Shown piece by piece: positions 1-40,860 of a DNA stretch of 40,860 nucleotides (position 1 is its first letter; each line of letters opens with the position of its first letter). The notes below the pieces were generated by a model. That model saw nothing but the letters and a program-made list of their open reading frames with translations, ran no database searches and was not told the origin of the DNA. Position numbers and translations under genes: made by a program. The stretch is from an uncultured Clostridia bacterium. Its GTDB lineage: Bacteria; Bacillota; Clostridia; Oscillospirales; Ruminococcaceae. Location of the stretch: contig CANQWC010000020.1 in the NCBI GenBank assembly GCA_947627455.1, positions 1-40,860 on the forward strand, read 5' to 3'.

Positions 1-106
1 CCTTGCCCCATTTTCGCCCTAAATTCCGCTTGACAGTTGCCGTAAATTGAATTTTTTGATTGAAAACTTCTTTATGGACACCTGCCCGATCGGGGGAGAT
101 TTTTTG

Positions 107-286
107 TTACAGTTTATTTTTTAATCGCATAGCCAAACTTGCTGTCAGAAGCACTATCGCAACAGCATACGCGATAATGTATGCCCAATCGGGAATGAGG
201 CCGCTTTTGTCGATCAGATGCTTTGTGATGAAAGCCGCCGCGACGATCAGCCCTCCGAGCATTCTTGAAATTTTCATTGCAGTCAT
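107..286 (-). CDS. Small membrane protein next to XRE regulator (59 aa)
   Basis: A 59-residue reading frame starts with ATG at 286 and stops with TAA at 107-109. It begins MTAMKISRMLGG and is mostly hydrophobic, with about two membrane segments (residues ~8-22 and ~33-51) and a basic tail (RLKNKL). It begins 4 nt after the stop of the XRE regulator gene, so the two are probably co-transcribed. A modest ribosome site (GCAGGTG) precedes the ATG. I do not recognise a family. Small membrane proteins paired with membrane-bound XRE regulators are common in Firmicutes, so a sensor or modulator role is possible but only inferred from position. Confidence 0.6.
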   Translation of the reverse strand: MTAMKISRMLGGLIVAAAFITKHLIDKSGLIPDWAYIIAYAVAIVLLTASLAMRLKNKL

Positions 287-290
287 TTGT

Positions 291-806
291 TCACCTGCTT
301 ATTTTTAATTTTTTCAACAGATTAAGCTTCGCTGCCCTGAGTTTTGTGCCCGTGCCGCTCAGGAAAATAAACAGCAAAACAGTTATCCCCAAATTGACAC
401 CGCTCGAGAAGCCCATTAAAAAGCTCGGCAGCTTGCCTTCGATCTCGAAGGAACCCAAAAAAATCGTCACAAACGACAAAATAAGCGACAGTATAAGCAG
501 CCCGCGCAGAGTCTTTTTCAGCCGCAATTTTTCCTCGTTGGCATAGTCCGCGACCTTTTCGATGGTTTCAGCGGTCTGCTCGTCCATATGCGTTTCTTTT
601 CGTTTGCCGTCGAAAATTTCGTCGACCCCGACGCCGTAAAGCTTTGAAAGCTCGAGCAAAAGGCCGAGGTCGGGCATGTTGTTGCCGTTCTCCCATCGCG
701 AAACGCTTCGGTTTGAAACGCCGAGCGTTTCGGCGAGCTGTTCTTGGGTGAGGTTTTTATCGAGGCGCAGCTCTCTGAGGAACGCGCCGATTTTTTGTTG
801 GTCCAT
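291..806 (-). CDS. XRE-family regulator with C-terminal membrane anchor
   Basis: The 171-residue protein has an N-terminal Cro/C1-type helix-turn-helix (residues ~5-60). The core LTQEQLAETLGVSNRSVSRW and the WENGNNMPD stretch are typical of XRE DNA-binding domains. Two hydrophobic segments follow (residues ~101-120 and ~126-150), so the regulator is probably membrane-tethered. The ATG at 806 was chosen because AAAGGAGG lies 6-8 nt upstream; a longer in-frame start at 839 has no ribosome site. The 59-aa membrane protein gene follows after 4 nt. Target genes and signal are unknown; autoregulation of the two-gene unit is the usual arrangement for such proteins. Confidence 0.85.
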   Translation of the reverse strand: MDQQKIGAFLRELRLDKNLTQEQLAETLGVSNRSVSRWENGNNMPDLGLLLELSKLYGVGVDEIFDGKRKETHMDEQTAETIEKVADYANEEKLRLKKTLRGLLILSLILSFVTIFLGSFEIEGKLPSFLMGFSSGVNLGITVLLFIFLSGTGTKLRAAKLNLLKKLKISR

Positions 807-855
807 GGTTTGCCTCCTTTCAGGCTGATGATAGCACAATCGGCAGAAAAATAAC

Positions 856-880
856 AGGACACATCGCGGGAATGTGCCCT
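856..880 (-). terminator. Terminator after alkyltransferase-like gene
   Basis: Arms 856-864 and 872-880 form a 9-bp stem (one G-T pair) with a 7-nt loop. Read on the minus strand it is followed by GTTATTTTT. It lies just past the stop of the gene at 887-1198 and separates it from the XRE gene. Confidence 0.7.
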
Positions 881-886
881 GAAAAA

Positions 887-1198
887 TCAGAAATTCGGCC
901 GCCAGCGGTATTTTTCCATGTCGACCCTGCCGTCTTGGGTGAATTCAACGCCGTCGCGAAGCAGAAGTTCTCGCTGAACGTTTTCGCCGCCGAAAGCAAA
1001 GGCTTCGGAGAGGCCGCCGTCTTTTGTGACGACGCGGTAGCAGGGGATAGCGTCGGGGTCGGGGTTGACATGAAGTGCATAGCCGACGACGCGGCTCCGG
1101 CGGGGGTTTCCCGCATAGGCGGCGACCTGCCCGTAGCTTGCGACGCGGCCGCAGGGAATCATCTTAACGACCTCATATATTTTTTCAAAAGTATTCAT
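887..1198 (-). CDS. MGMT-family DNA alkyltransferase-like protein
   Basis: The 103-residue protein consists of the C-terminal DNA-binding/active-site domain of the O6-alkylguanine-DNA alkyltransferase family (MNTFEKIYEVVKMIPCGRVASYGQVA). It resembles the short stand-alone forms related to YbaZ/Atl1. The active-site motif reads PCYRV. The acceptor cysteine is kept, unlike Atl proteins with Trp there, while the usual His of PCHRV is Tyr. The N-terminal domain of full-length Ogt is absent, which is normal for this subfamily. The start at 1198 is where family similarity begins; the 41 upstream in-frame residues run into repeat DNA. Likely role: recognising or repairing alkylated guanine. Confidence 0.85.
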   Translation of the reverse strand: MNTFEKIYEVVKMIPCGRVASYGQVAAYAGNPRRSRVVGYALHVNPDPDAIPCYRVVTKDGGLSEAFAFGGENVQRELLLRDGVEFTQDGRVDMEKYRWRPNF

Positions 1199-1256
1199 TT
1201 TGGCCTCCGAGCCGAAAAAGCAGCATGTTTCAATGAAAGTTGGTTTTCCTGTCAAA

Positions 1257-1461
1257 ATTAAAAAGTTTTCGGTCCAACCTTTTACAAAAGGTTGGCAGGG
1301 GCCGAGGGGGCAGAGCCCCATCGTCGCGACCGCAGTCGCGAAATTCCCAAAAAAAGCGCAAGCAAAACGCAGGAAGGGGAGCGAAAATCTGTCCGGTGGA
1401 CAGTTTTCGCGTGGGGAGACCCTCGTCGGGGGTCTCCCCGCCGCCGAGCGAAGCTCGGCGG
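1257..1461. repeat. Multi-hairpin intergenic element, copy 1
   Basis: The segment holds consecutive hairpins: 1274-1283 with 1286-1295, 1307-1311 with 1315-1319, 1324-1330 with 1335-1341, 1381-1394 with 1398-1410, and 1438-1447 with 1451-1460. The second half (about 1372-1447) is nearly identical to 40409-40484. The first three stems lie in the same order but differ in sequence while staying paired in both copies. No ribosome site or protein family supports coding here. The gap 1199-1688 holds only this element and further short palindromes. Confidence 0.75.
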
Positions 1462-1688
1462 CTTGAGCTCGGAAAGGGTGCGGGGAAACCCTGCAAGGGT
1501 GTCCCCGCTAAAAAACAGCGGAGGGGGCGCGGGGAAACAAACGACGCCCATTTCAGAGTTCAAAAGGTTTCGTTTGTCAGCGTCGCTCTGCAAAGGCTTG
1601 CGCCTTTGCCCAACAGTGTTTCTGAAACAACAAGGGTGCCCCCGCCAATAAAATCAGCAAAATGGAGTGGGGGGGAAACAAACGGCCC

Positions 1689-2912
1689 CTATTCCACCCT
1701 CAAAAACTCCTCGGGGATATACGACAGCACCTTGTCGAGGTTCTGGCGGTTGAAATCTGGCGAGCCGTGCGCCGCGAGCTCCTCGTCGGTATATTCGGCA
1801 TACGGCACAATGTGAATCTGGTAATAGTTCGCGCCGTACTGGGTTATAATCGGCACGGCGCCGACGTCGGAAATCGAAATCTCGCCCGTGAGCGAATTCT
1901 TCGTGACGGTGAGCTCGCCGATCATTCCGACCATCGCCTTATAGTTTTCCTGAGCCGACACAAAGTTACCGAGGCAGTAGAAGCAGAACCCCTCGGTGCC
2001 GTCGTCGCGCTTGATGTACTCCATCTCCTGAACGGTGTGCGGCTGGGTGCCGATGATGATATCAGCGCCCCAATCGACAAACTGTTTTGCGAGGGTTCGC
2101 TGGCTTTCGGTGACGTCGTTTGATATCTCTTTTCCGAAGTGCGGCGAAACGATCACGACGTCGGCAATTTCATCGGCGCGTTTGATTTGCTGCTCGATGA
2201 CGTCAAGCTCTTTGAGATATGTTACCTTGCATGGCGAATCCTCTGGCAGAGAAAGCCCGTTTGTATGCTCAGTATAGCCCAAGAACGCAAAGGTTATTCC
2301 GTTGACCTCAAGCGTTCTGATGTTGTTCATGTCCTCTTCGTCGCGATAAGCCCCGTAGCGGATTATTCCCTCGTGCGAATCCCAGAACCTGAGTGTCGCC
2401 AGAAGCCCCTCTTCGCCGCGGTCAAGAACATGGTTATTTGACATCGAGAAAGCGTCAAAGCCGAGTTCAATCATCTGTTCGCCGAGGTCTGCAGGCGAGC
2501 AGAACCTCGGGTAGTCCGAGGGCTCAAGCTCGTCGGTGACTATGGTTTCCTGATTTAAAATCGCGAGGTCTGCGTCTTTTATATAGTGCTCGACCCGCTC
2601 ATAGACGTATGAAAAATCATAGCCCTCGTCGTCGCCGTTTGCCTTTGCGCGGCGCTTAGCCTGATTGTAGATCGACGAGTGAATGAGGTTATCGCCCGCG
2701 CAGACAAGGTTTACCTCGTAGAATTCGGGCTCGGGCGGCTCGGTCGTCGTTGTCGGCTCGGTGACGGTCGTCGGCGGGGTAGTGATAGGCTCGGTAGCTT
2801 CGGTCGCGACGGTTCTGTCGGGAACCATCGGCGGCTTTTCCTCAACCCTGCCGCAGGACGACATCAGCGCGACGCAGCATATCACGCAGAGAAAAGATTT
2901 AACAGCTTTCAT
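1689..2912 (-). CDS. CapA-family lipoprotein (poly-gamma-glutamate synthesis-type metallophosphatase fold)
   Basis: The start at 2912 (MKAVKSFLCVICCVALMSSC) has GTGAGG just upstream; the in-frame start at 2957 would overlap the previous gene and has no ribosome site. The 407-aa product has a signal peptide ending in a lipobox-like SSC, so the mature protein is probably lipid-anchored outside the cell. A Thr/Pro/Glu-rich linker follows (residues ~30-65). The remainder is a CapA domain with the usual motifs AGDNLIH, NQET, SMSNNHVLD, SPHFGKE and GTQPHTVQ. CapA proteins belong to capsule polyglutamate assembly but are also widespread as orphans. No capBC partner is visible, so the substrate is unknown. 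Last gene of the minus-strand run from uxuA. Confidence 0.85.
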   Translation of the reverse strand: MKAVKSFLCVICCVALMSSCGRVEEKPPMVPDRTVATEATEPITTPPTTVTEPTTTTEPPEPEFYEVNLVCAGDNLIHSSIYNQAKRRAKANGDDEGYDFSYVYERVEHYIKDADLAILNQETIVTDELEPSDYPRFCSPADLGEQMIELGFDAFSMSNNHVLDRGEEGLLATLRFWDSHEGIIRYGAYRDEEDMNNIRTLEVNGITFAFLGYTEHTNGLSLPEDSPCKVTYLKELDVIEQQIKRADEIADVVIVSPHFGKEISNDVTESQRTLAKQFVDWGADIIIGTQPHTVQEMEYIKRDDGTEGFCFYCLGNFVSAQENYKAMVGMIGELTVTKNSLTGEISISDVGAVPIITQYGANYYQIHIVPYAEYTDEELAAHGSPDFNRQNLDKVLSYIPEEFLRVE

Positions 2913-2934
2913 AGAATGCCTCACAAAGCGCCCG

Positions 2935-3264
2935 TCAATTCTCGAAATCATTTTCATTCGGAGCGCTTATCTTTTTTATGATTTTGTAGATAAGATATAT
3001 TGCCCACGGCACAAGGCATGCGCCTAAAATTAACGCCGACCAGATTCCCAGAATGAGATAGCCGATGGCGTCCCAGCCCTGCGCGAATAACAAGCCGATG
3101 AACAGCGCGGCAGTGATTATCGCGAAAATCGCGGCGGGAATGATCCTTATTATCAGCGACTTAACGCGAAAGCAGAGCAGAAGCTGAACGACAAAGGCCA
3201 GCGGAATTATCAGAAAGAGAATGACCTCTCCGAGGTTCAGCGAGCCCGCGTGAATATCCATCAT
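2935..3264 (-). CDS. Small membrane protein, unknown function
   Basis: The 109-aa protein has about three to four hydrophobic segments (residues ~12-32, ~37-60, ~66-98) and a charged tail (KKISAPNENDFEN). Its start has an AAGGGG-type ribosome site; ATG occurs twice in a row and either could be used. It lies 18 nt after uxuB and 22 nt before the CapA gene, so it is probably in the same transcript. I do not recognise a family. Confidence 0.7.
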   Translation of the reverse strand: MMDIHAGSLNLGEVILFLIIPLAFVVQLLLCFRVKSLIIRIIPAAIFAIITAALFIGLLFAQGWDAIGYLILGIWSALILGACLVPWAIYLIYKIIKKISAPNENDFEN

Positions 3265-3282
3265 AAGCCTTCGCCCCTTTCG

Positions 3283-4884
3283 TCAGAGGTGCTTTTTGAG
3301 GGTCTCGCGTACAGCGCCTTTTCCCGCGATGAGCTCTTTGAAATATCCCTCGATTTTTTCGGCGAGCCCCGCCTTTACAAGGTCTGAGCCGAAAACGGTC
3401 TCGTTTTCAAGAATCGGCCTGAGCTTTTCGCCGACCGTCTCGGGCCTGCCGATCTCGATTCCCGCAAGCTTTGCCTGAAGCTCGTCCTTGAGCGGGTCAG
3501 AGGAAACCTCAATAGGTTCAAGGTTATCATCGAGCGCCAAAAGATATCTCAGCCAGCCCGCAATTGCAAGCGGAACAGCGGTTAGCTCAGAGGCTTTTCC
3601 CGCCGAGGTATAGCTTTTAATCGTCTCTCCGAAGCGAATGCCCACCTTTTGCGATGTGTCGGTCGCGATTCTCTGCGGCGCGTCGGGCATAAACGGGTTG
3701 GGCAGGCGCTCGTTCACTACCTCGTCGATAAAGGCGCGGGGGCTTATTATCTTCGGGTCGGTGACGACGGGCAGCCCCTCGTCATAGCCCAATTTTTTAA
3801 TGAGCTTGACAAGTTCCCGATCCTTCATTTCCTCGCAGATAAGAGTATAGTCGAGCATACAGCCGTAGACCGCGAGCGCGGTGTGAAGCGGGTTGAGGCA
3901 GGTCGTGACCTTCATTCTCTCGGTCTTGTTGACGGTGTCGCGGTCGGTGAGGTATACCCCCGCCTTTTCAAGCGGCGGCCGCCCGTTCGGAAAATCGTCC
4001 TCAACGACGAGATACTGCGGTCTCTCGGCGTTTACGAACGGCGCGATATAGGTGTTCTTCGATGTGATTATCGGCGCCATGTCCTCAATTCCCGCTGCGG
4101 CGAGCTTTTCCTCGACCGATTTAGCGGGGCGAGGGGTTATTTTGTCTATCATCGACCACGGGAAGGAGACCGCCGAGCTTTCAAGATAATCGGTGAAGTC
4201 CTTCGGCGCGAAGCCCTTTTCGACCCATGCTTTCGCGACGGTCATCACCGAGCTTTTGAGCTTTTCGCCGTTGTGCGAGCAGTTGTCCATGCTCACGACG
4301 GCGAGCGGCAACTTGCCCGCCCTGAACCTTTCAAGAAGCATCGCCGCGACAAAGCTCATCGCGTGGCGGGGCTTTTCGGGGCCGTTCTCGATATCGCCCG
4401 AAACCACCGAAAGAAGCTTTCCCGATGTGTCGGTGATCGCGTAGCCCTTTTCGGTGATGGTGAAGCTTATCATCTGCAAAGACGGCGAGGCGAATATCTC
4501 TTTGAAGCGGGCCATCTCTGCGGCGTCGGTGTGGTCGGCCCTGAGCGCCTCGGCTACCGAGCCGATAATTTCGCAGTCGCTCGAACCGTCTGAATTGAGG
4601 CTCACGTTGAGGGTGAGGTTGTCAAACGGCTTGTAAATTTTGTCAATGATCTCGTAGTCGAAGGTGTCGGCCGCGATGATTCCGCAGTCAGAGAGCCCCT
4701 CGTTGAGAAGCCTTTGCTGAAGCGAGGCGATGAACCCCCTGAAGATATTTCCCGCGCCGAAGTGAAGCCAGATAGGGCTTTTTTTGGTCTTTTCGGCGAC
4801 GGCTGAGACGTCATATCGCGGCAGGGCGACCTTTGCGGCCTCCCATGCGCCCTTGTCCGCCAAAGAGGTTATATTGAGTTTCAT
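3283..4884 (-). CDS. uxuB: Fructuronate reductase / mannonate oxidoreductase
   Basis: This 533-aa member of the mannitol dehydrogenase family interconverts D-fructuronate and D-mannonate with NAD(H) in the cytoplasm, one step before mannonate dehydratase. The N-terminal Rossmann motif is LHFGAGNIFRGF. The family signature with the catalytic-site residues reads VVSMDNCSHNGEKL, and the C-terminal mannitol-dehydrogenase domain is complete. The start MKLNITSL at 4884 is preceded by AAAGGA; the upstream in-frame ATG at 4911 has no ribosome site. It lies 31 nt downstream of uxuA. The gene symbol rests on the pairing with uxuA, since relatives include tagaturonate reductase and polyol dehydrogenases. 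Confidence 0.88.
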   Translation of the reverse strand: MKLNITSLADKGAWEAAKVALPRYDVSAVAEKTKKSPIWLHFGAGNIFRGFIASLQQRLLNEGLSDCGIIAADTFDYEIIDKIYKPFDNLTLNVSLNSDGSSDCEIIGSVAEALRADHTDAAEMARFKEIFASPSLQMISFTITEKGYAITDTSGKLLSVVSGDIENGPEKPRHAMSFVAAMLLERFRAGKLPLAVVSMDNCSHNGEKLKSSVMTVAKAWVEKGFAPKDFTDYLESSAVSFPWSMIDKITPRPAKSVEEKLAAAGIEDMAPIITSKNTYIAPFVNAERPQYLVVEDDFPNGRPPLEKAGVYLTDRDTVNKTERMKVTTCLNPLHTALAVYGCMLDYTLICEEMKDRELVKLIKKLGYDEGLPVVTDPKIISPRAFIDEVVNERLPNPFMPDAPQRIATDTSQKVGIRFGETIKSYTSAGKASELTAVPLAIAGWLRYLLALDDNLEPIEVSSDPLKDELQAKLAGIEIGRPETVGEKLRPILENETVFGSDLVKAGLAEKIEGYFKELIAGKGAVRETLKKHL

Positions 4885-4915
4885 CTTATTATTCCTTTCT
4901 ATATCTGACATCTGA

Positions 4916-5995
4916 TTATCTCATATCCGCCTTCTCAATGGCTTCCCATAGCCCGTTGAGATAGCAGGCGCCGAGAGCGCGGTCATAGAGCCCGTAGCCC
5001 GGGCGGCCGACCTCGCCCCAGATCATTCTTCCGTGGTCGGGCCTGATATATGTGTCGGGGCAGAAGTCGTGGACGGCCTTCATTATCGCGTACATATCAA
5101 GGTCGCCCTCGCTTGAAAGGTGCGCCGATTCGCAGAAGCAGCGGTCGCTGCCGAGGTGCTTTAGGTTTCTGACGTGCAGACAGCCGATTCTGCCCATTTT
5201 GCCGAAGTGCTCGATCACCTTTACTACGTCGTTGTTGACGTTCGAGCCGAACGAGCCCGTGCAGAGGCAGACGGTGTTCGAGGGGCTGTCGTGAAGCTTG
5301 ATTATCTTATCATACCCCTCCTGATCGTGAGCGAGGCGGGGCAGCCCGAAGATCTTCCACCCGGGGTCATCGGGGTGACAGGCCATCACGACGCCGCATT
5401 CCTCGCAGGTCGGGATAATGCCGTCGAGGAAGTATTTATAGTTCTCCAAAAGCTTCTCCTCGTCGATGTTCTTATAAAGCTCCAAGACCTTTTCAAGGTC
5501 GGCGAGGCGCTCGGGCTCCCACCCGGGGAGGGAAAAGCCGTTGCAGTTTTCGGCGGTGCGCTTCACGATGTCAATCGGCGAGAGTGTGCCGAGCTCGGCT
5601 TCGTCGTAATACATCGAGGTCGAGCCGTCGGGGTTGGGTCTCGCGAGGTCGGTTCTGAGCCAGTCAAGAACAGGCATGAAGTTGTAGACGATAACCTTGA
5701 CGCCGTATTTTGCAAGGTTGCGAATGGTGATGCGGTAGTTTTCTATGTATTGATCGCGGGTCGGCAACCCGAGCTTGATGTCCTCATGAACGTTGACGCT
5801 CTCGATGACCTCACATTCAAGCCCAGCCGCGTGAACCTCGTCGATATAGCTCTTGATCTCATCTTCGGTCCAGACCTCGCCCGCGGCCTTATAGTCCAAA
5901 AAGCCCATGACGCCTGTCATTCCCGGAATCTGCCTGATTTGCTCAAGGGTGACGCTGTCGCTCTTCGAGCCGAACCATCTGAATGTCATTTTCAT
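4916..5995 (-). CDS. uxuA: Mannonate dehydratase
   Basis: The 359-aa protein matches mannonate dehydratase over its full length ([20 protein letters not shown]). It removes water from D-mannonate to give 2-keto-3-deoxygluconate in glucuronate catabolism. Family features include the ACHPDDPG stretch, HVRNLKH and [11 protein letters not shown], which carry metal-binding His/Cys/Asp residues. The length fits the short Gram-positive form, shorter than the ~394-aa E. coli enzyme. The start at 5995 has GAAAGGAAG upstream; an in-frame start 18 nt earlier sits inside that site. First gene of the operon. No kdgK, kdgA or uxaC is in the window, so the later steps must be encoded elsewhere. Confidence 0.95.
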
Positions 5996-6032
5996 ATTAA
6001 AACTTCCTTTCAATAAAAATCTCTCAGATTAA

Positions 6033-6061
6033 ATAATACCACGCTTCAAGGCTTTATTCAA
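6033..6061 (-). promoter_or_regulatory. uxuAB promoter
   Basis: On the minus strand a -35 TTGAAT (6056-6061) and a -10 TATTAT (6033-6038) are separated by exactly 17 nt, about 40 nt upstream of the uxuA start. Confidence 0.75.
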
Positions 6062-6064
6062 GCG
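6042..6064. promoter_or_regulatory. Imperfect palindrome over the uxuAB promoter (candidate operator)
   Basis: Eight-base arms at 6042-6049 (CGCTTCAA) and 6057-6064 (TTCAAGCG) form an inverted repeat with one mismatch. It covers the -35 box and most of the spacer. A repressor bound here would block the polymerase. The regulator (GntR- or LacI-type would be usual for hexuronate genes) is not in the window. Confidence 0.5.
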
Positions 6065-6113
6065 TTATTTCAATTTTTTTCTTGCAAAACGGAAAATCTC
6101 TCACATCTTTGCA

Positions 6114-6143
6114 TTGACATCGCCCGAAAGGGGAGTGTATAAT
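6114..6143 (+). promoter_or_regulatory. Consensus sigma-A promoter of the acetyltransferase gene
   Basis: TTGACA (6114-6119) and TATAAT (6138-6143) are both perfect boxes with an 18-nt spacer. A GGAGG ribosome site and ATG follow. It is divergent from the uxuAB promoter, about 53 nt apart. Confidence 0.85.
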
Positions 6144-6172
6144 AAAACCCGAGAACAATCGGAGGTGTGATT

Positions 6173-6790
6173 ATGACTCAACGTGAAAGAATGGAAAAGG
6201 GCCTTGTCTACGACCCTTCTGACGATTCCCTCAAGGGCGAGCAGGCCGAGCTTGCCGAGTTTTTGTACGATTTCAACCACTCCCGCCCGAGCGAGCAGGA
6301 AAAGCGCGACGCTCTCCTTAAGAAAATGCTCGGCGCCGTCGGCGAGGGCTGTTACATCGAGCCGCCGTTTTACGCCAACTGGTCGGGAAAGAACGTTTAT
6401 TTCGGCTCGCATGTCTATGCGAATTTCGGGCTTACGCTTGTCGACGACGCGAAGATAACCGTCGGCGATTATGTCATGTTCGGGCCGCATGTCACCATCG
6501 CGACCGCGAACCACACCGTCTGGCCCGAGCTGAGGCTCAGGGAGATGCAGTATAACCGCGGCGTGACCATCGGAAGAAACGTCTGGATAGGCGCGGGAAC
6601 GGTCATCGTGCCCGGGGTCAGCATCGGCGAAAATTCTGTCATCGGCGCGGGCAGCGTCGTCACCCGAGATATCCCCGCGAACGTCGTTGCGGTCGGCGTG
6701 CCCTGCAGAGTTATGCGGCCGATATCCGAGCACGACCGCGAGTATTTTTATCGCGATGAAAAAATCGACTGGGAGAACATCGAGCTTTGA
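6173..6790 (+). CDS. Maltose/galactoside O-acetyltransferase-like enzyme
   Basis: The 205-aa protein belongs to the LacA/Maa family of acetyl-CoA-dependent sugar acetyltransferases. It has the N-terminal Mac domain (MTQRERMEKGLVYDPSD) and a left-handed beta helix of hexapeptide repeats in the C-terminal half. The catalytic-His segment is ATANHTV, and later repeats read WIGAGTVIVPGVSIGENSVIGAGSVV. ATG at 6173 has GGAGG 7 nt upstream; a GTG two codons earlier overlaps that site. It has its own strong promoter. The sugar substrate cannot be told from sequence; a detoxifying role is typical. Confidence 0.9.
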   Translation: MTQRERMEKGLVYDPSDDSLKGEQAELAEFLYDFNHSRPSEQEKRDALLKKMLGAVGEGCYIEPPFYANWSGKNVYFGSHVYANFGLTLVDDAKITVGDYVMFGPHVTIATANHTVWPELRLREMQYNRGVTIGRNVWIGAGTVIVPGVSIGENSVIGAGSVVTRDIPANVVAVGVPCRVMRPISEHDREYFYRDEKIDWENIEL

Positions 6791-6805
6791 GCGCACGGTG
6801 AAAAT

Positions 6806-6952
6806 ATGAGACTTGAATATGAAAATCTGACGGTCAGAAGCGCCGAAGACGCCGACATACCCTTTTATGTGATGTGGTGGAACGACGGCGAGCTTCAGAC
6901 TACCGTTTTCTGCGAGCTTTTGCCCGAAAATTTCGTGAGCTTTATAAAATGA
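6806..6952 (+). pseudogene. Remnant of a GNAT acetyltransferase gene
   Basis: A 48-codon frame begins MRLEYENLTVRSAEDADIPF and continues VMWWNDGE. This is how many GNAT-family N-acetyltransferases of Clostridia start (about 160-180 aa normally). The frame then joins a short unrelated-looking tail (LLPENFVSFIK) and stops right before a terminator. The acetyl-CoA binding motif is missing. It starts 15 nt after the sugar acetyltransferase and was probably its co-transcribed neighbour before an internal deletion. Expression as a short peptide cannot be excluded. Confidence 0.65.
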
Positions 6953-6953
6953 G

Positions 6954-6981
6954 AAATCCCCTCGGCAGAGGGGATTTTTTT
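6954..6981 (+). terminator. Terminator after acetyltransferase/GNAT remnant
   Basis: The stem AATCCCCTC / GAGGGGATT has a 4-nt loop followed by seven T. It closes the plus-strand unit that starts at 6114. Confidence 0.85.
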
Positions 6982-7035
6982 AATCAATAAATCATCAAGA
7001 GAGAATTTTTCAACAAACGATTGAGAAAACGGCAA

Positions 7036-7068
7036 TAAAAATCCCCCGCCGAGGCAGGGGACTTTTAA
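7036..7068 (-). terminator. Rubrerythrin terminator
   Basis: Read on the minus strand, TCCCCTGCC and GGCGGGGGA pair across a 3-nt loop (one mismatch or wobble), followed by TTTTTATT. It lies just past the rbr stop codon. Confidence 0.8.
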
Positions 7069-7072
7069 TTTC

Positions 7073-7606
7073 TCAATAGTTTTCTTTCCTGACTTCAAAG
7101 AAGCTCTGGGGGTGTGCGCAGACGGGGCAAACAGCGGGTGCTTTCTTGCCGATGACAAGATGACCGCAGTTGCGGCATTCCCACATGGTCTCCTCAGACT
7201 TCTCAAATACCTTCTGCATCTCAACGTTGTTGAGAAGAGCGCGGTATCTTTCCTCGTGAGCCTTTTCGATAGCGGCGACGGCTTTGAATCTGTATGCGAT
7301 GGCGGTGAAGCCCTCTTCCTCCGCCTCTTTGGCGAAGGTCGCGTACATGTCGGTCCACTCATAGTTCTCGCCCTCGGCCGCTGCCTTGAGGTTTTCGGCG
7401 GTGGTGCCGATTCCCTTGAGCTCTTTAAGCCAGAGCTTTGCGTGTTCCTTTTCGTTCTCGGCGGTCTTAAGGAAGATCTCCGCTATTTGCTCATATCCTT
7501 CCTTCTTTGCGACGGAAGCGAAATAAGTATACTTGTTTCTTGCCTGAGATTCGCCCGCGAAAGCTGTCTGAAGGTTCTTTTCTGTTTTGCTGCCTTTAAG
7601 TTCCAT
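7073..7606 (-). CDS. rbr: Rubrerythrin
   Basis: The 177-aa di-iron protein reduces hydrogen peroxide in anaerobes, taking electrons via rubredoxin or NADH-dependent partners. The N-terminal ferritin-like four-helix domain (residues 1-135) carries Glu19, E52-x2-H55 and E114-x2-H117 as likely iron ligands. The C-terminal rubredoxin-like domain has C144-x2-C147 and C160-x2-C163 for a single Fe. Start [10 protein letters not shown] at 7606 follows AAGGAGAG; the 17 residues upstream in frame are not part of the family. It has its own promoter and terminator, so it is monocistronic. No PerR-like box was identified. Confidence 0.96.
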
Positions 7607-7668
7607 GATAAATCTCTCCTTACATGCTGAATTTTGGTATCCGAGAGGTGTTTCCACCTGTCAGAAAT

Positions 7669-7697
7669 ATTATAACAATTTCTTTTATCAAAGTCAA
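7669..7697 (-). promoter_or_regulatory. Rubrerythrin promoter
   Basis: On the minus strand TTGACT (7692-7697) and TATAAT (7669-7674) are spaced by 17 nt, about 60 nt upstream of the rbr ATG. Confidence 0.8.
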
Positions 7698-7811
7698 TAT
7701 CCCGCCGAGGGCTTTTTTCGCGATATTTTACCTTGCAAATTCTACCAAAATCGCGCTTCGGTTCGTATAAAATATTCCATACTCCGAAGTATTGTTGAAA
7801 GGAAGATAAAG

Positions 7812-9986
7812 ATGTTTAAAAATATCCGAATGTTGAAAATGCCGATTCGCCTTGCCTCCGCGTTCCTGATCGGGCTCCTCTTCTCCTGCGCAGAGATTTT
7901 CTCGCTGCCCGCCCCTCTCGCCGCAGTGATACCCATACTCCTACCGCCGATATACGGCGCGGCCTCCTGCGTCGGAATATTCTTAGGCGGAGCGTTAAGG
8001 CTTTCCGCCTCCGCGATACCCCTCTGCGCCGCCGCGGGCACATCGCTTTTGTTCCGAATCAAAAGCGGCGCGACCTACTCAAAAAAATCACGCTTCACCG
8101 CTTCGGCGTTCACATCGGCAATCTACCTGATGACCTCGGCGGCGCTCTCGGCCTTTTCGGGCGGGGGAGTCGGCGATATTTTCCGCGCTGCCGTTTTTTC
8201 GGCGATCCTCTTTGCGGCTTCCTTCCTGATCTCGGGCACCGCCGCCGCTCTCTCGTCTGAAAAAGAGCTCTCCGCCTTTGAAACGCTTTTTTCCCTCGCG
8301 ATATGCGTCTGCGCGCTCTGCCCCGCAAGAATCGGCGCGTTCTCGTTCGGCGGAACGGCCGCCTCGGTGTTCATGCTCACCGCCGCGGTCAGAAAAGGCC
8401 CGATATGCGCCTCGGCAGTTTCTGCGGTCTGCGCCCTCGGCGCGGGCATCTCCGACCCGACGCTCTTTTCCGATTACGCCATCTTGGGCGTCTGCGCGGT
8501 GATATGCGGGGCGCTGTTCTTCGCCTCGCCGATAAAGGCCGCAAGCTCATCGGTGCTGATTTTCATACCCCTTGCGGTTCTCTTCGGGGCTGATGACTCC
8601 TCGATCGAGCTTATCCTCGACGTCACCGTCGGCGCGGCAGTTTTTTCGGCGGCATACCGCCCGATATCCTCCTTTGCCGACCGCTTTGCCCCCGATGACC
8701 ACCTGCCGATTCCGAAAAGCCGCGTTGAAAGCCTCTGCTTTGAGGCCGAAACGCTCTCCGAGCGAATTTCCTGCCGCTCAGAGCCATTGAAAAAGCGCCG
8801 CCTCGGCGATGCGGTCTACTCAAAGCTATGCTTAAGCTGCCCGCAGAATTCCGAATGTTTTGACGGAAAAAAGGCCCACGAGGGGCTCTCAAAGCTTGAT
8901 TCTCTCACCTCAGCCGACCTCGCCGAGATCTGCCGCCTGCTGCCCTATTGCTCAAAGGCAGCCGATGTCAGGCGGGTCTGCGATGAGACCCTTCGCCGAG
9001 AAAAATATCTCGGTTCAAAGGCCGAGGAGCGCCGAGTTTCGCTTCGCCTCTGCGCCGAAATGATGTCGGCGTTAAGCCTTGCCGTCGCCGATGCCCGCCG
9101 CCTCTGCTCCTCGCCCGAGGACAGGCTTTTGTCAAAGCGGCTGAGGCTCTCGCTCAGGCGTCGGGGCGTTAAATTCAGAAGCTGCACCGTTTTTTCGGGC
9201 GGTTCTGCCGAGCTTTCCTTCGCAGGTTCTGCGCGAATCAACGAGACAAAAATCACCTCCGCAGTCTCCGAGACCGTCGGAAGGCAGTTTTCCCCGCCCG
9301 AGCGCCGCGAGCTCTCCGAGAGCGTTGTGCTGAGGTTCGAGCCGAGCGGCGAATACACCTTTGAGGCGGGCTCCTGCCAGCTTCCCGCCGAGGCCGAGGC
9401 TTCGGGCGACGTCGCCGAGACCTTCACCTGCGGCCAATTCAGCTATCTTATCCTCTCCGACGGAATGGGCGTCGGCAGAGAGGCAAACTCGTCGGCGCGG
9501 GTTCTTGTCGGGCTTCTTCGCGAGTTCATCTTCGCGGGGTTTTCCGTCCCGACGGCTGTCGCGCTGAGCTCGTCGGTGATGACCGCCTCTTCGCCCGAGG
9601 AAAGCTTCGCCACCCTCGATATCCTCCGCCTGAACATTCACACGGGCGCCGCCGAGGTGTTTAAAGCGGGCGCGTTCACAAGCTATCTCTTTGCCGACGG
9701 TGCCGAGTCGCTACTTAAGGGCGGGGGCTTCCCCGTCGGAATCCTTGAAAAAAGCGACATGAAAATACATAGATTTTTCGTCAGAGAGAGCGCAGTCATC
9801 GTGATGATGACCGACGGCGCTTCCGCCATCGATACAAGGCTCTGTTCGAACGCCGTCGAGGTCTCAAAAGCGCTGCCCTCGCGCGAGCTCGCCGAGGCGC
9901 TTTTGGCGGGCTCGCACCCCGAAAAAATCGCCCGCCGAGACGATATTTCGGTCGCGGTAGTGAAAATCGAGAGAAAACGGGTCTGA
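7812..9986 (+). CDS. spoIIE: Stage II sporulation protein E, serine phosphatase
   Basis: The 724-aa protein has the SpoIIE layout. A long N-terminal membrane region (residues ~10-290, about ten hydrophobic segments) is followed by a central regulatory part with a Cys cluster (LCLSCPQNSEC, near residue 340). A C-terminal PP2C-type phosphatase domain (~530-720) has the metal-binding motif LILSDGMGVG and later MMTDGAS and RRDDISV. SpoIIE dephosphorylates SpoIIAA and so activates sigma-F in the forespore; it also binds the asymmetric septum. It is somewhat shorter than the B. subtilis protein (~827 aa). The start MFKNIRMLK has GAAAGGAAG upstream. It is divergent from rbr and directly upstream of the glycogen genes, which have their own promoter. 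Confidence 0.93.
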   Translation: MFKNIRMLKMPIRLASAFLIGLLFSCAEIFSLPAPLAAVIPILLPPIYGAASCVGIFLGGALRLSASAIPLCAAAGTSLLFRIKSGATYSKKSRFTASAFTSAIYLMTSAALSAFSGGGVGDIFRAAVFSAILFAASFLISGTAAALSSEKELSAFETLFSLAICVCALCPARIGAFSFGGTAASVFMLTAAVRKGPICASAVSAVCALGAGISDPTLFSDYAILGVCAVICGALFFASPIKAASSSVLIFIPLAVLFGADDSSIELILDVTVGAAVFSAAYRPISSFADRFAPDDHLPIPKSRVESLCFEAETLSERISCRSEPLKKRRLGDAVYSKLCLSCPQNSECFDGKKAHEGLSKLDSLTSADLAEICRLLPYCSKAADVRRVCDETLRREKYLGSKAEERRVSLRLCAEMMSALSLAVADARRLCSSPEDRLLSKRLRLSLRRRGVKFRSCTVFSGGSAELSFAGSARINETKITSAVSETVGRQFSPPERRELSESVVLRFEPSGEYTFEAGSCQLPAEAEASGDVAETFTCGQFSYLILSDGMGVGREANSSARVLVGLLREFIFAGFSVPTAVALSSSVMTASSPEESFATLDILRLNIHTGAAEVFKAGAFTSYLFADGAESLLKGGGFPVGILEKSDMKIHRFFVRESAVIVMMTDGASAIDTRLCSNAVEVSKALPSRELAEALLAGSHPEKIARRDDISVAVVKIERKRV

Positions 9987-9990
9987 TTTG

Positions 9991-10006
9991 TTGTGATTTT
10001 TCACAA
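9991..10006. promoter_or_regulatory. Perfect palindrome between spoIIE and glgB
   Basis: TTGTGA (9991-9996) and TCACAA (10001-10006) flank TTTT. It lies 4 nt after the spoIIE stop and about 50 nt upstream of the glgB -35 box. It has no T-run, so it is a poor terminator. It resembles a CRP/Rex-like operator but with a shorter spacer than usual; the binding protein is unknown. Confidence 0.35.
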
Positions 10007-10055
10007 ATATGACTGTTTGATAATGTGAATTTTATAAGAATATAACAAAAACCTG

Positions 10056-10084
10056 TTGCATTATTTGAGATAATTTGGTACAAT
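10056..10084 (+). promoter_or_regulatory. glg operon promoter
   Basis: TTGCAT (10056-10061) and TACAAT (10079-10084) are spaced by 17 nt. They are followed at 10111 by AAAGGAGG and the GTG start of glgB. Confidence 0.75.
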
Positions 10085-10126
10085 ATCAATGTGCAGAATT
10101 ATATCATAATAAAGGAGGCATTTTTG

Positions 10127-12031
10127 GTGTCTTATGTTATATCACCGAGTGTCATTGACGCAATCGACCGCTTTCTCGGCGGAATAAATTACGACTGCGG
10201 CGAGCTTTTCGGCGCGCACATCGACGAAAGCGGAAAGTGCACCTTCCGCGTCTGGGCACCGAGGGCGCAGTCGGTCTCGGTAGTGGGGGATTTCAACAAC
10301 TGGAACGAATTTGCAAACCCATGCGAGAGGATCCACGGCGGGATCTGGCAGTGCGAGGCGGAGGGGCTCGCGGAATTCTCTACTTATAAATACTGCGTTC
10401 GCGGGGCTGACAACACGGTTCGCCTTAAGGCCGACCCCTACGGCGCTCATATGGAGACCAAGCCCGCAACGGGCACAAAGATATTTGATCTGAGCTCGTA
10501 TAAGTGGAACGACCGCGATTATATGGAGAGGAGGGACACCACACCTCCCTACGACAAGCCGATGAACATTTATGAAGTGAACATCGGCTCATGGAAGCAA
10601 TACCCCGACGGAAACTTCTTCAGCTATAAAAAATTTGCCGAGGAGATAATTCCTTACATTAAAGATATGGGCTATACCCACATCGAGTTCATGCCGATCG
10701 CCGAGTATCCTTTCGACGGCTCATGGGGCTATCAGGTAATAGGCTACTACGCCCCGACATCCCGCTTCGGAACGCCGAAGGATTTCATGGAGATGATTGA
10801 CATGTTCCACCAAGCGGGGATCCCCGTCATTCTCGACTGGGTGCCCGCGCACTTCCCGAAGGACGGCGCAGGGCTCTATGAATTCGACGGCTCGCCCTGC
10901 TACGAATATTCCGACCCCTTAAAGATGGAGCACCAAGGCTGGGGCACAAGGGTATTCGACTTCGGCAGGCCCGAGGTAAGGTCCTTCCTGATCTCAAACG
11001 CGCTCCACTGGCTTGAAAAATTCCATGTCGACGGTCTGCGGGTCGACGCGGTCGCCTCGATGCTCTACCTCGACTATGACCGCAGGGAATGGCGGCCGAA
11101 CAAATTCGGCGGAAAGGAAAACCTTGAAGCTGTCGAGTTTTTGCAGATGCTCAACACCGCGGTGTTCTCAAGGGTTCCCAACGCGCTGATGATCGCCGAG
11201 GAATCGACCGCATGGCCGAACGTCACCAAACCGAAGGAGATGGACGGCCTCGGCTTCAACTTCAAGTGGAACATGGGCTGGATGAACGACATGATGCACT
11301 ACATGTCGCTCGACCCCTATTTCAGGAGCTTCAACCACAACCAGCTCACATTCTCCTTCTTCTACGCTTTTTCCGAGAACTTTATCCTGCCGATCTCTCA
11401 CGACGAGGTCGTTCACGGAAAGGGTTCTTTGGTGAACAAAATGTCGGGAATGAGCGCCGAGGAAAAGATGAGAACAGACAGGGCGTTCATGGGCTATATG
11501 ATGGCCCATCCCGGGAAGAAGATGCTCTTCATGGGCTCGGAATTCGCCCAGTTCAGGGAGTGGGACTATGAATCGGGTCTCGAGTGGTTCATGGTTGAGA
11601 ATTACCCGATGCACCGCGATTTTCAGGAGTTTGTCCGAAACCTCAACCACTTCTATCTCGACAATCCGCCGATGTGGAACGACGACTGCTCGTGGAACGG
11701 CTTCAAGTGGATATCTGCCGACGACAACACCCAGTCGATAATCGTTTTCAGGAGGATCGACAGAAAGGGCAACGAAGTATTCATCGTCTGCAACTTCGCC
11801 CCCGTTGACAGAGAGGACTACCGCTTCGGTGTGCCGTACAGGGGTACTTATACCGAGGTATTCAATACCACCTCCCGTGAAGGCTCGCCCTACGCGAATC
11901 AGCCCGTAAAGTCCGAAAAGATCGAGGCGCACGGCTTCCCGCAGTCCATTTCGATAAAAATCCCCGGGCTTTCAACAATGTATTTCAAAGTAAAAAAATC
12001 GGGCGGACGCCCCGCATCTCACAAAAGATAA
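10127..12031 (+). CDS. glgB: 1,4-alpha-glucan branching enzyme
   Basis: The 634-aa GH13 enzyme makes alpha-1,6 branches in glycogen. The N-terminal CBM48 domain (residues ~25-110) contains FRVWAPRAQSVSVVGDFNNW. The (beta/alpha)8 catalytic domain follows, with GLRVDAVASM carrying nucleophile Asp307, MIAEES carrying acid/base Glu358, and ISHDEVVHGK. A C-terminal beta domain ends the protein. The start is GTG at 10127, 8 nt after AAAGGAGG; the ATG at 10091 lies upstream of that site. First gene of glgB-C-D-A, about 40 nt before glgC. No glycogen phosphorylase or debranching enzyme is in the window. Confidence 0.95.
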   Translation: MSYVISPSVIDAIDRFLGGINYDCGELFGAHIDESGKCTFRVWAPRAQSVSVVGDFNNWNEFANPCERIHGGIWQCEAEGLAEFSTYKYCVRGADNTVRLKADPYGAHMETKPATGTKIFDLSSYKWNDRDYMERRDTTPPYDKPMNIYEVNIGSWKQYPDGNFFSYKKFAEEIIPYIKDMGYTHIEFMPIAEYPFDGSWGYQVIGYYAPTSRFGTPKDFMEMIDMFHQAGIPVILDWVPAHFPKDGAGLYEFDGSPCYEYSDPLKMEHQGWGTRVFDFGRPEVRSFLISNALHWLEKFHVDGLRVDAVASMLYLDYDRREWRPNKFGGKENLEAVEFLQMLNTAVFSRVPNALMIAEESTAWPNVTKPKEMDGLGFNFKWNMGWMNDMMHYMSLDPYFRSFNHNQLTFSFFYAFSENFILPISHDEVVHGKGSLVNKMSGMSAEEKMRTDRAFMGYMMAHPGKKMLFMGSEFAQFREWDYESGLEWFMVENYPMHRDFQEFVRNLNHFYLDNPPMWNDDCSWNGFKWISADDNTQSIIVFRRIDRKGNEVFIVCNFAPVDREDYRFGVPYRGTYTEVFNTTSREGSPYANQPVKSEKIEAHGFPQSISIKIPGLSTMYFKVKKSGGRPASHKR

Positions 12032-12070
12032 TTCGCACGTCTCAAACCCCATAGAAAGGAAGAAAACTTT

Positions 12071-13273
12071 ATGTACAACAAGAAAGAATGTGTGGCAATG
12101 CTCCTCGCAGGAGGACAGGGCTCCCGCCTCTACGCGCTCACCAAGAAGGTGGCGAAACCCGCCGTGCCCTACGGCGGAAAATACCGCATCATCGATTTCC
12201 CGCTTTCAAACTGCGTGAATTCGGGCATCGACACCGTCGGTGTTCTTACGCAGTATCAGCCCCTTATTCTCAACGATTATATCGGCAACGGCCAGGCGTG
12301 GAACCTTGACAGAATTCACGGCGGCGTTCACGTCCTCCCGCCTTATCAGACCGCGACGGGCGCTCAGTGGTATGAGGGAACCGCGAACGCGATTTATCAG
12401 AACCTAAGCTTCATCGACCGCTATGACCCCGAATATGTCGTGATCCTCTCGGGCGACCACATCTATAAGATGGACTACTCCGACATGCTGAGATTCCATA
12501 AGGAAAAGGGCGCAGAGTGTACCATCGCCGTAATCGATGTTCCGATTCATGAGGCTTCGCGCTTCGGAATCATGTTCGCCCATGAGGACGGCGCTGTCTA
12601 TGACTTTGTTGAAAAGCCGAAGGAGCCGAAATCGACCCTCGCCTCGATGGGTATATACATATTCAGCTACAAGACCCTGAAAAAATATCTCACCGAGAAC
12701 GAGATGGACGAGACCGCGACCAAGGACTTCGGCAAGAACATAATCCCCGCGCTTCTTGAGAACGGCGAAAAGGTCTATGCCTACCGCTTCGACGGCTACT
12801 GGAAGGACGTCGGAACCATCGACAGCCTCTGGGACGCAAATATGGAGCTTTTGGCGGTCAATGTCGACCTCGACCTCTATGACCCGAGCTGGAGGATCTA
12901 TTCAAACAACGATTCCGCCGCGCCTCACATCATCGGCAAGGACGCGAAAATCCAGAGCTCGATGGTGACTAACGGCTGTTATATCGACGGCACGGTCGAT
13001 ACCTCGGTAATTTCTGGCGGCGTAACCATTGAAGAGGGTGCGCTTGTCCAGTATTCGGTCGTGTTCCCCGGGGCGACCATCAAGAAGGGCGCGGTCGTCG
13101 AGTATGCTATAATCGGCGAGGGAAGCGTCGTCGGCGAGAACGCCCATGTCGGCGCAGCGCCAGAGACGATCGAGAACAAAGACGAGTGGGGCGTCGCGGT
13201 GGTCGGCAACGATATTTCTGTCGGCGACGGCAAGACAGTCGCCCCGAAAGAGATAATTTCCGAGAGCATATAA
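12071..13273 (+). CDS. glgC: Glucose-1-phosphate adenylyltransferase, catalytic subunit
   Basis: The 400-aa protein makes ADP-glucose from ATP and glucose-1-phosphate, the committed step of bacterial glycogen synthesis. The nucleotidyltransferase signature LAGGQGSRL (residues ~12-20), the [19 protein letters not shown] segment, and [10 protein letters not shown] with the metal Asp are intact. The C-terminal third is a left-handed beta helix for assembly and allostery. AGGAAG lies before the ATG. In Firmicutes GlgC forms a complex with GlgD, encoded next after 19 nt. Confidence 0.95.
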
Positions 13274-13292
13274 GTTTTAGGAGGAAATAAAG

Positions 13293-14423
13293 ATGAGCTA
13301 TAACATGACTAACGTTTTGGGCATTCTTTTTGCGAACGCCCATGAGGAATCGGTGCCCGAGCTTGCGGCAAAGAGAACGATGGCCTCAATACCCTTCGGC
13401 GGAAGATTCAGAATGGTCGATTTTCTTCTCTCGGGAATGTCAAACTCGGGAATGTCAAAGATCGGCGTCATCACGAGGGCGAATTATCAGTCGCTTCTTG
13501 ACCACATCGGTTCTGCGCGCCCGTGGGACCTTGCGAGGACCGACGGCGGGCTTACTCTTCTTGCCCCGTTCGGAAGAAACACCAGCACGGGTCTCTTCCG
13601 CGGCAAGCTTGAGGCGCTCTACAGCTGCATCAGCTACATAAGGCATTCCGACTGCGAATATACCGTTCTCTCCGACTGCGACCTCGTCATCAATCCCGAT
13701 TTCCATAATCTTGTCGATGCGCACATCGCGAGCGGCGCCGATATAACCGCTGTCTGCCACACCGATAACTACACCGAGGACGAGACCCGCGAGGCCTCAT
13801 GCTTCAAGCTCGGCGAAGGCGGCAAGGTCGAGGCGGTGGCCATCAACCGTGCGATGGCTGGAACAAGGACCATGGACCTCAACATCTATGTCTTAAAGAC
13901 TTCGCTTCTTGTAAGCCTTGTCGAGGATCTTGTATCCCTCGGGAAATACAGCCTCAGCCGCGACGTTATGCAGGCCAAGGCGGGTGATCTCGACATCAGG
14001 GCATATGAGTTCAGCGGCTTCTACCGCAGAATCTGCGACCTTGAGAGCTACTACGACGCGAACATGGCGCTTTTAGACCACAACAACCTTTCAAAGCTCG
14101 TCATGAGCGAGAGGCCCGTCTATACCAAGGACAGGGCCGACGCCCCCGCGAAGTACGGCTTTGACAGCAACGTGAACAATTCGCTTGTCGCCAACGGCTG
14201 CGTCATCGAGGGCGTTGTCGAGAATTCGATACTCTTCCGCGGCGTCAAGGTAGGAAAGGGGAGCGTCGTCAAGAACGCTATCCTGATGCAGGACACCGTA
14301 ATCGGCAGCAACGCCACCGTTTCAAACATCATCACCGACAAGAATGTCACCGTCGGCGACGGAATCACCGTTTCGTCGTCCGAGAAGTGCCCGCTTTATA
14401 TCGCAAAGGGCAGAGCGCTCTGA
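13293..14423 (+). CDS. glgD: ADP-glucose pyrophosphorylase regulatory subunit GlgD
   Basis: The 376-aa GlgC paralogue lacks the GGxGxRL nucleotide-binding signature at its N terminus (it reads LGILFANAHEESVPEL instead). It keeps the overall nucleotidyltransferase plus beta-helix layout and the SIPFGGRFRMVDFLLSG segment. In characterised Firmicutes GlgD is catalytically poor or inactive alone but raises GlgC activity in the heteromer. A TAGGAGG ribosome site lies before the ATG. It is translated from the same transcript as glgC and followed by glgA after 40 nt. Confidence 0.93.
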   Translation: MSYNMTNVLGILFANAHEESVPELAAKRTMASIPFGGRFRMVDFLLSGMSNSGMSKIGVITRANYQSLLDHIGSARPWDLARTDGGLTLLAPFGRNTSTGLFRGKLEALYSCISYIRHSDCEYTVLSDCDLVINPDFHNLVDAHIASGADITAVCHTDNYTEDETREASCFKLGEGGKVEAVAINRAMAGTRTMDLNIYVLKTSLLVSLVEDLVSLGKYSLSRDVMQAKAGDLDIRAYEFSGFYRRICDLESYYDANMALLDHNNLSKLVMSERPVYTKDRADAPAKYGFDSNVNNSLVANGCVIEGVVENSILFRGVKVGKGSVVKNAILMQDTVIGSNATVSNIITDKNVTVGDGITVSSSEKCPLYIAKGRAL

Positions 14424-14463
14424 TATAAATCCGAGAGACCGTTACAGAAAAGAGGTTAATTTT

Positions 14464-15888
14464 ATGAAGATTTTATATGCCGCAAGTGAAGCTTTGCCGT
14501 ATGTCGCCTCGGGCGGGCTTGCCGACGTAGCAGGCTCTCTGCCGCGCGCCCTTGTTGAAAGCGGCGCCGACTGCCGAGTAGTAATGCCGCTCTACGGCTC
14601 GATTTCGAGTCAGCTTCGCGACAGCCTTGAATACAAGACAAACTTCTTTGTCCCCGTTTCATGGAGAAATCAGTACTGCGGCGTCTTTGAGGGCGTCCAA
14701 AACGGCGTGACCTATTATCTTTTGGATAATGAGTATTACTTCAAGCGTCAGGGCATTTACGGCCACTTCGACGACGCCGAGCGCTTCGCTTTCTTCTCCC
14801 GCGCGATACTCGAGCTCTTGTTCCACATCGACTTCATGCCCGACATAATCAACTGCAACGACTGGCAGACCGCGCTCGTTCCCGTCTACTACAACATCTT
14901 CTACCGTTGGTATGAGGGCATGGGCAACATCAAGACGGTCTTCACGATCCACAATATCCAGTATCAGGGCAAGTACGGAATGGAGCTCTGCGGCGATCTT
15001 TTGGGCATTCCCGACGACAAGAAGGGTATTCTTGAGTATGACAAGTGCTGCAACTTCATGAAGGGCGCTATCGAGGTCTCGGACAAGGTCACGACCGTTT
15101 CGCCGACCTATGCTGAGGAGATCCTCAACCCTTGGTTCAGCCACGGGCTCGACCCCGTACTGGCGCCCCGCCGCTATAAGCTCACGGGCTTCCTCAACGG
15201 AATCGATCAAGACGTCTATAATCCCGAGACCGACCCCGCTATTCCCGCGCACTTCTCTGCCGAGGATAAGGCGGGCAAGGCGGCCTGCAAACAGGCTCTT
15301 CTTGCCGAGGTGGGCCTCCCGCAGGGCAAAGAACCCGTCATCGGAATCGTCACAAGGCTCGTTGGCCACAAGGGCGTCGACCTCATCAAATATGTCTTTG
15401 AGGACATGATAAACTTAGGATACAAGTTTGTCGTGCTCGGCTCGGGCGATAAGCAGTATGAAGATTTCTTCCGCGAGATGGCTTACCGCCACCCCGACAG
15501 AGTAGCGGTGACTATCGGCTTTATCCCCGACCTCGCGCATAGAATATACGCAGGCGCGGATATGTTCCTGATGCCTTCGCAGAGCGAGCCCTGCGGCCTT
15601 GCCCAGATGGTTTCGCTGAGATACGGCACGATCCCGATAGTTCGCGAAACAGGCGGCCTGAAGGATTCCATCACCGACTGCGGCGGCCCGGGCGGCAACG
15701 GCTTCACCTTCAAGACCTATAATGCTCACGATATGCTCGACGCGACGGTCCGCGCGAGGGCCTACTACGACCAGCGAATGAAGTGGGGCAAGCTCACGAC
15801 CTACGCCATGAAGCAGGACTTCAGCTGGAAGCGCTCGGCCGAGCTTTACAAAGGGCTTTACCGCGAGCTCACGGGCGAACAGGCATAA
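14464..15888 (+). CDS. glgA: Glycogen (starch) synthase, GT5
   Basis: The 474-aa GT-B glycosyltransferase extends alpha-1,4-glucan using ADP-glucose. The N-terminal GT5 domain starts MKILYAASEALPYVASGGLADVAG; the C-terminal GT4-like domain includes GIVTRLVGHKG, FLMPSQSEPCGLAQM and the ETGGLKD motif. The KTGGL motif of E. coli GlgA reads ASGGL here, so the ADP-glucose-binding Lys is Ala; clostridial synthases often vary there, so this is not taken as inactivation. The start at 14464 follows AAGAGG; 40 upstream in-frame codons overlap glgD. Last gene of the operon. Confidence 0.95.
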   Translation: MKILYAASEALPYVASGGLADVAGSLPRALVESGADCRVVMPLYGSISSQLRDSLEYKTNFFVPVSWRNQYCGVFEGVQNGVTYYLLDNEYYFKRQGIYGHFDDAERFAFFSRAILELLFHIDFMPDIINCNDWQTALVPVYYNIFYRWYEGMGNIKTVFTIHNIQYQGKYGMELCGDLLGIPDDKKGILEYDKCCNFMKGAIEVSDKVTTVSPTYAEEILNPWFSHGLDPVLAPRRYKLTGFLNGIDQDVYNPETDPAIPAHFSAEDKAGKAACKQALLAEVGLPQGKEPVIGIVTRLVGHKGVDLIKYVFEDMINLGYKFVVLGSGDKQYEDFFREMAYRHPDRVAVTIGFIPDLAHRIYAGADMFLMPSQSEPCGLAQMVSLRYGTIPIVRETGGLKDSITDCGGPGGNGFTFKTYNAHDMLDATVRARAYYDQRMKWGKLTTYAMKQDFSWKRSAELYKGLYRELTGEQA

Positions 15889-15899
15889 ATTTTCAAGCG

Positions 15900-15935
15900 G
15901 GGGAGGGCTGCCTCGGCGTCCTCCCCAATTTTTTT
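15900..15935 (+). terminator. glg operon terminator
   Basis: GGGGAGG (15900-15906) pairs with CCTCCCC (15920-15926) and is followed by AATTTTTTT. It lies 11 nt after the glgA stop. Confidence 0.75.
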
Positions 15936-15945
15936 GGCTATACCA

Positions 15946-15974
15946 TTGACAAAGCGGCGATTTTGTGATACAAT
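15946..15974 (+). promoter_or_regulatory. tRNA-Leu promoter
   Basis: TTGACA (15946-15951) and TACAAT (15969-15974) are spaced by 17 nt. About 85 nt of leader precede the mature tRNA start. Confidence 0.8.
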
Positions 15975-16063
15975 TTCAAAGTCGCAGTGCGACATCGCGG
16001 ATTGGGCTGATTTATCTGCCCCGCCTCGGGTGTTCCGCCCGAGCAAAAATGCGGAACAAATAT

Positions 16064-16150
16064 GCGGGTATGGCGGAATTGGCAGACGCGCATGGTTCAG
16101 GTCCATGTGAAAGCAATTTCATGCAGGTTCAAGTCCTGTTACCCGCACCA
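16064..16150 (+). tRNA. tRNA-Leu(CAG)
   Basis: The acceptor stem GCGGGTA pairs with TACCCGC, followed by discriminator A and an encoded CCA. The anticodon stem CATGG/CCATG encloses loop TTCAGGT, giving anticodon CAG (reads CUG). A long class II variable arm (about 14 nt) and a GGTTCAAGTCC T-loop support Leu. Length is 87 nt. Its 3' end faces the accessory region with the helicase fusion. Confidence 0.95.
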
Positions 16151-16184
16151 AAATAAGAGCCCCTATAGGGGCTCTTATTTTGGT
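16151..16184 (+). terminator. tRNA-Leu terminator
   Basis: A perfect 13-bp stem (16151-16163 with 16168-16180) has the loop TATA and ends in TTATTTT. It starts directly after the CCA. Confidence 0.9.
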
Positions 16185-16220
16185 ATGGGCGATAGATCGC
16201 AAAGCTGCATTCAAAGCGCC
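16160..16220 (+). repeat. Direct repeat unit 1 (terminator plus downstream motif)
   Basis: The unit is a CCCC-TATA-GGGG hairpin, TTATTTT, GGGCGATAGATCGC and GCATTCAAAGCGCC. It is repeated with changes at 16495-16554: CCCC-TGTA-GGGG, TTATTTT, GAGCGACAGATCGC, GCATTCAAAGCGCC. Confidence 0.65.
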
Positions 16221-16467
16221 GAGATGTTGATAAAGCGCAGGATGTTGCGATTATGACTACCTTTCAAGCAGAGTTAAAGTACGGTCGCTTTGGATTGCAG
16301 ACGCGATTAAAACTCTTTGAGCCAACCGAGGCAATCGTTCCCGCCGAGGGCAGGCGAAAAGATAGTTTTAACGCTTCTGCTATGGACGCGTCTATTTCTC
16401 CGCAAGCACGAGCGGGCGGGCATTTATGCCCGCGAAGTGCGAGTGGCAAGAAATAACGCTTCTATTG
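16187..16467 (+). repeat. 281-bp dispersed repeat downstream of tRNA-Leu (copy 1)
   Basis: It starts GGGCGATAGATCGC and ends in AACGCTTCTATTG. An inverted copy of almost the same length lies at 30790-31071. The best conserved part runs from GCAGACGCGATTAAAACTC through GGCAGGCGAAAAGATAG to AACGCTTCTGCTATGGA. Both copies follow a tRNA gene and its terminator in the same relative orientation. The short frames inside have no ribosome sites. The gap 16189-16653 otherwise holds only direct repeat unit 2 and the promoter of the next gene. Confidence 0.75.
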
Positions 16468-16494
16468 CACCACGCCGTCGCAAGCTTCGACTTT

Positions 16495-16554
16495 CCCCTG
16501 TAGGGGCTTTTATTTTGTCCGAGCGACAGATCGCCATGCCGCATTCAAAGCGCC
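16495..16554 (+). repeat. Direct repeat unit 2
   Basis: This is the second copy of the terminator-plus-motif unit at 16160-16220. It includes a CCCC-TGTA-GGGG hairpin followed by CTTTTATTTT, which could also act as a terminator. Confidence 0.6.
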
Positions 16555-16583
16555 AATGTATTGTAGAATTCCTCAAAGTCCCC

Positions 16584-16612
16584 TTGCTTTTTCTATCACT
16601 TTATGATATAGT
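16584..16612 (+). promoter_or_regulatory. Promoter of the helicase fusion gene
   Basis: TTGCTT (16584-16589) and TATAGT (16607-16612) are spaced by 17 nt, about 40 nt before the ATG. The stretch around it is AT-rich compared with its surroundings. Confidence 0.55.
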
Positions 16613-16653
16613 TATTATAAATATGTAACTATCTGTCAAACAGGGGTGAATTT

Positions 16654-19600
16654 ATGAAGCATATCTATTTTATAGATACAGAGGTCAGCGAAGCCGATAA
16701 CAAGGCTTATGATTTCGGTGCGCTGAACGAAAATGATGACAAGCTGCACACAAGATCCGCTCATGAATTTCACGCCTTTATTGCAAGCGCAGAATATCTT
16801 TGCGGCCATAATATCGTCAACCACGACGCCAAGTATATTGAGCCTCCGAAAGCCGCAAAGCTCATCGACACTCTTTATATTTCGCCCCTGTTGTTTCCGA
16901 ACAAGCCATACCACAGGCTTCTGAAAGACGACAAGCTTCAGACTGATGAGCTTAACAATCCTTTGAATGATGCGGTCAAGGCAAAGGAACTTTTCTATGA
17001 TGAAGTCAACGCCTTTGCGGAGCTTGATGGCGAAATGAAGCGTATCTATTACATGCTCCTGAAGAACAGTCCGTGTTTTTCAGGCTTCTTTGATTATCTG
17101 GGTTTTTCTGCCGATGGTGATCTTGAAGCCGCGATACGTTCAAGATTTTTCGGCGAAATATGTGAAAACGCGCCGCTTTCCGATATTGTCGCCGATTCAC
17201 CGATCGAGCTTGCCTACTGCCTCGCTTTGATCTCGGCGACTGAGGAATATTCTCTGATACCGAGATGGGTTCAGATGACCTATCCGCATGTTGATATGAT
17301 CATGCGGGCGCTTCGCAGCATTCCCTGTCATGAGTGCGAATACTGCAAGTCGAGGCTTAACCCGACAAGTTATCTTAACAGATATTTCGGCTATTCCGAA
17401 TTTCGCAGATATAACGGCGAGCCGCTGCAAGAGAATGCCGTCATGGCGGCGGCAGAGCATAAGTCGCTGCTTGCCGTTTTCCCGACGGGAGGCGGAAAAT
17501 CTCTTACATTTCAGCTTCCTGCGCTCATGGCGGGCGAGACAGAGCGCGCGCTTACCGTCGTTATTTCTCCGCTTCAGTCGCTGATGAAAGATCAGGTGGA
17601 TAATCTCACTAAGCGCGGCATTGCCGAAGCAGTTACGATCAACGGTTTGCTCAGCCCCATCGAAAGGGCCGAAGCCATTGAGCGTGTTGAATCGGGTATC
17701 GCTTCAATACTCTATATTTCCCCCGAATCGCTTCGCTCAGCGACGATAGAGAGGCTGTTTTTGTCCCGCCATATTGACCGATTTGTAATCGATGAAGCTC
17801 ACTGCTTCTCAGCATGGGGTCAGGATTTCCGCGTGGATTATTTGTATATCGGCGATTTTATCCGCGAACTTCAGGAAAAGAAAGGCCGCGGCTGTAAGAT
17901 ATCGGTATCCTGCTTTACTGCGACTGCAAAGCAAAAGGTCATCAGCGATATAAAAGAATATTTCAAGGAAAAGCTGAATATCGAGCTTGAGCTTTTCGCG
18001 ACGAATGCCTCGCGCACTAATCTTCGGTATGAGGTTCTGTATAAAGAAACCGACGAAGAAAAATATGAAACGCTCCGCAGCCTTATCGAGCTGAAAAACT
18101 GCCCGACCATCGTCTATGCTTCAAGAACAAAGAGAACGGGAGAGCTTGCCGAAAAGCTTTGCAGCGACGGTTTCAAGGCAAGGCCGTTCAACGGAAAAAT
18201 GGACAGCAGCGAGAAGCAGGAGAATCAGGACGCCTTTATCAATGACGAGGTGCAGATAATAGTTGCGACATCGGCTTTCGGCATGGGCGTTGACAAATCC
18301 AACGTAAAGTTGGTGGTTCATTATGATATCTCCGACTCTCTTGAAAACTATGTTCAGGAAGCGGGGCGCGCAGGCAGAGACGAGAGATTGCAGGCTGAGT
18401 GCTATGTGCTGTTCAATGACGGCGATCTCGACAAACATTTTATACTTCTCAACCAGACCAAACTCAGCATCAGCGAGATACAGCAGGTCTGGAAGGCTGT
18501 AAAAGACCTCACCCGAACCCGCCCCGAAGTTTGCTGTTCTCCTCTTGAGGTTGCAAGACAGGCAGGCTGGGACGACAGCGTTTCCGACATTGAAACAAGA
18601 GTAAAAACAGCGATACAGGCCCTTGAAAACGCGGGCTATATAAAGCGCGGCAAAAATGTTCCTCATGTTTACGCAAACAGTATCCTTGTAAAAAGCATGA
18701 TTGAAGCGACCGAGAAAATCGACAGCTCTTTCCGCTTTGAGAATGACAATGAGAGAACTGCCGCCAAGCGTATAATAAAATCTTTGATTTCAAGCAAAAG
18801 CGTTTCAAGAGCAGGAAATGCCGACGCAGAATCAAGAGTGGATTATCTTGCCGACAGGCTCGGCATGGAAAAATCTGATGTTATCCATTCCATTCAGCAG
18901 ATGCGTGAGGACGGCCTTCTTGCAGACACCAAAGACCTTACCGCCTATATTCAGAAAACGGACACAGTCAATAAATCAATGCTTGTGTTGTACCGTTTTC
19001 AAGATCTCGAAACTTTTCTCCTCAAATATATTGATGCAGACAGAATATGCATGAACTATAAAGAGCTGAACGAAGCCGCCCTTGCCGAGGGCATCAAGAG
19101 CAGCTCCGTGAATTCCATAAAAACATTATTCTATTATTGGACGATACGGAGCTACATTCAGAAAGAGCAGGATCAGGCCACAAACAAGGTGATCATTGTC
19201 CCCAAGATGAGCATAGAGCGCATCAGGGAAAAGCGCAATAAAAGCTATGCCGTTGCTGAATTCATCATAAACTATCTGTTTCATATCAGCAGTGAAGATG
19301 TCGGCCCCAAGAATGAAGTACTTGTGGGTTTTTCAATACTTGAACTTCTGAATGCCTATCGCGCTCAATCGCTGATAGAGGTAACGGAAAGCGATATTGA
19401 AGAAGCCCTGCTGTTTTTGTCCAAGATAGGTGCGCTGAAGCTTGAAGGCGGCTTTCTTGTGCTCTACAGCGGAATGCGCATCAAGCGGCTGATACTTGAC
19501 AATAAAATCCGCTATAAGCTGGAAGACTACAAGCAGCTAAATGAATATTATCAGCAGAAGATCCAACAGATACATATAGTGGGCGAGTATGCAAACATGA

Positions 19601-21423
19601 TGGTTCGCGATTACAGACAGGCGCTGCAATTCGTCAACGATTATTTCCAAATGGATTATAAAAAGTTTTTGGCTCAGTATTTTTCAGGTGAAAGAGCCGC
19701 CGAGATCGAGCGGAATATCACTCCCGAAAAATATCGGCAGATGTTTGACACTCTCTCGGAAAGGCAGCTTGCCATTATCCGCGATGATTCTTCAAAGCAT
19801 ATAGTCGTCTCGGCAGGCCCGGGGAGCGGAAAAACAAAAGTGCTTGTCCACAAGCTTGCGTCGCTCATGCTGCTTGAAGATGTCAAGCATGAACAGCTTC
19901 TGATGCTTACGTTTTCGCGCGCCGCCGCCATAGAATTCAAACAGCGTCTTCGCGATCTCATTGGCAACGCCGCCAATTTTGTCGAAATAAAAACGTTTCA
20001 TTCCTACTGCTTTGATCTTCTCGGAAAGATAGGTAATTTGCAGGAAACGGAAAATATCGTGAGGGACGCAGGCGAGCTCATCAGAAACGGCGATGTTGAC
20101 TTGGGAAGGATCACAAAATCCGTGCTTGTTATAGATGAAGCTCAGGACATGGATATTCATGAATATCGCCTTGTCGAAGCTCTCATGGAGCGCAACGAGG
20201 ACATGCGTGTGATCGCCGTGGGCGATGATGACCAGAACATCTACCAATTTCGCGGCTCTGATTCCAAATATTTCAAATCGTTTATCACCGATCATGACGC
20301 AAAGCAGTATTCTCTTATCGACAATTACAGAAGCTGTCAGAGCGTGGTGGGTTTTGCAAATCGGTTTGTGAAAACCGTCTCCGAGAGAATGAAGTCGGAA
20401 GACATCATCGCTGTTTCCGAAAGTTTAGGCGAGGTCAAGCTCATAAAGCATGTCGGTTCAAACATGGAAACCGCTTTAGTAGAGGACATGATTTCTGCCG
20501 ATTCAAAAGGCACTTCCTGTATTCTGACCAACACAAATCAGGAGGCCTTGCTGATATTGGGCATTCTGAAGCAGAGAAATATCCCCGCAAAGCTGATACA
20601 GTCCATCGACGGCTTTGATATGTATGATATTGCAGAGCTGCGTTATTTTCTGAAAATTCTGAATAGGGAAAACACCTCTCCCGTCATCAGCGATGAACAG
20701 TGGAACAGCGCGGTCAAGTCGCTTTCAGAGCAGTACAGCGGCAGCGCCTGTCTGCCGATCATCATGAATATTATTCATACTTTTGAGGAAGCCAACGAAA
20801 AGAAATACCGTACAGATTTTGAAATGTTCCTGCACGAATCCGAAATAGAGGACTTTTATAAGGCCGAAAGCGACATTGTAACTATCTCGACGATGCACAA
20901 GTCAAAGGGGCGGGAATTCGACAATGTATATATGCTCCTCAGCAGCGTCGATATCGCGACAGACGAAGAAAAGCGCAAGCTCTATGTCGGCATGACGAGG
21001 GCAAAGAACCTGCTGCATATTCACTATTTCGGCGATCTATTAGATCGGTTTGCCGAGTATGCGACCACCGATGAGGTCGACCTTCACACCTACCCGAAGC
21101 CCTCGGAGATTATCCTTCAGCTTTCCCACAAAGATGTTTATCTTGACTTCTTCAAGGACAAAAAATCCCTGATACTCCAACTGAAAAGCGGTATGCATCT
21201 TACGGTAAAGAGCAACAGGCTTTATGTGCAGTCAAATGGTTTTCTCAAGCCCGTGCTCCAATTTTCTTCCAAGTGCAGCGAAAGCATCAAGCAGCTGATT
21301 TCATCGGGCTACATGCCTTATGACGCAGTGATAAGATTCATATGTGCTTGGAAGGGGAAAGAAGACGCCGATGAGTCAGCGGTTATATTGGCGGACATAT
21401 ATCTCAGCTCGCAATTATCCTGA
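16654..21423 (+). CDS. Exonuclease-like / RecQ helicase / UvrD-type helicase triple fusion (1589 aa)
   Basis: The layout is as follows. (1) Residues 1-~125 resemble a DnaQ/DEDD 3'-5' exonuclease: FIDTE (Asp8, Glu10), GHNIVNHD (Asp58) and NNPLNDA (Asp106), with Asn where the catalytic His of DEDDh enzymes would be. (2) Cys225, 228 and 231 form a C-x2-C-x2-C cluster. (3) A RecQ-type SF2 helicase spans ~255-600: Walker A FPTGGGKS (276-283), IDEAH (379-383), SAWGQDFR, QEAGRAGRD (568-576). (4) A ~430-residue linker contains winged-helix-like pieces. (5) A UvrD/PcrA-type SF1 helicase spans ~1030-1470: AGPGSGKT (1054-1061), DEAQD (1161-1165), VGDDDQNIYQFRGS, STMHKSKGREFDNV, YVGMTRA. It probably unwinds and trims DNA. 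All ATPase motifs look intact. It is a stand-alone gene downstream of tRNA-Leu; visually its codon use is less GC-rich than the neighbours. Repair or anti-phage defence are both possible. Confidence 0.85.
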   Translation: MKHIYFIDTEVSEADNKAYDFGALNENDDKLHTRSAHEFHAFIASAEYLCGHNIVNHDAKYIEPPKAAKLIDTLYISPLLFPNKPYHRLLKDDKLQTDELNNPLNDAVKAKELFYDEVNAFAELDGEMKRIYYMLLKNSPCFSGFFDYLGFSADGDLEAAIRSRFFGEICENAPLSDIVADSPIELAYCLALISATEEYSLIPRWVQMTYPHVDMIMRALRSIPCHECEYCKSRLNPTSYLNRYFGYSEFRRYNGEPLQENAVMAAAEHKSLLAVFPTGGGKSLTFQLPALMAGETERALTVVISPLQSLMKDQVDNLTKRGIAEAVTINGLLSPIERAEAIERVESGIASILYISPESLRSATIERLFLSRHIDRFVIDEAHCFSAWGQDFRVDYLYIGDFIRELQEKKGRGCKISVSCFTATAKQKVISDIKEYFKEKLNIELELFATNASRTNLRYEVLYKETDEEKYETLRSLIELKNCPTIVYASRTKRTGELAEKLCSDGFKARPFNGKMDSSEKQENQDAFINDEVQIIVATSAFGMGVDKSNVKLVVHYDISDSLENYVQEAGRAGRDERLQAECYVLFNDGDLDKHFILLNQTKLSISEIQQVWKAVKDLTRTRPEVCCSPLEVARQAGWDDSVSDIETRVKTAIQALENAGYIKRGKNVPHVYANSILVKSMIEATEKIDSSFRFENDNERTAAKRIIKSLISSKSVSRAGNADAESRVDYLADRLGMEKSDVIHSIQQMREDGLLADTKDLTAYIQKTDTVNKSMLVLYRFQDLETFLLKYIDADRICMNYKELNEAALAEGIKSSSVNSIKTLFYYWTIRSYIQKEQDQATNKVIIVPKMSIERIREKRNKSYAVAEFIINYLFHISSEDVGPKNEVLVGFSILELLNAYRAQSLIEVTESDIEEALLFLSKIGALKLEGGFLVLYSGMRIKRLILDNKIRYKLEDYKQLNEYYQQKIQQIHIVGEYANMMVRDYRQALQFVNDYFQMDYKKFLAQYFSGERAAEIERNITPEKYRQMFDTLSERQLAIIRDDSSKHIVVSAGPGSGKTKVLVHKLASLMLLEDVKHEQLLMLTFSRAAAIEFKQRLRDLIGNAANFVEIKTFHSYCFDLLGKIGNLQETENIVRDAGELIRNGDVDLGRITKSVLVIDEAQDMDIHEYRLVEALMERNEDMRVIAVGDDDQNIYQFRGSDSKYFKSFITDHDAKQYSLIDNYRSCQSVVGFANRFVKTVSERMKSEDIIAVSESLGEVKLIKHVGSNMETALVEDMISADSKGTSCILTNTNQEALLILGILKQRNIPAKLIQSIDGFDMYDIAELRYFLKILNRENTSPVISDEQWNSAVKSLSEQYSGSACLPIIMNIIHTFEEANEKKYRTDFEMFLHESEIEDFYKAESDIVTISTMHKSKGREFDNVYMLLSSVDIATDEEKRKLYVGMTRAKNLLHIHYFGDLLDRFAEYATTDEVDLHTYPKPSEIILQLSHKDVYLDFFKDKKSLILQLKSGMHLTVKSNRLYVQSNGFLKPVLQFSSKCSESIKQLISSGYMPYDAVIRFICAWKGKEDADESAVILADIYLSSQLS

Positions 21424-21436
21424 GATGATAGTTTCT

Positions 21437-21976
21437 TTAAATCCCCCCACACATCTCCTCAATCTCCTCCCTTCTCCCCGCCAAATCTTCCTTACACTCC
21501 ACCGAGCAAAGCCCCAACCTGCCGCAGCATTCGATCTCCATATGCCCGTAAAAATGCTCAATGCTTTCAAAAATCCTCTGACATTCCCTCATGCTCGGCC
21601 CCGTCCTGAGCGCGATGACATATCCCTTTTTGCCTGAGCGAAGTCTCGCGTGCGGCTCGTGGGTGTTGCACCAAGGCGTGCACCTGTCGATAAACGCCTT
21701 GAACTGCCCGGGAATATCCGCCCAATATGAGGGCGACACCGCGACGATTACGTCAGCGCGGTCGAGGCAATCGATTATTTTGCCGACGTCGTCGCTCTGC
21801 ACGCATTTTGCGGTCTTGTGGCAAACCCTGCACCCTCTGCAAAACTTAATGTCGAAGTCGTCGATGCAGATGCTGCTGACCTCATAGCGCGCCCCAAGGC
21901 ATTTTGAGACGATTTTAACGATTTCCGCGGTAGCCCCATCTCTTACGGGGCTGCAATTTATCACAAGCGCGTTCAT
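21437..21976 (-). CDS. Flavodoxin-like NAD(P)H-dependent FMN reductase / iron-sulfur flavoprotein
   Basis: The 179-aa flavodoxin-fold protein starts MNALVINCSPVRDGAT, where SPVRDGAT is the FMN phosphate loop. A cysteine motif C46-x2-C49-x2-C52-x5-C58 (FCRGCRVCHKTAKC) is like the one that holds the cluster in archaeal and clostridial iron-sulfur flavoproteins. PSYWADIPGQFKAFIDR is typical of the family. The start at 21976 has GGAGG upstream; an ORF extension to 22063 has no support. Electron partner and substrate are unknown. It is separated from the upstream Nif11-like gene by a terminator, so it is likely a single-gene unit. It lies tail-to-tail with the helicase fusion, 13 nt apart. Confidence 0.85.
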   Translation of the reverse strand: MNALVINCSPVRDGATAEIVKIVSKCLGARYEVSSICIDDFDIKFCRGCRVCHKTAKCVQSDDVGKIIDCLDRADVIVAVSPSYWADIPGQFKAFIDRCTPWCNTHEPHARLRSGKKGYVIALRTGPSMRECQRIFESIEHFYGHMEIECCGRLGLCSVECKEDLAGRREEIEEMCGGI

Positions 21977-22043
21977 TTTTACCTCCGAATGTTTAAAATC
22001 CCGATAGCGCATTATATCATTTTTGTATGCAAAATTCAAGCTG

Positions 22044-22097
22044 AAAAAGCCCCTCCGCCGCAAGAAAGCGCTTTAGCTTTCCTAACGTCGGAGGGGC
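22044..22097 (-). terminator. Terminator after the Nif11-like gene
   Basis: GCCCCTCCG (22049-22057) pairs with CGGAGGGGC (22089-22097). An inner AGGAAAGC/GCGCTTTCTT-type pairing sits in the loop, and TTTTT follows on the minus strand. Confidence 0.75.
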
Positions 22098-22111
22098 AAA
22101 TCTGTTTCAAA

Positions 22112-22450
22112 TTACTTTTTGTCTCCCGTGATTTTATTGAGCGATTTCGTAAGCCCGACGGTCATATTGCCGAGCTTTTCCTCGCCCGCCTCTTTAATTC
22201 CGCCGAGGCCGTCGCCGATGACCTGCGTGACGTCAAACCTCGTATCCTTCGCGAAATAATCTCTGAGGCCGCAGCCGCCGACGGCGATATCAAGGTCGCT
22301 GTCGCTGAGCTCTCCGCTCGGCCGGTGAAGCCTTTCAAAAAGTTTTTCCGCCTCTTCACGGGTGAAATCAAGCCCGCTCGTCTTTGCGAGGTCGATAAGC
22401 TCATCGGCCGATTTTGCCTTTTTTGCTCTTGCAATCAATTCAGCATTCAT
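22112..22450 (-). CDS. Nif11-like leader peptide protein with double-glycine motif
   Basis: In this 112-aa protein residues 1-59 look like a Nif11-type RiPP leader: MNAELIARAKKAKSADELID, an acidic helix, then ELSDSDLDIAVGG with a Gly58-Gly59 cleavage-type motif. The following 53 residues (CGLRDYFAK... to KITGDKK) contain a single Cys60 and no Ser/Thr/Cys-rich core, so a lanthipeptide or thiopeptide is unlikely. No modification enzyme or peptidase-ABC transporter is nearby. It follows the barnase gene by 23 nt and has an AAAGGGG ribosome site and its own terminator. It could be a secreted small protein using a GG leader, or an orphan precursor processed from elsewhere. Confidence 0.7.
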   Translation of the reverse strand: MNAELIARAKKAKSADELIDLAKTSGLDFTREEAEKLFERLHRPSGELSDSDLDIAVGGCGLRDYFAKDTRFDVTQVIGDGLGGIKEAGEEKLGNMTVGLTKSLNKITGDKK

Positions 22451-22473
22451 TTTACTGCCCCTTTCTTCTGATG

Positions 22474-22929
22474 TCAGTACAGCTGTTCAAAGTGCCTGTA
22501 GTGGTCGTTTGTATAGTATATTCGTCCGTCGTCGGAATAGATAAGCCGTTCGCTGTTTCTGATTCCGCCGTTGTAATTTACGTCGCATTCAAGATAATTC
22601 CCCTCGGGAAGAATCCCCTCATAGTTGCCGAAATGCGTTCCGCCGAGCGATTTTCCCGGGGCGACCTTATCAAGGTTATACTCGGTGCTCACCCGGCCGA
22701 GCGCCTCGGCCTCTTCTTTTGTGATGTAATTCTGCGGAAGCTTTCCGAAGAGGTGAATATATTCCGTGACATCTTTTTTTGATGTATATATTCCGTCCTC
22801 GGTGATTTCGGTTTCCTGCCTGCTGAGCTGTTCAAAAACAGTCCTCGGCCCGCCGATATAAAGGAAGTAACCGATCGCGACGGCGGCCGCCAGAATCAGC
22901 GGAAGCCAAACCTTCAAAAACTTTTTCAC
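22474..22929 (-). CDS. Barnase-family ribonuclease with N-terminal membrane/signal segment
   Basis: The 151-aa protein has a hydrophobic N terminus (residues ~5-25: VWLPLILAAAVAIGYFLYIG) and a barnase-like guanyl-specific RNase domain (~52-151). The barnase catalytic residues are all present by alignment: Lys63 in GKLPQNYITK (K27), Glu114 in ECDVNY (E73), Arg124 and Arg128 in RNSER (R83, R87) and His143 in NDHYRHF (H102). APGKSLGG is also conserved. The start is GTG with GGGAG upstream. No barstar-type inhibitor gene is visible on either side. It sits 18 nt after the coupling-ATPase wreck and 23 nt before the Nif11-like gene. It is probably a secreted or surface-anchored RNase, either nutritional or a toxin. 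Confidence 0.88.
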   Translation of the reverse strand: MKKFLKVWLPLILAAAVAIGYFLYIGGPRTVFEQLSRQETEITEDGIYTSKKDVTEYIHLFGKLPQNYITKEEAEALGRVSTEYNLDKVAPGKSLGGTHFGNYEGILPEGNYLECDVNYNGGIRNSERLIYSDDGRIYYTNDHYRHFEQLY

Positions 22930-22947
22930 TTTAATCTCCCAACCTTT

Positions 22948-23656
22948 TTATCCGCCGTATCTGAATTTAAGAATAAACGGCTGAATATTCGGCAGCCCGA
23001 TTATCGCCTCGCCAATGCTGAGGGTCGAGATGTCCCGGTTCTCAACAACGTTCGAGTCTCTTATCTGCTCGGTTACGCCCTTGCTCTGGTTCGAGGCCAT
23101 ATAGATCTCCATTTTTCTGTTTGCCCCGTGAAGCTCCTTGATGAAGTCTCTTGAAGCCGCGTCGTTCACCCTAAAAGCCACGCTCGTGAGGAATCCCGAG
23201 AGAATGCTTCTTGCCCTCATCTCGCCGTAGACGTCATAGATCTGTTCGACGTTCTGAATTCCGATCATGAACTTAACGCCCATACCTCTGCCGAAGTTTA
23301 TTCCAATAGTCGGGCCCGTTCGGCCCGCAGGCGTGCGAGTCGTTGCTGATGACAACATCGCCCTCGCGGTAGAATTCGCTGTAAAAATCTCCCTTGGTGT
23401 CAAAAATGACCATTACGTCCTTGTCGGTGAGGGTATACTGAAGCTGTTTCAGAATCTGGAAGAACGCGGTGGTTTTACCCGTTCCTATTCCGCCGATGAG
23501 CATAAGGTGTCTGCTGAGAATGTTTTCGTCCGGCGGCACCTGAATCTGTTTTCCCGAGCGGGTTCTTCCGATGAACGCGCATCTCGGGTCGCCGACCTTA
23601 AGGCCGATCGGCAGATCCTGAAGACTGCTGCCCTCAAAAACCTCGACCTTTTTCAC
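22948..23656 (-). pseudogene. Degraded conjugative coupling protein (VirD4/TraD-like ATPase)
   Basis: Two reading frames together look like the two ends of a type IV secretion coupling ATPase. The upstream part (GTG at 23656) has DPRCAFIGRTRSGKQIQVP, Walker A GGIGTGKTT and Walker B-like VMVIFDTKGDF. It runs to PDYWNK and then hits a stop at about 23273. The downstream part is in another frame and reads GVKFMIGIQNVEQIYDVYG, ending in LPNIQPFILKFRYGG, a typical C terminus. The middle (roughly 200 residues in relatives) is gone at a junction near 23280-23300, with a frameshift. The protein cannot work as an ATPase. It marks a former conjugative or mobilisable element. Confidence 0.75.
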
Positions 23657-23796
23657 GCTTTCACCCCGCTATTCCTTCCATTTATCGATTGCATAGTCGC
23701 CCATGCGCTGAATATCGTTGATAGCAGCAGCGCGCAAACAAGCGCCGCAGGAACGATCGAGAAGGGGACAGGCCCCGAGTTTGACGGGTGAAGCAT
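23653..23796 (-). CDS. Short membrane peptide upstream of the coupling-protein remnant
   Basis: A 47-codon frame starts at ATG 23796 (MLHPSNSGPVPFSIVPAALV) and has one hydrophobic segment (residues ~11-32). Its TGA overlaps the GTG of the ATPase remnant (GTGA overlap). The ribosome site is weak. It may be the remaining N-terminal membrane part of the same degraded gene set, since coupling proteins have an N-terminal membrane anchor, or a small separate conjugation gene. Confidence 0.4.
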   Translation of the reverse strand: MLHPSNSGPVPFSIVPAALVCALLLSTIFSAWATMQSINGRNSGVKA

Positions 23797-23822
23797 AATT
23801 TCGACTTCGTGAGAAATTTTTC

Positions 23823-23851
23823 TTTAACCCGAAAGGAATTTATGATAAAAT
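23823..23851 (+). promoter_or_regulatory. Candidate promoter of the sigma factor gene
   Basis: TTTAAC (23823-23828) and TAAAAT (23846-23851) are spaced by 17 nt, about 37 nt before the ATG. The boxes are only moderately good. Confidence 0.45.
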
Positions 23852-23888
23852 CCCATTATATAAGTGAGGACGCATCGGAGGTGAAAAA

Positions 23889-24446
23889 ATGGAGGACGGA
23901 AGCATCATAGAGCTGTTTGAAGAGCGGAGCGAACTCGCGCTCAAAGAGACCGAGAGCAAATACGGCCGATTGATTCTCGGGCTTTCAAGAAGAATAACGG
24001 GTTCTGAATCCGACGCCGAGGAATGTCTCAACGATTCTCTTCTTGCGCTCTGGAACTCAATTCCGCCCGCCAAGCCCGACAACCTATGCGCCTTTGTCTC
24101 GAAGATAGCGCGAAACTGCGCGCTCGGAAAGCTTGACTACAGCCTTGCGCAAAAGCGTTCAAAGAATTCCTCCGTGCCGATCGATGAGATTGAAGCGCTT
24201 CTCTTTGACGAATCGGCTCAGCGTGCTCTTGAGCGCGTCGATCTTAAGCTTCTGCTTGACGGCTTTTTGAGAGGTCTGAAAAAAGACGAGCGAGTGATGT
24301 TTCTCAAAAGGTATTACTTTTTCGATTCGGTCCCCGAGATTGCCGAAGACATGGGCGTCAAAGAAAGCAGGGTAAACTCTCAGCTTTTCAGAACAAGAGA
24401 AAAACTCAGAAAATATCTTAAGGAGGGTGTTAAAAATGAGCAATAA
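23889..24446 (+). CDS. ECF-like sigma-70 family factor
   Basis: The 185-aa protein has sigma region 2 (residues ~20-85: YGRLILGLSRRITGSESDAEECLNDSLLALWNSIPP) and region 4 (~115-175: LKKDERVMFLKRYYFFDSVPEIAEDMGVKESRVNSQLFRTREKLRKYL). This is the two-domain form of extracytoplasmic-function sigma factors. GGAGGTG lies before the ATG. The stop overlaps the next gene by 11 nt, so the two are translationally coupled. This arrangement normally means sigma factor plus its membrane anti-sigma factor. The regulon is unknown. Confidence 0.88.
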   Translation: MEDGSIIELFEERSELALKETESKYGRLILGLSRRITGSESDAEECLNDSLLALWNSIPPAKPDNLCAFVSKIARNCALGKLDYSLAQKRSKNSSVPIDEIEALLFDESAQRALERVDLKLLLDGFLRGLKKDERVMFLKRYYFFDSVPEIAEDMGVKESRVNSQLFRTREKLRKYLKEGVKNEQ

Positions 24447-25104
24447 AATCATAAACGAGTTAAGCAATATCGACGAGGCATACATTCAGGAAGTGTTTGA
24501 CTATAAAAAAAGCGAAAGGAGCAAATTCACCATGAACAAAAAGAAGTTGTTTTCGATAGCGCTCGCGGCGGCTATTGCGATGATCTCAGCGGTGACGGTC
24601 GTTGCCGACGGCGATATTCTCCCCCGCATCGAATCGAAGTGCCTCGGCATATCCCGTTTTGTCCCGCTGAAAACAGAGTATGTCTATCTTCAAATAACGC
24701 CGCCCGATAAAAGATATACAAAACTTACTTATGACGAAAGCGGGCACGCAACCATTTCGATTGAAAAAGAGAAAAACTTTGCAATCGGTCATGCTCTTGA
24801 AGTCCGCCTGAGAAACAACGGCGAGATGTTCTACTTTAATAAGGGCGATAAAATCAAAGTCAGAATAGAAGTGGACTTAAAAGCCAAGGGTCTCACCCGC
24901 ACCAACACAATTGAATTCGGAAGAATATGGAAGGTAGACGACAAGCCTCACGATTTGAAAGTATTCAGAGAACGCGACTACGTCGACGGAGTTCTGGAAT
25001 TTACTTATGAGATACCCATGACGAACGAATACGATTTCTATATCGAAAATCACGGTACTGAATACGCCCATATCAAATCCATTGACATACAAAAAATCTC
25101 CTGA
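24436..25104 (+). CDS. Probable membrane anti-sigma factor partner, extracellular sensor domain
   Basis: The 222-aa protein has a short cytoplasmic part (residues 1-~33, MSNKIINELSNIDEAYIQEV), one membrane segment (~36-58, KKKLFSIALAAAIAMISAVTV) and a ~160-residue outside domain rich in beta-type sequence. The start at 24436 has GGAGGG upstream and overlaps the sigma gene. The cytoplasmic piece is shorter than a classical ZAS or RsiW anti-sigma domain and has no HxxxCxxC zinc motif. The call rests on topology and coupling, not on a recognised domain. Confidence 0.6.
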   Translation: MSNKIINELSNIDEAYIQEVFDYKKSERSKFTMNKKKLFSIALAAAIAMISAVTVVADGDILPRIESKCLGISRFVPLKTEYVYLQITPPDKRYTKLTYDESGHATISIEKEKNFAIGHALEVRLRNNGEMFYFNKGDKIKVRIEVDLKAKGLTRTNTIEFGRIWKVDDKPHDLKVFRERDYVDGVLEFTYEIPMTNEYDFYIENHGTEYAHIKSIDIQKIS

Positions 25105-25113
25105 CATAAATCA

Positions 25114-25137
25114 GTCCCCCTTGCGGGGGCTTTTTTA
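25114..25137 (+). terminator. Terminator of the sigma/anti-sigma unit
   Basis: CCCCC (25116-25120) pairs with GGGGG (25125-25129) across TTGC and is followed by CTTTTTTATTT. The glnA -35 box begins at its tail. Confidence 0.75.
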
Positions 25138-25138
25138 T

Positions 25139-25167
25139 TTGACATTCTCCCCAAAGTGTACTATACT
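25139..25167 (+). promoter_or_regulatory. glnA promoter
   Basis: TTGACA (25139-25144) and TATACT (25162-25167) are spaced by 17 nt. The start codon lies 37 nt downstream with AAGGAGA between. Confidence 0.85.
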
Positions 25168-25203
25168 CAATATATCACTTTTTATTTCATAAGGAGACAG
25201 CTT

Positions 25204-27288
25204 ATGTCAAACATCATTTCCGAAACCTTCGGAAGCGCGGTTTTCAGCGACAGGGTAATGCGCGAGCGCCTGCCTGTCGACGCTTACGAGGCTTTAAAAA
25301 AGACGATTCAGTCGGGCCGTCCGCTTGATTCGGGCGTCGCGAACAAGGTTGCCGCCGCGATGAAGGAATGGGCGCTTGAAAAGGGCGCGACCCACTTCAC
25401 CCACTGGTTCCAGCCGCTGACGGGCATCACCGCCGAAAAGCACGACAGCTTTTTGAACGGCTCAGACGGCGGCGAGCCGATAATGGAATTCAACGGCAAA
25501 GAGCTCATCAAGGGCGAGACCGACGGTTCAAGCTTCCCGTCGGGCGGTCTCAGGGCGACCTTTGAGGCCCGCGGCTATACCGCTTGGGACCCGACCTCCT
25601 ACGCATTCATCAAGGAAAACACCCTCTGTATTCCCACCGCTTTTTGTTCATACAGCGGCGATGCTCTCGACACAAAAACCCCTCTTCTTCGCTCGATGGA
25701 GGCGTTAAACCGCGCCGCCGTCCGTGTCTTAAAGCTCTTCGGGAGCGATACCAAAGGCGTCGTCTCGACCTGCGGGCCCGAGCAGGAGTATTTTCTTATT
25801 TCCCGCGATATGTACGCCCGCCGCAAAGATCTTATCTACACGGGCAGAACGCTCTACGGCGCAAAGCCGCCCAAGGGACAGGAGCTTGACGACCACTACT
25901 ACGGCATGATAAAGCTCAAAGTCAAGGCGTTTATGCGCGATCTTGACGAAGAGCTCTGGAAACTCGGCGTAACGGTCAAGACCGAGCATAACGAGGTCGC
26001 CCCTGCCCAGCACGAGCTCGCGCCGATATATTCTACCGCGAACATCGCCTCCGACCACAACCAGCTCACGATGGAGCTTCTGAGAAAGGTCGCGCACCGC
26101 CACGGCTTCAAGGCGCTTTTGCACGAAAAACCCTTCGAGGGCATAAACGGCTCGGGCAAGCATGACAACTGGTCGGTGTCTACCGTCGAGGGCCAGAACC
26201 TCTTCGAGCCCGGGAAAACCCCGCGTGAAAACGCCCAGTTCCTGCTTCTGCTCTGCGCGGTGATAAAGGGCGTCAACGAATATCAGGATCTTCTGAGGAT
26301 CTCCGTCGCGTCTGCGGGCAACGACCACCGCCTCGGCGCGAACGAAGCCCCGCCCGCTATTATCTCGATGTTTTTGGGCGATGAGCTCACCGACATCATC
26401 GATTCAATTGTCGAGGGCAGCGAGTACGAAGGCAAAAAGCGCTCAGATATTGAAATCGGCGTCGATGTTCTTCCCCACTTCCCCCGCGACACCACCGACC
26501 GCAACCGCACGTCGCCGTTTGCGTTCACGGGCAACAAATTTGAATTCCGAAGCCCGGGTTCAAGCCAGTCCATCGCCATTCCGACGACAATGCTGAATAC
26601 GATTTTGGCCGATGAGCTTGACAGGTTCTATGACGAGCTCAGCGGCGCAGAGAACTTTAACGAAGCCCTCGACGAGCTTATCAGAAGAACCATCACCGAA
26701 AACAGAAGAATACTCTTCAACGGCGACGGCTACAGCGCCGAATGGGTCGAAGAGGCAAAGCGCAGGGGTCTGCACAATCTCCCCACCACCCCCGACGCGC
26801 TTCCCCATCTTCTTGACCCCGAGAACGTCGCCCTCTTCGAGCGCCAAGGCGTTTTCTCAAAGACCGAACTCGAGTCGCGGTATTATATTTATCTCGAGAA
26901 TTACTGCAAGATGATACGAATCGAAGCGCTCACGATGATCGAGATGGCTAAGAAGGATATTCTTCCCGCGGTGTCGACCTATGTGAGAAAGATGTCCGAG
27001 GTCGTCTCTGGCGCAAGAAGCATCGCCGATGTCGAGTGCGGCTTCGAGGTCGACATGATAAAGCGCCTGACCTCGCTTTCCACCGAGATGTATCACAAAA
27101 TGCAGAGCCTCGAGGAGCTGAGCGAAAATCTCAAAGACAACGGTCAGCAGACCGCGAATTATTGCCGCGATGTTATAATTCCCGCGATGTCCGCTCTCCG
27201 CCGAGTTGCCGATGAGATCGAGACCCTTGTCGGCGAAAAATACTGGCCCTACCCCACCTACGGCCGAATGCTCTTCGCGGTGGAATAA
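25204..27288 (+). CDS. glnN: Glutamine synthetase type III
   Basis: At 694 aa this fits GSIII (about 700-730 aa), much longer than GSI or GSII. It makes glutamine from glutamate, ammonia and ATP. Recognisable segments are [35 protein letters not shown] with the metal-binding Glu residues, [30 protein letters not shown], and [18 protein letters not shown] for nucleotide and glutamate binding. The long C-terminal helical region (~560-690) is specific to type [12 protein letters not shown] at 25204 is the start next to AAGGAGA; 16 codons upstream overlap the promoter. It is monocistronic. No GlnR box or glutamine riboswitch was seen. Confidence 0.95.
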
Positions 27289-27301
27289 ATGCACATAGTA
27301 C

Positions 27302-27333
27302 AAAAAAGAGCGAGTCCCTGACTCGCTCTTTTT
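27302..27333. terminator. Bidirectional terminator between glnN and carD
   Basis: A perfect 13-bp stem (27303-27315 with 27321-27333) carries A-rich and T-rich flanks on both sides. It ends the converging transcripts of both genes. Confidence 0.88.
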
Positions 27334-27346
27334 CCTGATGTTACAC

Positions 27347-27850
27347 TCATACCCTTTCGCAGCAGTTTGCAATATAGCTTTTGACCTCTTTCGGGTCAAT
27401 ACCGAGGACAAATCCGAACTCGCCGTAAAGCATATCCTCAGCCATCTTGAAGAATTTCATGTCGACGGCGGGCACATTTTTCTTGATCTCCGCGAAAGCC
27501 CGCTGCTTGTTGAAAACGTGCTTGATGACGCTGATAAGCTTCGAGCATTCATAGGTCCTGACGAGCTCGCGATAAAAAACGTTTGCGAGTTTTGCGTCCT
27601 TCGGGACGTCGAGATCGCCGCTGATGTCCTTGATTCCGCCGATAAGCTCTTCTGCCTGATTTCGCGAAATAACCCTTCGCATGATGATAGGGGAGTTGAC
27701 GGGAGTGTAAATTTTTCCGCAGCGATAGACAGGCGAAAGGGTATAATATTCCTTTTCCCTGTCGAGCCCCGCGATGTCGGGGTGGCCTATGCTCTCTACC
27801 TTGCAGACTCCCTCGCTGCCGTAGATAACATATTCGTTCACACTAAACAT
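27347..27850 (-). CDS. CarD/CdnL-family transcription regulator
   Basis: The 167-aa protein has the RNA-polymerase-interacting CarD_CdnL/TRCF N-terminal domain (MFSVNEYVIYGSEGVCKVESIG..., residues 1-~65), which binds the polymerase beta subunit. A helical C-terminal domain (~75-165, VFYRELVRTYECSKLISVIK) contacts promoter DNA in relatives. The start at 27850 has GAGGT upstream. The promoter at 27914-27942 has an extended -10 (TGCTATAAT). CarD-like proteins stabilise open complexes at many promoters; several paralogues per genome are usual in Clostridia. Confidence 0.9.
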   Translation of the reverse strand: MFSVNEYVIYGSEGVCKVESIGHPDIAGLDREKEYYTLSPVYRCGKIYTPVNSPIIMRRVISRNQAEELIGGIKDISGDLDVPKDAKLANVFYRELVRTYECSKLISVIKHVFNKQRAFAEIKKNVPAVDMKFFKMAEDMLYGEFGFVLGIDPKEVKSYIANCCERV

Positions 27851-27913
27851 AAAATACCTCAGATTTCTCACTGCCGTCACCCGACGGCGCTTAATTTCTA
27901 AATACCCACACTG

Positions 27914-27942
27914 ATTATAGCACATATTTAATAGAAAATAAA
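27914..27942 (-). promoter_or_regulatory. carD promoter with extended -10
   Basis: On the minus strand TATAAT (27914-27919) is preceded by TGC, with a weak -35 TTTATT (27937-27942) at 17 nt spacing. Confidence 0.6.
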
Positions 27943-28327
27943 GCCTTTTTTTACAAATTGTAAAAATATTGGTTGAGTTCACAATTTAAGCAGCCGCGTT
28001 TTTGTGACTTTTGCACTAATATCAACATAATTTTTTTCGCACTTTAACAAGTCAAACGGCGACAAAGCGAGGCAAAATCATATGATTCAGCAATATTTAA
28101 GCGAGAGTTTTAAGTGAAAAATTACAATCGATGCTCAATCCAAAGGTATACCCGCGACCTCGCCTCCGCTCGCTCGGGGTATGCTATCCTCACCGCTCCG
28201 CCCATGCAAGACAGCAGCAAAAAAGCCTCTCCAAAGTATCCGTTAAACCCGCTCTTTATCACACCCGCATGTGCGTCGCTCTCACCCCACCCCCGCCGAG
28301 CTTTCGCGTAAACTATAAAAAAGGTAA

Positions 28328-28378
28328 CGCCCCCTCCCCTCAAGGGGAGGGGGCTGGGGGAGAGGTGGCTAAAAATAG
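28328..28378. repeat. Short dispersed repeat ending in GGTGGCTAAAAATAG (copy a)
   Basis: A CCCTCCCCTC-AAGGGGAGGG hairpin is followed by GGCTGGGGGAGAGGTGGC and TAAAAATAG. It is nearly identical to 38526-38574. The 1.3-kb gap 27851-29143 contains no convincing gene, only repeats and the thyA promoter. Confidence 0.7.
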
Positions 28379-28379
28379 C

Positions 28380-28650
28380 ATTCGGCATCGCCGAATACCT
28401 TTTTAGGGGGCCGCAGGGGATTTATCCCCCCGCTTTTAATAATTATAGTGGTATATTGTAACAGTGCCAAATACCGATTGGCTGTAAAATCTGCATTCAT
28501 ACCCCCGCCCCTTGAGGGGCGGGGGACATAGCAAAACTTTATTTCTTAGCAAAAGTTTAGCAGGGGGCGGGGTGGCTAAAGATAGCACTCGCGCAGCGAG
28601 TACCTTTTAATAAGGGAAGCGTGGCTATGGGCGGGGTCTCTATGGATGTT
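28380..28650. repeat. Tandem repeat unit 1 (period 301 bp)
   Basis: It starts ATTCGGCATCGCCGAATACC (a hairpin) and continues with AGGGGGCCGCAGGGGATTTA, TAATAATTATA, GCCAAATACCGATTGGC, CGCCCCTTGAGGGGCG, GGGGACATAGCAAAACTTTA and GGGTGGCTAAA. The same order returns exactly 301 bp later with scattered changes. Confidence 0.75.
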
Positions 28651-28680
28651 TTTTTGGCGTAAGTAAATATTTAAAATATC

Positions 28681-28950
28681 ATTCGGCATCGCCGAATACC
28701 TTTTCAGGGGGCCGCGGGGGATTTATCCCCCGCTTTTAATAATTATACTTGTATATCGTAACATTGCCAAATACTGATTGGCAGTAAAGCCCGCGTTCAT
28801 GCCCCCGCCCCTTGAGGGGCGGGGGACATAGCAAAACTTTACTTTTTAGCAAAGGTTTGGCAGGGGGCAGGGTGGCTAAAAATAGCATGAGCGAAGCGAA
28901 TACCTTTAAAACGGGGTATCAGGGCGCTATGGGTGGGTATCAAAACGATT
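28681..28950. repeat. Tandem repeat unit 2
   Basis: This is the second copy of the 28380 unit. Paired positions such as CATCGCCGAATACC, GATTTATCCCCCGC, TTGGCAGTAAA and GGGGACATAGCAAAACTTTA align at a constant 301-bp offset. Confidence 0.75.
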
Positions 28951-28959
28951 TGCAGGAGC

Positions 28960-29078
28960 GAATACCCTTTCAGGGGCTCGCGTGTGATTTATCCCCCGCA
29001 CATTATTTTTTAAAACCGTCGCCGCAGCCGCCCCTTGAACTTCTGCCCTCTGCTCTCTCATTTCTGTCCTCTTAACGT
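28960..29078 (-). repeat. Dispersed repeat, inverted relative to 38218-38400
   Basis: Its reverse complement reads GTTAAGAGGACAGA, a GGGCAGAAGTTCAAGGGGCG core, GCTGCGGCGA and GGGGGATAAATC. The same order occurs on the plus strand at 38221-38360. Confidence 0.65.
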
Positions 29079-29085
29079 CCCGCCC

Positions 29086-29114
29086 TTGCATTTTCCCCCA
29101 AACTATGTTATACT
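29086..29114 (+). promoter_or_regulatory. thyA-dfrA promoter
   Basis: TTGCAT (29086-29091) and TATACT (29109-29114) are spaced by 17 nt, 30 nt before the thyA ATG. Confidence 0.75.
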
Positions 29115-29143
29115 CACCTTAACCCCATCAAGGAGATGAAACC

Positions 29144-30046
29144 ATGTCAAAATTCGACGATATATACTGCGGCCTGCTGAAAAAAATTCTCGCCGATGGC
29201 CGCGAGGTCGAGAACCGCACGGGCATCAACACGGTGAAGATCCCGTCCCATCATTTTCAGCTCGATGTCGGCGCCGAGTTCCCGATACTTACCACAAAGC
29301 AGGTCTTTATCCGCCAAGCGGTTCTTGAAATGCTCTGGTTTTACCAAGCTCAGTCCAACGATGTCCGCTGGCTTCAGGAGCGCAACGTCCGAATCTGGGA
29401 CGAATGGGAGATCGACGAAAACGGCTACTGGAACGCCACTCAGATGCTGCCCGACGGCAGCGGCAGGCTTGTCAAGACCGAGGTCCACAAGTTTTTCGGG
29501 AAGGAATGGGCCCACACGATCGGCACGGCCTACGGCTGGATCGTCAAAAAGTTCTCGCTCACACAAAAGCTGATTGAAACGCTGCGAAATAATCGCGGCG
29601 ATCGCAGAATGGTGATGTCCCTCTGGCAGAACGATTATCTTGATACCGCGGTTCTGCCCTCTTGTGTTTGGTCGAGCGAGTGGGACGTCACCGACGGCAA
29701 GCTCAGCGCATGGGTTCACCAGCGTTCCTGCGATGTCCCTCTCGGCCTGCCGTTCAACGTCACCCAATATGCGGTTCTGCTGATGATGCTCGCTCAGGTC
29801 ACGGGTTTAAAGGTCGGCACGCTCGACTGGTCGCTGAAAGACGCGCATATTTATGTAAACCAGCTCGACGGCATAAACGAGCAGCTCCGCCGATATGACG
29901 AGAGCGGCGGCTATGATGCCCCCGAGCTTTGGCTCAACCCCGAGGTCAAAGATTTCTTCGAGTTTGACAACTCCGCCGAGTGCAAAGATGTCAAACTAAT
30001 TAACTATCGCCACATGGGAAAAATCGCCTTCCCGATAGCTCAGTGA
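29144..30046 (+). CDS. thyA: Thymidylate synthase ThyA
   Basis: The 300-aa enzyme methylates dUMP to dTMP with methylene-tetrahydrofolate, releasing dihydrofolate. FPILTTKQVF near the N terminus, the active-site Cys in AVLPSCVWSSEW, QRSCDVPLGLPFNVTQYAVL and DAHIYVNQLDGI are the family signatures. The segment after the catalytic Cys (SCVWSSEW rather than PCHxxxQ) and the C-terminal APELWLNPEVKDFFEF resemble the B. subtilis ThyA/phage phi-3T branch rather than the E. coli branch. AAGGAG lies before the ATG. dfrA follows after 8 nt to recycle the dihydrofolate. Confidence 0.95.
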   Translation: MSKFDDIYCGLLKKILADGREVENRTGINTVKIPSHHFQLDVGAEFPILTTKQVFIRQAVLEMLWFYQAQSNDVRWLQERNVRIWDEWEIDENGYWNATQMLPDGSGRLVKTEVHKFFGKEWAHTIGTAYGWIVKKFSLTQKLIETLRNNRGDRRMVMSLWQNDYLDTAVLPSCVWSSEWDVTDGKLSAWVHQRSCDVPLGLPFNVTQYAVLLMMLAQVTGLKVGTLDWSLKDAHIYVNQLDGINEQLRRYDESGGYDAPELWLNPEVKDFFEFDNSAECKDVKLINYRHMGKIAFPIAQ

Positions 30047-30054
30047 GGTGCAGA

Positions 30055-30531
30055 ATGTCGATAAAAATAATTGCCGCGATCGGCAAAAACCGCGAGCTCG
30101 GCGCAAAAAACGCCCTGTTATGGAATCTGCCGGGGGACATGAAATTTTTCCGAGAGACCACGCGCGGCTTCACGGTGATAATGGGCAGGCTCACCTACGA
30201 GTCGATCGGCCGCCCGCTGCCGAAGCGCCGAAATATTGTGATCACGCGCAGCCCCGATTTTTGTCCCGAAGGCGTCGAGACCGCGCAGTCGTTAGAGGCC
30301 GCGCTGCGCCTTGCCGACGGCGATGTCTTTGTGATAGGCGGCGCGAGCGTCTACGCCCAAGCGTTGCCGTTTTGCGATGAAATGCTCCTGACCGAGATCG
30401 ACAGCGAGTATCCCGAAGCCGATGTCTACTTCCCCGACTTCGACCGTTCCGAGTGGTCGAGCGAGCTCATCGCCGAAAATTCCGACGGCGCCACCCGCTA
30501 CCGCCATGTGAGGTACACAAGAAAAAAATAA
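30055..30531 (+). CDS. folA: Dihydrofolate reductase
   Basis: The 158-aa NADPH-dependent enzyme reduces dihydrofolate to tetrahydrofolate. The N-terminal IIAAIGKNRELGAKNALLW, the LPGDMKFFRETT stretch with the substrate-binding acidic residue Asp, MGRLTYESIGRPLP and VIGGASVYAQAL for NADPH are all present. Start MSIKII at 30055 has GAGGTG upstream, placed at the end of thyA. It is co-transcribed with thyA, a standard pairing since ThyA makes dihydrofolate. Confidence 0.95.
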   Translation: MSIKIIAAIGKNRELGAKNALLWNLPGDMKFFRETTRGFTVIMGRLTYESIGRPLPKRRNIVITRSPDFCPEGVETAQSLEAALRLADGDVFVIGGASVYAQALPFCDEMLLTEIDSEYPEADVYFPDFDRSEWSSELIAENSDGATRYRHVRYTRKK

Positions 30532-30627
30532 TGCCGAGCATGATTATGATTTACAATAAGCAAGGCAAAATTGATATTTAGCGAGATTTTGAGCTATCAA
30601 TTGTAAATTTTCTGTAAATTTTTTCTG

Positions 30628-30654
30628 AAAGTTGCACGTTTGCGTGCAACTTTT
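30628..30654 (+). terminator. thyA-folA terminator
   Basis: AAAGTTGCACG and CGTGCAACTTT form a perfect 11-bp stem with loop TTTG, followed by a short T-run. It lies about 100 nt after folA. Confidence 0.75.
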
Positions 30655-30789
30655 GGCGTTTTCGGGGGTATTAGTGAAAGCGCTTTTTTTCGATCGGACG
30701 CGCCGCCGTTCCGAATCGTTCACCAAAATCGGCGGCGGGTAATATACCCCTTGTCATAGTTTCGAGTTAATTTTTCGGATAATAGGAAT

Positions 30790-31071
30790 ACAATGGAAGC
30801 GTTGCTTTCAGCCGCTCGACTTCCCTCGCCATGCCGAATCGGCTCGGTCGTCTTGCGGAAAAGCAATCGCATCCATAGCAGAAGCGTTAAAACTATCTTT
30901 TCGCCTGCCCTCGGCGTGAACGCTCGCCTCGGTTGGCTCAAAGAGTTTTAATCGCGTCTGCGTCAAAGCGCCCGCACTTTTGTCGGGCTAAAAACTCGTG
31001 CAAATAATCGCACTACCTGCGTTTTAACCGCCTTGTGAGAGCTTTATCATAGCTTCTCAATCTATCTGCCC
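30790..31071 (-). repeat. 282-bp dispersed repeat downstream of tRNA-Val (copy 2)
   Basis: The reverse complement matches 16187-16467 in order: GGGCAGATAGAT, AAAACGCAGG, GTGCGATTAT, GCGGGCGCTTTG, CAGACGCGATTAAAACTC, GGCAGGCGAAAAGATAG, AACGCTTCTGCTATGGA and AACGCTTCCATTG. It follows tRNA-Val and its terminators just as copy 1 follows tRNA-Leu. The gap 30532-31283 holds this element, the folA terminator and the tRNA-Val terminators. Confidence 0.75.
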
Positions 31072-31076
31072 TCACC

Positions 31077-31106
31077 AAAAAAATAAGGGCATCTCGCAAT
31101 GCCCTT
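31077..31106 (-). terminator. Second terminator downstream of tRNA-Val
   Basis: AAGGGCAT (31085-31092) pairs with ATGCCCTT (31099-31106). Read on the minus strand it is followed by ATTTTTTTGG. It sits at the start of the 282-bp repeat. Confidence 0.7.
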
Positions 31107-31245
31107 ACGCAACCGCGAAAAGGTGGTAGCGCAGCGAAGCCGTCGTGAGCGCGCTTGCAAGCGAACAGGCGAAGCAAGCGTGCCTTTTCGCGGAAAAGGC
31201 GGAGCAGCGGAACGAGTGAAGCGGCGATTTTGAATGCAAGGCATG

Positions 31246-31282
31246 AAAAAAGCGCCGCAAGCGATATGAAGCTTGCGACGCC
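31246..31282 (-). terminator. tRNA-Val terminator
   Basis: On the minus strand GCGTCGCAAGC pairs with GCTTGCGGCGC (one T-G pair) across an 8-nt loop, followed by TTTTTT. It starts just after the tRNA CCA. Confidence 0.8.
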
Positions 31283-31283
31283 G

Positions 31284-31359
31284 TGGTGAGGATAATAGGA
31301 CTCGAACCTATGACCCCCTGCACGTCAAGCAGGTGCTCTACCAGCTGAGCTATACCCTC
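31284..31359 (-). tRNA. tRNA-Val(GAC)
   Basis: The 76-nt minus-strand cloverleaf has acceptor GAGGGTA with TATCCTC (one G-T pair), discriminator A and encoded CCA. The D arm contains AGCTCAGCTGGTAGAGC. The anticodon stem CCTGC/GCAGG encloses loop TTGACGT, giving anticodon GAC. The T arm contains GGTTCGAGTCC. Confidence 0.95.
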
Positions 31360-31360
31360 G

Positions 31361-31401
31361 TGACAACATTGTGATTATATCAAATCACAATGCAGTTGTC
31401 A
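31361..31401. promoter_or_regulatory. Long palindrome covering the tRNA-Val promoter
   Basis: TGACAA-CATTGTGATT (31361-31376) pairs with AATCACAATG (31383-31392), then, after a 3-nt bulge, TTGTCA (31396-31401). The loop is ATATCA. It spans both promoter boxes of tRNA-Val and, on the plus strand, is followed by GTGTTTTTT. Confidence 0.6.
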
Positions 31402-31402
31402 A
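31374..31402 (-). promoter_or_regulatory. tRNA-Val promoter
   Basis: On the minus strand TTGACA (31397-31402) and TATAAT (31374-31379) are spaced by 17 nt: a consensus promoter 14 nt before the tRNA. Confidence 0.9.
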
Positions 31403-31420
31403 GTGTTTTTTAAAAATTTT

Positions 31421-32752
31421 TTATAATTGTTGAGTAATGAAGATGTCGTACACTGCCTTGACCGAAGTCTCGAAGTCGTCGTCGGTCACCCCGACGATAA
31501 CGTTGAGCTCGCTCGAGCCTTGGTCGATCATCTTGACGTTCACCTTTGCGTGAGCCAGCGCCGCGAAAATTCTTGCCGCGGTTCCCCGCTGAGCCTTCAT
31601 GCCTCTTCCGACGACCGCCAAAAGCGCCACGTCTCTGTCGATGTCGATTTTATCGGGTTTTACCGATGTTTTAAGGCCGCGGATAATTTCCTCTTCCTTT
31701 GCCTCGAACTCGTTTTTGTGAACGATAATGCTCATCGTGTCGATGCCCGACGGCATATGTTCAAAGGATATCCCGTTATTCTCGAAGACCTCAAGAACCC
31801 GTCTTCCGAAGCCGAGCTCGGCGTTCATCATATCTTTTTCGATGGTCACCGTCACGAAGCCCTTTTTCCCCGCGATTCCCGTGATCACATAAGGGCTCGA
31901 ATCAAGCGGAGCCGACTCGGTAATCATAGTGCCGTCGTCCTCGGGCCTGTTTGTGTTTTTTATGTTGATGGGAATACCCGCCTGTCTTGCGGGGAATATC
32001 GCGTCCTCGTGGAATACTCCCGCGCCCATATAAGCAAGCTCTCGAAGCTCCTGATATGTTATCGAGCGAATCGGCGCAGGGTCAGGCACGATTCTCGGGT
32101 CGGTTACAAAGAACCCCGAAACATCTGTCCAGTTTTCATAGAGATCCGCGTTCACCGCCGCCGCGACTATCGACCCCGTGATATCCGACCCCCCGCGTGA
32201 GAAGGTCTTAACGGTGTCGTTCGGCATCGAGCCGTAGAACCCCGGGATTACTGCCTTTCCCACCGAATCGAGGCGTTCTTTAACGGCGTGGCAGGTCTCA
32301 TTGAGCTTAAGCTTTCCGTCCTCGCCGAAGAAAATAACGTCTGCGGCGTCTATGAAATTAAACCCGAGGTATTCCGCAAGAATAATTCCGTTGAGATATT
32401 CCCCTCGCGAAGCCGCATAGTCGCGGCCCGCCCTCGCAAGAAAGCTCATTCTTATGGTTGAGAATTCTCTGGTAAGTCTGTCCTCGATTTTAAGCCCGAG
32501 CCCTCTCACGATTGAAAGATACCTCTCGACGATAGCCTCAAACATCGGCGAGAAGTCCTCGCCCCTCGCGGCAACGTCATAGCAGGCATAAAGCATATCG
32601 GTGACCTTGGTATCCTTCGGGCAGCGCTTGCCCGGGGCAGATGGAATAACAAACCTGCGGCTTTCGTCGGCCTTTATAATATTGGCGACCTTGATGAACT
32701 GGTTCGCGTCGGCAAGCGAGCTTCCGCCGAACTTTACAACTTTTGTCAGCAC
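31421..32752 (-). CDS. lysC: Aspartate kinase
   Basis: The 443-aa enzyme phosphorylates aspartate, the first step to lysine, threonine, methionine and diaminopimelate. The N-terminal amino-acid kinase domain has VVKFGGSSLADA, then TFSRGGSDITGSIVAAAV and the NWTDVSGFFVTDPRIV segment. Two ACT domains (residues ~300-440, GKKGFVTVTIEKD... and VALLAVVGRGMKAQRGT) give feedback control. It is a single-function enzyme with no homoserine dehydrogenase part. The start is GTG at 32752 with AAAAGGAG upstream; an ATG 7 nt earlier is out of frame. The leader is only ~30 nt, so no lysine riboswitch is present. The gene symbol is generic, as paralogues are common. Confidence 0.93.
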   Translation of the reverse strand: MLTKVVKFGGSSLADANQFIKVANIIKADESRRFVIPSAPGKRCPKDTKVTDMLYACYDVAARGEDFSPMFEAIVERYLSIVRGLGLKIEDRLTREFSTIRMSFLARAGRDYAASRGEYLNGIILAEYLGFNFIDAADVIFFGEDGKLKLNETCHAVKERLDSVGKAVIPGFYGSMPNDTVKTFSRGGSDITGSIVAAAVNADLYENWTDVSGFFVTDPRIVPDPAPIRSITYQELRELAYMGAGVFHEDAIFPARQAGIPINIKNTNRPEDDGTMITESAPLDSSPYVITGIAGKKGFVTVTIEKDMMNAELGFGRRVLEVFENNGISFEHMPSGIDTMSIIVHKNEFEAKEEEIIRGLKTSVKPDKIDIDRDVALLAVVGRGMKAQRGTAARIFAALAHAKVNVKMIDQGSSELNVIVGVTDDDFETSVKAVYDIFITQQL

Positions 32753-32783
32753 AAAACATATCTCCTTTTCTGGGTCTCAGTAC

Positions 32784-32812
32784 ATTATATTATTTAGCGG
32801 GCTTTACGTCAA
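32784..32812 (-). promoter_or_regulatory. Aspartate kinase promoter
   Basis: On the minus strand TTGACG (32807-32812) and TATAAT (32784-32789) are spaced by 17 nt. Confidence 0.8.
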
Positions 32813-32914
32813 CCCCTCATATCCACGAAAAAATTGCGCAGCTAAAGGTGTATTTTTGTGAAAAACGATTGTATTTTAGCCAAGAACAAATCAGCCGTTG
32901 AAAAAAACATCGCA

Positions 32915-32949
32915 GAAAAAAGAAAACAGGCGGGATCGATTCCCGCCTG
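32915..32949 (-). terminator. Terminator after the coiled-coil protein gene
   Basis: CAGGCGGGA (32927-32935) and TCCCGCCTG (32941-32949) form a perfect 9-bp stem. On the minus strand TTTTCTTTTTTC follows. Confidence 0.85.
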
Positions 32950-32963
32950 AACTCGTTTCCGTC

Positions 32964-33419
32964 TTACTGCTTTTCAGCGGCTTTTACCGCCTCATGCATC
33001 GCCTTGATCTCGTTGAGGGCTTTCTGAAGAGATTTTTCAGCCTCGCCGAGAGTAGAATTGAGCTTGTCGGTCATCGCTTTCCTGATGCTCTGGTCCATCG
33101 CCTTTGCCTGCGCGGTGAGGTCGTTCGCGGCCTCCTGAGCCTGTTTGACTATCTCGTCCTGAGAGACGAGAACCTTTGCGCGTTCCTCAGCCTGTTTAAT
33201 TATTCCCTCGGCCTGAGAATTTGCGTCGGTGAGAATTTCCGAGCGGTCGGCGACCATTTCCTTGGCGCGCTTTATCTCTGTCGGAAGGTTATAGCGTATA
33301 TTGTCGATGTATTCGCGAAGCTTTTCGGTGTCGACCATGCTCTTTTTGTTTGAAAAGGGGACAGTCACCGATTTGTCAAGAAGGTCGTCCATCATCTCAA
33401 GAATTTCGTCAATAGTCAT
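32964..33419 (-). CDS. Coiled-coil protein downstream of coaD
   Basis: The 151-aa protein is Ala/Glu/Lys/Gln-rich and almost wholly helical (residues ~45-150 predicted coiled coil, IKRAKEMVADRSEILTDANSQAEGI...). Its N-terminal ~40 residues (MTIDEILEMMDDLLD, VPFSNKKSMVD) look like the short globular head of DivIVA/SepF-like or ATP-synthase b-like proteins. Genes of this type follow coaD in many Clostridia and are often annotated as ATPase or cell-division initiation protein. Function is not known. It lies 35 nt after coaD, in the rsmD-coaD unit. Confidence 0.75.
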   Translation of the reverse strand: MTIDEILEMMDDLLDKSVTVPFSNKKSMVDTEKLREYIDNIRYNLPTEIKRAKEMVADRSEILTDANSQAEGIIKQAEERAKVLVSQDEIVKQAQEAANDLTAQAKAMDQSIRKAMTDKLNSTLGEAEKSLQKALNEIKAMHEAVKAAEKQ

Positions 33420-33454
33420 ATCTTTTTTACCTCACTTTAAATTATTTATCCTGT

Positions 33455-33946
33455 TTATGCTTTCGGCTTGAGCCTTTCGGCGATTCTTCCCGCGATCTCG
33501 GGCGGCACAAACCCCGAAATATCGCCGCCGTAAGAGGCGATGTTCTTTACAACGCTCGAGCTCACATACATATTCTCCGACTTTGTGACCATAAAAACGG
33601 TCTCGGCGTCGGCGTAAAGCTTGCGGTTTGCGAGCGCCATCTGAAACTCATACTCAAAGTCGGTCATCGCGCGAAGACCCTTTACTATCGCGCATGCGCC
33701 AATATTTCTTACATAATCTGCCAGAAGCCCGTCGTGAGTTCTCACCTCGATATTCGGCAGATTTTTTGTAACCTCACGAATAAGCTCCATCCTCTCCTCG
33801 GCCGAGAAGCAGGGCTTTTTTTCATAGTTCGACGAGACGAGGACGATCACCCTGTCAAAAAGCTTTGAGGCCCTTGTCATAATGTCGAGATGCCCGAGGG
33901 TCACGGGGTCGAAGCTTCCCGGGCAGACTGCGATTCTTTCGCTCAT
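33455..33946 (-). CDS. coaD: Phosphopantetheine adenylyltransferase
   Basis: The 163-aa enzyme transfers AMP from ATP to 4'-phosphopantetheine, the penultimate step of coenzyme A synthesis. MSERIAVCPGSFDPVTLGHLD carries the T/HxGH nucleotidyltransferase motif (TLGH). The ISSTxVR-like end motif appears as YVSSSVVKNIASYGGDI. KGLRAMTDFEYEFQMA is highly typical. The start at 33946 has GGAGGG upstream and sits 2 nt after rsmD, the usual rsmD-coaD pairing of Firmicutes. Confidence 0.96.
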   Translation of the reverse strand: MSERIAVCPGSFDPVTLGHLDIMTRASKLFDRVIVLVSSNYEKKPCFSAEERMELIREVTKNLPNIEVRTHDGLLADYVRNIGACAIVKGLRAMTDFEYEFQMALANRKLYADAETVFMVTKSENMYVSSSVVKNIASYGGDISGFVPPEIAGRIAERLKPKA

Positions 33947-33948
33947 TT

Positions 33949-34491
33949 TTATCCCTCCGAAACAGTATATGTTGTCAGCGCGACGTTTTTGCCGTATGAA
34001 TATTCCCTTTTTCTGAGAAGTTTTCCGACCCTCTCGGGAAGCGAGAGCCCCGCCTCGTGCTCGCAAACAACGATTCCGTCGGGGTTCATCTTCGGCTCCA
34101 AAAGCGGCAGAACCCGCTCAATAAGGCCGTTTGAATAGGGCGGGTCCAAAAGCGCGATGTCCGCGTTCGGCGCTGCCCGAAGGTAATCCTCGGCGCTCAT
34201 GTTGAGAATTCGCGAGCGCTCGGAAAAGCCGCAGCTTTCAACGTTTTCCCTTATCACGGCGACAGAGCTTCGGTTTTTATCGACAAAAACGCAGCTTTGC
34301 GCCCCTCGGCTAAGCGCCTCGATTCCGAGCTGGCCGCTGCCCGCAAAGAGGTCTAAAACCTTTGCGCCGTCGAGGTCAAACTGAATTATGGAAAATATTG
34401 CCTCTTTAACCTTATCGGTGGTCGGGCGAACGTCGAGCCCCTCGAGGGTGCGAAGCCTTTTGCCGCGCGCTTCGCCTGTTATCACATGCAT
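33949..34491 (-). CDS. rsmD: 16S rRNA (guanine-966-N2)-methyltransferase
   Basis: The 180-aa SAM-dependent methyltransferase starts MHVITGEARGKRLRTLEG. It has the SAM-binding motif VLDLFAGSGQLGIEALSRGA and the catalytic DPPY motif (LLDPPYSNGL), with RPTTDKVKEAIFS upstream. It methylates G966 of 16S rRNA on the 30S particle. AAGGAG lies before the ATG, and the promoter at 34525-34553 drives rsmD-coaD-coiled-coil gene. Confidence 0.95.
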   Translation of the reverse strand: MHVITGEARGKRLRTLEGLDVRPTTDKVKEAIFSIIQFDLDGAKVLDLFAGSGQLGIEALSRGAQSCVFVDKNRSSVAVIRENVESCGFSERSRILNMSAEDYLRAAPNADIALLDPPYSNGLIERVLPLLEPKMNPDGIVVCEHEAGLSLPERVGKLLRKREYSYGKNVALTTYTVSEG

Positions 34492-34524
34492 ATTTACAGC
34501 TCCTTAAAAATATCTCCTGATTAT

Positions 34525-34553
34525 ATTATAACCTCAAAATGCCCGCTTGTCCA
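34525..34553 (-). promoter_or_regulatory. rsmD-coaD promoter
   Basis: On the minus strand TGGACA (34548-34553) and TATAAT (34525-34530) are spaced by 17 nt in the 92-nt gap after uvrC. Confidence 0.7.
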
Positions 34554-34583
34554 TAGGCTTTGCAAAATTTTCGCCGAAATATG

Positions 34584-36434
34584 TCATTTTATGTTCGCGA
34601 TAAAGCTCCCGATGACCTCTTCGGCCTTTTCGCGGCTTATCTTCATCACCGCCGAGATCTCATCGGCAGAGGCTTCTTTGAGCTCCTGCTTGGTTTTGAA
34701 CGCGGTGAAGAGCGCCTGAGCCTTTTTCGGCCCGATGCCCGAGATCTTCGTGAGCTCGCCCTCAAGAAGCTTTTTGGCGTGCTTTTTCGTCTGGAAGGTT
34801 ATCGTATAGCGGTGGACCTCGTCCTGAAGTCGGGTCAGAAGGTTGAATACCGCGCGGTTTTTCGCGATGACTATTTCACCGCCGTCTGATGAGACAACGG
34901 CGCGGGTGCGGTGCCTGTCGTCCTTCACGAGGCCGAAAACGGGGCAGGGGACGCCCATTTCGGCGAGCATCGGCGCGACCGCGGCGACATGGCCCTTGCC
35001 GCCGTCGAGGAAAATAAGGTCGGGCATCGTCGCGAAGCCCGTGTCCTTGCAGTCGGGGTCAAAGTAGTTCTCAAACCGCCTGCGCAGGACCTCCTGCATC
35101 GAGGCGTAGTCGTTCTGCTCGTAGACGGTCTTGATGTTGAATTTCTTGTAGTAGCGCTTTGCGGGGCGGCCGTTGTCCAGAACGACCATTCCGCCGACCA
35201 TGTCGGACGAGCCGATGTTTGAGATATCGTAGCACTCGATGTAGAGCGGGGGCTTCGGCAGGGCAAGAAGCTTCGCCAACTCTTCAAGGGTGGCGATCTC
35301 CTTGCCGCTTCTTCCGACAGAGAGCGAGAGTTTTTCTGCGGCGTTTGAACGCGCAAGCCTTGTCAGCGAGAGCATTTCGCCGCGCTTCGGCACGTTTATA
35401 TGGACCGCGTGGCCCGATTTTTCGCGGAAATAGCGCTCGAAGAGCTCGGCGTTTTCGATCTCTTCATCGAGATAAATTTCTTTGGGGATACGCCCGCCGA
35501 CGTCGTAATATTGGGTGAGGAAGTCCTCGCGGGTGTCGGAGTCTTCCTCGGTCTCGCCGAGAAGAAAGTCGGACTTGTCGGTGAGCTTGCCGTCGCGGTA
35601 ATTTATCACCGAGATACAGCTTATTCCGCCGTTTCTCGCGAGGGCAATGACGTCGCAGTCGGGGATATTTTTTTCGTAGACCTTCTGGGTTTCGGCCGCC
35701 TTTGAAATCGCGGCGATTCGGTCGCGGAGCATCGCGGCCTTTTCAAAATCGAGGTTCTCGGCCGCCTCGTTCATCTGCTCGGTGAGGGTCTCGACCGAGG
35801 CGGTGCTGCCCGACTTGATATATTCTATCGCTTCGTCGATGATTGCGCGGTAATCTTCTTTTGAGAAACAGCCTCGGCAAAGGCCGATGCAGCGCTTTAT
35901 CTGGTAGTTGAGGCAGGGGCGCTCCTTGCCGAAATCGCGCGGAAAAACGCGTCGGCAGGTGGGGAGCATGAACGCGCGGTTGACCTCTTCGACGGTCTGT
36001 TTTGAGGTGAAGCTTGAGGTGTAGGGACCGATGAAGGTGCCCGCGCCTTTTTTCTGCATTTCGCGGGTGATCCTCGGGAAATCGCCGTCGGAAATTTTTA
36101 TATATGAATAGCCCTTGTCGTCCTTCAGGAGAATGTTATATTTCGGCTTGTGCTGTTTTATCAGCGAGTTCTCGAGGACGAGGGCTTCATATTCCGAGTC
36201 GGTGACGATGAAGTCGTAGTCGTAGACGTTTGAGACCATCTTCGCGACCTTTGTGAGGTGCTCAGAGTCGCGGAAATAGGAGGAGACGCGGTTGTGAAGG
36301 TTTTTCGCCTTGCCGATGTAGATGATATTGCCCGCACGGTTGCGCATTATATAGCACCCCGGGAGGTGGGAGAGCTTTGCGGTTTTTTCGCGGAGATAGG
36401 GCAGCCGCGGGTTGTCCTCAATTGTTACGCGCAT
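34584..36434 (-). CDS. uvrC: Excinuclease ABC subunit C
   Basis: The 616-aa protein makes both incisions in nucleotide excision repair with UvrAB. The N-terminal GIY-YIG nuclease (residues ~20-100) contains NIIYIGKAKNLHNRVSSYF. A Cys cluster is at ~180-195 (CIGLCRGC). The UvrB-interacting UVR motif is near 205-240 (ENLDFEKAAMLRDRI). The RNase H-like endonuclease part has IECYDISNIGSSDMVG and MPDLIFLDGGKGH. The protein ends in tandem helix-hairpin-helix motifs (LTKISGIGPKKAQALFTAF). ATG at 36434 has AAAGGAG 7 nt upstream. It is full length. Confidence 0.96.
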   Translation of the reverse strand: MRVTIEDNPRLPYLREKTAKLSHLPGCYIMRNRAGNIIYIGKAKNLHNRVSSYFRDSEHLTKVAKMVSNVYDYDFIVTDSEYEALVLENSLIKQHKPKYNILLKDDKGYSYIKISDGDFPRITREMQKKGAGTFIGPYTSSFTSKQTVEEVNRAFMLPTCRRVFPRDFGKERPCLNYQIKRCIGLCRGCFSKEDYRAIIDEAIEYIKSGSTASVETLTEQMNEAAENLDFEKAAMLRDRIAAISKAAETQKVYEKNIPDCDVIALARNGGISCISVINYRDGKLTDKSDFLLGETEEDSDTREDFLTQYYDVGGRIPKEIYLDEEIENAELFERYFREKSGHAVHINVPKRGEMLSLTRLARSNAAEKLSLSVGRSGKEIATLEELAKLLALPKPPLYIECYDISNIGSSDMVGGMVVLDNGRPAKRYYKKFNIKTVYEQNDYASMQEVLRRRFENYFDPDCKDTGFATMPDLIFLDGGKGHVAAVAPMLAEMGVPCPVFGLVKDDRHRTRAVVSSDGGEIVIAKNRAVFNLLTRLQDEVHRYTITFQTKKHAKKLLEGELTKISGIGPKKAQALFTAFKTKQELKEASADEISAVMKISREKAEEVIGSFIANIK

Positions 36435-36625
36435 AGGGAGGCTCCTTTCGGCGGGTTAAAGCGGCCCGCCCGAAAAATCAAAGCTGACTGCTGAAATTAG
36501 GCGTTTCGGCGGGCATGCTCTGATTCTGAATATTTGAAAAACCGTCGCCGAGGGCGGCACATTGAAAATCTGATGATCTGATCTCTGACGTCTGTTCTCT
36601 TGATGTGGCCGATTAGGACACATCG

Positions 36626-36790
36626 GGGGGCGGGGCGCGCAGCGAAGCTGCGCGCGGCGATTTCGCCGCTCCGAGGCCGCCGCAGGCGGCCTCGGAGCAA
36701 GCCCCGCGGGCGAAGCCCGCGGGGCAGAAAGCGGCGCAGCCGCTTTCTGCGAAATCGCCGCTGCGGGCGGAAGCCCGCAGCCCCGCCCCC
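36626..36790. repeat. Densely paired multi-hairpin block between uvrC and the cyclophilin gene
   Basis: The outer stem is 36626-36636 with 36780-36790 (11 bp, perfect). Inside lie perfect hairpins 36635-36643/36647-36655, 36669-36681/36685-36697, 36701-36711/36715-36725, 36726-36735/36739-36748 and 36761-36768/36773-36780. In addition 36656-36666 is complementary to 36749-36759. Loops are mostly GAA or GCA. Almost every base is paired and GC is extreme. No coding signal is seen; it fills the 365-nt gap after uvrC. Confidence 0.85.
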
Positions 36791-36799
36791 GATCTCAGC

Positions 36800-37270
36800 T
36801 CAGTCTATCGTTACCCTTTTGATCTTCTGCACTTTTACGGGCCTGTCGCGGAAATCAGTTTTTGTCTCGGCGATCTCGTCGACCGTCTCGATGCCCTCGA
36901 CGACCTTGCCGAAAGCCGCATACTGCCCGTCAAGGTGAGGGGCGTCAGCGTGCATGATAAAGAACTGCGACGAGGCGGAATTCGGGTTCTGAGACCTCGC
37001 CATGGATATCACCCCGCGGGTGTGCTTAAGGTCGTTCCTGACGCCGTTTGCGGCAAATTCGCCCTTGATTTTTTCCTTAGCGCCGCCCATGCCCGTGCCT
37101 TCGGGGTCGCCGCCCTGAATCATGAACCCCTTGATGACGCGGTGAAAGATCAGGCCGTCGTAAAAGCCCTCTCTCACGAGCTTTTCAAAGTTCGCGACGG
37201 TTATCGGCGCAACCTCGGGATAAAGCTCTAACTTGATTTTCTTGCCGTTTTCCATTTCGATTGTTACCAT
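36800..37270 (-). CDS. Peptidyl-prolyl cis-trans isomerase, cyclophilin type
   Basis: The 156-aa single-domain cyclophilin assists folding by isomerising X-Pro bonds, probably in the cytoplasm because there is no signal peptide (MVTIEMENGKKIKLELYPE). Signature segments are GLIFHRVIKGFMIQGGDPEGTG with the catalytic Arg (FHR), SMARSQNPNSASSQFFIM, and LDGQYAAFGKVVEG. The start at 37270 follows AGGAGG; the longer frame to 37477 lies inside the lipoprotein gene. It is 19 nt downstream of the lipoprotein gene, so co-transcribed. Confidence 0.95.
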   Translation of the reverse strand: MVTIEMENGKKIKLELYPEVAPITVANFEKLVREGFYDGLIFHRVIKGFMIQGGDPEGTGMGGAKEKIKGEFAANGVRNDLKHTRGVISMARSQNPNSASSQFFIMHADAPHLDGQYAAFGKVVEGIETVDEIAETKTDFRDRPVKVQKIKRVTID

Positions 37271-37289
37271 GATAATGCCTCCTGAAAAT

Positions 37290-38123
37290 TTAATCTGTAT
37301 ACATTCCGTATTCCGAAGCGTCGACCTCGGTAAAGCCGTCGGGAATGGTGAAATCCATGCCCGAGACGTCCGATTCGATCGCCGAGAATGTGTAATACTC
37401 AAACGAGCCGACCTCAAGGTTTCTGTCCGATACCCGAACGGCTCCGTCGTTGCCGAAGAACCATGTCGAGGTGACAATGCCCGTGCCGATCGAATAAACC
37501 TCGGTATAGCCGTCGTCCGATTCCTCGGTAGAAATCAGCTTATATTGATCCCTCTCGAACCCGAAGTTGATGCCGTATTCGCCCTCATCGGGATAGGTAT
37601 AGTATTCTCCCGCGGCGATGTCGATATAGGTGACCTCTCCGCCGCGAATCAGGGTTCGGTTGCCGTCGTTGACGTAGATTCGCTCATCGCCGTTGACAAA
37701 ATATTCAATTTCAAGCGACATGAGCTCCTCGCCGTCGTATGAATAAATCTGGGTGAAGCTTGCGTGAACCTTTCGCGAATTCAACAGGTCGAGATATCTG
37801 TAAGCCTCGGTTTCTGCCTCGATGATTTCGGTCTCGGGCTCGTCGTCGGGCTCTTCGGTTTCATCGGGCTGAGCCTCGGTTTCCGCCTCCGAAGTCTGCG
37901 CTTCGGTTCCGATGCTCTCGGGCGGCGCCTCGCTCTCAGCCGAAACAGTCGTAACTGCCCCGCCGATCGGCGCGACGACGTTGTCGGGCACATTGGCAGC
38001 GGTCTCCTGCTCAGTGGTCGGCTCGGTCGCGACAAGCTCGCTTTTATTCCCGCAGCCGCAGAGAGAAAGCGCCATCGCGAGGGCAGCGCTCGCGAAAAAT
38101 ATTTTTAATGCGGTTTTGTTCAT
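37290..38123 (-). CDS. Putative lipoprotein with acidic Thr/Glu-rich linker
   Basis: The 277-aa protein has a signal peptide and lipobox LSLCGC (Cys near residue 24), so it is likely attached to the outer face of the membrane. A low-complexity acidic region (residues ~27-108, rich in Glu, Thr, Pro, Ala) is followed by a ~165-residue folded domain (YRYLDLLNSRKVHASFTQIY to the end) reminiscent of LolA/LppX-type or DUF-type lipoprotein domains, but I cannot assign a family. GGAAAGG lies before the ATG. It is upstream of the cyclophilin gene in the same unit. Confidence 0.75.
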   Translation of the reverse strand: MNKTALKIFFASAALAMALSLCGCGNKSELVATEPTTEQETAANVPDNVVAPIGGAVTTVSAESEAPPESIGTEAQTSEAETEAQPDETEEPDDEPETEIIEAETEAYRYLDLLNSRKVHASFTQIYSYDGEELMSLEIEYFVNGDERIYVNDGNRTLIRGGEVTYIDIAAGEYYTYPDEGEYGINFGFERDQYKLISTEESDDGYTEVYSIGTGIVTSTWFFGNDGAVRVSDRNLEVGSFEYYTFSAIESDVSGMDFTIPDGFTEVDASEYGMYTD

Positions 38124-38217
38124 GATTTTTTCCTTTCCTAAAATAAATTCAAAACAATTCTACCACACTTTTCGCAGGATTTCAAGGGCAGGGGAGAAGT
38201 TTTGGGGTGGGTGGAGC

Positions 38218-38400
38218 GGCGCGTTAAGAGGGCAGAGGGGCAGGAATTCAAGGGGCGACTGCGGCGATGGGCTTCAAGATGGTGGATAATGGGTACGGAA
38301 AGGATACTCCCGAGCGGAGAGAAGGTCTGAATTGCTCATGTAGGGCGGGGGATAAATCCCCCGCACCCCCTGAAAAGCTACTCGCTGGGCGAGGTTTTTA
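38218..38400 (+). repeat. Dispersed repeat, plus-strand copy of 28960-29078
   Basis: The order GCGTTAAGAGGGCAGA, TTCAAGGGGCGACTGCGGCG, GGGCGGGGGATAAATC, then a short GCTACTCGCTGGGCGAGG hairpin matches the inverted copy upstream of thyA. The 744-nt gap 38124-38867 contains only repeats and the spoVAD leader. Confidence 0.65.
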
Positions 38401-38456
38401 ATAATCGGGGGAACCCTGCGGGTTTCCCCGAACCCCCTCCGCTACTGGCCGCCTCG
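38343..38456 (-). repeat. 114-bp inverted repeat, left copy (flanks spoVADE)
   Basis: The reverse complement is almost identical to 40489-40602, including CGAGGCGGCCAGT, GGAGGGGGTTCGGGG, CAGGGTTCCCCCGATTATTA, AAAACCTCGC and TTATCCCCCGC. It lies on the other side of the spoVAD-spoVAE pair. Confidence 0.8.
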
Positions 38457-38525
38457 TAAACTCGGCGGCGGATAACATAGCGCCATGAAAAATTTGCCTC
38501 GCTCGTCGCTCGGCAAATCGGGGTT

Positions 38526-38605
38526 TCCCTCCCCTCGAGGGGAGGGGGCTGGGGGAGAGGTGGCTAAAAATAGTATGAGCGGAGCGAATACCTTTTAAAA
38601 AGGGG
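38526..38605. repeat. Short dispersed repeat (copy b)
   Basis: CCCTCCCCTC-GAGGGGAGGG, GGCTGGGGGAGAGGTGGC, TAAAAATAG and the GAGCGGAGCGAATACCTTTT ending match 28328-28378 and the ends of the tandem units. Confidence 0.7.
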
Positions 38606-38669
38606 CTCCGCGGCTTTTTCGGGCGGGCAGCAACTTTTCACCCTTTCTACTTGACTCGAGCGGTAAAAA

Positions 38670-38735
38670 CAGCACTCGCGCAGCGAGTACCTTTTAATAA
38701 GAGGGAGCATGGCTATGGGTGGGTTTTTGGCATAA
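38670..38735. repeat. Short dispersed repeat (copy of 28592-28645)
   Basis: AGCACTCGCGCAGCGAGTAC, CTTTTAATAAG and GGCTATGGGTGGG are shared with 28592-28645. The CTCGC-GCA-GCGAG hairpin is at its centre. Confidence 0.7.
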
Positions 38736-38867
38736 ATCCCAGCTTCACCCGCACACCTTCTAAAACTTTCCTCTCACATTTAATCAGTTAATTATTCTTT
38801 CAATTTGCATAAATGCGCATTTCTCGCAAAAACTACCGTCGGAAAATATCTTAGGGAGTGATAAATA

Positions 38868-39887
38868 ATGTCATTAAGAATCGGCAAGGCGACAATCGCG
38901 ATGGAAAATGCCGTCACGGTGAGCGCCTTTGCGGCAGTCGGCGGGAAAAAAGAGGGCGAGGGTCCATACGGCTCGCGCTTCGATTACATCGACACCGACG
39001 ACTATTTCGGCCAGAAGAGCTTCGAGCTTGCCGAAAGCGCGATGCAGGGCCTTGCGCTTCAGAACCTGATCGAGAAGAGAAAAATCGAACCCGCCGAGCT
39101 TTCAATGATAATCGGCGGCGATCTGCTCGACCAGTGCATCGGCACAAGCTTCGGAATTTCGGATTTCAATATACCGTTTTTCGGGATATACGGCGCGTGT
39201 TCGACGATATCCGAGGGGCTTTCAATGGCCTCGCTGCTGACCGACTCGGGCGCGTCAAAAATATGCGCGGCGATAACATCGTCGCATTTCTGCACCGCCG
39301 AGAGGCAGTACCGCTTTCCGCTTGAATACGGCGGCCAGCGAACGCCTACTTCGCAGTGGACGGCGACAGCTTCGGGCGCGATGACGGTTGAACTCGGCAG
39401 CGAGCCGCCATTTGTCCGCGCGGTGACGGTCGGCACAATCGTCGACAAGGGCATCACCGACGCAAACAACATGGGCGCGGCGATGGCCCCCGCGGCATAC
39501 TCGACTATATCGCGATTTTTTGCGGATATGGGGTATTCTCCCGAGAACTTTGACGCCATCGTCACGGGCGATCTCGGGAATGTCGGTTCCCGTCTTTTGT
39601 GCGAGCTTTTCGATCGCGACGGGGTAAATATTCGCGAAAAACACCTCGACTGCGGCCGAATGATCTTCGACCAAAATGGCCAAGATGTGCACGCGGGCGG
39701 GTCGGGCTGCGGGTGTGCGGCGTCGATGCTCTGCGGGTATTTTCTCCCCGAAATAAGGGCGGGGCGGCTCAAAAATATTCTCTTTGCGGCCACGGGAGCC
39801 CTTCTGAGCCCGACGTCGTCGCAACAGGGCATGTCGATACCCGCGATCTCGCATCTTGCATGGATATCAAACGAAAGGGGAGAGTAA
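38868..39887 (+). CDS. spoVAD: Stage V sporulation protein AD
   Basis: The 339-aa protein has a thiolase/KAS-like fold, part of the SpoVA channel that moves dipicolinic acid into the forespore and out at germination. Typical segments are MSLRIGKATIAMENAV, YGSRFDYIDTDDYFGQKSFE, IYGACSTISEGLSMAS, HFCTAERQYRFPLEYGGQRTPTS split by conserved residues, and GSGCGCAASM near the C terminus. GGGAG lies before the ATG. Normally it is second in spoVAC-AD-AE; here repeats, not spoVAC, lie upstream. spoVAE follows after 1 nt. Confidence 0.95.
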   Translation: MSLRIGKATIAMENAVTVSAFAAVGGKKEGEGPYGSRFDYIDTDDYFGQKSFELAESAMQGLALQNLIEKRKIEPAELSMIIGGDLLDQCIGTSFGISDFNIPFFGIYGACSTISEGLSMASLLTDSGASKICAAITSSHFCTAERQYRFPLEYGGQRTPTSQWTATASGAMTVELGSEPPFVRAVTVGTIVDKGITDANNMGAAMAPAAYSTISRFFADMGYSPENFDAIVTGDLGNVGSRLLCELFDRDGVNIREKHLDCGRMIFDQNGQDVHAGGSGCGCAASMLCGYFLPEIRAGRLKNILFAATGALLSPTSSQQGMSIPAISHLAWISNERGE

Positions 39888-39888
39888 A

Positions 39889-40245
39889 ATGAGTTATCTT
39901 TGGGCGTTTCTGATAGGCGGGCTCATCTGCGCGGTTGGGCAGGTGCTGATCGATTATACCAAACTCACGCCTGCGAGAATTTTGGTGAGCTTTGTGGTCG
40001 CGGGCGTAGTGCTCGGCGGGGTCGGGGTCTATGAGTATATCGCCGACCTCGGCGGTGCGGGCGCAAGCGTGCCGCTGACTGGGTTCGGCTATCTGCTTTC
40101 AAAGGGCGTTCGCGAAGCAGTCGATGAAAAGGGCTTCCTCGGCGTGTTCACGGGCGGCCTGAGCGCCTGCGCGGGCGGCATCGCAGCCGCGATGACCTTC
40201 GGCCTGCTGATGTCGGCGCTGTTCAGGCCGAAGAGGAAAGAGTAA
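39889..40245 (+). CDS. spoVAE: Stage V sporulation protein AE
   Basis: The 118-aa membrane protein has three to four hydrophobic segments (MSYLWAFLIGGLICAVGQVL, ILVSFVVAGVVLGGVGVYEY, GGLSACAGGIAAAMTFGLLM). It contains the conserved VPLTGFGYLLSKGVREAV segment of SpoVAE/SpoVAC-like channel subunits. Start MSYLWAF at 39889 has AAAGGGGAG upstream and begins 1 nt after the spoVAD stop. It works with SpoVAD in dipicolinate transport. Terminator-like hairpin at 40356-40387. Confidence 0.93.
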   Translation: MSYLWAFLIGGLICAVGQVLIDYTKLTPARILVSFVVAGVVLGGVGVYEYIADLGGAGASVPLTGFGYLLSKGVREAVDEKGFLGVFTGGLSACAGGIAAAMTFGLLMSALFRPKRKE

Positions 40246-40260
40246 TTTTGGGCGACGGGA

Positions 40261-40497
40261 AAATAAAAGTTTTCGCTTGAGCCTTTCCTAAAAGGCTCAC
40301 GGAAATCCAAAGGGCAGCGCCCTTTGGTCGCGCTCCGCAGAGCGCGAAACACTCCAAAAAGAGCACGCGGTTGAGCGTGCTCTTTTTAAAAGCGTAAGCG
40401 AAACGCAGGAAGGGGAGCGAAAATCTGTCCGGTGGACAGTTTTCGCGCGGGGAGACCCTCGTCGGGGGGCTCCCCGCCGCCGAGCTTGCGAGGCGGC
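40261..40497. repeat. Multi-hairpin intergenic element, copy 2
   Basis: Hairpins are 40279-40286/40291-40298, 40307-40315/40319-40327, 40328-40335/40340-40347, a terminator-like stem 40356-40368/40375-40387 and 40418-40447. It has the same order as copy 1 at 1257-1461, and the downstream half is nearly identical. The gap 40246-40860 holds this element, the right 114-bp inverted repeat and a promoter. Confidence 0.75.
40356..40391 (+). terminator. spoVADE terminator
   Basis: AAAAAGAGCACGC and GCGTGCTCTTTTT form a perfect 13-bp stem with a 6-nt loop, about 110 nt after spoVAE. It is embedded in the hairpin element. Confidence 0.8.
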
Positions 40498-40602
40498 CAG
40501 TGCGGAGGGGGTTCGGGGGAACCCGCAGGGTTCCCCCGATTATTAAAAACCTCGCCTAGCGAGCACCTTTTCAGGGGGGCTGCGGGGTATTTATCCCCCG
40601 CT
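40489..40602 (+). repeat. 114-bp inverted repeat, right copy (flanks spoVADE)
   Basis: It is nearly identical to the reverse complement of 38343-38456. It contains the GGGGGAACC-CGCAGGGTTCCCCC hairpin, GATTATTAAAAACCTCGC and a TTATCCCCCGC end. Confidence 0.8.
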
Positions 40603-40703
40603 CATATTTTTCAGTGCGAAAAACTGAAAAGTAAGCTCCTCGCCGCCCCCTCAAACCAATTTTCCAATCCGCTATTTTTCATTCCCACTATTCCTCCCCC
40701 GCA

Positions 40704-40732
40704 TTGACTTTCCCTCAGATTAGTGCTAAAAT
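40704..40732 (+). promoter_or_regulatory. Candidate promoter reading out of the window
   Basis: TTGACT (40704-40709) and TAAAAT (40727-40732) are spaced by 17 nt. An open frame from ATG 40778 (MIRNFQQWTSK) runs off the end but has no clear ribosome site, so no gene is called. Confidence 0.5.
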
Positions 40733-40860
40733 ATACTTATCTCTCGGAAAGTCTAATGGTGTGATGTCAATAGTGCGATGATTAGAAATTTTCAACAATG
40801 GACATCTAAAATCGGGCAAAGGGGGCAAAAAGGCGTACACCAACCAAAGCCCTGCCGACT

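Follow-up and report, generated by a model that had tools for sequence, protein, structure and literature searches.

A single-chain fusion of a DEDD exonuclease-like domain with RecQ- and UvrD-type helicase cores as a candidate mobile defence protein

Among the described systems closest to the protein considered here, WRN carries a DEDDy exonuclease and possesses RQC and HRDC domains, AddAB and RecBCD are multi-subunit assemblies equipped with a nuclease of the PD-(D/E)XK type and controlled by Chi, and the defence helicases GajB, DpdF and PsyrT are separate proteins belonging to multi-gene systems. DinG of B. subtilis is reported to be a DEDD exonuclease joined to a helicase and tied to replication stress (PMC12525004), and in MrfAB a helicase and a 3'-5' exonuclease are reported to work together in repair (PMC12458937). 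Here, we addressed a gene combining such elements on one polypeptide in an arrangement described by none of the papers found in the open-licence PMC literature among the matches listed.

The gene lies in a window of 40,860 nucleotides, by which the whole analysed stretch of DNA is meant, as an intact open reading frame at 16654-21423 of the plus strand coding for 1589 amino acids plus stop, with an ATG start and zero internal stops; GGGGTGA at 16643-16649 of the same strand reads as its likely ribosome-binding site. Its product combines a DEDD exonuclease domain of the DnaQ type with a site of four cysteines and with helicase cores of the RecQ and UvrD kinds. The sequence-only reading, which proposed a DEDD-type head followed by RecQ and UvrD modules with intact motors, is borne out by the Pfam cores, the hhalign match to PF00929 and the conserved residues, while its view of a single odd protein gives way to a family spread over several phyla in genome loci and on plasmids. 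PADLOC 2023 offers single-core matches only and no model spanning both cores (best 25 of 70 families), the top ones being GajB, DpdF and PsyrT, and the top NCBIfam matches also cover one core each (best 25 of 44 families). Conservation was counted over 101 rows, from which antisense rows L071 and L089 had been removed and in which partial rows appear as gaps. Very long antisense open frames (>1350 aa) opposite the gene in these two loci are taken to be an effect of codon composition.

The RecQ-type SF2 helicase core occupies residues 238-602 (17365-18459, plus strand) and the UvrD-type SF1 core residues 1031-1480 (19744-21093, plus strand), the second comprising N- and C-terminal domains of the UvrD/PcrA/Rep kind and both having intact motifs. 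Above cut-off, Pfam places DEAD and Helicase_C in 257-575 and the UvrD N- and C-terminal domains in 1035-1459; K282 is retained in 101 of 101 rows, K1060 in 100 of 101 (the remaining one has X) and D1161/E1162 in all 101. The solved structures closest to the first core are RecQ5, bacterial RecQ, BLM, RecQ1 and WRN, the last of which bears the PDB name of a bifunctional exonuclease/helicase. NCBIfam assigns the fusion to the RecQ family TIGR00614 above cut-off, and the score for the recQ equivalog TIGR01389 stays below it (314 bits vs 640). The RecQ Zn-binding, RQC and HRDC domains expected for canonical recQ were absent from the fusion by Pfam, all three being found by Pfam in a same-genus RecQ. 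Between the motors stretches a largely helical linker (residues 621-1030, 18514-19743, plus strand; described by model, Pfam and hhalign), in which winged-helix-like hints from Pfam fall far below the cut-off, and the chain ends with a confidently modelled C-terminal domain (residues 1481-1589, 21094-21420, plus strand). Residues 600-1030 reach only 0.9% hhalign probability against the RecQ alignment, and hhalign related neither linker nor C-terminal tail to any of the five alignments tried, which represented RecQ, the partner, exonuclease and RNase HI.

The N-terminal domain (residues 1-125, 16654-17028, plus strand) is defined by hhalign, strand order in the model and conservation; the Pfam scan of the fusion listed no exonuclease family at E up to 1. 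A profile of these residues built from 39 family members, 7 of them distant plasmid proteins (L094-L100), matched 28 PF00929 DnaQ-family domains from relatives with an hhalign probability of 96.8% (E 2.4e-10) and scored 0.2% each against RNase HI and RecQ alignments. D8-x-E10 is aligned to motif I, D58 to motif II and D106 to motif III, and these acids are invariant in all rows reaching them (D8, E10 and D58 in 97/97, D106 in 98/98). The AlphaFold model of residues 1-640 (pLDDT 85.9, pTM 0.79) starts with three strands, a helix and another strand, in the order of DEDD exonuclease folds; a fold search with this model returned RecQ-type rows only (best 50), leaving the exonuclease part uncovered. 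The fold and four metal-binding acids of the DnaQ/DEDDh type are in place, but the motif III His (or Tyr) is not, since Asn (N101) takes the place of the usual catalytic His in each of the 98 rows that reach the position. Of the proposed DNA-degrading head, the DEDD-type domain with its acids stands, whereas nuclease activity cannot be assumed because of this Asn; the lack of the standard general base next to a conserved metal site points to an unusual active site or to a DNA-gripping domain.

Four cysteines follow, C170 (17161-17163) and C225-x2-C228-x2-C231 (17326-17346, plus strand), whose conservation makes them a putative one-metal or Fe-S site. Of the 101 rows, 99 retain C225, 99 retain C228 and 100 retain C231; C170 is present in 97 of the 99 that have a letter at its position. 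All four are absent in the Scytonema protein L100 and three of the four in the Aliarcobacter protein L094, and this joint loss suggests that they serve one shared metal or cluster. The spacing is reminiscent of iron-sulphur ligands, and the residues may form a [4Fe-4S] site of the AddB, DinG and Cas4 kind.

A peptide-pattern search of genome contigs returned at least 597 stretches, of which at least 562 encode some relative; these may include ordinary helicases, and the best 80 were kept. Near-whole-length matches, from residue 7 or earlier to residue 1579 or later, are seen in 76 of the 80 loci; L029, L037, L064 and L084 are partial, and the frame of L077 is broken. According to record titles, the hosts belong to Bacillota and Bacteroidota, with single bins of Spirochaetota, Verrucomicrobiota and Lentisphaerota. 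Among plasmid records 25 match at 1e-60. Query coverage reaches 80% or more in five of them, which come from Bacteroides, Phocaeicola, Aliarcobacter, Sulfitobacter and Scytonema. Plasmids of Cereibacter, Rhizobium, Allochromatium and Microvirga contain long versions that diverge further, with open frames of 1705-1813 aa. Counted with their hosts, plasmid copies of the fusion fall into five phyla. They are annotated as "RecQ family ATP-dependent DNA helicase" in seven records and as "ATP-dependent DNA helicase RecQ" in one, the ninth having no annotation at the fusion gene.

Among relatives of the window genome the picture is that of absence: a full-length fusion was found in none of the 59 other relatives searched, including 0 of 30 same-genus genomes, the 17 hits among the 59 corresponding to the RecQ part only. 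In the phylum, 16 of 398 genomes pass 1e-120, comprising the window's own, eight intact full-length frames and seven partial or broken matches, some of which are perhaps cuts at contig ends. Decayed homologues were also observed, L111 being devoid of most of the UvrD part, L115 of the RecQ part and L117 containing stops. Absence of a full-length match from all 30 same-genus genomes, low GC content, plasmid copies and occasional decay characterize the gene as accessory. The earlier idea of an accessory and mobile gene thus gains from its full-length absence in 59 relatives, plasmid homologues and variable neighbours; with defence genes present at some loci, strictly vertical inheritance among core repair genes is not what the family displays.

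In the FastTree phylogeny (96 rows, five partial rows excluded) sequences cluster by phylum beyond chance, Bacteroidota forming a single group and Bacillota requiring three changes. Since Bacteroidota stay largely together, cross-phylum transfer is not frequent in this sample. A Treponema bin is nested in a clade dominated by Ruminococcus (support 92, and 95* at the next fork), as is an Opitutales bin in a Bacillota clade (99*); both placements are leads for transfer rather than proof, because bins can hold stray contigs. Phage origin was rejected: among 50,697 phage records 21 match at 1e-30, over the RecQ part only, and among the matches listed none reaches 80% cover. Homologues are also present on six putatively viral IMG/VR contigs.

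The GC content of the fusion gene is 46.5% and its GC3 is 54.8%, GC3 lying at 65-76 in 15 of the 17 other window genes measured. The two exceptions, an ECF-like sigma-factor gene and the next ORF (23889-25104, plus strand; GC3 of 55.4 and 53.1), may also be foreign. Downstream of the fusion, the gene of a conjugation coupling protein (TraG/TrwB) is represented by two overlapping broken pieces (22951-23656, minus strand). Between the FMN reductase gene and this remnant sits a pair (22477-22929/22115-22450, minus strand) in which a barnase-type ribonuclease domain (PF00545, E 2e-15) adjoins a small ORF with a weak Nif11 match below cut-off. No clear anti-phage gene was recognized by Pfam in the 25 neighbour ORFs of the window, which look like ordinary genes accompanied by a conjugation remnant and not like a defence island.

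Upstream, tRNA-Leu(cag) occupies 16064-16150, and its position had been read as meaningful. Integration into it was judged unlikely, since the window contains no further copy of its 3' end with up to 3 mismatches allowed, and the nearby tRNA is probably incidental. In the genus, tRNA-Leu(cag) follows glgA in 8 of 16 downstream stretches, several of which are short owing to contig ends, and the site behind this pair is variable (window 16064-16150, L150, L160): Pfam detects HsdM, HsdR and a serine recombinase there in G010 and HsdS in G019, and in G026 a resolvase-like ORF was recognized only by eye. Window pieces 16301-16376 and 16436-16487, past the tRNA, match G003 past its own tRNA; part of the latter piece matches a second place in G003, so these pieces may be dispersed repeats that do not fix the insertion point, and an exact empty site was not found. 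This variable site does not show the route by which the window gene arrived.

Neighbours of the relatives present a different picture from those of the window. Out of 256 candidate ORFs, the 137 closest to the fusion were selected; they lie within 926 bp at 77 loci, six loci and ORFs shorter than 140 or longer than 1100 aa being left out. They match 180 PADLOC models at 1e-20, the best 25 including SoFic and mad3 in four ORFs each, PDC-S03 and PDC-S04 in two each, and single matches to Cas3, PtuA, PD-T4-6, Orf5, PDC-S41, PDC-S01, a type II methylase and DruM. As a control, 97 ORFs drawn from 10 carrier genomes at 15 randomly chosen stretches gave 36 models, mostly through seemingly one methylase, with GlgB in two ORFs, PDC-M72A, PDC-M09B and PDC-S01 besides. 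PADLOC matches near the relatives thus exceed a rough control, which is smaller and unmatched, the loci not being independent of shared ancestry; generic ATPases and methylases inflate both counts, and some test ORFs may be spurious. Pfam finds Fic (4), ABC_tran (4), AAA_21 (4) and ResIII (3) among the 137 ORFs. When ten large neighbours were scanned singly, three matched PADLOC at 1e-30, namely Cas3 (L047), a PD-T4-6-type kinase (L031) and Orf5/HEC-06 (L081), and seven gave no match at this threshold; of ten further neighbour proteins, mostly picked as defence-like and four of them from L100, three had no match. The family member L033 matches PDC-S06 in PADLOC. On plasmids, the conjugative Scytonema element has DISARM drmA, drmB and drmC two genes upstream of the fusion and in the same orientation, a type I restriction system is one gene away from the fusion in Allochromatium, and parA/parB adjoin the Aliarcobacter copy.

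Among the neighbours, a single recurrent family is tied to the fusion gene, a protein of about 330 aa. Clustering of neighbour ORFs places its start 15-41 bp downstream of the fusion, in the same orientation, at 8 of the 19 nearest loci (L014, L015, L016, L018, L019, L020, L027 and L078, with L015 cut by a contig end; in L014 it occupies 6348-7331). Short remnants persist in L013 and L031, and the other nine of the 19 have no match, L036 among them offering only 155 bases of flank. A shorter version is located 12 bp downstream in L060, and versions in L040, L044 and L166 lie upstream. Pfam found nothing above cut-off in the seven forms scanned. By hhalign, the middle of the protein aligns with a C-terminal portion of RecQ from relatives (97.4%, E 1.4e-11) and its C-terminal part with RNase HI (93.6%, E 2.1e-7), V, I and S standing in that alignment in place of three catalytic acids. 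The partner is a new family, composed of a domain shared with the C-terminal extension of some RecQ proteins and an RNase HI-like domain lacking catalytic acids. Other versions terminate in a stretch resembling a helix-turn-helix, and a same-genus RecQ (L010:253-2550, minus strand) has an extra post-HRDC domain which the Pfam scan leaves unnamed and which resembles the partner. A search of the window genome gave no partner match, an empty answer that alone carries little weight. The partner looks useful yet dispensable, and the description of the gene as stand-alone holds for the window copy but not for those relatives that carry the partner directly downstream.

The conservation of motors and metal-binding acids, the patchy distribution of a mobile gene and the defence genes adjoining some relatives together favour a role against invaders. 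We therefore give about an even chance to the reading that the fusion is a mobile single-chain helicase-nuclease directed against foreign DNA that is invading or is actively replicating or recombining, most likely in anti-phage or anti-plasmid defence. In the course of action that we infer, the RecQ module, together with the N-terminal exonuclease-like domain and the four-cysteine site in WRN-like order, would load on gaps, forks or tailed ends and then open the duplex; the UvrD module would travel along the exposed strand, clear bound proteins and drive unwinding, and the DEDD domain would trim or grip the 3' end. In those relatives that have it, the partner would add a RecQ-C-terminal-like and an acid-less RNase HI-like domain, probably for substrate recognition. 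A bolder version, doubtful as a whole, sees a new and widespread immune machine of one gene, sometimes two, in which an Fe-S-tethered Asn-type DEDD domain and motors of two superfamilies, all on one chain, recognize and dismantle replicating invader DNA, and the optional partner, with its RNase H-like fold deprived of catalytic acids, selects the target by reading RNA-DNA hybrids. Against defence speak Asn at the place of the catalytic His, a window that is not a defence island, the lack of a whole-protein model in PADLOC, the smaller and unmatched neighbour control, the seven of ten large neighbours left unmatched and the largely undivided Bacteroidota in the tree. The weakness of the tRNA argument and the ordinary neighbourhood of the window do not alter the estimate, as neither bears on the family-wide evidence.

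The main rival, which we regard as rather unlikely, is a mobile factor of DNA repair or replication stress residing on accessory DNA, a prokaryotic analogue of WRN, DinG or MrfAB for stalled forks, gaps or crosslinks. An exonuclease preceding RecQ is the WRN order, and DEDD exonuclease and helicase are reported to be combined in B. subtilis DinG, which is tied to replication stress (PMC12525004), and helicase and 3'-5' exonuclease in the MrfAB repair pair (PMC12458937). The window genome also has no other RecQ: its sole TIGR01389 match at 1e-60 is the fusion, itself below cut-off. Canonical RecQ is found in 13 of the 30 other same-genus genomes, but the remaining 17, without a match at 1e-60, have no full-length fusion either, and the patchy, mobile and sometimes decayed occurrence of the gene and the defence genes adjoining some relatives are further at odds with a repair factor. 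A service to plasmids and conjugative elements themselves, in their replication, resolution or entry, would fit the plasmid copies, one of them beside parA/parB in Aliarcobacter and one on a conjugative plasmid in Scytonema, and the conjugation remnant near the window copy; we consider it improbable, as neighbours vary, the sole recurrent tied family is the partner and not replication or transfer genes, and the window copy and many homologues lie on contigs with no proven element. That the fusion functionally replaces a lost housekeeping RecQ is equally improbable, for although the window genome contains no RecQ-type match besides it, both a canonical RecQ match and the fusion are missing from 17 of the 30 other genomes of the genus, and the Zn, RQC and HRDC domains are absent from it by Pfam.

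Whichever function prevails, the annotated plasmid records examined here name no more than a RecQ helicase for a family that occurs in several phyla and unites three modules, its motors belonging to two superfamilies. If the family is immune, bacterial defence would gain an effector akin to RecBCD on one chain; if it is engaged in repair, bacteria would have a counterpart of WRN furnished with a second motor. Its architecture poses the questions whether SF2 and SF1 motors joined on one chain follow the same strand or opposite strands, and whether a DEDD site can work without His.

Compared with the described systems, the fusion resembles WRN in having a 3'-5' exonuclease-type domain N-terminal to the RecQ core and in that core itself, both in sequence and in the model, but differs from it by Asn instead of His/Tyr at motif III, by the lack of detectable RQC and HRDC and by the added UvrD motor, so that the WRN set of DEDDy exonuclease and RecQ with RQC and HRDC is not reproduced. 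DinG of the B. subtilis type and MrfAB are similar in associating a DEDD exonuclease with an SF2 helicase, although their helicases belong to other families and an SF1 motor is absent there. GajB, DpdF and PsyrT each resemble one core of the fusion only, according to PADLOC. AddAB and RecBCD differ from it in that the fusion is one chain, with a DEDD-type domain and RecQ as second motor. Thus the first half of the protein is WRN-like and the whole is like a one-chain AddAB, while it is a member of neither family.
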